Assembly: GCF_010731575.1 (NCBI RefSeq)
Contig: NZ_AP022617.1
Location: 1,612,001 to 1,676,000, forward strand
DNA: 64,000 nt
Direction: 5' to 3'
DNA from: Mycolicibacterium monacense
Lineage (GTDB): Bacteria > Actinomycetota > Actinomycetes > Mycobacteriales > Mycobacteriaceae
Shown: positions 1 to 64,000 of the stretch, in pieces
Layout: each line of letters begins with the position of its first letter
How positions within the stretch are numbered: the first letter of the stretch is position 1
Position numbers and translations under genes: made by a program
Notes under the pieces: model-generated
Database searches by the model: none
What the model saw: only the letters and a program-made list of their open reading frames with translations
What the model was told of the DNA's origin: nothing

Positions 1-19
1 AGTCCAATACATGTCCGAA

Positions 20-33
20 CACAAACTATTGTG
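20..33. promoter_or_regulatory. palindrome in front of the LysR gene
   Basis: CACAA-ACTA-TTGTG is a perfect 5-4-5 inverted repeat ending 7 bases before the ATG of the LysR-type gene. A TATTGT hexamer (27-32) inside it could be the -10 box, so a bound regulator would block transcription. LysR proteins often bind such interrupted palindromes next to their own gene. Its use as an operator is inference. Confidence 0.4.
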
Positions 34-40
34 ATCGCTT

Positions 41-931
41 ATGGAACTGCGGCAGCTCGAGTACTTCGTCGCCGTCGCCGAGGAGGCCAACTTCACCCGG
101 GCGGCGCGGCGGGTTCATGTCGCGCAACCGGCGGTCAGCGCTCAGATCGCCCGCCTGGAGCGCGAACTGGGCCAACCGCTGCTGGACCGGTCGCACCGGC
201 AGGTGCGACTGACGGGGGCGGGTGAGGCCGTCCTGCCGCACGCACGGGCGGCGCTCGCCGCGGTCACGGATGTGCGCACGGCCGTCGACGACTTGACGGA
301 CCTCGTCCGAGGAGCGGTGTCGATCGGCACCGTCACCGCGCACAACGTCGACATGCCGGCGATGCTGGCCGCATTCCACCGCGCCCACCCCGCGGTCGAG
401 ATCACGCTGAGCACCGCCGACTCCGAATCGCTGGTGGACGGTGTGCGGACCGGCCGCCTCGATCTGGCCATCGCCTCCGTCGGCTCCGGTGAAGTGCCCG
501 ACGGTCTCGCGGTCGAGGTGACCACCGACGAGGCGATCGACGCGGCCGTCCACCTCGCAGATCCGTGGCGGAGACGGCGGTCGGTGCCGCTGGCCGCGCT
601 CGCCGAGCGCACGCTGATCGCCCTACCGGTCGGGACGGGTATCCGCAGGCGGCTCGAGGAGGCGTTCACCGCGGCCGGTCTCACGCCACGGATCGCGTTC
701 GAGGCCAGCACCCCGCAGGAGCTGGCCGACCTCGCCGCGCGCGGACTCGGGGTCGCCGTCGTCCCGCAGTCGCTGGCCCGCAACCGGGCCGACCTGCACG
801 CGGTGTCGATCACTCCGCAGCTGCGCGGACGACTCGTGCTGGCGTGGCGAGCGAGCGGGCCGGTGAGCCCGGCGGCGCGGGTGCTCATCGGCATGGCCCG
901 GGAGCACCTGCGTGTCGGCGGGGGTGCATAG
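41..931 (+). CDS. LysR family transcriptional regulator
   Basis: 296-residue LysR-type regulator. The N-terminal winged helix-turn-helix covers about residues 1-60, beginning MELRQLEYFVAVAEEANFTR with the helix pair around AARRVHVAQPAVSAQIARLE, which is the LysR signature. Residues ~90-290 form the periplasmic-binding-protein-like effector domain (type 2). Length is normal for the family. The ATG is preceded by a small palindrome and -10-like sequence rather than a strong Shine-Dalgarno, so the transcript may be nearly leaderless. LysR regulators usually control a divergent gene, which here would lie left of the window. polA starts about 10 bases downstream on the same strand but is probably functionally unrelated. 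The effector cannot be told from sequence. Confidence 0.93.
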   Translation: MELRQLEYFVAVAEEANFTRAARRVHVAQPAVSAQIARLERELGQPLLDRSHRQVRLTGAGEAVLPHARAALAAVTDVRTAVDDLTDLVRGAVSIGTVTAHNVDMPAMLAAFHRAHPAVEITLSTADSESLVDGVRTGRLDLAIASVGSGEVPDGLAVEVTTDEAIDAAVHLADPWRRRRSVPLAALAERTLIALPVGTGIRRRLEEAFTAAGLTPRIAFEASTPQELADLAARGLGVAVVPQSLARNRADLHAVSITPQLRGRLVLAWRASGPVSPAARVLIGMAREHLRVGGGA

Positions 932-941
932 AGTTGAGCCC

Positions 942-3701
942 GTGAGCCCAGCCAGCACCTCGACCGACAAGAAGACGGCCACCAGCCAGAAGGCGGACGA
1001 CAAGCCGACACTGATGCTGCTGGACGGCAACTCGCTGGCGTACCGCGCCTTCTACGCACTCCCCGCCGAGAACTTCAAGACCCAGGGCGGCCTGACCACC
1101 AACGCGGTCTACGGATTCACCGCGATGCTGATCAACCTCCTCCGCGACGAGCAGCCCTCCCATGTGGCCGCCGCGTTCGACGTCTCCCGGCAGACGTTCC
1201 GCGTCGACAAGTACCCCGAGTACAAGGCCGGCCGCTCGTCGACTCCGGACGAGTTCCGCGGGCAGATCGACATCGCCAAGGAGGTGCTCGTCGCGCTGGG
1301 CATCGCCGTGCTGGCCGAACCCGGCTTCGAGGCCGACGACATCATCGCCACGCTCGCCACCCAGGCCGAGGGTGAGGGTTACCGGGTGCTCGTCGTGACC
1401 GGTGACCGCGACGCGCTCCAGCTCGTCAGCGACGACGTGACCGTGCTCTATCCCCGTAAGGGCGTCAGCGACCTGACCCGCTTCACGCCCGACGCGGTGC
1501 AGGAGAAGTACGGGCTGACGCCGCAGCAGTACCCGGACTTCGCCGCGCTGCGGGGCGATCCGAGCGACAACCTGCCCGGCATCCCGGGCGTGGGGGAGAA
1601 GACGGCGACCAAGTGGATCGCCGAGTACGGTTCGCTGCAGGCCCTGGTCGACAACGTCGACCAGGTCAAGGGCAAGGTCGGCGATGCTCTGCGGGCCAAC
1701 CTGTCTCACGTGGTGCTCAATCGCGAACTCACCGACCTCGTCAAGGACGTCCCGCTTCCGCACACTCCCGACACTCTGCGGGTGCAGCCGTGGGACCGCG
1801 ATCAGATCCACCGGCTGTTCGACGACCTCGAGTTCCGGGTGCTGCGCGACCGCCTGTTCGAGACTCTGGCGGCCGTCGAACCCGAGGTCGAACACGGCTT
1901 CGACGTGCGGGGCAAGGCGCTCGAACGGGGTGAACTCGCGGCCTGGCTGTCCGAACACAGCCTCGGCAACCGGTTCGGGCTCGCGGTCGTCGGCACCCAT
2001 CTCGCCTACGACGCCGACGCCACCGCGCTGGCCATCGTCGCTGCCGACGGCGACGGTCGCTACATCGACACGACCTCGCTCGACCCGGACGACGAGGCGG
2101 CGCTGGCGTCGTGGCTGGCCGACCCGGGCCCGCCGAAGGCGCTGCACGAAGCCAAGCTCGCCATGCACGACCTCGCCGGCCGCGGCTGGAAGCTCGCCGG
2201 GGTCACCTCCGACACGGCGCTGGCCGCCTACCTGGTGCGGCCCGGGCAGCGCAGCTTCAGCCTCGACGATCTGTCGTTGCGCTACCTGCGTCGGGAACTG
2301 CGCGCGGACAACCCTGCGCAACAACAACTCTCACTGCTCGACGACAGTGACGGCGGCGACGACCAGGCCGTCCAGACGCTGATCCTGCGGGCCGTGGCGG
2401 TACTCGACCTCGCCGACGCCCTCGACGAGGAACTCGCCCGCATCGACTCGTCGTCGCTACTGGGCCGGATGGAGTTGCCGGTGCAGCGGGTGCTCGCCGA
2501 GATGGAGCACACCGGTATCGCCGTCGACATCGATCAACTGCGGCAGTTGCAGAGCGAGTTCGCCGACCTGATCCGCGACGCCGCCGAGGCGGCCTACGCG
2601 GTGATCGGCAAGCAGATCAACCTCGGCTCGCCCAAACAGCTGCAGGCGGTGCTGTTCGACGAACTCGCGATGCCCAAGACGAAGCGGACCAAGACCGGAT
2701 ACACCACGGACGCCGATGCGCTGCAGTCGTTGTTCGACAAGACCGGTCATCCTTTCCTGCAGCATCTGCTGGCCCATCGCGACGCCACCCGGCTCAAGGT
2801 GACCGTCGACGGCCTCCTGAACTCCGTCGCCTCCGACGGCCGCATCCACACGACGTTCAACCAGACGATCGCCGCGACCGGTCGGCTGTCGTCGACCGAA
2901 CCGAATCTGCAGAACATCCCGATCCGCACCGAGGCGGGCCGGCGTATCCGCGACGCCTTCGTGGTGGAAAGTCGCCCTCCGGGCTCCGGCGGCGGCGCGG
3001 TCTTCACCGAACTCATGACCGCCGACTACAGCCAGATCGAGATGCGCATCATGGCACACCTGTCACAGGACGCCGGTCTGATCGAGGCGTTCAACACCGG
3101 AGAGGACCTGCACTCGTTCGTCGCCTCGCGCGCGTTCGACGTGCCGATCGACGAGGTGACCCCGGACCTGCGCCGCCGGGTCAAGGCGATGTCCTACGGG
3201 TTGGCCTACGGGCTGAGCGCGTACGGATTGGCCGCGCAGCTCAAGATCTCCACCGAAGAGGCCAAGGTCCAGATGGACCAGTACTTCGCCCGTTTCGGCG
3301 GTATCCGCGACTACCTGCGCGACGTCGTCGACCAGGCCCGCAAGGACGGCTACACCTCGACGGTGTTCGGTCGCCGGCGGTACCTGCCCGAACTCGACAG
3401 CAGCAACCGCAACGTCCGCGAGGCCGCGGAGCGGGCCGCGCTCAACGCCCCGATCCAGGGCAGCGCCGCGGACATCATCAAGGTCGCGATGATCGACGTC
3501 GATCAGGCGATCAAGGACGCCGGCCTCTCGTCACGGATGCTGCTGCAGGTGCACGACGAGTTGCTGTTCGAGGTCGCCGACGGCGAGCGCGACACGCTCG
3601 AGAAGCTGGTCCGCGACAAGATGGGCAGCGCGTACGCCCTCGACGTGCCGCTCGAGGTCAGTGTCGGGTACGGCCGGAGCTGGGACGCGGCGGCGCACTG
3701 A
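942..3701 (+). CDS. polA: DNA polymerase I
   Basis: 919-residue DNA polymerase I, used in Okazaki fragment processing and gap filling after excision repair. The 5'-nuclease domain occupies about residues 30-310 (LMLLDGNSLAYRAFYAL near the start, FEADDIIATLA and GDRDALQL acidic sites). The middle region (~320-500) corresponds to the 3'-5' exonuclease fold but lacks an evident DEDD set, as is known for mycobacterial Pol I. The polymerase domain shows motif A (MTADYSQIEMRIMAH), the finger helix RRRVKAMSYGLAYGL and motif C (LLQVHDELLFEV). GTG at 942 (VSPASTSTD) is chosen because mycobacterial PolA begins VSPA-like; a GTG at 912 would overlap the LysR gene. The stop lies one base from the stop of the convergent LysE-type gene. 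Confidence 0.97.
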   Translation: MSPASTSTDKKTATSQKADDKPTLMLLDGNSLAYRAFYALPAENFKTQGGLTTNAVYGFTAMLINLLRDEQPSHVAAAFDVSRQTFRVDKYPEYKAGRSSTPDEFRGQIDIAKEVLVALGIAVLAEPGFEADDIIATLATQAEGEGYRVLVVTGDRDALQLVSDDVTVLYPRKGVSDLTRFTPDAVQEKYGLTPQQYPDFAALRGDPSDNLPGIPGVGEKTATKWIAEYGSLQALVDNVDQVKGKVGDALRANLSHVVLNRELTDLVKDVPLPHTPDTLRVQPWDRDQIHRLFDDLEFRVLRDRLFETLAAVEPEVEHGFDVRGKALERGELAAWLSEHSLGNRFGLAVVGTHLAYDADATALAIVAADGDGRYIDTTSLDPDDEAALASWLADPGPPKALHEAKLAMHDLAGRGWKLAGVTSDTALAAYLVRPGQRSFSLDDLSLRYLRRELRADNPAQQQLSLLDDSDGGDDQAVQTLILRAVAVLDLADALDEELARIDSSSLLGRMELPVQRVLAEMEHTGIAVDIDQLRQLQSEFADLIRDAAEAAYAVIGKQINLGSPKQLQAVLFDELAMPKTKRTKTGYTTDADALQSLFDKTGHPFLQHLLAHRDATRLKVTVDGLLNSVASDGRIHTTFNQTIAATGRLSSTEPNLQNIPIRTEAGRRIRDAFVVESRPPGSGGGAVFTELMTADYSQIEMRIMAHLSQDAGLIEAFNTGEDLHSFVASRAFDVPIDEVTPDLRRRVKAMSYGLAYGLSAYGLAAQLKISTEEAKVQMDQYFARFGGIRDYLRDVVDQARKDGYTSTVFGRRRYLPELDSSNRNVREAAERAALNAPIQGSAADIIKVAMIDVDQAIKDAGLSSRMLLQVHDELLFEVADGERDTLEKLVRDKMGSAYALDVPLEVSVGYGRSWDAAAH

Positions 3702-3702
3702 C

Positions 3703-4338
3703 TCAGCGCATCTCGGCGGCAAGTCCGAGTCCCAGCGCCACCAGGATCGCGCCCATCACACGGTCGATTCGCCGTCGGATGTGAGCGCGGCTCAACAGTT
3801 CACGGGCCCGTGCAGCGCCCCACACCACGCCCGCACACCAGGCGGTGTCGATCACCAGTTGGATCAGCGCGAGCACCAGGAGGGTGAGCAGCACCGGACC
3901 GCTCGACGGCAGGAACTGCGGGACCACCACGATGCCGAACGCCGCGGCCTTCGGGTTCGCCGCGATGGACAGCAGCGCCGCGCGGAACGCCGCGACCGGC
4001 GTGCCGGCTCTCGGCTCGGCCGGAACGGCGATCATCGCCGGGCGCTTGGCGCTCCGCCATGCGCTCACACCCAGCCAGACCAGCACCGCCGCGCCGACGA
4101 TGTGCAGGGCGATCGACAGTGCCCGGTTGGCCAGCAGGAGCACCGACAGGCCGGCGCCGCCGGCCATCGTCCACCCGAAGATGCCGATCTCGTTGCCGAC
4201 GACGGCGGCCAGACCGGCGGCGCGGCCGTCGCGGATCGCGCGGTGGACGAACAGCGCCGTCGCGGGGCCCGGCAGTATCGCCAGGATCGCCGCCGCCAGA
4301 AGAAACGCCGGTAGTACATCGAGCAGGTGGGCGACCAT
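3703..4338 (-). CDS. LysE family amino-acid/metabolite exporter
   Basis: 211-residue membrane protein of the LysE/RhtB superfamily, which exports amino acids or related small molecules. It has about six hydrophobic segments, the LysE-type ILPGPA motif near residue 22 at the end of the first helix, and a conserved NPKA turn near residue 130. Length is typical (200-215). It converges on polA with essentially no spacer and has no partner gene nearby; the next gene upstream on the same strand (PrsW-like) is 38 bases away and may share its transcript. Substrate unknown. Confidence 0.85.
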   Translation of the reverse strand: MVAHLLDVLPAFLLAAAILAILPGPATALFVHRAIRDGRAAGLAAVVGNEIGIFGWTMAGGAGLSVLLLANRALSIALHIVGAAVLVWLGVSAWRSAKRPAMIAVPAEPRAGTPVAAFRAALLSIAANPKAAAFGIVVVPQFLPSSGPVLLTLLVLALIQLVIDTAWCAGVVWGAARARELLSRAHIRRRIDRVMGAILVALGLGLAAEMR

Positions 4339-4376
4339 GGCAGCAGTATCTCGCCCCTGGCAAGTCGGTTACCGAC

Positions 4377-5555
4377 TCACAGCGGCCGCGGTGCGCGGTA
4401 TTCGCCCAAACGGTGCAGCGCCGGCGACGCCGCCCTGGCGGCATACAGCGCGTAGGTCTCCTCGTGCAGCAGTCCGACGACTCGCGGGTCGCCGAATCCG
4501 CGGTCGATGCGGTCGCGGACGAAGGCCAACTCGACGACCTGGTGGGCGAACTTCTTCACCGCATCGCCGGCCTGCTTACCGCCGAACCGTCTCGCCTCCG
4601 CGATGGCCAGATTGCGGGTGCGGAGGGATCCGAGCCACGCCGCCTCGGCGGGAGTGAGCACTCCCGCGGCCACCATCCCCGGCAGCTTCGCCGCGACGAT
4701 GTGCTGTTCACGGCGACGACTCCGCACGGCCAGCACGATCGCGAGCCCGAAGATCGGCATCATCCAGAACACGTAGAGCCCGAAGTACGCTCCCACCCCG
4801 AGCAGTGACGAACCGTTCCACATGGCGTGCAGCAGCACCGCCCCGGCGTAGCCGAGCAGCAGGAACCCGGCGCGGGCGGCGGTGTCGCGGCGGTGCAGGG
4901 CGAACCAGACCCCGATCGCGAACACCGTGGTGAACAGCGAGTGCGCGAACGGCGCCATGATCAGCCGCAACGCGGCGGTCAGCAGCGAATCGGCCAGCGA
5001 CTCCCCGTTGGCGATGTAGAGGATGTCCTCCAGCCACGCGAACCCCGCACCGACCAGCCCGGCGTACACCAGGCAGTCGGTCAGCGAGTTCATCTCGTTG
5101 CGGCGTGCGCCGGTCATCATGATCAGCAGGAACAGGCCTTTGGCGGCCTCCTCCGTCAGCGGGGCGCCCAGGACCAGCGTCACCGGGCTGGTACCGGTAT
5201 CGGCGGTGCCGACGGCCGGGTTCAGCCACACCTCGAGGAACAGCTGCAGTACCGCGGAGATGACGACGGCCGCCGAGGTGCCCCAGATGAACGCGAACAC
5301 GAGCAGCCGCGGCGGTTCGGGTTCCCATCGGTCCAGCCACAGGTAAGCCAGCACGACGACGGCCATCGCGATGCTGGACAGGACGAACCCGACTGCCGTC
5401 CCGACCGGATTGACCGCGGTCAGCAGGATGACGAGGAGGCCCGCCAGAGTCCCGAGCGCGATCAGCAGGCCCAGCGGGGCGCCGACCTTGCGGACCTGCC
5501 GGGCCCACGGTGAAACGGGCAGATGCGGAGGGGGCGGAGTGCCGACGCGGGACAC
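4377..5555 (-). CDS. PrsW family intramembrane metalloprotease
   Basis: 392-residue polytopic membrane protein with the conserved PrsW motifs: the EEAAK pair in LTEEAAKGLFLL, a following FAWLED segment, the histidine in APFAHSLFT, and HAMWNG near the last transmembrane helix. These Glu/His residues bind the metal in the PrsW/CPBP-type glutamic/metalloprotease clan. About eight to nine membrane segments lie in residues 20-290, then a cytosolic tail of ~100 residues rich in Arg and Ala. PrsW of Bacillus cleaves an anti-sigma factor, but no sigma/anti-sigma pair is adjacent here, so the substrate is open. Confidence 0.85.
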   Translation of the reverse strand: MSRVGTPPPPHLPVSPWARQVRKVGAPLGLLIALGTLAGLLVILLTAVNPVGTAVGFVLSSIAMAVVVLAYLWLDRWEPEPPRLLVFAFIWGTSAAVVISAVLQLFLEVWLNPAVGTADTGTSPVTLVLGAPLTEEAAKGLFLLIMMTGARRNEMNSLTDCLVYAGLVGAGFAWLEDILYIANGESLADSLLTAALRLIMAPFAHSLFTTVFAIGVWFALHRRDTAARAGFLLLGYAGAVLLHAMWNGSSLLGVGAYFGLYVFWMMPIFGLAIVLAVRSRRREQHIVAAKLPGMVAAGVLTPAEAAWLGSLRTRNLAIAEARRFGGKQAGDAVKKFAHQVVELAFVRDRIDRGFGDPRVVGLLHEETYALYAARAASPALHRLGEYRAPRPL

Positions 5556-5603
5556 GTGAGCAGGTTAGCCGGAATAGCACGGCCATCCGAGCGGTTGACC
5601 CCA

Positions 5604-5627
5604 TTACGAGACGGTACTGTCCCGTAA
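5604..5627. promoter_or_regulatory. 24-bp near-perfect palindrome, probable TetR operator
   Basis: Positions 5604-5627 run from TTACG to CGTAA and read the same on both strands except for two mismatched pairs; the core is GACGGTACTGTC. It sits 16 bases before the start of the NTF2/NAD(P)-binding/TetR operon, with a TTGACC -35-like hexamer at 5595-5600 just outside. The position and the TetR gene at the end of the operon suggest autoregulation. Binding is inferred. Confidence 0.55.
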
Positions 5628-5643
5628 TTGGAAGGGGTTATCG

Positions 5644-6099
5644 ATGAACGAATCCGACCGGCGCGACCGCGCCCACCAGGCAATCGACCGGCTGCAGCAG
5701 GCGTTGCTCGCCCACGACATGTCGGCATTCGCCGACCAGTGGGCGCCAGACGGCACCATGAGTTTCCCGTTCGCGCCGCCCGGATGGCCCGAACTCGCCG
5801 GCCGTGACGCGGTCCGCGAGTACCTCGCGAACTACACCGACACGGTCGACGTCCGCGCCGTCACCCGCATGGTGCGACACGACACCGCCGACCCGGACAC
5901 CGTCATTCTCGAATGGGCGGTCAGCGGCGTCGCCGTCAAGACCGGCAAGCCCTACGACATCGACTATGTCGCGGTCATCACCGTCGGCCCCGACGGCATC
6001 GTCACCTACCGCGACTACTGGAATCCGCTCGCCGTCGCCTCCGCGCTCGGCGGCATCGACGAACTGTTCACCGCCTTCGACGCGCAGGCCCAGCCGTGA
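5644..6099 (+). CDS. nuclear transport factor 2 (SnoaL-like) family protein
   Basis: 151-residue SnoaL/NTF2-like alpha+beta barrel protein. The N-terminal helix pair, the RWAPDG-like turn (QWAPDGTM), the FAPPGWPELAGRDAVREYL loop and the C-terminal YVAVITVGPDG...YRDYWNPLA strand pair are typical of ketosteroid-isomerase-like domains that bind or transform small hydrophobic molecules. AAGGGG (5631-5636) is a good ribosome binding site. The downstream NAD(P)-binding gene overlaps its stop (GTGA), and a TetR gene closes the operon, so the three probably act on one inducing compound. Substrate unknown. Confidence 0.85.
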   Translation: MNESDRRDRAHQAIDRLQQALLAHDMSAFADQWAPDGTMSFPFAPPGWPELAGRDAVREYLANYTDTVDVRAVTRMVRHDTADPDTVILEWAVSGVAVKTGKPYDIDYVAVITVGPDGIVTYRDYWNPLAVASALGGIDELFTAFDAQAQP

Positions 6100-6938
6100 G
6101 CGGCGCCGTCCTCGTGTTCGGGGCCACGGGTAACACCGGCAGCGCCGTCGTCGAGGCGCTGCGGCGCTTTCCGGGCCGCCCGGTCCGCACGGCGACGCGG
6201 AACCCGGCCGCACCCACCGGCCACGACCACCGCCGCTTCGACTGGGCTGACCCCGCGACCTGGGACGACGTCCTCGACGGAGTCGAGCGGATGTACCTGG
6301 TCGCTCCGATCGGGCACCCAGCGCCGATGACCGTGGTCGCCCCGTTTCTCGACCGCGCCGTCGAAGCAGGGGTACGACGGGTGGTGACGCTCAGCTCGTC
6401 GGCCGTCGCCCTGGGCGACCCGGGCCTGGGTGAGATGGCCGCGGCCGTGCGCGACATGTTCCCGGAGTGGGAGATCCTGCGCCCGTCGTGGTTCATGCAG
6501 AACTTCACCGGCGCCCACCCGGTGGCCGAGAGCATCCGCGGCACAGGCGAATTCATGACCGCCACCGGCACCGGCCGGTTACCGTTCATCGACGCCCGCG
6601 ACATCGGCCGTACGGCAGCCCACCTCTTGTCGGCGACCGACGCGCGGTGCGGCGAACATCTGCTGACGGGTCCCGAGGCGCTGACCTACGACGAAGCCGC
6701 CGCGATCATGGCGGAGGTGACCGGCCGCACCGTGCGCCATCGGGCCGTCGAACCCGACGATTTCGCCGACTATCTCGTCGCCTCCGGATACGACACCACC
6801 TTCGCCGCGGTGCTCGCCGCACTCGACGTGCTGGTTCGTGACGGCACCCAGTCCGCCGTCAGCGACACCGTCGAGCGGATCACCGGGGCCCGCCCGCGCG
6901 GCTTCGCGGACTATCTGCGCGCGGCCTGGTCCGAATGA
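6096..6938 (+). CDS. NmrA/atypical SDR family NAD(P)-binding protein
   Basis: 280-residue Rossmann-fold protein. The N-terminus VLVFGATGNTGSAVVEAL carries the GxxGxxG dinucleotide motif of NmrA-like/atypical short-chain dehydrogenases; the central VTLSSSAVALGD and ILRPSWFMQNF segments match the ergot-alkaloid-biosynthesis/NmrA group. The classical YxxxK dyad is not obvious, so it may be a redox sensor or an unusual reductase. The GTG start overlaps the stop of the NTF2-like gene, indicating translational coupling, and its own stop overlaps the next ATG (ATGA). It likely works with its operon neighbours on one compound. Confidence 0.85.
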   Translation: MSGAVLVFGATGNTGSAVVEALRRFPGRPVRTATRNPAAPTGHDHRRFDWADPATWDDVLDGVERMYLVAPIGHPAPMTVVAPFLDRAVEAGVRRVVTLSSSAVALGDPGLGEMAAAVRDMFPEWEILRPSWFMQNFTGAHPVAESIRGTGEFMTATGTGRLPFIDARDIGRTAAHLLSATDARCGEHLLTGPEALTYDEAAAIMAEVTGRTVRHRAVEPDDFADYLVASGYDTTFAAVLAALDVLVRDGTQSAVSDTVERITGARPRGFADYLRAAWSE

Positions 6939-7519
6939 CCGCCGGACGTCCCCGCGACGCGCGGGTCACCGAGGCGATCCTCGACGCGGTGTTCGCCGAA
7001 CTCGCGGACAAGGGGTTCGGCGGTCTGACGATGGACGCGGTCGCCCGCCGGGCGCGGGTCGGCAAGAGTGCGCTCTACCGCCGGTGGCCGTCGAAAGTCG
7101 AGATGACGGCCGACCTGATGCGGGCGTTGAGCGTCACCACCGATCCCGCGCCCGATACGGGGTCGCTCGCCGGTGATGTGCGGGCTCTGCTGGAGAACGT
7201 CCTCACCTGGCTGACCGACGATCGGGTGCGCCGCGTGTATCCCGATCTGATCGCCGAGGCCCAGCGCACCCCGGCGCTCGGTGACGCCCTGATGGCCTAC
7301 GTCGGCCTGCCCAGGCGCGCCCGGGCCGTCGAGGTGCTCGACCGCGCCGTCGAACGGGGTGAACTCGCCGTCGAGGCTGATCAGGAGGTTATCGTCGACG
7401 CACTGGGCGCGCTGGTGTTCTGGCGGCTGATCGCGTTGGGGAAGCCGGTGTCCGCCCGGCACCTGGACCGGGTGGCCGCGGCCATCTGCGCGATGGCGAG
7501 CGGGACCGAGTGGCGGTGA
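6935..7519 (+). CDS. TetR/AcrR family transcriptional regulator
   Basis: 194-residue TetR-type repressor. Residues ~5-60 form the DNA-binding domain: RVTEAILDAVFAELADKGFG, then the HTH around TMDAVARRARVGKSALYRRW. The C-terminal all-helical domain binds the ligand and dimerises, here with the TetR_C_11-like IADAQRTP...PRRARAVEVLDRAVERGEL pattern. It is last in a three-gene operon coupled by ATGA, and the palindrome at 5604-5627 upstream of the operon is its likely operator. Confidence 0.92.
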   Translation: MTAGRPRDARVTEAILDAVFAELADKGFGGLTMDAVARRARVGKSALYRRWPSKVEMTADLMRALSVTTDPAPDTGSLAGDVRALLENVLTWLTDDRVRRVYPDLIAEAQRTPALGDALMAYVGLPRRARAVEVLDRAVERGELAVEADQEVIVDALGALVFWRLIALGKPVSARHLDRVAAAICAMASGTEWR

Positions 7520-7528
7520 GAACCGGGT

Positions 7529-7558
7529 TTGTCCTGCGTGGACCGAGTCGAGTAGGCT
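7529..7558 (+). promoter_or_regulatory. putative rpsA promoter
   Basis: TTGTCC (7529-7534) and TAGGCT (7553-7558) are separated by 18 bases and fit a SigA-type promoter. They imply an ~80-base 5' leader before rpsA that holds a 9-base direct repeat, CCCAACAAT, once mid-leader and once right before the ATG, and only a weak distant GGAG. Inferred by eye. Confidence 0.45.
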
Positions 7559-7643
7559 CGTCAGGTATCTGTGTGCGCGATAACAGATCACCCAACAATC
7601 AATCTGTCCCTACGAGTAAAACTGTCCGGAGCAACCCAACAAT

Positions 7644-9083
<1,440 letters not shown>

Positions 9084-9095
9084 CAGTTGTCTCGA

Positions 9096-9131
9096 CGAAC
9101 GCCCCGGCTCACCGCGAGCCGGGGCCGTTCG
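9096..9131. terminator. hairpin terminator after rpsA
   Basis: CCCCGGCTC (9102-9110) and GAGCCGGGG (9116-9124) pair perfectly across a 5-base loop; flanking CGAACG and CGTTCG extend the stem past one bulged C. There is no U-tract, as is common for mycobacterial terminators. It separates rpsA from coaE. Confidence 0.7.
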
Positions 9132-9160
9132 CCGTATCCGGGTCCTGACAGACTGGTGCG

Positions 9161-10318
9161 GTGCTGAGAATTGGATTGACCGGCGGCATCGGGGCGGGCA
9201 AGTCGACGGTGTCCGCGACATTCGCCGACTGCGGCGGGGTCGTCGTCGACGGTGACGTGATCGCCCGTGAGGTCGTCGAACCGGGCACCGAGGGCCTCGC
9301 CGCACTCGTCGAGGCCTTCGGTGATGACATCCTGCTTCCCGACGGTGCGCTGAACCGGCCCGCCTTGGCCGCCAAGGCATTTCAAGACGACGAACAACGC
9401 GCCAAGTTGAACGGCATCGTGCACCCGCTGGTCGGCAAGCGCCGGCAGGAGATCATCGACTCGGTTGCCGAGGGCACCGTCGTGGTCGAGGACATCCCGC
9501 TGCTGGTGGAAACCGGTATGGCACCCTTCTTCCCGCTCGTCGTGGTGGTGTGGGCCGACGAAGAGACCCGGGTGACCCGCCTCATCGAACGCGGACTGCC
9601 CGAGCATGACGCCCGCGCGCGAATGAAGGCGCAGGCGTCCGACGAGCAGCGGCGCGCCATCGCCGATGTGCTGCTGGACAATTCGGGCACCCGGGAGGAA
9701 CTCGTCGAGAAGGCGCGACAACTCTGGTTCGACCGGATTCTGCCCCTCGCCGAGAACATCCGCACCGGTGAGGTGGTGCGGGTTGCGCCCCGGTTGATGC
9801 CGCACAACCCGGCGTGGGCCGCGGACGCACAGCGGATCGTCAACCGCATCAAGGCCGCCGCAGGGGGCAAGGCGCTGCGGGTCGACCATGTCGGATCCAC
9901 GTCGGTCGACGGCCTGGACGCCAAGGATGTCGTCGACATCCAGGTGACGGTGGCCTCGCTGGAGGACGCCGACGAGATCGCCGGCGGGCTGGCGGCCGTG
10001 GGCTATCCGCGGATCCAGGGTGTCGACTCCGACGTGGCGCACGACGACTCCGGACGGTGGGGTAAACGCCTGCACGGCGCCGCCGATCCAGGCCGTCCCG
10101 CCAACATCCATCTGCGGGTCGACGGCTGGCCGAACCAACGGTTCGCCCTGCTGTTCCTGGCGTGGTTGGCCGCCCATCCGGAGGTGCGCGATGAATACCT
10201 GCAGGTCAAGCGCGCGGCGTTGAGCGCGCCGGACTACGCCGAGGCCAAGGAACCGTGGTTTGCCGAGGTCTACCCGAAGGCGTTGGCGTGGGCCGAGGCC
10301 CGCGACTGGCGCCCCTGA
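9161..10318 (+). CDS. coaE: dephospho-CoA kinase fused to a GrpB (UPF0157) domain
   Basis: 385 residues in two parts. Residues 1-~200 are dephospho-CoA kinase, which phosphorylates dephospho-CoA in the last step of coenzyme A synthesis: P-loop GLTGGIGAGKS, DGDVIAREVV and the lid region RLIERGLPEHDARARM. Residues ~205-385 are a GrpB/UPF0157 nucleotidyltransferase-like domain (VDHVGSTSVDGLDAKDVVDIQVTV, with a G-S and D-x-D pattern typical of the polymerase-beta fold). The same fusion is known in M. tuberculosis CoaE, where the second domain aids folding. GTG start; no other start fits the P-loop spacing. Confidence 0.95.
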   Translation: MLRIGLTGGIGAGKSTVSATFADCGGVVVDGDVIAREVVEPGTEGLAALVEAFGDDILLPDGALNRPALAAKAFQDDEQRAKLNGIVHPLVGKRRQEIIDSVAEGTVVVEDIPLLVETGMAPFFPLVVVVWADEETRVTRLIERGLPEHDARARMKAQASDEQRRAIADVLLDNSGTREELVEKARQLWFDRILPLAENIRTGEVVRVAPRLMPHNPAWAADAQRIVNRIKAAAGGKALRVDHVGSTSVDGLDAKDVVDIQVTVASLEDADEIAGGLAAVGYPRIQGVDSDVAHDDSGRWGKRLHGAADPGRPANIHLRVDGWPNQRFALLFLAWLAAHPEVRDEYLQVKRAALSAPDYAEAKEPWFAEVYPKALAWAEARDWRP

Positions 10319-10322
10319 GCCG

Positions 10323-10868
10323 TCAGACCCCCGGCGGAGCCGGTACAGCGTCCGCCGGTGGTGCGGCGGGATCCGCCGGAACCGGCGGTTGGGCGGGTGC
10401 GGCCGCCGGGGTGGCGACCGGCGCCTCACATGTCAGGGCGGCGTAGTCGGGGTCCTGCGGCAGGAACCGCGGCGCGACGAAATCGTCGGCCTGCGCGACG
10501 ATCTGGTCGTCGATGAGGATCTCGCAGTGCAGGTTCGCCGAATATGGCCACTGCACCGACACCTTCATCATGGCCACGTCCGACTCGGGCAGCACGGTGT
10601 TCACCTCGAACACACGCCCCGGCACCATGGTCGGGTTGGCCGTCTGCGTCTGGTCGCCTTCGGCGCTGTAGGTGATGGTGGCGCCGCGGGACACCCCGTC
10701 GATGCGGGCCCGGTAGACGATGTTGCGCAGCACCTGCGGGCTCTCCTGGGCGGCAGGTTGCGGCTGAACGTCCGGTTCGGCGAGTGCGACGGCGGGACTC
10801 AACTGGTAGCCACCTACGACGGTCATCACCACTGCGCCTGCGGTCAGTCCGCGCATGACGGAGTTCAT
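10323..10868 (-). CDS. secreted or membrane-anchored conserved protein with Pro/Ala-rich tail
   Basis: 181 residues, function not recognised. The N-terminus [20 protein letters not shown] is a signal peptide or anchor ending near VALAEPD. Residues ~45-148 look like a beta-sandwich, with alternating strands such as GATITYSAEGDQTQTANPT and VSVQWPYSANLHCEILIDD and a cysteine pair (LHCEI, LTCEA) that could form a disulfide. The pattern recalls MmpS-type accessory proteins, which is only an impression. The C-terminal ~30 residues are Pro/Ala. It lies 13 bases downstream of the DUF402 gene and converges on coaE. Confidence 0.7.
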   Translation of the reverse strand: MNSVMRGLTAGAVVMTVVGGYQLSPAVALAEPDVQPQPAAQESPQVLRNIVYRARIDGVSRGATITYSAEGDQTQTANPTMVPGRVFEVNTVLPESDVAMMKVSVQWPYSANLHCEILIDDQIVAQADDFVAPRFLPQDPDYAALTCEAPVATPAAAPAQPPVPADPAAPPADAVPAPPGV

Positions 10869-10881
10869 GTAGCGGACCTTA

Positions 10882-11319
10882 CTATGTTTGCCAGGTCAGA
10901 ACCATGCCGTTGCCGGCCAGCCAGCGGTGGAGGTCGTAGCCGTGGCGGGCGAGGCCATCGACGGTGCTCACGGCCGTCTGCACGGCCTCTTCGCCGACCT
11001 CCGGGGTGAGCAGGTTGTGCCGGACCGCGGTGAGCAGTTCGTCAACATCGCACAGTTCGGCCCCGATCCCGGAGCGCACCACCAGGTCGAGATAGTGATC
11101 CTCGGCCGTCCACCGGTGAGGGCCCGGGGTGTAGCTGCCGATATCGAGGTAGAAGTCCTGCTCCCGCTCGAAACCCGGGTTGAAGTGGAACACCGACGCC
11201 CTCAGGTTCAGCGACGGCAGCAGCCACGACTCGAGATAGTGGAACTGGGCGCGACCGGGCGTCGGTCGCGCCATGTAGAGCCCCCAGGGCTCCACCGAAT
11301 AGACGTCGACGGCCCGCAC
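10882..11319 (-). CDS. DUF402 domain protein (Rv1632c-like); true start unclear
   Basis: At least 145 residues of a DUF402 protein, a fold related to FomD/nucleoside-phosphate phosphatases: GLYMARPTPGRAQFHYLESW, then FYLDIG and DHYLDLVV, with acidic metal-binding positions. The first conventional start is GTG at 11317-11319, but the frame is open upstream to an in-frame TGA at 11389-11391 and the intervening 22 codons (HPPKHETFDLLACTNTDPKG) look like coding sequence. No ATG, GTG or TTG is present there; the only early candidates are ATC (11383-11385) or CTG (11353-11355). A TATGCT -10-like box on this strand (11391-11396) ends five bases before that ATC. Confidence 0.75.
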   Translation of the reverse strand: MRAVDVYSVEPWGLYMARPTPGRAQFHYLESWLLPSLNLRASVFHFNPGFEREQDFYLDIGSYTPGPHRWTAEDHYLDLVVRSGIGAELCDVDELLTAVRHNLLTPEVGEEAVQTAVSTVDGLARHGYDLHRWLAGNGMVLTWQT

Positions 11320-11413
11320 GATGCCCTTGGGGTCGGTGTTCGTGCAGGCGAGCAGGTCGAACGTCTCGTGTTTGGGTGGGTGGATACCTCAGCATAGAAC
11401 CGGGAACAAGAAC

Positions 11414-11436
11414 CTGTCGGTGGCTGGTTCTACCCT
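11414..11436 (+). promoter_or_regulatory. RecA-independent damage-inducible (PafBC-type) promoter of uvrB
   Basis: CTGTCGGTG (11414-11422), 8 bases, then TACCCT (11431-11436) match the mycobacterial RecA-independent DNA-damage promoter tTGTCRgtg-N8-TAnnnT in all but the first base. The uvrB ATG follows after six bases, so transcription should start on the A of the start codon and give a leaderless mRNA. Confidence 0.8.
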
Positions 11437-11442
11437 GGTGAA

Positions 11443-13602
<2,160 letters not shown>

Positions 13603-13646
13603 CACGTGGTTGACCTCAACCGCTGTTGAGCTCATAGCGTGGCGGT

Positions 13647-15044
13647 GTGACTGACACCTCGCGCGTCTCGGTGGGCACCTGGCGCGACCTGCTGGGCCCG
13701 GCTCACCTCGGTGCGTCGACGGTGCTGGCGGGCGGTGTCGCGCTGTATGCGACCAACGAGTTCCTCACCATCAGCCTGATGCCGAGCGCCGTCGCCGACA
13801 TCGGCGGTCAGCGGTTCTACGCCTGGGTGACGACGGTGTACCTGGTCGCCTCGGTGATCGCCGCGACGACCGTGCACCCGCTCCTGATGCGCCTGGGGCC
13901 GCGGCGGGCGTACTGGTCGGGTCTGAGCGTGTTCGCGGCCGGCAGCCTGGGCTGTGCACTCGCCCCGACGATGGAGTGGCTCCTCGTCGGCCGGACGGTG
14001 CAGGGTGCGGCCGGTGGCCTGCTCGCCGGACTCGGGTACGCCGTGATCAACACCGCGCTGCCGAGCCGGTTGTGGACGCGCGCATCGGCGTTGGTGTCCG
14101 CCATGTGGGGAGTCGGGACACTCGTCGGCCCCGCCGCGGGTGGGCTGTTCGCCCAGGTCGGCAGTTGGCGGTGGGCGTTCGGCGTGTTGGTCGGGCTCAC
14201 CGTCGCGATGGGGGTGCTGGTGCCGTTCGCGCTTCCGGACCGGGTCGATGGCACCGATGCCGAGCGGCCCCGCCTGCGAATCCCGCTGTGGTCGCTGCTG
14301 TTGCTGGGTGCGGCGGCGTTGATGGTCAGCATGGCCGGAATCCCGCACGATGTGCGGGCCACGGCCGGACTGCTCCTCGCCGGCGTCGCCATCGTGGTGG
14401 TGTTCGTGGTCGTGGACCGTCGCGCCACCGTTGCGGTGTTGCCGCCCAGCGCTTTCGGCCGTGGCCCCCTGAAGTGGATCTACGCGACGCTGGGCCTGCT
14501 GATGGCCGCGACGATGGTCGACATGTACGTTCCGTTGTTCGGGCAGCGTCTCGCCGGTATGGCGCCTGTCGTCGCAGGGTTCTTCGGCGCGGTGCTCTCC
14601 GTCGGCTGGACGGGCGGCGAGATCACGAGTGCCTCGCTGAGCCGCGCGCGGGTGATCGTGCGCACGGTCGCGTCTGCCCCGCTCGTCATGGCCGCCGGGC
14701 TGACTCTCGGCATGTTCGCGCTGCGCGACGAGATGTCGCCGGGCTGGGCTGCGCTGTGGGCGGTCGGGCTGCTCGTCACCGGTACCGGCATCGGGATCGC
14801 CTGGCCCCACCTGTCCGCATGGGCGATGAGTCGCGTCGACGATCCGGCCGAGGGGCCCGCGGCCGCCGCGGCGATCAACACGGTCCAACTCATCTGCGGA
14901 GCCTTCGGCGCCGGTCTGGCGGGTGTCGTCGTCAACCTCACCGACGCCGGCAACGCGACCGCGGCGCGTTGGCTGTTCGCCGCGTTCGCGGGATTCGTCG
15001 CCGTCGGCGTCCTCGCGTCCACCCGGAGCTGCCGAACCCGTTGA
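13647..15044 (+). CDS. MFS transporter (Rv1634-like drug efflux family)
   Basis: 465-residue major facilitator superfamily protein with about 12-14 hydrophobic segments. Helices 2-4 carry the motif-A region VHPLLMRLGPRRAYW and the motif-C-like segment SAMWGVGTLVGPAAGGLFAQ of the DHA2/EmrB drug:H+ antiporter branch. Position right after uvrB matches the multidrug efflux protein Rv1634 of M. tuberculosis. GTG at 13647 gives VTDTSRVSV; no strong Shine-Dalgarno. Substrate cannot be read from sequence. Confidence 0.88.
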   Translation: MTDTSRVSVGTWRDLLGPAHLGASTVLAGGVALYATNEFLTISLMPSAVADIGGQRFYAWVTTVYLVASVIAATTVHPLLMRLGPRRAYWSGLSVFAAGSLGCALAPTMEWLLVGRTVQGAAGGLLAGLGYAVINTALPSRLWTRASALVSAMWGVGTLVGPAAGGLFAQVGSWRWAFGVLVGLTVAMGVLVPFALPDRVDGTDAERPRLRIPLWSLLLLGAAALMVSMAGIPHDVRATAGLLLAGVAIVVVFVVVDRRATVAVLPPSAFGRGPLKWIYATLGLLMAATMVDMYVPLFGQRLAGMAPVVAGFFGAVLSVGWTGGEITSASLSRARVIVRTVASAPLVMAAGLTLGMFALRDEMSPGWAALWAVGLLVTGTGIGIAWPHLSAWAMSRVDDPAEGPAAAAAINTVQLICGAFGAGLAGVVVNLTDAGNATAARWLFAAFAGFVAVGVLASTRSCRTR

Positions 15045-15127
15045 GCCACAGGTCGTCACGGCGGTCGGAATCACGCTGAGCGAAAAGGTGGGCGCGATGA
15101 CGGTCGTGGGGCATCGTCAGTGGCGAC

Positions 15128-15198
15128 GCGGGTGTGGCTGAGTGGCTAGGCACCGGCCTGCAAAGCCGTTTACACGGGTTCGAATCCCGTCATCCGCT
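15128..15198 (+). tRNA. tRNA-Cys (GCA)
   Basis: Acceptor arms GCGGGTG (15128-15134) and CATCCGC (15191-15197) pair with one G-U; the T arm is ACGGG-TTCGAAT-CCCGT. The anticodon loop CTGCAAA holds GCA at 15160-15162. Discriminator base U at 15198 is the identity element for cysteine. CCA is not encoded. The length of 71 bases is right for a short variable loop. Confidence 0.93.
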
Positions 15199-15214
15199 CT
15201 GGTTCCCGGCCGGA

Positions 15215-15574
15215 CTACCGGCAGCAGTTCGGGTCGAGGACTGCGCACAGCGCGAGTAGTGACTCCCGCCGAGGTCGGTGGTAGACATTCATACCGCGGC
15301 GTTCCGACTGGATCAGCCCGGCTCGGCGCAATTGCGAAAGATGATGGCTGACAGTCGATTCCGCAAGGTCAACGGCTGTCGCGAGGTCACGGCTGCATTC
15401 CTCGCCGTCGGAGGAGCTGAACAACAGCGACACCAGCTTCACCCGCACGGGATCGGCCAGCGCCTTGAGCCTCAAGGCGATCTCGAGGGCCGCTTCGTCG
15501 CCGATGGGGCCGGCCGCGACCGGCGAGCAGCAGACCGGTGCGGAGATGTCCACGACGGGCAAGGTCTTCGGCAT
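15215..15574 (-). CDS. ArsR family metal/metalloid-responsive repressor
   Basis: 119-residue ArsR/SmtB winged-helix repressor. RLKALADPVRVKLVSLLFSS opens the DNA-binding domain and DLAESTVSHHLSQLRRAGLI is the recognition helix. Cysteine pairs near both ends (VCCSPV at ~14 and DPNCC at the C-terminus), plus EECSRDLA at the canonical alpha-3 position, suggest thiol ligation of As(III)/Sb(III) or Cd/Pb. The start ATG (15572-15574) gives MPKTLPVVDIS. Divergent from a CadI/ArsI-like gene with a shared ~100-base promoter region, the usual arrangement for self-regulated metal response genes. Confidence 0.9.
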   Translation of the reverse strand: MPKTLPVVDISAPVCCSPVAAGPIGDEAALEIALRLKALADPVRVKLVSLLFSSSDGEECSRDLATAVDLAESTVSHHLSQLRRAGLIQSERRGMNVYHRPRRESLLALCAVLDPNCCR

Positions 15575-15596
15575 GCACACATTCTGCCACACCTTG

Positions 15597-15625
15597 TTGA
15601 CATACATCGAAAAGCGGGTGATTCT
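15597..15625 (+). promoter_or_regulatory. putative cadI promoter/ArsR control region
   Basis: TTGACA (15597-15602) and GATTCT (15620-15625) are spaced by 17 bases. The arsR start is only 22 bases to the left, so an ArsR dimer bound here could control both genes. No clean 12-2-12 palindrome is visible, so the operator itself is uncertain. Confidence 0.45.
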
Positions 15626-15673
15626 GGAGGCGTCAGATGTTCGACATAAGTCACATAGGTTCTGGAGGTCGCC

Positions 15674-16135
15674 ATGTCCCGCGCACAACTCGCTCTCAAC
15701 GTCGATGACCTCGACGAGGCCGTCGCCTTCTACTCGAAACTGTTCGACACCGCGCCGGCGAAGGTGAAGCCGGGCTACGCGAACTTCGCGGTCGCCAACC
15801 CGCCGCTGAAGCTGGTCCTGATCGAGAACCCCGGGCGCGGAGGCACCCTGAATCACCTCGGCGTCGAGGTCGAGGACAGTCAGACGGTCCACGCCGAGAT
15901 CGCCCGCCTCGCCGGCGAGGGGCTGTTCACCGAAGAGGAGATCGGCACCACCTGTTGTTTCGCCACACAGGACAAGGTTTGGGTGACGGGGCCGGCGGGG
16001 GAGAAGTGGGAGGTGTACACGGTGCTGTCCGATTCGGAGACGTTCGGTAGCAACTCGCCGGCGCTCGCCGAGGACGGTGAAGCCGTCGTCTGTTGCAGCA
16101 ACAACGCCGGTACCGCCAGCAGTACGGCTTCGTGA
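15674..16135 (+). CDS. cadI: ArsI/CadI family vicinal-oxygen-chelate protein
   Basis: 153-residue glyoxalase-fold protein of the ArsI/CadI group. LALNVDDLDEAVAFYSKLF is the first betaalphabeta unit; LNHLGVEVEDS supplies a metal-binding His, and WEVYTVLSDS the Glu. The adjacent cysteines in GTTCCFATQDK are the pair that binds trivalent arsenic in ArsI C-As lyase, which demethylates organoarsenicals; M. tuberculosis CadI is cadmium-induced. A second CC lies near the C-terminus (VVCCSNN). GGAGG (15664-15668) is 5 bases before the ATG. No arsenite pump or arsenate reductase is adjacent. ArsI versus CadI activity is unresolved. Confidence 0.85.
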   Translation: MSRAQLALNVDDLDEAVAFYSKLFDTAPAKVKPGYANFAVANPPLKLVLIENPGRGGTLNHLGVEVEDSQTVHAEIARLAGEGLFTEEEIGTTCCFATQDKVWVTGPAGEKWEVYTVLSDSETFGSNSPALAEDGEAVVCCSNNAGTASSTAS

Positions 16136-16262
16136 CGCCGTAGGTGGCTGAGCAACTGAAGCGGTCAACCCGCTGACTCCAGGGGATTCGGCGCACGAAA
16201 AGCGGCGTTCGCCCTCGGGCGCCGAGTCGCGCACCTAGAGTCGGAAAGCCCGTGTCAGCGAA

Positions 16263-17090
16263 ATGATCGGGCCCGACGAATGGGGCTGTCCTGTGAGTTT
16301 GTGGTTGGTCAGCCACCTGCCGTCGTGGCTTCTGTTGCTCGTGCTGATAACGGTCACGAGTGGCACGGCGGTTGCCGTCCAGGCGATTGTCCGCCGCCGG
16401 TTCGCAACTCACCTCAGAAGCGACGAGCACAACGACGTGACGAAGTTCGCCTTCGGGGTCATCGGCTTCGTCTTCGCCTTCTTCATCGGATTCGTGGTGT
16501 CGGCGACCTGGGGTCAGATCAACAGCGCCGACGGCAGGGCGCGCGCCGAAGGGGCGGCAGGCGCTCAGCTCGCCAGAGACCTCCAGGTGTTCGACGAGCC
16601 TGACCGAGACCGGATCCGGCAGAGCCTGTTGGCCTACCATCAGGCCGCGATAACCGAGTGGAACGAAGCCACCGAGGGCAGGTCGTTGCCCGCGGCCGAC
16701 GATGCGCTCAACCGCGTCTATCTCGCATACGAGCAGGTCGAGGCGCGCACCGATGCGCAGAAGGCGCTGCTGTCCGCCTCATTCTCCAACCTCAGCGACA
16801 TGAACAAGGCTCGCTCCGAGCGTGTGCTCCAAGCCCGCACCGACACCGGTCCGCCGTGGTCGCTGTGGGCCGTCATCTTGCTCACGAGCAGTCTGCTCCT
16901 GGGCTGCGCGATCATCTACGGCGTCGAGAGTGCGGCCTCGCACTACACGATGGTTGCCATTTTGGGTGTGCTCGTCGGGGCGCAGTTGTTCTTGGTGTTG
17001 GAGCTGTCGCATCCATTCGTCGGCGAGGTCGCGACGTCCTCCGAGCCGCTGAAACAGGTGGTCCGCGTCCTTCAGTCCAATCCCGGCTAG
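16263..17090 (+). CDS. DUF4239 (bestrophin-like domain) membrane protein
   Basis: 275 residues. Two hydrophobic segments lie near the N-terminus (LPSWLLLLVLITVTSGTAVA and FAFGVIGFVFAFFIGFVVSA) and two near the C-terminus (WAVILLTSSLLLGCAIIYG and MVAILGVLVGAQLFLVLELS), around a soluble helical middle of ~120 residues. This is the DUF4239 layout; the [18 protein letters not shown] stretch after the second helix is conserved in that family. Role unknown, possibly ion conductance by analogy with bestrophins. Start could be ATG 16263 or GTG 16293 nearby. TAGAGT (16236-16241) is a possible -10. Confidence 0.75.
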   Translation: MIGPDEWGCPVSLWLVSHLPSWLLLLVLITVTSGTAVAVQAIVRRRFATHLRSDEHNDVTKFAFGVIGFVFAFFIGFVVSATWGQINSADGRARAEGAAGAQLARDLQVFDEPDRDRIRQSLLAYHQAAITEWNEATEGRSLPAADDALNRVYLAYEQVEARTDAQKALLSASFSNLSDMNKARSERVLQARTDTGPPWSLWAVILLTSSLLLGCAIIYGVESAASHYTMVAILGVLVGAQLFLVLELSHPFVGEVATSSEPLKQVVRVLQSNPG

Positions 17091-17351
17091 ATAGCTGTGG
17101 CCCGCGTGTCGGGCGCATCACCGCATGTGGGTGTGCATTCGGCCATCTGTGTGTCGAGTCGGCGCGCCTCGTTGCTTTTGCGAAGAAGATGCCCTGGTCA
17201 ACTGCGCTGAGCCGCGTCCGGTAACCGAAGCACTTCTCATTCGCAACAGTTCTATAAACGCCAGAATTGTCGCAACGGCCAATTCGCGGAACCGGCATAC
17301 GTTCCCCCCGACGCAAGCGTCAGTAGGAAGCGCACAGAGAACTGAGGGAAC

Positions 17352-20192
17352 ATGTCGCGGACCACGAACCGATTGGGCTTCACCGCCCTCGCTACCGCAG
17401 GGGCCTGCTGGATCGTTCAGCTGTTCAACCCTGCGACTGCGATCGCTGACCCCGGGGCAGTGAGCCCCGGCGTTCCGTGCGTGAACATCATGCAGCAGCT
17501 GCTCACCGTTCCGGGGCGGCTGCCCCAGACGCTGCCGGGAGCGAACTCCGCTCTGACCAACACCGCGCCGCCGTCGGGTCCGATCCCGCCGGCCGGGTCG
17601 ACCAACGGAATCGCCTCTGCGACACCGCCGTCGGTGGGAATTCCACCGGCCGGCTCGCTCAACGGCACCGCCTCTGCGACCCCGCCGTCGGTGGCCATCC
17701 CCCCCGCCGGCTCGCTCAACGGCACCGCCGCCGCGACCCCTCCTCGGCCGCCCGTTCCCAGTGCGCCCGTGACGTCGTCCTCGCAGAGCGTCACTCCGCC
17801 CTCCGGCCCGCTTCCGCCGACCGCCCGTGTCGACACGGCCAGCGGCGCGACACCGCCGGCACCCGGCGCGCCGGGCGTGCCCGCGGCGGGCGCCGGTGGC
17901 GGCGCGGTTCCTCCGGCCCCTGCTGCGCCGGGTGCGCCGGTGGGCGCTTCGGGTGGAGTCGGCGCACCGGCCGCTCCGCCTGCCGTGCCTGCCGGTGTCG
18001 TCGACTCGTCGAGCGGTGTGACGCCGCCTGCGCCCGCAGCCCCGCCGGCCGGCGTCGTTCAGCCTGCGGCCGGTGCGGTACCGCCCGCGCCGCGCGCGGT
18101 GGGTGCCCCGGCTGGTGGTTCGGGCGGAGCGGGAGCTCCTGCTGCGCCTCCGGCTCCGCCTGCGGCTGTGGTTGAGCCCGCCGCCGGTGCGACGCCGCCT
18201 GCTCCTCCGGCCCCGCCCGCGGCGGTGGTCGAGCCGGCCGCCGGTGCGACGCCGCCTGCTCCGCCGGCCCCGCCTGCGGCAGTGGTTGAGCCGGCTTCGG
18301 GAGTGACTCCGCCTGCGCCTCCGGCGCCGGGTGGTCCGGCGGGTGGTTCGGGTGGTGCGGTGACGCCTCCGGGTCCGCCGGCTCCGCCTGCGGCGGTGGT
18401 TGAGCCGGCCGCCGGTGCGACGCCTCCGGGTCCGCCGGCCCCGCCTGCGGCGGTGGTTGAGCCGGCTTCGGGAGTGACTCCGCCTGCGCCTCCGGCTCCG
18501 GGTGGTCCGTCCGTGAGTTCGGTGGAGAACGTGTCGCCTCCGGGTCCGCCGGCTCCGCCTGCGGCCATCGTGGATTCCGCGAGTGGTGCGACGCCGCCTG
18601 CGCCTCCGGCTCCGGGTGGTCCGTCCGTGAGTTCGGTGGAGAACGTGTCGCCGCCGGCTCCGCCGGCTCCGGGTGGTGGTTCGTCGAGCACGGTGGAGCG
18701 GTTCTCGCCGCCGGCCCCGCCTGCACCAGCTGTACCGGCTGCCAATTCCGTTGAGGCCGTTACGCCTCCGGCTCCTCCGGCCCCGGGTGGTCCGTCCGTG
18801 AGTTCGGTGGAGAACGTGTCGCCGCCGGCTCCGCCGGCTCCGGGTGGTGGTTCGTCAAGCACGGTGGAGCGGTTCTCGCCGCCGGCCCCGCCTGCACCAG
18901 CCGTACCGGCTGCCAATTCTGTTGAGGCCGTGACGCCTCCGGCGCCTCCCGCGCCGCCTGCTGCGGTGGTGGAACCTGCTGGCGCGGTGACGCCTCCGGC
19001 GCCTCCTGCGCCGCCTGCTGCGGTGGTGGAGCCTGCTGGTGCGGTGACGCCTCCGGCGCCTCCTGCGCCGCCTGCTGCGGTGGTGGAGCCTGCTGGTGCG
19101 GTGACGCCTCCGGCGCCTCCTGCGCCGCCTGCTGCGGTGGTGGAGCCTGCTGGTGCGGTGACGCCTCCGGCTCCTCCTGCGCCGCCTGCTGCGGTGGTGG
19201 AGCCTGCTGGTGCGGTGACGCCTCCGGCTCCTCCTGCGCCGCCTGCTGCGGTGGTGGAGCCTGCTGCGGGTGCTGTGCCTCCGGCTCCGGCTGGTCCTCC
19301 GGCGGGTGTGGTTGAGCCTGCTGCGGGTGCTGTGCCTCCGGCTCCGGCTGGTCCTCCGGCGGGTGTGGTTGAGCCTGCTGCAGGTGCTGCGCCTGCCGCT
19401 CCGGCTGGTCCCGGCGCACCGGGTGGTGGCTCCGGTGGAGCGGGCGCCCCGCCTGCACCGCCCGCGCCACCGGCCGCCGCGGTCCAGCCCGCCGCCGCTG
19501 CAGTGCCTCCGGCTCCGCCTGCGCCGCCTGCTGCGGTGGTGCAACCCGCCGCCGGGGTCGCTCCGCCTGCACCTCCGGCCCCGCCGGCTGCCGTGGTTCA
19601 GCCTGCTGCCGCTGTTGCGCCGCCTGCGCCGCCTGCACCGCCAGCCGCGGTGGTGGAACCGGCTGCCGCCGTCGCCCCGCCGGCGCCTCCGGCTCCGGGT
19701 GTCCCGGCAGCCAGTTCGGTGCCCGCCGTGACGCCGCCCGCTCCGCCCGCGCCTCCTGGCGGTGGTTCGGCCACGGTGAACGTGGGCACGCCGCCGGCCC
19801 CTCCGGCACCGCCGGCAGGTGGTTCGACTGCGGTGAACATCCCGACGCCTCCGTACCCCGCCGCGCCCGGTGCGTCGGCCAGTGGTTCGGGCGTTACGCC
19901 TCCCGGGGTGTTCCCGCCGCTCGAGGGTGCAGCAGCGGTGTTCGACCGGCTGCTGCCGGGGGCTCCGACGCCCGGTGCGCCGGGTGCCGCGGCCAACGGT
20001 CCGTGGGACTTCATCCCGACGATCCAGGTTCCGCAGATCCCGGGTCTGCCGGTTCCGCTGCCCACGGAGATCGGGCCGCCCAGTGACGGCATCTGCGCCG
20101 GAACCGGTGGGCTGTGGTCGGCAAGCGCCGCTCCCGGGGCCACGCCGGCCACGGCGCCGGCCAGCCCGGTGTCGGACCGTCGCGATTGGTGA
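17352..20192 (+). CDS. secreted Pro/Ala-rich protein with 19-residue tandem repeats
   Basis: 946 residues, family not recognised. Residues 1-32 are a signal peptide (R3/R7, hydrophobic core, cleavage AIA|DPG). A short N-terminal region (33-~60) contains C43. Residues ~60-860 are nearly all Pro, Ala, Val, Gly and Ser in repeats built on PPAPPAPPAAVVEPAGAVT (19 residues, 57 bases); variants carry SSVENVS, SSTVERFS or AANSVEAV at the hinge. The C-terminal ~85 residues are non-repetitive (VFDRLLPGAPT, WDFIPTIQVPQIPGLP) with C915. Those are the only cysteines of the mature chain. The composition predicts an extended, stiff, cell-wall-spanning rod. A perfect hairpin follows, and a sensor kinase gene converges from the other side. 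Confidence 0.85.
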   Translation: MSRTTNRLGFTALATAGACWIVQLFNPATAIADPGAVSPGVPCVNIMQQLLTVPGRLPQTLPGANSALTNTAPPSGPIPPAGSTNGIASATPPSVGIPPAGSLNGTASATPPSVAIPPAGSLNGTAAATPPRPPVPSAPVTSSSQSVTPPSGPLPPTARVDTASGATPPAPGAPGVPAAGAGGGAVPPAPAAPGAPVGASGGVGAPAAPPAVPAGVVDSSSGVTPPAPAAPPAGVVQPAAGAVPPAPRAVGAPAGGSGGAGAPAAPPAPPAAVVEPAAGATPPAPPAPPAAVVEPAAGATPPAPPAPPAAVVEPASGVTPPAPPAPGGPAGGSGGAVTPPGPPAPPAAVVEPAAGATPPGPPAPPAAVVEPASGVTPPAPPAPGGPSVSSVENVSPPGPPAPPAAIVDSASGATPPAPPAPGGPSVSSVENVSPPAPPAPGGGSSSTVERFSPPAPPAPAVPAANSVEAVTPPAPPAPGGPSVSSVENVSPPAPPAPGGGSSSTVERFSPPAPPAPAVPAANSVEAVTPPAPPAPPAAVVEPAGAVTPPAPPAPPAAVVEPAGAVTPPAPPAPPAAVVEPAGAVTPPAPPAPPAAVVEPAGAVTPPAPPAPPAAVVEPAGAVTPPAPPAPPAAVVEPAAGAVPPAPAGPPAGVVEPAAGAVPPAPAGPPAGVVEPAAGAAPAAPAGPGAPGGGSGGAGAPPAPPAPPAAAVQPAAAAVPPAPPAPPAAVVQPAAGVAPPAPPAPPAAVVQPAAAVAPPAPPAPPAAVVEPAAAVAPPAPPAPGVPAASSVPAVTPPAPPAPPGGGSATVNVGTPPAPPAPPAGGSTAVNIPTPPYPAAPGASASGSGVTPPGVFPPLEGAAAVFDRLLPGAPTPGAPGAAANGPWDFIPTIQVPQIPGLPVPLPTEIGPPSDGICAGTGGLWSASAAPGATPATAPASPVSDRRDW
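18621..18962 (+). repeat. 171-bp near-identical tandem duplication (3 x 57 bp)
   Basis: Segments starting at 18621 and 18792 both begin ccgtccgtgagttcggtgga. By eye they differ at four positions over about 147 bases before diverging. The same opening also occurs at 18507, 114 bases (2 x 57) earlier. A higher-order duplication therefore sits on the 57-bp grid of the Pro-rich gene. Confidence 0.85.
18930..19271 (+). repeat. six tandem 57-bp units inside the Pro-rich gene
   Basis: Units begin gtgacgcctccggc at 18930, 18987, 19044, 19101, 19158 and 19215. Each encodes TPPAPPAPPAAVVEPAGAV or a close variant. Neighbouring units are almost identical at the nucleotide level, so copy number is expected to vary between strains and short-read assembly here is at risk of collapse. 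Confidence 0.9.
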
Positions 20193-20218
20193 CTCTGCCC
20201 TAGGGAGAACGCAGTGAT

Positions 20219-20246
20219 CGGGCCCGGCGTGCTCACGCCGGGCCCG
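20219..20246. terminator. bidirectional hairpin terminator
   Basis: CGGGCCCGGCGT (20219-20230) pairs with ACGCCGGGCCCG (20235-20246), a perfect 12-bp stem with a 4-base loop GCTC. It lies between the convergent Pro-rich gene and histidine kinase gene, so it can end both transcripts. Confidence 0.8.
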
Positions 20247-20252
20247 ACGCGT

Positions 20253-21608
20253 TCAACGTGTCGCGGGAAGCCGCAACAACAGCCGCGCTCCGCCCATCGG
20301 ACTGGTCTCCAAAGATGCTGTCCCACCGTGCAATTCGGCCTGTTGCGCGACAAGGGCCAGACCCAGCCCCGAACCGGAGCGCGATGCGGTCGACCCGCGG
20401 GAGAAACGCTCGAAGACCAGCTTGCGCTCCTGCTCGGGCACACCGCTGCCGTTGTCGTCGACTGCTATCTCGACGTCCTCACCGGACCGGATCGCGCTCA
20501 ATCGGATCTGCGTGGCATCGCCGTGCTTGACCGCATTCGCGATGGCGTTGTCGATGACCAGGCGTAGTCCGGCGGGCAGGCCGAGGATGCGCACCGGCGC
20601 CGAGGGCACCAGGGACACGTCCAGGCCGGGGTAGCTCCGCAGCGCATCGTGCGCGGCACGGTCCAACAGTTCGGTGATGTCGACCGGGACGTGGTCCTCG
20701 GCGGTGGTCAGTTCCCCCTGCGCCAACCGTTCGAGCGCGGTCAGCGTCGCCTCGATCCGGGTCTGCGTGCGCACCACGTCGTTGATGACCTCTTTGCGCT
20801 GCTCGTCGGTCATGTCGAGCGTCGACAACACCTCGAGGTTGGTGCGCATCGCCGTCAACGGTGTCCGCAGCTCGTGGGATGCCACCGCGGCGAAGTCGCG
20901 GGCCGACTCCAGCGCCGCCTTGGTCCGCTGTTGCTCCTCGCCGATGCGCGCCAGCATGCCCTCGACCGCCTCGGCGATCTCGGCCGCCTCCCAGACGCCG
21001 CCGACCTGCACCTCTTCGGGTTTGGACTGTGCGTTGATGGCGCGGGCCTGCTGGGCCAACAACCGGAACGGGTTGATCATGATCAGCCACATCACCCAAC
21101 CCACGACCACGGTGCCCGCGATGACGCCGCCGCAGATCAGCACGACCCGCAGATGCAACTGATCGATCCGGCGCTGCGTCTCGGACAGCGGTGAGCCCAG
21201 CGCGATGGTGGCGGGCCCCGCGGCGAAGGTGCGCACCCGGTACTCGACTCCGTCGATCGTGGTGTTGGCGTACCCGATGTCCAATTGCGGCAGCACGATG
21301 TCCTTGGGCACCGACACGGTCACACCGCCGATGCGTGCCGTCCGCACCAACGTCCGGTCGGCGGGCGGATCAGCCGGATCGTCACCGGTGCTCGCCGCGT
21401 TCAACAAGGTCCCGAAATCCCCGAGGCTGGTCACCGAGTCGAGTTGCCGGTCCAATTGGCTGTACTGCTCGTTCGTCACGCCGATCCACACCCAGGTGCC
21501 GAGTGTGAGTACCAGCACGACGACCGACAGCGCAGCCACGATCACGATCGTGCGCAGAGACACGATCGGCATCGGCATGACGCGCCGTAGCCGCTCGTCG
21601 ACGCGCAC
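20253..21608 (-). CDS. PrrB-like sensor histidine kinase, no adjacent response regulator
   Basis: About 451 residues. Topology: an N-terminal membrane helix (IVIVAALSVVVLVLTLGTW), an extracytoplasmic sensor of ~100 residues, a second helix (VVLICGGVIAGTVVVGWVMW), HAMP, the H-box ARDFAAVASHELRTPLTAMR, N-box VIDNAIANAVKHGD, G1 DDNGSGVP, F-box FERFSRG and G2 GSGLGLAL. The kinase core closely resembles M. tuberculosis PrrB, whereas the sensor is divergent. PrrB is normally encoded right after its regulator PrrA; here the upstream gene is a divergent thioesterase, so this kinase is an orphan. GTG 21608 is chosen; ATG 21578 is the main alternative. Confidence 0.88.
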   Translation of the reverse strand: MRVDERLRRVMPMPIVSLRTIVIVAALSVVVLVLTLGTWVWIGVTNEQYSQLDRQLDSVTSLGDFGTLLNAASTGDDPADPPADRTLVRTARIGGVTVSVPKDIVLPQLDIGYANTTIDGVEYRVRTFAAGPATIALGSPLSETQRRIDQLHLRVVLICGGVIAGTVVVGWVMWLIMINPFRLLAQQARAINAQSKPEEVQVGGVWEAAEIAEAVEGMLARIGEEQQRTKAALESARDFAAVASHELRTPLTAMRTNLEVLSTLDMTDEQRKEVINDVVRTQTRIEATLTALERLAQGELTTAEDHVPVDITELLDRAAHDALRSYPGLDVSLVPSAPVRILGLPAGLRLVIDNAIANAVKHGDATQIRLSAIRSGEDVEIAVDDNGSGVPEQERKLVFERFSRGSTASRSGSGLGLALVAQQAELHGGTASLETSPMGGARLLLRLPATR

Positions 21609-21723
21609 TATCGGGCTGGCCGCACGACGCCCGGCGGGCGCGGAGATGTCGCAGCGCTGTCCACGACGCTCATCTTGCCTGACCGGTCCGGCGGGACGCC
21701 GCGGCGTCCGGCATGATGCCCCG

Positions 21724-22578
21724 GTGGTAGCGCGGACACTCTCGGACATCCTGACGACCCTGGACGTCGAACAGATCGCGGATGATGAGTTCCTCGCGAC
21801 GCAGATGGACAACGCGGCGCACCACATCGTCGGCGGGCACATCGCTGCTCAGGCGCTCATGTCGGCGAGCCGGACCGTCCCCGCCGACCGCACCCCGCAC
21901 AGCATGCACGTCTATCTGTTGCGGGCCGGCGACGCGCGCCGACCGGTGCATTTCGAGATCACCCGTCTGCGCGACGGCGGCGTGCTGTCCTCGCGGCGGG
22001 TGCTGGCGCGCCAGGACGACCAGGTGCTGCTCGAAGCGCTCGTATCGTTCACCGCACCGCTGGACAGCTTCGAACACCAGCAGCCGATCCCCGACGTCCC
22101 GGGCCCGGAGTCGCTGCCGTCGGTGCAGGAACAGTTGAGCCCGTACGCGGATGAGCACGGCGGGCACTGGGTGCGCCCGCAGCCGCTGGATCTGCGATAC
22201 GTCGACCCGCCGGCACGCCTGGCACTCGATCGGCCCGACCCGTCGCCGCGCATCAGGCTGTGGTGGCGTCCCGCCGAACCGATGCCCGACGACCCCATCC
22301 TCAACAGCTGCCTGTTGACGTACGTCTCGGGCACCGCGCTGCTGGAGACGGCGATGGTGGTGCGCCGGACGACGCCGCTGACGTCCTTCTCGGCACTGAT
22401 CGACCACGCGGTGTGGTTCCATCGGCCGGCCGACTTCTCGGACTGGGTGCTCTCGGATGCCGTCGCTCCCAGCGGTGTCCACGGTCGCGCCCTGGCCACC
22501 GCCACGATGTACAACCGCACCGGCGCGCTCGTCTGCACCGCCACCCAGGAGATCTACTTCGGCCGCGACCGCCGCTGA
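21724..22578 (+). CDS. tesB: acyl-CoA thioesterase II (TesB type)
   Basis: 284-residue double-hotdog acyl-CoA thioesterase, which hydrolyses acyl-CoA to free acid and CoA. Hotdog 1 contains HIVGGHIAAQALMSASRTVP and the HSMHVYLLRAGDARRPVHFEI strand; hotdog 2 has NSCLLTYVSGTALLETAM and IDHAVWFHRP, where the aspartate (D of IDHAVWFH) belongs to the Asp/Thr/Gln catalytic set of TesB. The GTG (GTG GTA GCG) gives VVARTLSD. Divergent from the sensor kinase and convergent with udgX, whose coding region overlaps its last 25 bases. Confidence 0.93.
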   Translation: MVARTLSDILTTLDVEQIADDEFLATQMDNAAHHIVGGHIAAQALMSASRTVPADRTPHSMHVYLLRAGDARRPVHFEITRLRDGGVLSSRRVLARQDDQVLLEALVSFTAPLDSFEHQQPIPDVPGPESLPSVQEQLSPYADEHGGHWVRPQPLDLRYVDPPARLALDRPDPSPRIRLWWRPAEPMPDDPILNSCLLTYVSGTALLETAMVVRRTTPLTSFSALIDHAVWFHRPADFSDWVLSDAVAPSGVHGRALATATMYNRTGALVCTATQEIYFGRDRR

Positions 22579-23243
22579 CGGTCGCCGCGCATCAACCGGG
22601 CGACGACGCGTAGATCCTCGACGAGTGCGTCGAACGCCTGCTGTCGATTCTCGGCCGGTCCCCGCAGCACCGATGACGGATGCGCCGTCGCCACCACTGC
22701 CGGGTCGACGTCCAGATCGGCCGGCTCGGTGACAGGCGGCAGGGCCAGCACTTCCCCGCGGTGCGCGGTCAACCGAAAGTCGTTGCCCAGCAGAGCTTTC
22801 GCTGCTGTCGCGCCGAGCAGCACCACGACTTCCGGCCGCACGGCGTCCAATTCGGCGAGCAACCACGGCCGGCACGCCACGACCTCGGTACGGCTGGGGG
22901 TCTTGTGGATACGGCGCTTGCCGCGTTCGGGCAGTGTGAATTTGAAGTGTTTGACGGCGTTGGTGACGTAGACCCCGTCCCGGTCGATACCCGCGGACAC
23001 GAGCGCTTTGTCGAGGAGTCTGCCCGCCGGGCCGACGAACGGTTCCCCGGCGCGGTCCTCCCGATCACCGGGTTGCTCGCCGACGAACATGACGGTCGCG
23101 TCCGCACTGCCCTGCCCGAAGACGCCCTGCGTCGCATCGCGATAGAGTTCGCACCCGCGGCACGCCTGCACCGCATCGGCGAGGATCGACACGTCGCGGG
23201 TGTCGGGAACGAAGTCCTCTGCGCCGGGCACCTTGGTCGGCAT
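22554..23243 (-). CDS. udgX: UdgX family uracil-DNA binding protein
   Basis: 229-residue family-4-like uracil-DNA glycosylase homologue of the UdgX type. Motif A is GEQPGDRED (55-63), the Fe-S cysteines C28, C31 and C124 are visible, and the family-defining loop KRRIHKTPS (109-117) carries H113, the residue that in M. smegmatis UdgX attacks the deoxyribose and leaves the protein covalently joined to the uracil site. HPSSVLRG near residue 190 is motif B. It is thus a suicide-type uracil binder rather than a turnover glycosylase. Located among excision repair genes, but with no shared operon. Confidence 0.93.
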   Translation of the reverse strand: MPTKVPGAEDFVPDTRDVSILADAVQACRGCELYRDATQGVFGQGSADATVMFVGEQPGDREDRAGEPFVGPAGRLLDKALVSAGIDRDGVYVTNAVKHFKFTLPERGKRRIHKTPSRTEVVACRPWLLAELDAVRPEVVVLLGATAAKALLGNDFRLTAHRGEVLALPPVTEPADLDVDPAVVATAHPSSVLRGPAENRQQAFDALVEDLRVVARLMRGDRQRRSRPK

Positions 23244-23545
23244 GGTCGTGGATTACCCGCGCGCGCGGCCCGTCATGCGCAGACGATCACGCGCGGATAT
23301 CGCTGCGCCCGGGTTGATCTGGGTCACGCCGAGAGCCCGGTGCGATCCCGGGCGACGGGCTTGCTTCGCGACGACTCGGTCACCGTGCCGACCGTCACGC
23401 CTTTGCCGAGCGCTAACATCAGTGCCGGTAGAACGCCGTTGGCCGTACCAAGCAGGCTCGCCGGGTGTCGCGATTAGCACCCTTGTTCGTCGAGCAACGC
23501 GTTACTGTCTCGGTTGGCCTTGCAAATGACTCTGGGAGGGTATGG
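23244..23545. other. intergenic region between udgX and the universal stress gene
   Basis: No convincing coding region, RNA gene or hairpin is seen. The right part must hold the promoter of the universal stress gene; TACTGT (23503-23508) is a possible -10 without a clear -35. The left end holds the divergent udgX promoter, in which no damage-type motif was found. Confidence 0.4.
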
Positions 23546-23992
23546 ATGAGCGCCTATCGCACCGTGGTGGTCGGCACCGACGGATCGGATTCGTCGCTGC
23601 GGGCAGTCGACCGCGCGGGCCAGATCGCTGCAGGATCGGGTGCCAAGCTCATCGTCACCACCGCCTACTTCCCGCAGAGCGAGGATCAGCGCGCCGCCGA
23701 CGTCCTCAAGGACGAGGGCTACAAGATGTCGGGCAACGCCCCGATCTACGCCATCCTGCGCGAGGCCCGCGACCGCGCCAAGGCCGCCGGCGCCGAGAAC
23801 ATCGAGGAGAAGGCCGTCGTCGGTGCGCCGGTCGACGCCCTGGTCGAACTGGCCGAGGAAGTCAAGGCGGATCTGCTCGTGGTCGGCAACGTCGGCCTCA
23901 GCACCATCGCCGGTCGGCTGCTCGGATCGGTGCCCGCCAACGTCGCGCGGCGTTCGAAGACCGACGTCCTCATCGTGCACACCACACCCTGA
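23546..23992 (+). CDS. universal stress protein (Rv1636/TB15.3-like)
   Basis: 148-residue single-domain universal stress protein. MSAYRTVVVGTDGSDSSLRA opens the alpha/beta fold, and VVGNVGLSTIAGRLLGSVPANV contains the G-x2-G-x9-G(S) nucleotide-binding pattern. The M. tuberculosis and M. smegmatis orthologues bind cAMP with high affinity and are thought to buffer it. An adenylate cyclase gene occurs in this window at 42.5 kb. GGGAGGG sits 6 bases before the ATG. Confidence 0.93.
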   Translation: MSAYRTVVVGTDGSDSSLRAVDRAGQIAAGSGAKLIVTTAYFPQSEDQRAADVLKDEGYKMSGNAPIYAILREARDRAKAAGAENIEEKAVVGAPVDALVELAEEVKADLLVVGNVGLSTIAGRLLGSVPANVARRSKTDVLIVHTTP

Positions 23993-24073
23993 TCCCGATC
24001 GGCTGACGTCGTTCATTTCTGACCCGGCGGCGATTCCGAGTGCCACACTCGGAGTTGACGTGGGAGGTCAGGT

Positions 24074-25375
24074 ATGACGACAACACTGCATCCGACCGGT
24101 ATCGCGCCGCGTGAGAACGGAACGCCGCCTCCGCACGTACCGCTCGGCGACATCGATCTGGGCACCCTCGACTTCTGGGAATGGGACGACGACCGTCGAG
24201 ACGGGGCGTTCGCGACCCTGCGCAGGGAATCGCCGATCACCTTCTTCGAGGTGCCGGAGTACGCCGGGTTCGCCGGCGGGCGTGGCCATTGGGCGCTGAC
24301 CAGATACGACGACGTCCACCACGCCAGCAGACATCCGGAGGTCTTCAGCTCGATCCCGACCAGCACCGCCCTCAACGATGTGCCCGCCGAGATCGCCGAA
24401 TACGTCGGATCCATGATCTCGCTCGACGACCCTCGTCATCTCCGGCTGCGGTCGATCGTCAACCGCGCCTTCACTCCGAAGATGCTGACACGGATCGAGC
24501 AGAGCGTGCGCGACCGGGCACGCCGGTTGGTCACCGGTCTGGTGGCCGACCACCCCGACGGACACGCCGACTTCGTGCAGGCGGTGGCCGGACCGTTCCC
24601 GCTGCAGATCATCTGCGACATGATGGGGATTCCCGAAGAGGACGAGGAGAAGGTCTTCCACTGGACCTCGATCATCCTGGGCGGCGCCGACGAGGAGGTC
24701 GCGCCCGACCACGAGACGATCGTCGGTGCGGTGCTCGGACTCGGTGAGTACGGTCTGGCACTCGCGGAGGACCGCCGGGCCCATCCGACCGACGATGTGA
24801 CCACCAACCTGGTGCGCGCCGAGGTCGACGGGGAACGGCTCACGTCCGCGGAGATCGGCTCGTTCTTCATCCTGCTGTCAGCCGCGGGCAACGAGACGAC
24901 GCGCAACGCGATCAGCCACGGCCTCGTCGCGCTGAGCCGCTATCCGGAACAGCGCCAACGCTGGTGGGACGACTTCGACACCGTCGCCCCGACCGCCGTG
25001 GAGGAGATCGTGCGGTGGGCGTCGCCGATCATCTTCATGCGCCGCAACCTCACCGAGGACATCGAGATGAGGGGTGTGCGGATGAAAGCGGGGGACAAGG
25101 TGTCGATGTGGTACAACTCCGCCAACCGTGACGAGCGCAGGTTCGACAACCCCTGGCTGTTCGACGTGACGCGGGATCCCAACCCGCAGATCGGATTCGG
25201 CGCGGGTGGCGCGCACTTCTGCCTCGGCGCGAACCTCGCCCGGCGGGAGATCAGGGTGCTCTACTCGGAGTTGCGCCGTCAGGTGCCCGACATCGTGGCC
25301 GTCGAGGAGCCGGCGATCCTGCGGTCGGCGTTCGTGCACGGCATCAAACGGCTGCCCGTGGCCTGGACGGGGTGA
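24074..25375 (+). CDS. cytochrome P450
   Basis: 433-residue soluble bacterial P450. The I-helix oxygen-activating motif is AGNETTRN, the K-helix ExxR is in VEEIVRWAS, and the haem loop FGAGGAHFCLGANLARRE places the thiolate ligand at C383. The long RHLRLRSIVNRAFTP C-helix and the overall pattern resemble the mycobacterial CYP124/CYP125/CYP142 group that oxidises sterol or fatty-acid side chains, but the subfamily is not certain. No ferredoxin or reductase gene is adjacent. GGGAGG precedes the ATG by 8 bases. Confidence 0.92.
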   Translation: MTTTLHPTGIAPRENGTPPPHVPLGDIDLGTLDFWEWDDDRRDGAFATLRRESPITFFEVPEYAGFAGGRGHWALTRYDDVHHASRHPEVFSSIPTSTALNDVPAEIAEYVGSMISLDDPRHLRLRSIVNRAFTPKMLTRIEQSVRDRARRLVTGLVADHPDGHADFVQAVAGPFPLQIICDMMGIPEEDEEKVFHWTSIILGGADEEVAPDHETIVGAVLGLGEYGLALAEDRRAHPTDDVTTNLVRAEVDGERLTSAEIGSFFILLSAAGNETTRNAISHGLVALSRYPEQRQRWWDDFDTVAPTAVEEIVRWASPIIFMRRNLTEDIEMRGVRMKAGDKVSMWYNSANRDERRFDNPWLFDVTRDPNPQIGFGAGGAHFCLGANLARREIRVLYSELRRQVPDIVAVEEPAILRSAFVHGIKRLPVAWTG

Positions 25376-25378
25376 ACC

Positions 25379-25879
25379 TCACCACCCCATGGAGCCCGGC
25401 ACACCCTTGAACGGGCCGACGATCCAGCTGGTGACCCAGCCGCCGTAGAACCCGCCGGGCTGCGGCACCACCTGCTCGCCGTTGACGGTGCAGCGGTCCA
25501 TCGGTGCGGCCATGACCGCGACGGCGCCGGCGATCGCCTCGAATCCCGGCGTGGGGTGCGGGTAGGTCCAAGCCGCGCCCGGTGCGACGCGGTCGCCGAC
25601 AACGACGTCGTAGTAGGCGGCCTGCCCCTTCCACTCGCACCACGAACTGCCCGCCGCGGGGCGCAGCGCGCCAGGCGTGAAACTGTCCACGGGGAGGTAG
25701 TAGGTCGGGGGGTGGCTCGTCTCCAGCACCCGCCACGCGGTGGTCGTCGATGCGACGGTGCGCCCGCCGAAGTCCACGGTGATCGATCCGCGGAACGCCT
25801 CGAACCGGGGTGGGCGCGGGTAGTCCCACACCGACTCCTGACCCGGACCGGGTGTGACCGGAACCGGCCTACCAGCCAC
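25379..25879 (-). CDS. DUF427 domain protein
   Basis: 166 residues of the DUF427 family, a small beta-rich fold of unknown biochemical role. Conserved family features are ESVWDYPRPPR, HPPTYYLP, SSWCEWKGQAAYYDV and the C-terminal GGFYGGWVTSWIVGPFKG. Two related strand sets suggest an internal repeat, as is normal for the family. The GTG start lies 11 bases inside the end of the upstream MBL hydrolase gene, so the two are translated from one transcript. Stop is 3 bases from the stop of the convergent P450. Confidence 0.85.
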   Translation of the reverse strand: MAGRPVPVTPGPGQESVWDYPRPPRFEAFRGSITVDFGGRTVASTTTAWRVLETSHPPTYYLPVDSFTPGALRPAAGSSWCEWKGQAAYYDVVVGDRVAPGAAWTYPHPTPGFEAIAGAVAVMAAPMDRCTVNGEQVVPQPGGFYGGWVTSWIVGPFKGVPGSMGW

Positions 25880-26546
25880 GGTCGCGCCACTCGCCGAGGT
25901 GCGGCCGTTCCGCGCCCAGTGTGGTGTCGTCGCCGTGTCCCGGGTAGACGACGGTCGAGTCGGGATACACGTCGAACACCCGGGTGGTGACGTCGGTCAG
26001 CAGTTTCTCGAAATCACCCTCCTGCCACGTCTTGCCCACTCCGCCGGGGAACAGGCAGTCGCCGGTGAACAGGTGCACCGCGTCGCCGGCGGCCGGGCCG
26101 TGCAGCGCCAACGCGATCGAACCCGGGGTGTGCCCGCGGAGGTGGATGACGTCGAAGGTGAGCTCGCCGATCCGGAGCGTGTCCCCACCGGCGAGGTAGC
26201 GGTCCGGGGTGACCGGCAGCGGTTCGGCGTCGAGTTCGTGGGCGGCCGTGGGTGCCCCGGTTGCCTCGGCCAGGGCCTCCAGCGCCTGCCAGTGGTCGAA
26301 GTGCTGGTGGCTGGTGAGGATCAGTGTCACCGTCGGCGCCAGTTCCCGGACGAGGTCGAGCAGGACGTCCGCATCGTTGGCCGCGTCGATGAGTAGGGTC
26401 TCGCCGGTTCGGGAACAGGTCACCAGGTACGCGTTGTTGTCCATGGGGCCCACGGAGACCTTGACGATCGTCGCTCCGGGAAGAGTGCGCCTGGCCGCGG
26501 TCCGGGGTTCGACATGGCCGGTGTAGTTGTCGTCGACGACTGTCAT
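25869..26546 (-). CDS. MBL-fold metallohydrolase (Rv1637c-like)
   Basis: 225-residue metallo-beta-lactamase-fold hydrolase of the glyoxalase II type. The zinc motif HxHxDH is SHQHFDHW near residue 78; later ligands are [14 protein letters not shown] and PGHGDDT. Such proteins often cleave thioesters such as S-lactoylglutathione/mycothiol conjugates, but the substrate is not evident. ATG at 26544-26546 is chosen because the upstream extension would enter the uvrA promoter region; the divergent uvrA transcript starts only ~50 bases away. Position before uvrA matches M. tuberculosis Rv1637c. Confidence 0.9.
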
Positions 26547-26565
26547 GAGAGCCACGGTAACGGGC

Positions 26566-26588
26566 TTGTCGGTGGCGACACCTAGCAT
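26566..26588 (+). promoter_or_regulatory. RecA-independent damage-inducible (PafBC-type) promoter of uvrA
   Basis: TTGTCGGTG (26566-26574), 8 bases, TAGCAT (26583-26588): a perfect match to tTGTCRgtg-N8-TAnnnT. Transcription should begin near 26594-26596, leaving a ~40-base leader with GGGAGAGGA just before the TTG start. Confidence 0.85.
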
Positions 26589-26634
26589 GGATCAAAGTGC
26601 GTGGAGCATGTCTGAAGCCTGGGAGAGGACCGAG

Positions 26635-29518
<2,884 letters not shown>

Positions 29519-29529
<11 letters not shown>

Positions 29530-31000
29530 GCGCCGACTCCTCGGCGCGCGTCACCTCGTAGGCGTCGAGGTCGAAGCGCCGCGTCTGATTGCGGAACCGG
29601 AACGTGAAGTCCGGCCACAGGGTGGTGTTGTTGCCGTGCGCGTCGAGGTACCAGCTCGCACACTTGCCGGTCATCCACACCGAACCGCTCAGCGCCTGCT
29701 GCAGCCGTTCGTTGTACGCGTCGAGCGCGTCCTGTTTCACCTCGACCGTGCGCAGACCCTCCTCGCGCATCGTCGAGACCGCGTCGACGACGTAGTTGAG
29801 CTGCGACTCGATCATGTACACCATCGAACTGTGGCCCAGCCCGGTGTTCGGTCCGACGAGCACGAACATGTTCGGGTACCCGGCGATCGTGGTGCCTTTG
29901 TAAGCCCGCATGCCCTTGTCGGCGAACCGCTGGGTCAGGCTGGCCCCGTCGGCGCCGCACACCGTGTCGAACATCGGCGAGTCGGTGACGTGGAATCCCG
30001 TCGCGACGACGAGGGCGTCGACCTCGCGCGCGGTGCCGTCGGTCGCGATGATGCGGTTGCCGTCGATCTCGTGGATGCCGTCGGTGATGAGGTCGACGTG
30101 GCCGCGGTCCAGCGTCGGATACCAGTCGTTGGAGATCAGCATCCGCTTGCAGCCGATCCGGAAGTTCGGCGTCACCTTGCGCCGCAACTCGGGGTCTTTG
30201 ATCTCGGTGCGGATCTTCGCCCGCGAGAGCAACTCGAACCCCTTCATCAAATTCGGGTTCTTCGCGAGGCCGACGACCTGGACTTCGCGGCTGGTGTAGA
30301 TGCCCGCGCGCGCCAGGCGGAGAAAGCCCTGCACGTTGCGGAACGCCCACTTCTCGGCGCGGGTGAACGGCCGGTCGAACCGCGGCAGCAGCCAGGGCGC
30401 GGTGCGCTGGTACACATCGAGGTGGGCGACCCGATCGGCGATCTCGGGCACGATCTGGATGGCCGATGCGCCGGTGCCGATGACGGCGACCCGTTTCCCC
30501 GTCAGGTCCGCGTCGTGGTTCCACCGCGCGGAGTGGAACATCTCGCCTCCGGCCGCAGTGAACGATTCGATGCCCGGGATTCCCGGCAGTGACGGTTCGG
30601 CCAGTGACCCGAACGCGGTGATCAGGACATCGGCGGTGGCCGGTCCGGAGTCGGTGGACAACTCCCATCGGGACTCGGTGGGGTTCCAGGCGGCGCGGCT
30701 CACGGTGCACCCGAACCGGTGCCGGTCGAGGACGCCGTACTGTCGCGCGACCTTGCGCAGATAGTCCTCGATCTCGGGTTGGGTGGAGAAGGAGCGTGTC
30801 CAATCCGGGTTCAGCGCAAAGGAATACGAGTACAGATGTGACGGCACGTCACACGCCGCGCCCGGGTAGGTGTTGTCGCGCCAGGTACCGCCGACGTCGG
30901 GGCCGCGTTCGAAGACGACGAAGTCGCGGTGGCCTGCCTCCTGCAGCCGGATCGCGGCGCCGAGGCCGGAGAACCCGCTGCCGATGATCGCGATCTTCAC
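29519..31000 (-). CDS. FAD-dependent flavin monooxygenase (Baeyer-Villiger type)
   Basis: 493-residue class B flavoprotein monooxygenase. [19 protein letters not shown] is the N-terminal FAD Rossmann motif, [20 protein letters not shown] the flavin-contact loop, and [20 protein letters not shown] combines the FxxxxxHxxxW-like fingerprint with the NADPH Rossmann GTGASA. VVATGFH is the second FAD site. Typical substrates are ketones, but none is predictable. The GTG at 31000 follows AAGGGG; an upstream extension to 31036 adds non-conserved residues. Its 3' end overlaps that of uvrA by 11 bases in the convergent direction. Confidence 0.9.
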
Positions 31001-31052
31001 CGCAACCCCTTCCGTCGGTGGGCGTAGGTTAGCCAACGGCTCCCGGTTCCAA

Positions 31053-32222
31053 TCACGCTTTCATCACCGGCGACGGGAATCGCGGGCTCACCCGCGCCCC
31101 GGCCAGCCACGCGCTCAAATCGTGGGCGCGTTGCTGCAGCGCCTTCTCGCCGTCGCGGCCGACGTCCTCGAGCAGCCGCAGCACGACCCGCCCGTCGGCG
31201 TCCTGGCCCCAGCCGCCGACGATCCGGCCGTTCCACCACGCCGTCGGGCCACCGTTGCCGTTGCGGTCGAAGACCTGTGCGCGATGTCCACCGAGGTACC
31301 ACTCGCGGTCGAACCAGCCCATCGTGGTCACGTCGAGGCCCGGCAGCAGCGCAGCCCAGGGTTCAGGCTCCGGTTCGACGTCGAGATCGTCGGGGAGGGC
31401 GACCCCCGGCGTCCCGTGCAGGTCGACGTCGACGGCCCCGAGTGCCTGCAGGGTCCGCCGCGCCCACGTGAGGGTGTGGCCGAACCACCACTTCACGTCG
31501 GTCACGGTGGCGGGACCGAACGTGCGCAGCCAGCGCCCCACCGCCTTGATCGCGGCCTCGTCGGCGGGTGCCCGGGCATCGTCACCGGCGCCGAGCCAGT
31601 CGTCGCGGAGGGTCCACCGCGGGCGGCTGACCGTCCAGCCGCCGTCGTTCGGGCCGCGGACGATGTCGCCGCGCACGCCCAACACGGTCAGCACCCGGGG
31701 CGCCAGCGGAGTGGCCCCGCCCCACTGTTTGCCGGGGGCGGGGTCGTGGCTGCCCGCCAGTTCGGGAAGCGCCGCGCGCAACTCCCGCGCGCTGGTCGGT
31801 CCGTTCCGGCGCAGATGATCGAGGACCGCCGCGCAGGCGGTGTCGAGCCACTCGGCGCCGTCGTCGGCCACCCCGGATTTCTCGGCGTCGGCGATCAGTC
31901 GCCGGCGCTCGTTGGCGGCGACCCGGTCGCTGGCCACGCTCTGGATCACCGGCAGGTCGCCGCTGCCGACCACCCACAGGGTGCGCCGCATCGCGAGGTG
32001 TTTGGCGACGGTTCTGCACTCGTAGAGCGCGGTGTCGAGATGGGTGAGATCGAACCCCGCAACACGGGCCCACAGCGTCAGGTACGGGGTGGCCGGATCG
32101 GTGGCGTGCAGCCCGACCATCCGCGTGACCACCTCGTCGGGCGAAGCGGCCCGCTGGTCACCGGCGAGGAAGTGGCGGCGCGCGAGCCTGGCCCGCCGCT
32201 CGGTGGGCGTGAAAGACCGCAG
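31053..32222 (-). CDS. winged-helix DNA-binding domain protein (HTH_42/AlkZ-like)
   Basis: Up to 389 residues of the winged helix DNA-binding family (PF06224), whose studied members AlkZ/AlkX are DNA glycosylases that unhook crosslinks. Family features: RVAGFDLTHLDTALYE, AMRRTLWVV, TWARRTLQAL and a C-terminal GGWGQDADGRVVLRLLEDVG. The catalytic QxQ/QxD pattern of AlkZ is not clear, so activity is open. The first ATG/GTG start is GTG 32132 (VVTRMVGLH), but the frame extends upstream with typical family sequence (RSFTPTERRARLARRHFL) to CTG at 32220-32222, directly behind the stop of the upstream gene. The longer form is given here as the likely protein. Confidence 0.75.
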   Translation of the reverse strand: MRSFTPTERRARLARRHFLAGDQRAASPDEVVTRMVGLHATDPATPYLTLWARVAGFDLTHLDTALYECRTVAKHLAMRRTLWVVGSGDLPVIQSVASDRVAANERRRLIADAEKSGVADDGAEWLDTACAAVLDHLRRNGPTSARELRAALPELAGSHDPAPGKQWGGATPLAPRVLTVLGVRGDIVRGPNDGGWTVSRPRWTLRDDWLGAGDDARAPADEAAIKAVGRWLRTFGPATVTDVKWWFGHTLTWARRTLQALGAVDVDLHGTPGVALPDDLDVEPEPEPWAALLPGLDVTTMGWFDREWYLGGHRAQVFDRNGNGGPTAWWNGRIVGGWGQDADGRVVLRLLEDVGRDGEKALQQRAHDLSAWLAGARVSPRFPSPVMKA

Positions 32223-32225
32223 CGC

Positions 32226-32501
32226 TCAGTCCTTTTCGTGCATCTGGGCGCGGATCTGGGCCAGCCGTTCGGCGGCCGCGCGTTGCCGTTCCTCGTACTG
32301 TTCGTCGGCGGTGCGGCCCTCCGGGGTCTCGGCGGCCAGTTCGGCGGCGCCGATCGCGGAGCCGTACCGGCCCTCGATCTTCTCGCGCACCGACTCGAAG
32401 GTCGGCACACCACCCGGCGTGTAACCGGTGTCGAGCGCTTCGGCGGGCGGCGGTGGCGGCGCGGGGGTGGGTTCGGGAGCAGGCTGCGGTTCGTCGGCCA
32501 T
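32226..32501 (-). CDS. hypothetical small charged protein
   Basis: 91 residues, not recognised. The first ~20 residues are Pro/Ala/Glu-rich (PAPEPTPAPPPPPAE), followed by a Gly/Thr hinge (LDTGYTPGGVPTFESV) and a charged amphipathic helix, RTADEQYEERQRAAAERLAQ, likely a coiled coil. There is no signal peptide or membrane segment. Its stop is separated by three bases from the proposed CTG start of the winged-helix gene, so the two are probably cotranslated. Coding potential is supported by third-position GC and conserved placement, but is not certain. Confidence 0.6.
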   Translation of the reverse strand: MADEPQPAPEPTPAPPPPPAEALDTGYTPGGVPTFESVREKIEGRYGSAIGAAELAAETPEGRTADEQYEERQRAAAERLAQIRAQMHEKD

Positions 32502-32535
32502 GCCGTCACCGTACTCGCGGGCGACGACACCGGAC

Positions 32536-33843
32536 CTACTTCGCGGCGACCTGCACGACCGGCGCCGCGACCTGCGGTCGGGGGAGCGGTGTCGCGACGA
32601 CCTCGGGGGTGCGGAGTCGTCCGGCCAGCCACGGCAGCGCGGTGGCGAAGGCCTGTTCGGCGAACGGCCAGTCGTGCATCCCCGGCTGAACGGCGACGGT
32701 GCAGTCGATTCCGTTGGCGGCGCCGAGCGCGCACAGGGTGGATGCGGCCGCCGTCTGTTCGGGGCCGGCGGTGTTGGAGTCGAACCAGCCCTCCACGTCG
32801 CGGTAGCGGCCGTGGCGGGTCATCACCGTGGTTGGGTCGTAGGCCGCCCAGGCCGCCGTGTTGCCGCCGTACAGCCGCGCGATCGTCTGCTCCTTCGTAC
32901 CGGCGTTCGGTGTCAGGTCACCGGCGATGTCCTCGAAGGTGCTGAACAGTTCGGGGTGCATGACGCTGAGGTCGACCGCGCACGTGCCGCCCATCGACCA
33001 TCCGACGACGCCCCACCCCGAGCGGTCGGCGCTCACCCCGAAGTGCGATATCACGTAGGGCCGAACGTCTTCAGTGAGGTGCCGGGCGCTGTTCCCACGG
33101 CTGCCGTCGACGCATTCGGTGTCGTTGCGGAACGTTCCACCGGCGTCGACGAACACCAGTACCGGCGCGTAGCCGTGGTGTGCGGCGGCGAACGCGTCGG
33201 CGGTCGTCACGGCGTTGCCCGCGCGGACCCAGTCGGCGGGGGTGTTGAACTCACCGCCGATCATCAGCACCGCAGGCAGCCGCGGTGGGGGGTTGGTGGC
33301 ATACCAGGCCGGCGGCAGGTAGACGAGTTCGTTGCGGTGCCGGAAACCCGATGCGGCGTCGCCTGTTTCAACGGGGACGACCGTGCCCTTCTCCGGAATC
33401 GCGTGGCGCCGCTGCAGGGAGCTCAGCGTAGCGAGGGTGATCTGGTCGGGCAGCGGTCCGGAGGTGAGTTGGTCCCACGCGGTCTGCACGGTCGGGAAGT
33501 AGCCGGTCCACAGATTCACCACCAACAGCACCGACAGCAGGCACATGGGGACGGTCGCGATCGACACCGCCCGCCGCCACCAGCCCGCGCCGCGCCATCC
33601 GACCATCAGGACCACCACCGCGACGCCGAACACCCCGATCCACACCCACAGCGAGCGCGGTGCCGGATCTTCCGCCCAGCCCTCCGATGCCACGAACTCG
33701 TATGCGGTGACGGCGAACGCGCCACCAACCACCACCGCCCACGGGATCCACAACAGGCGCCAGCGCCGGGTGCGCCACCCGATCGCGGTCACCAGCGCCA
33801 CGACAGCCGCAGCCTGGACGACGACAGGTAACCAGCCGTGCAT
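32536..33843 (-). CDS. membrane-anchored alpha/beta hydrolase (Rv1639c-like esterase)
   Basis: 435 residues. The first ~120 hold four hydrophobic helices (VVVQAAAVVALVTAIGW, LWIPWAVVVGGAFAVTAY, WIGVFGVAVVVLMVGW, SIATVPMCLLSVLLVV). The rest is an esterase-D/antigen-85-like alpha/beta hydrolase facing outside: oxyanion region LPAVLMIGGEFN, nucleophile elbow GWSMGG, acid in the DIAGDLTPN region and histidine in PGMHDWPF. The Rv1639c counterpart sits in the same place before lysX. Mycolyl or other lipid esters are plausible substrates, by fold only. ATG 33843 (MHGWLPVVV) is chosen over a start 45 bases upstream. Confidence 0.85.
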   Translation of the reverse strand: MHGWLPVVVQAAAVVALVTAIGWRTRRWRLLWIPWAVVVGGAFAVTAYEFVASEGWAEDPAPRSLWVWIGVFGVAVVVLMVGWRGAGWWRRAVSIATVPMCLLSVLLVVNLWTGYFPTVQTAWDQLTSGPLPDQITLATLSSLQRRHAIPEKGTVVPVETGDAASGFRHRNELVYLPPAWYATNPPPRLPAVLMIGGEFNTPADWVRAGNAVTTADAFAAAHHGYAPVLVFVDAGGTFRNDTECVDGSRGNSARHLTEDVRPYVISHFGVSADRSGWGVVGWSMGGTCAVDLSVMHPELFSTFEDIAGDLTPNAGTKEQTIARLYGGNTAAWAAYDPTTVMTRHGRYRDVEGWFDSNTAGPEQTAAASTLCALGAANGIDCTVAVQPGMHDWPFAEQAFATALPWLAGRLRTPEVVATPLPRPQVAAPVVQVAAK

Positions 33844-33929
33844 CAGCGAGACATGGTGGTGCAGAGTGTGTGCCGGGCCCACCACCACATGGTGGGCCGT
33901 GAAGCTTGGCGGCGGCTGTCAGACCGCTG

Positions 33930-36900
33930 TCAACGTGGTCTGGCCAACGGGAACGGAAGCGTCTCCCGGATGCTGCGGCCGGTGATCAGCATGACCACCC
34001 GATCGACACCCATGCCCAGCCCACCGGTGGGCGGCATCGCGTACTCCATGGCCTGCAGGAAGTCCTCGTCGAGTTCCATCGCCTCCGGATCACCGCCCGC
34101 GGCGAGCAGCGACTGCGCCTGCAGTCGACGACGCTGCTCCACCGGATCGGTGAGTTCGCTGTAGGCGGTGCCCAATTCGACACCCCAGGCGACGAGGTCC
34201 CACCGTTCGGCGACGCCGGCAATGCTGCGATGCGGGCGCGTCAAGGGGGATACGGACGTCGGGAAGTCCTTGTAGAACGTCGGCTTCTCGGTGCGGTCCT
34301 CGACCAGGTGCTCGTACATCTCGAGCACCACCGCCCCCTCGTCCCAGTGGGTCAGATAGGGGATGCCCGCCGCGTCGGCCAGCTTGCGCAGCGTCGGCAG
34401 TTCCGTGGCGGCGTCGATGTGTTCGCCGAGCGCCTCGGACACCGCATCGTGCACCGTCTTGACCGTCCACGGTCCGGAGATGTCGACGGGTTCGAGGACG
34501 CCGTCGTCACGCGGACGGAGGAACACGTGCTCACCGTTGGCGGCCATCGCGGCGTTCTGGATGAGTTCACGGCACCCGTCGATCCACACGTGGTAGTCGG
34601 CGTGCGCCTGATACGCCTCCAGCAGTGTGAATTCGGGGTTGTGGGAGAAGTCGACGCCTTCGTTGCGGAACGCGCGGCCGAGTTCGAAGACCCGCTCCAC
34701 CCCACCGACGCAGAGCCGCTTGAGATACAGCTCGGGCGCGATGCGCAGATACAGGTCCAGGTCGTAGGCGTTGATGTGGGTCAGGAACGGCCGTGCGTTG
34801 GCGCCGCCGTGGATCTGCTGCAGGATCGGGGTCTCGACCTCGAGGAAACCCTTGTGGTACAGCGTGTCCCGGATCGCGTGCAGCACGCCGCTGCGGGCCC
34901 GGATCAGATCCCGCGCCTCGGTGTTGACCGCCAGGTCGACGTAGCGGGCCCGGACGCGGGCCTCCTGATCGGTCAGGCCCTTCCACTTGTCCGGCAGGGG
35001 ACGCAGGCATTTACCGGTGAGCCGCCAGTGCCGCACCAGCAGCGAGCGGGTCCCGTTCTTGCTGTAGCCCATGGTGCCGGTCGCCTCGATGAGGTCGCCG
35101 AGGTCGATGGCCGCGGTGAAGTCGGCGGTGCTGCCCTGCTCGAGTGTCGAATTGTCCAGCAGCAGTTGCACTTCACCCGACCAGTCCCGTAACTGGGCGA
35201 ACAGCACACCGCCGTAGTCGCGGATGCGCAGCACCCGGCCGGCGACATCGAGTTCGACGTCGTCGGGGGAGTCGACGGCAGCCGCCGCGGTGTGGCTGGG
35301 TGGCCGGCCGACCGGATAGGCGTCGACGCCGTCGGCCTGCAGCGCCTTGAGTTTCGCCATCCGGACCCGCACCTGCTCGGGCAGCCGGGGCGGTTCGTCG
35401 TCGGCGGTGTCGGTGCGCAACCCGGACATGTCGGGTGCGGTGCCGTCGTGGTGGAGCACGCCGCTGGCGACCAGGTCCTGCGGTGCGGACGTGTGGTGGC
35501 CGGTGTGTTGTTTGTTGCGCCGCGAGAACGGCAGCACCAGGAAGCCCTCGGCGATCACCGATGCCACCCCGACGCGGGGGATGAGGCGCGCGTCCTCGTA
35601 GCAGGCGTAGCGCGGCACCCACTGCGGTTGGTATTTCATGTTCGAGCGGTACAGCGTCTCCAGCTGCCACCACCGGGAGAAGAAGACCAGCAGCCAGCGC
35701 CACAGCCGGGCCACGGGTCCGGCGCCGAGTTGCGCGCCCTGCTCGAACGCCGACCGGAACATCGCGAAGTTCAGGGAGATGCGGGTGACGCCGATGTCCT
35801 CGGCCTGCATGCACAGCTCGCTGACCATCAACTCGATGGTGCCGTTGGGTGACTGCGGGGAACGCCGCATCACGTCGAGGGAGGCGCCGTTGCTGCCCCA
35901 CGGCACCAGCGACAACATGGCCACGACGGTGCCACTCCCCGGGTCGCTTCGCTCGCCCCCGGTCTCGCCCTGGACGGCCTCCACCAGCAGGCAGTCGCTG
36001 TCGGCGGGATCGCCGAGGCGGCCGAGCGCCATCGAGAAGCCGCGTTCTGTCTCGGTGTCGCGCCAGGCGTCGGCGTGGGCGATCACCTCGGCCATCTGTT
36101 CGGGTGAGAGCTCCCGGTGTCTGCGGATCCGCACGGTCACCCCGGCGCGGCGGGCCCGCGTGACGGCCTGGCGCACCGCCCGCATGTCCGGCCCGGAGAG
36201 CCGGAAGCTGTCCGGATGCAGGATGGCCTCGTCGCCCAGTTGGATCGCGCTGAGTCCGGCGGCCCGGAACGCCTCGGCCCCGCCCACGCTGGCACCCATG
36301 ACACCCGGTGCCCAGCCGTACGTCCCGCACAGCGCCAGCCACGCGTCGATCGCCTGCGGCCAGGCTTTCGGGTCGCCGACCGGGTCACCGCTGGCCAGGC
36401 AGACCCCCACCTCGACCCGGTAGGTGATCGCGGCGCGTCCGTTCGGTGCGAACACCACGGACTTGTCCCGCCGGGTGGCGAAATACCCCAGCGAGTCGTT
36501 CTTGCCGTAGAGCTCGAGCAGACCGCGGATGGCCGATTCGTCTTCGCCGGTGAGCGCGTTCTCGGAGCGCTGCGACTGGAACAGCACGATCGCCGCGGCC
36601 ATCAACGCCAGCGCGCCGAACAACCCGAGCAGGGCGTTGACGACCACGTGTGGGTGTTGTCCGTCGAACGCGTCGGGGTCGACGCCGGCGAACGCGAACA
36701 CCCGGTTCGCCGCGTATGCCAAGCGGTAGTCGCGTTCGAGGTCGCCGGGGAACAGTTCGAGCAGACCCCAGCCGACGAGCACGCCGACCGCCATTCCGGC
36801 GGCCAGCACACCGGCCGCCTTGAACAGGGCGCCGCGCCGCACGCGGGCCCAGAACAGCGGGCGGGCCAACAGCAGGAAGGCCACGGCCGCAAGGTGGAAG

Positions 36901-37265
36901 GCGAGGCCGATGACCTCGCCCATCTCCTCGACGACCGATTCGTCACCGGTCAGCAGATCGGCGACGTTCCAGCCGACCGCGGCGACCATGTACAGCAGCA
37001 GAATCCACCAGGCGATGCGTTTGCGGGCGGCCAGCGCGCCCGCCAGCAGCGCCAGCACGAACGCCCAGGCGAAGCTGGTGTCGGGGAAGTTGAAGATGTA
37101 GTCGTTGACGAACTCTCGCGGCACCCGGATGATCCACCGGACCAGCGGTGAGACGCTCGCGATGAGCGAGAGGGTGGCGATGACGCCGACGGTCCACCCG
37201 GCGGCCGCGGGAACCCAGGAGTGGCGGGAGTCGGCGCGCGTCCTCGGCGGACTGGTGAGCGTCAT
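33930..37265 (-). CDS. lysX: bifunctional lysyl-tRNA synthetase / lysylphosphatidylglycerol synthase
   Basis: 1111 residues. Residues 1-~230 are a membrane domain with six to seven helices; ~240-570 are the DUF2156/MprF-like lysyl-transferase ([43 protein letters not shown]); ~610-1111 are a class II lysyl-tRNA synthetase with the OB-fold anticodon domain ([21 protein letters not shown]) and motif 2/3 ([36 protein letters not shown]). The enzyme makes Lys-tRNA and transfers lysine to phosphatidylglycerol, giving resistance to cationic peptides. ATG 37265 gives MTLTSPPRT. Two TMs shorter variants are not evident; length is near the M. tuberculosis LysX. Confidence 0.95.
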
Positions 37266-37310
37266 AGGCGGGGACAATATTCGCTCAGGGCCCCGAATGT
37301 GGGGACGTGA

Positions 37311-37673
37311 TCACCAGACCGGACCGGTGTATTTCTCGCCGGGACCCTTGCCGGGCTCATCGGGGGCGGCGCTGGCTTCCCGGAACGCCAGCTGCAGGGT
37401 CTTGAGACCGTCGCGGACGGGTCCGGCGTGCGGGCCCAGGTACTCGGCGGATGCGGTGACCAGACCGGCCAGGGCGGTGATCAGCCGACGGGCTTCGTCC
37501 AGGTCGCGGTGCGGGCTCTCGTCGGGGTCGTCGTGGGAGAGCCCCAACTTCTCGGCTGCCGCGCTCATCAGCATCACCGCCGAACGGGTGATCACCTCGA
37601 CGGCGGGAATATCGGCGAGTTCGCGCGCTGACGGCGGAGCCGTCGGTTCAGGCTGTGCTTGTTGATCCGTCAC
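37311..37673 (-). CDS. DUF1844 domain protein
   Basis: 120 residues. Conserved DUF1844 helices are VEVITRSAVMLMSAAAEKLGL and DLDEARRLITALAGLVTASA; members are small helical proteins of unknown function in actinobacteria. GTG at 37671-37673 (VTDQQAQPEP) is the likely start; the frame is open further upstream but that part overlaps the infC promoter and has no family similarity. Divergent from infC with promoters overlapping. Confidence 0.8.
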   Translation of the reverse strand: MTDQQAQPEPTAPPSARELADIPAVEVITRSAVMLMSAAAEKLGLSHDDPDESPHRDLDEARRLITALAGLVTASAEYLGPHAGPVRDGLKTLQLAFREASAAPDEPGKGPGEKYTGPVW

Positions 37674-37679
37674 GCCTGC

Positions 37680-37927
37680 TAGACTTGCATGCGCGACCGT
37701 CCTGGCTGACGTCAGGACAGTAAGTGGAGTCCCACTCCCACCGCTGGCCAACCAGGCACAGCGGTCCGGTCACCGGCATCCAGTATGCCGGTTCTGTGCT
37801 GTTGGCACGGGCGGCGGAAGCCGTGATCGGTCGGCATCGGGCCCTGCAGTGCAGGGCCTTCCTGCTCTCGCGGGCAGGTGTGGAATGGGCCAGTGGACTC
37901 CCTGGAGAACACAACATAGGAGGCCCC
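37680..37927 (+). ncRNA. structured 5' leader of infC-rpmI-rplT
   Basis: About 240 untranslated bases with successive hairpins. GTCCTG/CAGGAC pair at 37699-37718. ACCGGCAT/ATGCCGGT (37772-37792) is a perfect 8-bp stem enclosed by GCACAG/CTGTGC (37756-37799). GGCCCTGCA/TGCAGGGCC (37840-37858) is followed by CCTGC/GCAGG (37861-37878). TAGACT (37680-37685) is a likely -10. In other bacteria the infC-rpmI-rplT messenger is autoregulated by L20 or IF3 through leader structures; the same is inferred here. Confidence 0.6.
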
Positions 37928-38512
37928 ATCAGCACTGAGACCCGCGTCAACGAGCGCATCCGCGTACCTGAAGTTCGCCTGATCGGACCGGGCGGTGAAC
38001 AGGTAGGCATCGTGCGCATCGAAGATGCACTCCGCGTCGCCGCGGATGCCGATCTCGATCTCGTCGAAGTTGCACCGGACGCCAAGCCGCCCGTCTGCAA
38101 GATCATGGACTACGGAAAGTTCAAGTACGAGACGGCACAGAAGGCGCGCGAGTCTCGCAAGAACCAGCAGCAGACCGTCGTCAAGGAACAGAAGCTCCGT
38201 CCCAAGATCGACCCGCACGATTACGAGACCAAGAAGGGTCACGTCATCCGCTTCCTCGAGGCCGGGTCCAAGGTCAAGGTGACGATCATGTTCCGCGGAC
38301 GTGAGCAGTCGCGGCCCGAACTGGGCTTCCGACTCCTGCAGCGCCTGGGCGCCGACGTGGCCGAGTACGGCTTCGTCGAGACGTCCGCGAAGCAGGACGG
38401 ACGCAACATGACGATGGTGCTGGCCCCGCATCGCGGCGCGAAGACTCGCGCCAAAGCGGCGGAGCAAGCAGAACGTCCCCGCGAGTCGGCCCCCGGCCCG
38501 GACGCCACGTAG
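37928..38512 (+). CDS. infC: translation initiation factor IF-3 (ATC start)
   Basis: 194-residue IF-3, which binds the 30S subunit and proofreads start-codon pairing. The N-terminal domain is [20 protein letters not shown], the linker is Lys/Gln-rich, and the C-terminal domain contains [18 protein letters not shown]. The start is ATC at 37928-37930: AGGAGG (37918-37923) lies just before it and the conserved IF-3 sequence begins immediately ([10 protein letters not shown]). An ATC/ATT/AUA-type start is known for infC and lets IF-3 repress its own synthesis by discriminating against the codon. A GTG at 37880 is in frame but adds unconserved leader residues. Confidence 0.92.
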
Positions 38513-38548
38513 CACTGCCCGACACCGAACAGAATTAAGAGGACACCC

Positions 38549-38743
38549 ATGCCCAAGGCCAAGACCCACAGCGGCGCGTCCAAGCGCTTCCGGCGCACCG
38601 GCACCGGAAAGATCGTGCGCCAGAAGGCCAATCGGCGCCACCTGATGGAGCACAAGCCCACCAAGCGCACCCGCCGCCTTGCCGGTCGCACCCAGGTGTC
38701 GGCCAACGACGCCCCGCGCATCAACAAGATGCTCAACGGCTGA
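38549..38743 (+). CDS. rpmI: 50S ribosomal protein L35
   Basis: 64-residue basic protein with the complete L35 signature [20 protein letters not shown] and [14 protein letters not shown]. It belongs to the infC-rpmI-rplT operon, 36 bases after infC and 45 before rplT, with GAGG before the ATG. L35 sits next to L20 and 23S rRNA on the large subunit. Confidence 0.97.
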
Positions 38744-38788
38744 GCGACGAACCCGACCTTTCCAGTCCGTACGAGATAGGAACTACCC

Positions 38789-39178
38789 ATGGCACGCGTC
38801 AAGCGCGCAGTCAACGCTCAGAAGAAGCGCCGCACAGTTCTCAAGGCCTCCAAGGGCTACCGCGGTCAGCGGTCCCGCCTGTACCGCAAGGCCAAAGAGC
38901 AGCAGCTGCATTCACTCACCTACGCCTACCGTGACCGGCGGGCGCGCAAGGGTGAGTTCCGCAAGCTGTGGATCTCGCGGATCAACGCCGCGGCCCGCGC
39001 GAACGACATCACCTACAACCGGCTGATCCAGGGCCTGAAGGCCGCCGGCGTCGAGGTCGACCGCAAGAACCTCGCCGAGATCGCCGTCAGCGATGCCGCC
39101 GCGTTCACCGCACTGGTGGAGGTCGCCAAGGCCGCGCTGCCCGAGGACGTCAATGCGCCGTCCGGAGAGGCCGCCTGA
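38789..39178 (+). CDS. rplT: 50S ribosomal protein L20
   Basis: 129-residue L20. [19 protein letters not shown] and [18 protein letters not shown] form the long basic N-terminal helix that threads into 23S r[23 protein letters not shown] and TYNRLIQGL form the globular part. L20 is the usual feedback regulator of this operon in other bacteria. GATAGGA is the ribosome binding site. The stop overlaps a CTG that may start the next gene. Confidence 0.97.
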
Positions 39179-39951
39179 GCCTGCTCAGTGAGCGCTCCGC
39201 CCGGGTGGTGGCAGCGGTCAAACTCCACCGACACGTCGGTCGCCGCCGCGCCGCACGTTTCCTCGCCGAGGGGCCCAACCTCGTCGAGGCCGCGTTGCGG
39301 CGCGGTGTCGTCTCCGAGGTCTTCGCCACCGAGGACGCCGCGGCGCGGTTCGCGGCGCTGCTCGTCGGCGCCGATGTCCATCTCGTCACCGAGCGTGCGG
39401 CGAAAGCACTGTCGGACACGGTGACCCCGGTCGGCCTCGTCGCCGTGTGTCGGATGCCCGAGGTGTCGCTCGACGAAATCCTCGGTGCGTCCCCACGACT
39501 CGTGGCGGTCGCGGTCGAGACGTCCGAACCCGGGAATGCCGGCACGCTGATCCGGCTCGCGGATGCGATGGGCGCCGACGCGGTGATCCTGGCAGGCAAC
39601 AGCGTGGACCCCTACAACGGGAAGTGTCTGCGTGCCTCGGCGGGCAGCATCTTCGGGGTGTCCGTCGTCGAGGCACCCGACACCGCCGGTCTGGTCGCCG
39701 CGCTGCACGGCGCCGGGCTGACCGTATTGGCCACCACGCTCGACGGTGAGGTGAGCCTCGACGATGCGGAGCTGTCCGGCCCGACGGCGTGGCTGTTCGG
39801 CGCCGAGGCCCACGGACTCGCCCCGGAGGTCGCCGCGCTCGCCGATGCCCGGGTGACCATCCCGATGGCGGGCAGCGCCGAGAGCCTCAACGTCGCCGCC
39901 GCCGCCGCGATCTGCCTGTACCAGAGCGCCCGCGCGCTGCGGTCGGGCTGA
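39175..39951 (+). CDS. tsnR: SpoU/TrmH family RNA 2'-O-methyltransferase (TsnR-like)
   Basis: About 258 residues of the SPOUT class. The substrate-binding domain spans [22 protein letters not shown]; the knotted SAM site shows [20 protein letters not shown] (motif 1), LFGAEAHGL (motif 2) and [21 protein letters not shown] (motif 3). It is predicted to methylate 2'-O of a ribosomal or transfer RNA nucleotide. No ATG/GTG/TTG precedes the conserved [21 protein letters not shown] at 39175 overlaps the rplT stop as CTGA and is taken as start, CTG 39181 is the alternative, and the first GTG (39202) would remove conserved residues. Confidence 0.85.
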
Positions 39952-39965
39952 CGTCGTCGGTCGCG

Positions 39966-40028
39966 CCGCGAGACTGAACCCACGCAGGCGCCCACCCGCA
40001 CTTTTGCTGCGTGGTCTCAGTCTCGCGG
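39966..40028. terminator. long inverted repeat between convergent genes
   Basis: CCGCGAGACTGA (39966-39977) and TCAGTCTCGCGG (40017-40028) pair perfectly; inside, CCACGCA (39980-39986) pairs with TGCGTGG (40008-40014) across a 2x2 internal loop, with a 21-base apical loop. It separates tsnR from the convergent acyl-CoA dehydrogenase gene and likely acts as a bidirectional terminator. A similar palindrome is remembered from other mycobacterial intergenic regions, so it may be a dispersed element. Confidence 0.75.
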
Positions 40029-40045
40029 AACTGACGCGCGAGCCG

Positions 40046-41293
40046 CTACCCGCTCAGCAGACCCTTCGCCACGTGCGTGATCTGCACCTCGTTGCTGCCT
40101 GCGTAGATCATCAGCGACTTCGCGTCGCGGGCCAGCTGTTCGACGCGGTACTCGGTCATGTAGCCGTTGCCGCCGAACAGCTGAACCGCCTCCATGGCCA
40201 CGTCGGTGGCGGCCTGGGAGCAGTACCACTTGATCGCCGAGGCCTCGGCGAGCGAGATCGGGGTGCCGGTCTGCGACGCCTCGATGACACGGAACAGCAT
40301 GTTGCGCACGTTCATCCGGGCCACCTCCATCGAGGCGAGCTTGAGCTGGATGAGCTGGAACTGGCCGATCTCCTTACCCCACAGGGTGCGGGACTTCGCG
40401 TAGTCGACCGATAGCTTCAGGCACTCCTCGATCACCCCGAGCGCCATCGCGGCCACACCGATGCGCTCCGCGGAGAAGCTCGACCGCGCGCTCTCGCGAC
40501 CGTCGCCGGCCTCGTTGTCCTCGGTCTCGCCGAGCAGCCGATCGCGACCCAGCCGGACGTTGTTGAAGAACAGTTCGCCCGTGCGCGAGGAGTGGATGCC
40601 CATCTTGCGGAACGGCTTCGACTGCACGAAGCCCTCCATGCCGCGGTCGAGCACGAACGTCAGCACCTTGCGGTCCCGCTTGTCGACCCCGTCACCTTCG
40701 TCGAGCTTGGCGTAGACCACCACCACGTCCGCGTCGGGGCCGTTGGTGATGAACGTTTTCTGGCCGTTGAGGATGTAGTCGCCTGATCCATCGGCGGCAC
40801 GAACCACATAGGACTTCATGCCACCGAACGCATCGGAGCCCGAATCCGGTTCGGTGATCGCCCACGCGCCCACCTTCTCGTAGGTCACCAGACCGGGCAG
40901 CCAGCGCTCCTGCTGGGCGAGGGTTCCGCGGCCCATGATCGTCGGCACGGTGAGTCCGAGGCTGACGCCCATGCCGGTGACCACACCCATGCACACCCGG
41001 CACAGTTCGCTGACCACGACGAAGCCCATCCCGCTTCCGCCGTCCCCGCCGAACATGCCGCCGGAGCTCCGGCCGCCGGAGGGCGAGCCGCCCTCGCGCA
41101 GCCGCGCGAACCGCTTCTCCAGCGACTCCTTGGCCATCGCGTCGATTCCGAAGGTGCTGAACAGCTTTCGGATGACGGGGTAGGGCTCCATCTCGCCGCT
41201 CTCCAGAGCGTCGACATGCGGACGGATTTCTTTGTCGACGAACTCCCGGACGGCATCGCGCACGGCAAGATCGACATCAGACCACTCGAGCAT
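40046..41293 (-). CDS. fadE: acyl-CoA dehydrogenase
   Basis: 415-residue acyl-CoA dehydrogenase, an FAD enzyme for alpha,beta-desaturation of acyl-CoA. FAD/substrate motifs are AWAITEPDSGSDAFGG and YILNGQKTFITNGPDAD; the C-terminal helices carry QLFGGNGYMTEYRVEQLARDAK. The MCAD-type base position reads IYAGSNE (Ala in place of Glu), while FSAERIGVAA has a Glu where isovaleryl-CoA/long-chain enzymes place theirs. An extra Gly/Ser-rich loop (SPSGGRSSGGMFGGDGGSG, ~residue 70) is unusual. ATG 41293 is 4 bases from the stop of the upstream MpaB-like gene, so they form an operon. Confidence 0.92.
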   Translation of the reverse strand: MLEWSDVDLAVRDAVREFVDKEIRPHVDALESGEMEPYPVIRKLFSTFGIDAMAKESLEKRFARLREGGSPSGGRSSGGMFGGDGGSGMGFVVVSELCRVCMGVVTGMGVSLGLTVPTIMGRGTLAQQERWLPGLVTYEKVGAWAITEPDSGSDAFGGMKSYVVRAADGSGDYILNGQKTFITNGPDADVVVVYAKLDEGDGVDKRDRKVLTFVLDRGMEGFVQSKPFRKMGIHSSRTGELFFNNVRLGRDRLLGETEDNEAGDGRESARSSFSAERIGVAAMALGVIEECLKLSVDYAKSRTLWGKEIGQFQLIQLKLASMEVARMNVRNMLFRVIEASQTGTPISLAEASAIKWYCSQAATDVAMEAVQLFGGNGYMTEYRVEQLARDAKSLMIYAGSNEVQITHVAKGLLSG

Positions 41294-41297
41294 GCCT

Positions 41298-42353
41298 TCA
41301 GGCTGCCTTATGGCGTCCGCGGGCCGGACGCAGCCCCGCCAAAGAGAACGTCGTGTGCACCAGCGACCCCGCCTTGTCGAGCAGCGTCTTGCGGCGCGGG
41401 ACGTAGTGCATCGGCAGCCCGCGGCGGTCGGCGGGCGGGCCCATGAACGCGGGCGCCTCGACCAGCGGGGCGTCGGACGGCAGTTTGCCCTCGGCGCGAC
41501 GGTAGGCGGCCAGCGCGCGCGGGTGCAGGCGGATCTCGTCGGGGACCGCAACGAAGGCCAACTCGACGAATTTGCCGAACAGCCGCAACAGCACCTCGTC
41601 ACCCGGAGTCCAGCGCATCCCCGCGCGTTCCCGCACCGCCGGGTCGAACAGGCCGGCGGCGATCCACCGCTGCGCACCCACCATCGGTCGGAACATCTGG
41701 TCCCACATCGGTGTCGGCATCAGCACGAACCACGGTTTCGGGATGCGGATCGAGAAGATGTCCAGCGTCGCCTGGTTGATCTCGAGTTCCTCGCGGCACT
41801 TGCGGTCCCAGTACTCGCAGAACTCCTCCCACGATTCGGGCACCGGTCGCATGCTCATCCCGTACATCCGGTACCACTGCACGTGCTCGTCGAACAGCTG
41901 GCGCTTCTCGGCCTCGGTGAGCCCGCCGCAGAAGTACTCCGCGGTCTTGATGATCAACATGAAGAACGTGGCGTGCGCCCAGTAGAACGTGTCCGGGTTG
42001 AGAGCGTGATAGCGCCGTCCCGCAGGGTCGGTGCCCTTGATCGTCGTGTGATAGCTCTTGATCTGCTCACCGGTCTGCGCGGCGCGGTCACCGTCGTAGA
42101 CGACGCCCATGATCGGGTACACCGAACGGGCGACGCGCTGCAGCGGTTCGCGCAGCAGGACCGAATGGTCCGCCACGCCGGCGCCGAGCTCGGGATACAT
42201 GTTCTGGATCGCGCCGATCCACACGCCGAGCATGCCGGTGCGCAAATCCCCGAAGTACTTCCAGGTCAGCGAGTCCGGTCCGAGTGGATCCGGTTGCGCC
42301 TCACACGAATGCAGGGCGCTCCGCGCTGTCTTGGGGGTCGTCCTCGCGGTCAT
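41298..42353 (-). CDS. oxygenase MpaB family protein (DUF2236)
   Basis: 351 residues of the DUF2236/MpaB family, whose members include latex-clearing-protein-like haem enzymes and the mycophenolic acid oxygenase. Family features: DSLTWKYFGDLRTGMLG, LREPLQRVARSVYPIMGVVY, the conserved HATFFMLIIKTAE with a candidate haem-ligand histidine, and HVQWYRMYGMS. No signal peptide. ATG 42351-42353 (MTARTTPK) follows GAGGAGA; a longer reading frame extends to 42395 but enters the promoter. The palindrome at 42402-42417 controls this gene and the downstream fadE, which suggests a repressible lipid-oxidation pair. Confidence 0.87.
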   Translation of the reverse strand: MTARTTPKTARSALHSCEAQPDPLGPDSLTWKYFGDLRTGMLGVWIGAIQNMYPELGAGVADHSVLLREPLQRVARSVYPIMGVVYDGDRAAQTGEQIKSYHTTIKGTDPAGRRYHALNPDTFYWAHATFFMLIIKTAEYFCGGLTEAEKRQLFDEHVQWYRMYGMSMRPVPESWEEFCEYWDRKCREELEINQATLDIFSIRIPKPWFVLMPTPMWDQMFRPMVGAQRWIAAGLFDPAVRERAGMRWTPGDEVLLRLFGKFVELAFVAVPDEIRLHPRALAAYRRAEGKLPSDAPLVEAPAFMGPPADRRGLPMHYVPRRKTLLDKAGSLVHTTFSLAGLRPARGRHKAA

Positions 42354-42401
42354 CGGTCTCCTCGCTGAGTCGATGCTCGATGTGATCCACACCATAGTAG
42401 T

Positions 42402-42417
42402 GACAACAAACGTTGTC
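42402..42417. promoter_or_regulatory. palindromic operator in the MpaB-fadE promoter
   Basis: GACAAC-AAAC-GTTGTC is a perfect 6-4-6 inverted repeat. On the minus strand, TAGACA (42415-42420) and TATGGT (42391-42396) are -35/-10 candidates with 18-base spacing, and the palindrome lies between them. That is a classic repressor site, probably TetR type. No regulator gene is adjacent. Confidence 0.55.
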
Positions 42418-42519
42418 TATGACGCGCGCGGCGCGTCACCGTGGTGTTATGCCCCGTAGACGCGGGTGCGTTCGTCCCGTGATCGAGGCCGCTCGTTGGC
42501 CGCCTCCGAGGCCGCCGCA

Positions 42520-42525
42520 TACGCT
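42520..42525 (+). promoter_or_regulatory. -10 box of the adenylate cyclase gene
   Basis: TACGCT fits TANNNT and ends six bases before the GTG at 42532, the geometry of a leaderless mycobacterial transcript. It supports that start over upstream frame-open codons. Confidence 0.5.
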
Positions 42526-42531
42526 GGCGAC

Positions 42532-43419
42532 GTGGAGGTGAAGCCCTTCGATGAACGATCCGGCGGTACCGAAGACGAGGAGCGTGCACCGGTGCGCGGA
42601 TCGGCGGGACCGCTCGGCTGGTTCTACAGCGCCAACCACAGTCCCAGCGTGGTCGAGTTCCTGCGCCGCGCCCGCCGGGCGCTGCCGGGCGACCCGGATT
42701 TCGGGGATCCCTTGTCGGCCGACGGGGTGGGTGGGCCACGTGCCGCCGCACGTGTCGCGGACCGGCTGCTCGACCGTGAGGCCGTCTCGCGCGAGGTCAG
42801 CCTCGGCGCGCTGCAGCTCTGGCAGGCGGTCACCGAGAGGGTGTCCGGCAAGCCGGCCAATCCGGAGGTCACGCTGGTGTTCAGCGATCTGGTCGGGTTC
42901 TCGTCGTGGGCGCTGACCGCCGGTGACGACGCGACCCTGCGGTTGCTCCGCCGCGTCGCCCAGGCATATGAACCGCCGCTGCTCGAGGCAGGCGGCCGCA
43001 TCGTCAAACGGATGGGCGACGGGTCCATGGCGGTGTTCACCGACCCCGGCACGGCGGTGCGCGCGGTGCTCAACGCGATGGCCGCGGTCCGGTCGGTCGA
43101 GATCGACGGATACAGCCCCCGGATGCGGGTCGGCGTGCACACCGGCAGACCGCAGCGGATCGGCTCGGATTGGCTCGGGGTGGACGTCAACATCGCCGCG
43201 CGGGTGATGGAGCGGGCGACCCGCGGCGGGCTGATCGTCTCGCAGGCGACCCTCGACCGCATCCCCGCCGAGGAATTGGCGGCGTTGAACGTCACCGTCA
43301 AGCGTCAGCGCAGGCAGGTGTTCAGCCTCAAACCCGACGGTGTGCCACCCGAACTTGCCATGTACCGGGTGCGCCGCAACAGGCCGTCGGGGGAGGACCC
43401 CACCGACGACGAGTCCTAG
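42532..43419 (+). CDS. class III adenylate cyclase (Rv1647-like)
   Basis: 295 residues: a ~110-residue N-terminal helical domain (GWFYSANHSPSVVEFLRRA) and a class III cyclase catalytic domain. Metal aspartates are in TLVFSDLVGFSS and MGDGSMAVF; the adenine-specifying Lys (RIVKRMGDG) and Asp (LGVDVNIAARVME) and the transition-state Asn/Arg of the same segment are all present, so activity and ATP specificity are expected. Rv1647 of M. tuberculosis occupies the same place before pheS. GTG 42532 (VEVKPFDERS) is chosen because a -10 box lies six bases ahead. Confidence 0.9.
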   Translation: MEVKPFDERSGGTEDEERAPVRGSAGPLGWFYSANHSPSVVEFLRRARRALPGDPDFGDPLSADGVGGPRAAARVADRLLDREAVSREVSLGALQLWQAVTERVSGKPANPEVTLVFSDLVGFSSWALTAGDDATLRLLRRVAQAYEPPLLEAGGRIVKRMGDGSMAVFTDPGTAVRAVLNAMAAVRSVEIDGYSPRMRVGVHTGRPQRIGSDWLGVDVNIAARVMERATRGGLIVSQATLDRIPAEELAALNVTVKRQRRQVFSLKPDGVPPELAMYRVRRNRPSGEDPTDDES

Positions 43420-49316
<5,897 letters not shown>

Positions 49317-49320
<4 letters not shown>

Positions 49321-50185
49321 CCGCCGCGACACACACCAAGGCGCAGGTGCTCGCCGCGGCGCTGCCGTGGCTCAAGCAACTGCACGGCAAGATCGTCGTG
49401 GTGAAGTACGGCGGAAACGCCATGACCGACGACACCCTCAAGGCCGCGTTCGCCGCCGACATGGTGTTCCTTCGCAACTGCGGCGTCCACCCCGTCGTCG
49501 TCCACGGCGGTGGGCCCCAGATCAGCGCCATGCTCAAACGGCTCGGCATCCCTGGGGACTTCCGGGGCGGCTTCCGGGTGACCACGCCCGAGGTGCTCGA
49601 CGTCGCCCGGATGGTGCTGTTCGGTCAGGTGGGCCGCGAACTCGTCGGGCTGATCAACGCGCACGGACCGTATGCCGTCGGGATCACCGGCGAGGACGCC
49701 CACCTGTTCACCGCGGTGCGCCGCGACGTCATGGTCGACGGGGTGGCCACCGACATCGGCCTGGTCGGCGACGTCGAACACGTCAACACCGAGGCCGTCC
49801 GGGACCTGATCGCCGCCGGCCGCATTCCCGTGGTGTCGACGATCGCGCCCGACGCGAACGGTGTGGTGCACAACATCAACGCCGACACCGCCGCGGCCGC
49901 GCTGGCCGCCGCGCTCAGCGCCGAGAAACTGTTGATGCTCACCGACATCGAAGGGCTCTACACGGACTGGCCCGACCGCAACTCGCTGGTCAGCCAGATC
50001 AACACCGCCGACCTGACGGAACTCCTGCCCACGCTGGAGGCCGGTATGGTTCCCAAGATCGAGGCCTGCCTGCGTGCCGTCACCGAGGGCGTGCCCAGCG
50101 CCCACGTCATCGACGGCCGCGTCGAACACTGTGTACTGGTCGAACTGTTCACCGATGAGGGGACCGGCACCAAGGTGGTGAACCC

Positions 50186-50189
<4 letters not shown>
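49317..50189 (+). CDS. argB: acetylglutamate kinase
   Basis: 290-residue amino-acid kinase. VVKYGGNAM is the phosphate-binding Lys/Gly loop, VVHGGGPQI the second glycine loop, and [19 protein letters not shown] the substrate region. N-terminal helix [21 protein letters not shown] resembles the arginine-sensing helix of hexameric, feedback-inhibited kinases. ATG overlaps the argJ stop (ATGA). Confidence 0.96.
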
Positions 50190-52314
<2,125 letters not shown>

Positions 52315-52321
52315 CGGTGTC

Positions 52322-52801
52322 ATGACTTCCGCGGTGACCAGAGCCGGACGACAGGCCCGTATCGTGGCGATCCTGTCGTCGCATTCCGTGCGCAGCCAGG
52401 GTGAGCTGGCCGCCAAGCTCGCCGACGAGGGGATCGAGGTCACCCAGGCCACGCTGTCGCGCGACCTCGAGGAACTCGGTGCGGTCAAACTGCGCGGTGC
52501 CGACGGCGGCGTCGGCGTCTACGTCGTCCCCGAGGACGGCAGCCCCGTGCGGGGTGTCGCCGGCGGCACCGACCGGCTCACCCGGCTGCTCGGTGACCTC
52601 CTGGTGTCCACGGACGCCAGCGGCAACCTCGCCGTACTGCGCACGCCGCCCGGTGCGGCACACTATCTCGCCAGCGCGCTCGATCGGGCTGCGCTGCCGT
52701 ACGTCGTCGGCACCATCGCCGGCGACGACACCATCATGGTGGTGGCCCGCGAGCCCATGTCGGGCGTCGAGCTGGCCGCCACCCTTGAGAACCTGAAATA
52801 A
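52322..52801 (+). CDS. argR: arginine repressor
   Basis: 159-residue ArgR. Residues ~8-75 are a winged helix ([39 protein letters not shown]). The C-terminal domain trimerises and binds arginine: [15 protein letters not shown] carries the GxxxGDDT signature with two aspartates for the guanidino group. It presumably binds the box cluster at 47045-47085 and so represses its own operon when arginine is plentiful. Confidence 0.97.
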
Positions 52802-52814
52802 GAGGAGATTGGTC

Positions 52815-55437
<2,623 letters not shown>

Positions 55438-55891
55438 CTATCCCGTCCCCGGATTGGTGTACACGCGGTGCGGGGCGACGAGCACCACGGTGCGTCGTTC
55501 CTCGGCCATCACCCGGTCGTAGGTGTCCCAGTCGTCGTGGGTGCCGCCCGCGGCGGTGAACACCGTCGCGCAACAGGTTTCGCAGGCCGTCACCGTCGAT
55601 GCCGGGGTAGGGGTCGTCGGGCCCGATCAACTCGCCACGTCCCTCGACGCTCGCCCACTGCCAGCCGGCGCGGGCGGCGACGGTCGCCCGCGGATCGGCA
55701 CGGAGATTGCGTAGTTTGAGTGAGCCGCCGGCCGCGACGAGCCCGACCACCGGCGTCCGGGTCACCGGGTGCGCGAGGACGCCGGCGTTGACGACCGTGG
55801 ACTGGATGCTGCCGTCGCGCCGCAGCGTGCTGAACACGCACAGGCCGTGGTCGCGAGAGATCAGTCCGGTGAACTCCGAGAGGTCGGTCAT
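55438..55891 (-). pseudogene. PPOX-class F420/FMN-dependent enzyme with a frameshift
   Basis: The first ~105 residues are a normal pyridoxamine-oxidase-like split-barrel domain (VFSTLRRDGSIQSTVVNAG, DPRATVAARAGWQWASVEG, GPDDPYPGIDGDGLRNLLR), similar to the Rv1155 family. After LLR the frame breaks: in the current frame the rest is Arg-rich nonsense, whereas a one-base shift gives VFTAAGGTHDDWDTYDRVMA and a normal end, APHRVYTNPGTG, with stop TAG at 55438-55440, right beside the argH stop. One extra G in GCGCGACG (about 55564-55571) explains it. Repaired length would be ~150 residues, standard for the family. Real mutation or sequencing error cannot be separated. Confidence 0.8.
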
Positions 55892-55939
55892 GGATCGACG
55901 CTACTCCCGGATCGTCAGTCCTCGGCGGCGGCTGCGCGG

Positions 55940-57730
55940 CTAGCCGATCTGCTCGCTCAGTTCGAACCAGCGGCTTTCGGCGTCGGCGACCTCTTCCTCC
56001 ATCGCTCGAATGGCGGCCACCTTCGTGGCCAGCCCCTGGAAATCGGACTGGTCGTGATCGGCGAGCGCCGTGCGGTCGCGGTCGATCTGCGCCTGAAGCT
56101 TCTCCAACCGGCGCTCCAGGGCGGTGACTTCTTTCTGCGCCGCCCGCAGCTCGGCTCCGGACAGTTCCGTCGACTCGTCCGCAGGAGCGGCGGGTGCGGT
56201 CCCGGTCTCGGCGGCATGCGCCGCCCGCAGCCGCAGGTACTCATCGACGCCGGCCGGTAGGTGCCGAAGACGGCCGCCGAGAATGCCGTACTGCTGATCG
56301 GTGACGCGTTCGAGGAAGTACCGGTCGTGACTGACCACGATGAGGGTGCCCGGCCACGAATCCAGCAGATCCTCCATGGCGGCCAGCATGTCGGTGTCGA
56401 GGTCGTTGGTCGGCTCGTCGAGGATCAGCACGTTGGGCTGCGACAGCAGGATGAGCAGCAGCTGCAGGCGACGCTGCTGCCCGCCGGAGAGGTCCTTGAC
56501 CGGAGTCGACAACTGCGCGCTGGAGAACCCGAGCCGTTCCAGCAGTTGACCCGGTGAGAGTTCCTGCGCCTTGGAGCCGGCGCCGAACGTGTATGTGGTG
56601 CGTAGGCCTTCGAGGACGATACGGACCGGATCGTCGAGGTGCGGCTCGAGTTCGTCGAGGGTCTGGGTCAGTGTCGCGACCTTGACGGTCTTACCACGCT
56701 TGACCCGGCCCGCGGTCGGCTCCACCGAACCGTCGATGAGACCCAGCAGTGTCGACTTGCCTGCCCCGTTGACGCCGAGGATGCCGGTCCGTTCGCCGGG
56801 GGCGAGCCGCCACTCGACGCCGTGGAGCACCTCGTGGTCGCCGTAGGACACCGACACGTCGAGCAGGTCGACCACCTGCTTGCCGAGCCGTGACACGGCC
56901 AACGACTGCAGTGCCACCTTGTCGCGGATCTCCGGGACGTCGGCGATCAGAGCGTTCGCCGCGTCGATCCGGAATTTGGGCTTCGACGTCCGGGCCGGGG
57001 CGCCACGGCGCAACCATGCCAGCTCTTTGCGGGCCAGGTTCTGGCGGCGCGCCTCGATCGTGGCGGCCTGGCGGTCGCGTTCCACCCGCTGCAGCACGTA
57101 GGCCGCGTATCCGCCGTCGAAGGGTTCGACGATCCGGTCGTGCACCTCCCACGTCACGGTGCACACCTCGTCGAGGAACCAGCGGTCGTGGGTCACCACC
57201 AGCAATCCGCCGGCCGACGGCGACCAGCGTCGCTTCAGATGTTCGGCCAGCCAGGTGATCGCCTCGACATCGAGGTGGTTGGTCGGCTCGTCCAGGGCCA
57301 GCACGTCGTGGTCGCCGGCCAGCAGCGCGGCCAGCGCCACCCGCCGACGCTGCCCGCCCGACAGAGTGCCCAGCACCGCGTCCCACGCCAGATCGCCGAG
57401 CAGGCCGCCGATCACGTCACGGCCGCGCGGATCCCCGGCCCAGTCGTGTTCGGGCATGTCACCGACAACCGCATGCCCGACGGTGTCCTCGTCGTCGAGG
57501 GTGTCGGCCTGATCGAGCACCCCGATCCGCACCCCGCCGCGCACCGTCACCCGGCCCGAGTCGGGGCTGCGCCGGCCCGCCAGCATGGCCAACAGGCTGG
57601 ACTTGCCGTCACCGTTGCGGCCCACGATGCCGATCCGGTCGCCCTCGTTCACGCCCAGTGAGACCCTGTCGAACACGACTTTTGTCGGGTATTCCAGATG
57701 GAGGGCTTCAGCCCCGAGAAGATGCGCCAT
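55940..57730 (-). CDS. ABC-F family ATP-binding protein
   Basis: 596 residues with two ABC domains and no membrane segment, the ABC-F layout of ribosome-associated translation factors or antibiotic-protection proteins. Walker A GRNGDGKSSLLAM (~40) and GVNGAGKSTLLGL (~335); signatures LSGGQRRRVALAAL and LSGGQQRRLQLLLI; Walker B LALDEPTNHLD and LILDEPTNDLD. A charged inter-domain linker lies around 210-280, and the C-terminal ~80 residues form a coiled coil (ALERRLEKLQAQIDRDRTAL). Whether it gives drug resistance or works like EttA/Uup is unknown. Divergent from the Rv1683-like gene. Confidence 0.93.
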   Translation of the reverse strand: MAHLLGAEALHLEYPTKVVFDRVSLGVNEGDRIGIVGRNGDGKSSLLAMLAGRRSPDSGRVTVRGGVRIGVLDQADTLDDEDTVGHAVVGDMPEHDWAGDPRGRDVIGGLLGDLAWDAVLGTLSGGQRRRVALAALLAGDHDVLALDEPTNHLDVEAITWLAEHLKRRWSPSAGGLLVVTHDRWFLDEVCTVTWEVHDRIVEPFDGGYAAYVLQRVERDRQAATIEARRQNLARKELAWLRRGAPARTSKPKFRIDAANALIADVPEIRDKVALQSLAVSRLGKQVVDLLDVSVSYGDHEVLHGVEWRLAPGERTGILGVNGAGKSTLLGLIDGSVEPTAGRVKRGKTVKVATLTQTLDELEPHLDDPVRIVLEGLRTTYTFGAGSKAQELSPGQLLERLGFSSAQLSTPVKDLSGGQQRRLQLLLILLSQPNVLILDEPTNDLDTDMLAAMEDLLDSWPGTLIVVSHDRYFLERVTDQQYGILGGRLRHLPAGVDEYLRLRAAHAAETGTAPAAPADESTELSGAELRAAQKEVTALERRLEKLQAQIDRDRTALADHDQSDFQGLATKVAAIRAMEEEVADAESRWFELSEQIG

Positions 57731-57870
57731 GTCCCCTCAAGGCTATGCGGGTGTGGTGCCCGACGTTCATGGCGGCCGACCAGCAACGCTGTGCCATGAT
57801 GACGAGGCATTGCGGCAGGGCGCGGCCCGGGGGACCTGGCTGCGGGTCGATGTGGAGGGGAGAGTCGGTG

Positions 57871-60800
57871 ATGGACCTCTCAGCGATCACCAGGCCGGTC
57901 GGACGGTTGGTGGCGACCGCGCAGAACGGTCTGGAGGTCCTGCGCTACGGGGGTCTGGAGACGGGCGCTGTGCCGTCACCGTTCCAGATCGTGCAGAGCG
58001 TGCCGATGTACCGGCTGCGGCGCTACTTCCCGCCGGACGTCCGCCCGGGCGCCAAGCCGCCGGGCCCGCCGGTGTTGATGGTGCACCCGATGATGATGTC
58101 GGCCGACATGTGGGACGTGACCCGCGACGACGGCGCCGTCGGGATCCTCTACCGCGCCGGTCTCGACCCGTGGGTGATCGACTTCGGCTCACCGGACAAG
58201 GTCGAGGGCGGGATGCAGCGCAATCTCGCCGACCACGTCGTGGCGCTGTCCGAGGCGATCGACACCGTCAAGCAGGTCTCCGGCCACGACGTGCACCTCG
58301 CCGGATACTCGCAGGGCGGCATGTTCTGCTACCAGACCGCCGCGTATCGACAGTCCCGCGACCTGGCCAGCATCATCGCGTTCGGGGCCCCGGTCGACAC
58401 GCTCGCGGCCCTGCCGATGAACCTGCCCGCAGGTGTGGCCGTGGGAGCCGCGGACTTCATGGCCGACCACGTGTTCAGCCGGATCGACATCCCGGGATGG
58501 CTGGCGCGCACGGGATTCCAGATGCTCGACCCGGTCAAGACCGCCCAGGCGCGGGTCGAGTTCCTGCTGCAGCTGCACGACCGTGAGGCGCTGCTGCCGC
58601 GCGAGCAGCAGCGGCGGTTCCTGTCCTCCGAGGGCTGGATCGCCTGGTCGGGCCCGGCGATCTCCGAACTGCTCAAGCAGTTCATCGCGCACAACCGGAT
58701 GATGACCGGCGGGTTCGCCATCCACGGTCAGCTCGTCACGCTGTCGGACATCACCTGTCCGGTGCTCGCCGTCGTCGGTGAGGTCGACGACATCGGTCAG
58801 CCGCCGTCGGTGCGCGGCATCAAACGCGCGGCCCCACAGGCCGATGTGTACGAATACCTCATCCGCGCAGGACATTTCGGATTGGTGGTCGGGTCGAAGG
58901 CCTCGCATCAGACGTGGCCGACCGTCGCCGACTGGGTCAAGTGGCTCGAAGGCGACGGCGACATGCCCGACGGCGTGGAACCGATGGCGCTGCAACCGAA
59001 GGAACACATCGAAAGCGGCGTATCGCTGACCTCGCGGGTCGCCCACGGCGCCACGGCCGCCACCGAGATGGCGTTCGGCGTCGCCCGATCGGCGGCCGGT
59101 GCGCTGGTCTCGGCCAACAAGTCCGCCCGCACACTCGCCGTGGAGACCGCCCGCACGCTGCCTCGGCTGGCCCGCCTGGGTCAGATCAACGACCACACCC
59201 GGATCTCGCTCGGCCGGATCATGTCCGAGCAGGCCCGTGGCGCGCCGGATGGTGAGTTCCTGCTCTACGACGGCCGGGTGCACACCTACGAGGCCGTCGA
59301 CCGCCGCATCAACAACGTGGTGCGCGGGCTCATCGACGTCGGGGTGCGCCAGGGCACCCGCGTCGGCGTCCTCATGGAGACCCGCCCCAGCGCCCTCGTG
59401 GCGATCGCGGCGCTCTCCCGCCTCGGCGCGGTGGCCGTGCTGATGCCGCCCGACGTCGATCTCGCCGCCGCGGCCCGGCTCGGCGCGGTGTCGGAGATCA
59501 TCGCCGACCCCACCCATCTCGAGGCGGCGCGCACCCTGCCGATGCGCGTGCTGGTGCTCGGCGGCGGCGACATCCGCGACCTTCACGTGACCGATGACGC
59601 CGACGTCGTCGACATGGAACAGATCGACCCCGATCAGGTCGCGCTGCCCGGCTGGTACCGACCCAATCCGGGTCTGGCGCGCGATCTGGCGTTCATCGCG
59701 TTCAGCACGCTGGGCGGTGAACTGGTCGCCCGGCAGATCACCAATTACCGGTGGGCGCTGTCGGCGTTCGGCACCGCCTCGGCGGCCAACCTCGGCCGCA
59801 CCGACACCGTCTACTGTCTGACGCCTTTGCATCACCAGTCGGGTCTGCTGGTCAGCCTCGGCGGCGCCGTCGTCGGCGGTACCCGCATCGCGCTATCGCG
59901 TGGACTGCGTCCGGACCGCTTCGTGCAGGAGATCCGGCAGTACGGCGTGTCGGTGGTCTCCTACACCTGGGCGATGCTGCGCGAAGTCATCGACGACCCG
60001 TCCTTCCGGTTGTCCGGCGGGCACCCGGTGCGGCTGTTCATCGGATCCGGTATGCCCACCGGACTGTGGGAGCGGGTGATCGACATCTTTGCGCCGGCCC
60101 ACGTCGTCGAGTTCTTCGCGACCACCGACGGTCAGGCGGTGCTGGCGAACGTCTCCGGCGCCAAGATCGGCAGCAAGGGCCGCGCGCTGCCCGGCGGCGG
60201 GCAGGTCGAACTGGCCGCCTACGACGCCGACGACGACCTGATCCTCGAAGACAACCGCGGGTTCGTGCGCCGCGCGGCGGACAACGAGGTGGGGGTGTTG
60301 CTGGCCCGCCCGCGCGGACCGGTCGACCCGACGGCGTCGGTGAAACGGGGAGTGTTCGCCCCCGCCGACACCTGGGTGTCGTCGGAATACCTCTTCCGCC
60401 GCGACGCCGACGGCGACTACTGGCTGGTCGACAACCGCGGTGCGGTGATCCACACGGTCCGCGGGCCCGTCTTCGCGATGCCGATCAGCGATGCCGTCGG
60501 CCGCATCGGTGCGGTGGACGTCGCGGTGACCTACGGCATCGAGGCGCGCGGCCGGCAGTTGGCGGTCACCGCCCTGGCACTGTGCCCGGGCGGCAGCATC
60601 ACCACGGCCGAGCTGACCGAGGCGCTGGCCGACCTGCCGGTCGGCAATCCCCCCGACCTCGTCCACGTCGTGCCCGACATCGAATTGAGCGCGTCCTACC
60701 GCCCGCTGATCAATCCGTTGCGCGCCGCCGGGGTTCCTCGGCCGTCGCGGCGTAACTCTTGGTACCTCGATCCCGATACCAATGGGTACAAGCGGCTCAC

Positions 60801-60888
60801 CGTGGCCGTGCGTGCCGAGATCACCGGAGGGCAGGACCGTGACGCTTCGCCGGAGGACTCACCGCTGCCGCCCCGTGCCCAGCAGTGA
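57871..60888 (+). CDS. alpha/beta hydrolase - AMP-binding fusion (Rv1683-like)
   Basis: 1005 residues. Residues ~60-370 are an alpha/beta hydrolase of the polyhydroxyalkanoate synthase/lipase type: LMVHPMMMSADMWD, nucleophile region HLAGYSQGGMFCYQ and histidine IRAGHFGLVVG. Residues ~490-990 resemble an acyl-CoA synthetase (VRQGTRVGVLMETRPSALVA, TVYCLTPLHHQSGLLVSLGG), but the phosphate loop that should read TSGTTGxPK is FSTLGGELVARQ, so ligase activity is doubtful or altered. M. tuberculosis Rv1683 has the same two-part form and is linked to triacylglycerol metabolism. A strong GGAGGGGAGAG precedes ATG 57871; GTG 57868 is an alternative. Confidence 0.88.
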   Translation: MDLSAITRPVGRLVATAQNGLEVLRYGGLETGAVPSPFQIVQSVPMYRLRRYFPPDVRPGAKPPGPPVLMVHPMMMSADMWDVTRDDGAVGILYRAGLDPWVIDFGSPDKVEGGMQRNLADHVVALSEAIDTVKQVSGHDVHLAGYSQGGMFCYQTAAYRQSRDLASIIAFGAPVDTLAALPMNLPAGVAVGAADFMADHVFSRIDIPGWLARTGFQMLDPVKTAQARVEFLLQLHDREALLPREQQRRFLSSEGWIAWSGPAISELLKQFIAHNRMMTGGFAIHGQLVTLSDITCPVLAVVGEVDDIGQPPSVRGIKRAAPQADVYEYLIRAGHFGLVVGSKASHQTWPTVADWVKWLEGDGDMPDGVEPMALQPKEHIESGVSLTSRVAHGATAATEMAFGVARSAAGALVSANKSARTLAVETARTLPRLARLGQINDHTRISLGRIMSEQARGAPDGEFLLYDGRVHTYEAVDRRINNVVRGLIDVGVRQGTRVGVLMETRPSALVAIAALSRLGAVAVLMPPDVDLAAAARLGAVSEIIADPTHLEAARTLPMRVLVLGGGDIRDLHVTDDADVVDMEQIDPDQVALPGWYRPNPGLARDLAFIAFSTLGGELVARQITNYRWALSAFGTASAANLGRTDTVYCLTPLHHQSGLLVSLGGAVVGGTRIALSRGLRPDRFVQEIRQYGVSVVSYTWAMLREVIDDPSFRLSGGHPVRLFIGSGMPTGLWERVIDIFAPAHVVEFFATTDGQAVLANVSGAKIGSKGRALPGGGQVELAAYDADDDLILEDNRGFVRRAADNEVGVLLARPRGPVDPTASVKRGVFAPADTWVSSEYLFRRDADGDYWLVDNRGAVIHTVRGPVFAMPISDAVGRIGAVDVAVTYGIEARGRQLAVTALALCPGGSITTAELTEALADLPVGNPPDLVHVVPDIELSASYRPLINPLRAAGVPRPSRRNSWYLDPDTNGYKRLTVAVRAEITGGQDRDASPEDSPLPPRAQQ

Positions 60889-60951
60889 CGCCGCGCCACG
60901 GCGCGGTCGCACTGATAGGCTCCCGCTGGCGTCGCTTCGACTGGAGGATTG

Positions 60952-61398
60952 ATGAATTCGCAGAGCCGGAAGAACCGTTCGGGCTGGCGTCGCGCCCTGA
61001 CCGGCACGCTCGCCAGCGGTGCGCTGGCCGCAGCGATGCTGGTGACCGCACCCGCCTCGCAGGCCGACGTTCTCGATCAGATCGGCGCCAAGTACATGCA
61101 GGGCGCAGGCGGCGGTCAGATCTCGGTGTTCGCCGAACAGTCGATCAATCTGCGCGCGCAGGGCTTCCGGCCCTCGCAGGAGAACCTCGCAGCGCTGCAG
61201 GAGGGTTGGGACTTCCTGCCCAACCAGACCCGGCTGCTCGACGCGCTGAAGTCGACTGTGGCCTACCAGCGCAAGGTGCAGATGCAGTCGCAGCTGTCCG
61301 GCGGTGGCGGCCCGGCGGTCAAGGCCCCGGCATGGGTGCCGCCAGGTGACGAGAACCCCTGGGTCGGGCCCGAATACGACATCAACCCCTACGACTAG
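60952..61398 (+). CDS. conserved small secreted protein
   Basis: 148 residues, function not recognised. A signal peptide (twin Arg in GWRRALTGTLASGALAAAML, cleavage near ASQA|DV) is followed by a conserved helical region, GQISVFAEQSINLRAQGFRP and QEGWDFLPNQTRLLDALKST, and a Gly/Pro-rich tail ending EYDINPYD. Similar proteins are common in mycobacteria and lack cysteines in the mature part. GGAGG (60943-60947) precedes ATG 60952. Lies between the lipid-linked fusion gene and a Trm112-like gene on the same strand. Confidence 0.8.
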   Translation: MNSQSRKNRSGWRRALTGTLASGALAAAMLVTAPASQADVLDQIGAKYMQGAGGGQISVFAEQSINLRAQGFRPSQENLAALQEGWDFLPNQTRLLDALKSTVAYQRKVQMQSQLSGGGGPAVKAPAWVPPGDENPWVGPEYDINPYD

Positions 61399-61408
61399 CC
61401 GGTCGACC

Positions 61409-61615
61409 GTGCTGGACGAGAAGTTGCGGGCGATCCTGGTCTGCCCACAGGATCGTGGCCCGCTGCTGCTGGTGGGCGACGAGATGTTGTACAACCCGCG
61501 GTTGCGCCAGGGTTACCGCATCGACGACGGGATCCCGGTCCTGCTCGTCGACGAAGCGGTCGCCGTCACCGACGACGCCGAACATCAGCGACTGCTCGAC
61601 CGCGCGGAGTCCTAG
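61409..61615 (+). CDS. Trm112/UPF0434 family protein
   Basis: 68 residues. LDEKLRAILVCPQDRGPLLL and YRIDDGIPVLLVDEAV are the Trm112-like signature; family members stabilise methyltransferases or are zinc-ribbon relics. Only one cysteine (VCPQD) remains, so zinc is probably not bound. GTG 61409 follows the secreted protein gene by 10 bases. The stop overlaps the end of the convergent TetR gene. Confidence 0.85.
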   Translation: MLDEKLRAILVCPQDRGPLLLVGDEMLYNPRLRQGYRIDDGIPVLLVDEAVAVTDDAEHQRLLDRAES

Positions 61616-62226
61616 GCCGGCCCCGGCACGTCACCGGTGAGATAGCGCTGCAGGTTCGGGCCGATCGTCTCGGCGATCTGCTCGACCGGCAGGGAGGCGA
61701 ACGGCTCCAGTTCGAGGATGTAACGCGCCATCACCACGCCCAGCAGCTGCGAGGCGACGAACTGCACCCGCACCCGCCCGCTGCCCGGGGGATCGTCCAC
61801 GCGCGGGCCGATCTCCGCGGCGATGATCTCCTGGAAGAACGTGCGGAGCAGGCCGACCTCCGAGCCGGCGAGCAGTGATCGCAGCGTGGCGATGAAGCCA
61901 TGGCCCAACTCCGAATCCCAGATCGGCAGCAGGATCGTCGGCAGCACGTAGCCGAGTCGCTCGACGGGCACGTCGCGCAGCGGTCCGATCACCGTCATCG
62001 GGTCGATCGGCGCCTGGATCGCCGCGACGAACAGCTGCTGTTTGGTGCCGAAATAGTGGTGCACCAGCGCCGGGTCCACACCCGCGCCTGCCGCGATCGC
62101 GCGGATCGAGGTCTTGTCGATCCCGTTGCGGGCGAACAGCGCCCGTGCAGTGTGGAGTATCCGGTCGCGATTGTCGGACGTCCCCGGCGGGCGCCCGGGA
62201 CGTTTCCGCTCAGCGTTGGTCGTCAC
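61612..62226 (-). CDS. TetR family regulator of the ABC exporter operon (Rv1685c-like)
   Basis: 204 residues. The DNA-binding domain is DRILHTARALFARNGIDKTS with HTH SIRAIAAGAGVDPALVHHYFG; the C-terminal domain (TetR_C_17-like) holds LGVVMARYILELEPFASL. GTG 62224-62226 gives VTTNAERKRPGRPPGTSDN. It follows the permease gene by 6 bases and is the last gene of a leftward ATPase-permease-TetR operon whose promoter overlaps a palindrome cluster, so autoregulation is likely. Confidence 0.92.
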   Translation of the reverse strand: MTTNAERKRPGRPPGTSDNRDRILHTARALFARNGIDKTSIRAIAAGAGVDPALVHHYFGTKQQLFVAAIQAPIDPMTVIGPLRDVPVERLGYVLPTILLPIWDSELGHGFIATLRSLLAGSEVGLLRTFFQEIIAAEIGPRVDDPPGSGRVRVQFVASQLLGVVMARYILELEPFASLPVEQIAETIGPNLQRYLTGDVPGPA

Positions 62227-62232
62227 GAATTC

Positions 62233-63057
62233 CTACGGTGTCCTTCGTCGCAGCGTGGCCGCGGCCAGGAACATGGCCACCACCGCGAAAGCCACCACGA
62301 TCGTGATGTCCCGCACCGCGGTCGCCGTCGGTTCCGGGTGTGCGCTCACCTCCCGCAGCGCCTCCAGTGCGTAGCTGGCCGGCATGACGTTGCTGACCCA
62401 CTGCAGCCATTCGGGCAGGGCGTTGCGCGGCACGATGATTCCGCACAACAGCAGCTGGGGGGCGATGACCAGCGGCATGAACTGGACCGCCTGGAACTCG
62501 GTGCGGGCGAAGGCGCTGCACAGAAGCCCGAGCCCCACGCCGAGCACGGCATTGACGATGGCGATGCCGATCACCAGAAGCGGGCTGCCCGCGGTCTCGA
62601 AGCCCAGAAACCAGAACGCGACCACGCACGCCAGGCTGGCCTGGGCCGCCGCCGCGAGCGAGAAGGCGGTGCCGTAGGCGGCGAGTAGATCGGCCCGGCG
62701 CAGGGGAGTGGCCAGGATCCGCTCGAGCGTTCCCGACACCCGTTCCCGCTGCATGGTGATCGACGTGATGAGGAACATCACGATGAGCGGAAACACCCCG
62801 AGCATGATCAGACAGGCGTTGGTGAACGGTGACGGCGTGCCGGGTGCATGCGGTACGTCGGCGAACATGAAGTAGATCAAGGTGATGATCACGCTCGGTA
62901 CGAGCAGGATCATCGCGACGCTGCGGTGGTCGGCGCGCAGTTGACGCAGGATCCGGCCGGTGGTGGCGAGGTACGCCTGAGGGCTCAGCCGGTGGCGACT
63001 CCGGCTGCGGTGCTGCGCCGGATGACGGACAGAAACGCTTCCTCCAGTGACGTGCAT
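62233..63057 (-). CDS. ABC-2 type transporter permease (Rv1686c-like)
   Basis: Up to 274 residues with six membrane helices: MILLVPSVIITLIYFMFA, CLIMLGVFPLIVMFLI, SLAAAAQASLACVVAFWFLG, LLVIGIAIVNAVLGVGLGLL, FMPLVIAPQLLLCGIIV and ITIVVAFAVVAMFLAAA. The cytoplasmic TLERILATPLRRADLLAAYG segment is the ABC-2 coupling helix. ATG 63057 has AAGGA six bases ahead and overlaps the ATPase gene by 73 bases; alternatively CTG 62988 overlaps the ATPase stop as CTGA and starts right at the conserved part ([13 protein letters not shown]). Substrate unknown. Confidence 0.85.
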   Translation of the reverse strand: MHVTGGSVSVRHPAQHRSRSRHRLSPQAYLATTGRILRQLRADHRSVAMILLVPSVIITLIYFMFADVPHAPGTPSPFTNACLIMLGVFPLIVMFLITSITMQRERVSGTLERILATPLRRADLLAAYGTAFSLAAAAQASLACVVAFWFLGFETAGSPLLVIGIAIVNAVLGVGLGLLCSAFARTEFQAVQFMPLVIAPQLLLCGIIVPRNALPEWLQWVSNVMPASYALEALREVSAHPEPTATAVRDITIVVAFAVVAMFLAAATLRRRTP

Positions 63058-63746
63058 CCCGTGTCCTTCCGCAGTTGTTCCGGGGTGGAGTGGGCGAGCA
63101 GGCGGCCCTCGCGTAGCAGGATCAGATCGCCGCAGTGGTCCGCCTCGTCCATGACGTGGCTCGACACCAGCAGGGTCGTGCCGCCGCGGGCCAGCTCGTC
63201 GAACTGCTGCCACAGGTCGACGCGCAGCACCGGGTCCAGGCCGACGGTCGGTTCGTCGAGCACCAGGAGTTCGGGGTGGGCGACGAGCACGCACGCCAGC
63301 GACGCCCGGGTGCGCTGACCGCCCGACAGGTTGGCGCCGAATTCGGAGCGGTGGTCGGCTAGCCCGACGGCGTCGACGGCTTCGTCCGCGGCCTGACCGC
63401 CGGTGCCGTAGAGCGCCGCGAAGTACCGGACGTTGTCGATCACGCGCAGGTCGTTGTAGATGGTGGCGTCCTGCGTGACATAGCCGACGCGATGGCGCAG
63501 TTCCGCGGATCCGGCAGGTCTTCCCAGCACGGTGACCGACCCCGCGGCGATGATCTGGGTGCCGACCACCGAGCGCATCAACGTGGTCTTACCGCAGCCG
63601 GACGGCCCCAGGATGCCGGTGATGGCGCCACGGGCCACCTGGACCGACACCCTGTCCAGCGCCACCCGATTGCCGCGCACCACCCGCAGATCCCGGATGT
63701 CGACCGCGGCGGCGTCGATCAATTCATCATCCGATGAAGTCATCAT
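62985..63746 (-). CDS. ABC transporter ATP-binding protein (Rv1687c-like)
   Basis: 253-residue ATPase of a DrrA/ABC-2 exporter. Walker [21 protein letters not shown]-loop [10 protein letters not shown], signature [12 protein letters not shown], Walker [14 protein letters not shown] and H-switch [10 protein letters not shown]. It pairs with the downstream permease. ATG at 63744-63746 (MMTSSDDE) lies inside a palindrome cluster, and AATATT is six bases upstream on this strand, suggesting a leaderless transcript. Confidence 0.93.
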
Positions 63747-63755
63747 GTGATGAAT
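63722..63755. promoter_or_regulatory. nested palindromes over the start of the ABC operon
   Basis: ATTCATCA (63722-63729) and TGATGAAT (63748-63755) form the outer inverted repeat. TTCATC-ATCC-GATGAA (63723-63738) and TCATCA-TG-TGATGA (63740-63753) are inner palindromes. They cover the ATG and the likely -10 of the ATPase gene. Probably the operator of the TetR protein encoded at the end of the operon. Confidence 0.6.
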
Positions 63756-63806
63756 ATTTCTCCCCCGCGGTCGGCGGGGTCAAGAGGGCGGGGCAGAATC
63801 GCTGCG

Positions 63807-64000
63807 GTGAGTGTGGAGCTGCTGCGGGTCGACCCCCTCACGGCGGCCCGTCGGTTGCTCGGTGCGGTACTGACCTGCCGCGGCGTCAGCGCGACGGTCG
63901 TCGAGGTCGAGGCATACGGCGGCCCACCCGACGGGCCGTGGCCGGACGCCGCCGCCCACTCGTACCGCGGTCCCGGCCCGCGGAATCAGGTGATGTTCGG
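63807..64000 (+). CDS. mpg: DNA-3-methyladenine glycosylase, 5' part only
   Basis: The first ~64 codons of an Mpg/AAG-type base-excision glycosylase, cut by the window end. [20 protein letters not shown] and [36 protein letters not shown] match the family; the Glu of EVEAYGG is the general base that activates water to release alkylated purines. GTG 63807 follows CAGAAT (63794-63799) by seven bases, again suggesting a leaderless message. Position beside the TetR/ABC operon matches Rv1688. Confidence 0.9.

Follow-up and report, generated by a model that had tools for sequence, protein, structure and literature searches.

Among mycobacterial proteins, PE_PGRS and PPE proteins are long and repetitive, and Pfam includes an Apa model. 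Apa is described as a Pro/Ala-rich protein that is secreted and mannosylated in M. tuberculosis (PMC7287972), while the exported repetitive protein Erp is described as secreted, with a repeat-rich centre made of PGLTS repeats (PMC2639381). The gene analysed here lies in a window of 64,000 nucleotides (the whole stretch of DNA under analysis) of Mycolicibacterium monacense, whose genome is one 6.04-Mb contig. It starts with ATG and occupies 17352..20192 of the forward strand, stop included, encoding 946 aa with 272 Pro and 236 Ala. The protein resembles Apa in being Pro/Ala-rich, but no Pfam family was matched at E<=1 (0 families), so it contains no Apa, PE or PPE domain; an Apa-like or PE/PPE-related identity, which an earlier sequence-only reading had named as an outcome that would refute it, was not found at this threshold. 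It also differs from PE_PGRS and PPE proteins in that it begins with what looks like a Sec-type signal, and it is set apart from Erp by description, since the repeat of Erp has five residues and that of the window protein 19. Searches against NCBIfam and against solved structures gave no match at E<=1, and Pfam gave none for two more array proteins and one medium-length paralogue. No account of a Pro-rich mycobacterial family with a 19-residue unit turned up in the literature searched.

A homologous N module was found in short Ala/Pro proteins (hhalign 98.4%, E 1e-14, 73 columns), which by synteny we presume to be Rv1158c-like. These proteins are only 184-225 aa long and have neither a 19-residue array nor the module cysteine; the C module of the window protein had no profile match among them, and the motif IPQVPGMPFPLP was present in L101 alone. 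The settings differ as well, for the window gene encodes 946 aa at a uvrB-universal stress protein site instead of being a short gene beside an Rv1157c-family gene. For instance, the Rv1158c-like gene of L098 adjoins a gene matching NCBIfam Rv1157c_Cterm (NF050168), and that of L101 is near a mannosyltransferase gene matching NCBIfam PRK13375, presumably PimE. Rv1158c-like and Rv1157c-like Ala/Pro genes are adjacent in L098, L100 and L101; a WS/DGAT gene lies near this pair (tested in L098), and another adjoins the medium paralogue L083. Both Rv1157c and Rv1158c appear in a table of genes with changes of 2-fold or more in a perM mutant (PMC4450064), and a peptide of Rv1157c is reported to bear a hexose (PMC7287972); we take both observations as leads only. 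Rv1158c is also on an isoniazid association list (PMC9363015), and its overexpression is reported to give no survival gain in carbon starvation (PMC10865790). Besides, there are medium Ala/Pro paralogues (L082-L087, L099), which share both end modules and the pair of cysteines with the window protein, but unlike it are Ser/Thr-poor, have open frames of about 330-470 aa and lack the 19-residue grid. The sequence-only reading could name no mycobacterial family for this gene, and Pfam and NCBIfam give it no match at E<=1, but the protein is no orphan, as it has a family in the genus and an N module homologous to the Rv1158c-like proteins.

The window protein begins with an export-signal pattern, read from the sequence at residues 1-32 (17352..17447, forward strand, like all parts of the gene), with cleavage read between AIA and DP after residue 32; the signal peptide proposed earlier is thus present as a pattern. 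A lipoprotein reading was dropped because Cys19, inside this segment, is not conserved across the N-end alignment. The N module follows at residues 33-71 (17448..17564) with the motif SPGVPC..IMQQ, in agreement with the pattern xPGVPCxxIxQ after the signal peptide, and its Cys43 (17478-17480) is invariant in a 19-row alignment. Behind the array and a 17-residue step (19845..19895, placed by the repeat register) lies the C module, residues 849-946 (98 residues; 19896..20189), which contains IPGLPVPLP...PSDGIC, GTGGLWSA and the tail DRRDW. It fits the pattern IPGLPVPLPxxIxxPxDLxCxGTxW with a DRRDxW-like tail, the tail differing among clades, and Cys915 (20094-20096) is invariant in alignments of 15 and 21 rows. 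The C-terminal domain had been taken as unique; instead it is a conserved module common to the relatives. Between the window gene and five orthologues, dN is well below dS at both ends (dS 0.17-0.97 vs dN 0.02-0.19), and judged by these rates both ends are held by purifying selection. A scan for a sigma-70 promoter and a terminator over 17080-20300 found none.

Between the end modules, lag, unit and profile analyses show a run of 40 units from residue 72 onwards (17565..19844), every one of them 19 residues (57 bp) long, with the consensus TPPAPPAPPAAVVxPAxAV and zero register slips. The estimate of the sequence-only reading that about 800 of the 946 residues are repetitive holds, with 760 residues strictly in register plus the edges. 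At a lag of 19, residue identity reaches 0.605, compared with 0.25 at the top of 200 shuffles, the leading DNA lags are 57, 171, 114 and 228, and TRF reports period 57 with at best 98% matches (stretch 18930-19266). The unit is bipartite, with Pro chiefly at columns 2, 3, 5, 6, 8 and 9 followed by an Ala/Val/Gly stretch, while Ser/Thr is chiefly found at column 1 (27 of 40 units) and column 15 (17 of 40). The hinge variants SVENV, STVERF and ANSVEAV, among units 17-24, are in register with the grid, confirming that they keep the 57-bp period. They belong to a 171-bp block of three units present in two copies, units 19-21 and 22-24 (18591..18932); the differences between corresponding units amount to 4, 1 and 3 nt and to 0 aa. 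Units 25-29 (18933..19217) are the most similar run by unit comparison and TRF, and the DNA of units 26-28 is identical.

By its sequence, the window gene is a member of an unnamed family with common N and C modules, spread across many mycobacterial species. The search of both ends in mycobacterial genomes, which the sequence-only reading had suggested, found relatives: separate queries hit 37 of 198 genomes of the genus with the C end and 60 of 198 with the N end, and profiles hit 123 of 396 with the C module and 145 of 297 with the N module, counts that take in medium and short array-less relatives and are not counts of arrays. In the taxonomic family, the C profile matched 9 of 301 genomes, all in 1 of 31 genera, the genus of the window. 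In a sample of the order, the N profile matched 17 of 200 genomes, 16 in the window genus and one outside; the latter match (G724:C9:158490-158717, E 4.8e-5) lies in a 452-aa frame and is the sole one outside the genus. One set of 20 loci includes Mycolicibacterium parafortuitum, iranicum, chlorophenolicum, vaccae and pyrenivorans as well as Mycobacterium kyogaense. At 7 of 20 loci analysed for their surroundings the array reaches a contig end, so draft genomes probably give too low a count of the family. In a set of 5.8 billion proteins, neither the C end nor the N end of the full-length protein had a match at E<=1e-3, and a medium paralogue used as query there gave 4 proteins, which carry no Pfam domains. 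The N module had no match in plasmids and phages. In a tree of 32 joined N+C ends, the window protein groups with L062-L065 at 100/100 and the arrays near thrS group together at 100/99, while the deeper forks fit one array origin as well as several.

The array gene sits between uvrB with an MFS transporter gene on one side and UDG, universal stress protein (USP) and uvrA genes on the other. By domain search, its downstream neighbour is a convergent sensor histidine kinase gene (20253..21842, reverse strand), and a histidine kinase also follows the array in each of the 8 close-orthologue genomes whose sequence extends beyond it (L062-L065, L068=L105, L102, L103, L104). The upstream neighbour encodes a bestrophin-like membrane protein (16263..17090, forward strand; domain search); such a gene is also present at L066 and L103 and was not seen at the other loci scanned. 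The interval from the MFS gene to the array gene also holds an ArsI/CadI-family metalloenzyme gene (15674-16135) and, within 15215-16234 of the opposite strand, what reads by eye as an ArsR-like repressor. In the window clade, as in L078-L081, L088, L089 and L093, an array occupies the uvrB-USP-uvrA site; the arrays of L069-L071 are near the stress protein and uvrA genes, and the medium non-grid genes L086 and L087 are located there too, at USP-uvrA or uvrB-USP. A second site, within a few kb of thrS, accounts for 11 of 41 loci; in 6 of these 11 a GAF-domain histidine kinase flanks the opposite side. An MT1671-like mannosyltransferase gene, MT1671 being in our assumption Rv1635c, was found by tblastn near the array at 9 of 41 related loci (L062, L064, L065, L078, L080, L081, L088, L089, L093). 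Rv1635c is reported to attach the initial mannose of the LAM cap (PMC3090144). The copy of L062, the sole one scored, reached 554.7 bits against a family cut-off of 900. All nine loci belong to one syntenic site, with the gene on either side of the array, and so count as one inherited neighbourhood; the gene is absent from the window stretch scanned, and a search of the window genome with the MT1671 family found none, though the same search was silent in 14 of 14 controls. A functional link between the array and this mannosyltransferase was therefore set aside, given a single inherited neighbourhood and no such gene in the window stretch.

The reading we prefer, to which we give about an even chance, is that the protein is exported and serves as an unfolded polyproline strut, possibly O-mannosylated, with a cysteine in each end and with a length altered by unequal exchange in its middle. 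After Sec export and signal cleavage it would become a structural protein of the mycobacterial envelope, in which the N and C modules, with one cysteine each, would flank a Pro/Ala rod that forms an extended polyproline-like chain and not a folded domain. Each unit combines a 9-residue TPPxPPxPP stretch with a 10-residue stretch of Ala, Val, Gly, Ser and Thr. Unequal exchange in the middle would alter the number of units and with it the reach of the chain, while the ends are kept by selection.

The way in which the array changes can be read from its units. Neighbouring units are the most similar, with a mean of 18.6 nt differences at separation 1 and 25.8 at separation 12. In a comparison with the orthologue L103, the best matches of units 1-7 and 34-40 of the window array keep their order, while several of the middle units go back to common sources (17, 19 and 22; 25-29; 20 and 23; 21 and 24), and the window protein and five close orthologues range from 804 to 946 aa. 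This is the pattern that unequal exchange in the middle, with the ends fixed, would give. Growth by such exchange with the unit length kept, as the sequence-only reading proposed, is borne out by the duplicated 171-bp block, the identical units 26-28 and the unit order relative to L103. Single-base codon differences among close unit pairs comprise 435 synonymous and 66 nonsynonymous ones, which are not independent events because the pairs overlap. Units differ from their nearest match by up to 10 of 19 residues, yet there is no indel across the 40 units.

Across the relatives, 21 array proteins were compared at lags of 5 to 100, and 19 of them peak at 19 or 38, the mean shuffled maxima being 0.16-0.25; the exceptions are L094, which prefers lag 18, and L095, which prefers lag 35. 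Among the 25 proteins taken as grid members, 24 have 19 as the leading period (L095 leads at 35). The unit consensus varies by clade, from TPPAPPAPPAAVVxPAxAV in the window protein to TPPAPGxPGAPVVDxGGVV in L069 and TPPGPPxPPAAAGxxAGxA in L090, with a step that stays at 19, and diverged relatives at the uvrB-USP-uvrA site and elsewhere likewise keep the step with altered unit sequences. Profile fits to the 21 arrays cover about 901 unit-lengths with 28 register slips, a count that says little where the fit is poor; for L095, a unit of 18 scores better than 19. The grid is absent from all medium paralogues tested (0 of 6) and from four long members with both end modules (L073, L076, L091, L092; 1009-1096 aa), whose middles are short-period or irregular with leading lags of 5-16 and contain little Ser/Thr, so neither the grid nor Ser/Thr is needed for length. 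These long non-grid relatives, together with the members leaning to 18 or 35 and the rapid turnover of middle units that makes close orthologues vary between 804 and 946 aa, agree with the first alternative, a low-constraint Pro/Ala spacer inherited as filler, in which 19 is merely inherited and unit number and sequence drift, the register being preserved because unequal exchange copies whole units. However, the step is kept across clades with strongly different unit sequences, synonymous changes dominate between close units, and strong divergence of units is accompanied by no indel; we consider this explanation possible, though on the doubtful side.

The preferred strut would carry one cysteine at each end. 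Exactly two cysteines are present in the mature chain, one per end module, in 35 of 35 proteins extracted by pattern; as the extraction demanded both end motifs, the informative part is the absence of a third cysteine. Among four leftover proteins, three also have exactly two mature cysteines and the fourth, L071, is frame-split, which brings the total to 38 of 39 array and medium non-grid proteins read. The array gene of L071 lies in two reading frames, with open frames of 752 and 555 residues. This rule, which extends to the medium members, would suit an envelope clamp, in which the two cysteines would pair within the protein or link it to a second chain, making it a closed loop or a chain link and not a free stalk. 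The short Rv1158c-like relatives speak against it, since they lack the module cysteine and a disulfide is thus not general to the wider superfamily, and we regard the clamp as doubtful.

As for the strut and its possible mannosylation, Ser+Thr per 100 middle residues amounts to 6.8-13.3 in the 25 grid members and 1.8-5.1 in 10 non-grid relatives. Ser/Thr is followed by Pro in 972 of 2288 cases in grid members, compared with 604 expected from shuffles. In the window protein it is followed by Pro in 28 of 84 cases (0.33 vs 0.32 shuffled), which is no excess, and L062, L063, L102, L103 and L095 are at or below the shuffled value, so the enrichment stems mainly from clades other than that of the window. 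The bipartite unit would offer Ser/Thr near proline at regular steps, and these residues are plausible, regularly spaced candidate O-mannosylation sites for a proline-selective protein O-mannosyltransferase. One PMT_4TMC protein scores above the Pfam cut-off in the window genome, and the PMT of M. tuberculosis is reported to favour proline-rich sites (PMC12331936). A genus-specific envelope ruler, that is, a rod locked to a step of 19 residues that its two cysteines close or tether, with one or two mannosylations in each step and a unit number tuned by species in the middle of the gene, seems unlikely to us.

An extended polyproline chain has a length of about 0.31 nm per residue, by which the 760 array residues of the strut would reach about 235 nm when fully extended and some tens of nm as a loose coil, near the scale of the envelope. 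A putative wall-spanning stalk fits this anatomy. AlphaFold gave no fold for the whole protein (mean pLDDT 38) or for the C module (mean pLDDT 51), and such low values from alignments of 8 and 21 sequences are weak evidence of disorder: an absent predicted fold is expected for an unfolded chain, but equally for shallow alignments. The extended length could be enough to pass beyond the envelope, and array length and unit sequence are variable, as might be expected of a surface adhesin or an antigenically variable coat, whose rod would project the C module or display variable hinges; but neither end has a known family or a predicted fold and no link to binding was found, and we hold such a role to be improbable. 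That the open frame arose by chance in repeat DNA rich in GC, or that it is an artefact of assembly, is hardly credible, for although several members also have long antisense frames, the start and the cysteines are conserved, the ends appear to be under purifying selection, and the array, whose absence from long-read assemblies the sequence-only reading had named as a refuting outcome, is open in the single-contig window genome and in further single-contig genomes (e.g. L062, L063, L069, L070, L072), which speaks against an artefact.

In conclusion, one open reading frame leads to a testable and still unnamed family of giant mycobacterial proteins, which are probably exported and match no Pfam or NCBIfam model. 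The family predicts candidate O-mannosylation sites at regular spacing, and its natural series of chain lengths between conserved ends would let the role of proline-rich secreted proteins in the mycobacterial envelope be asked.
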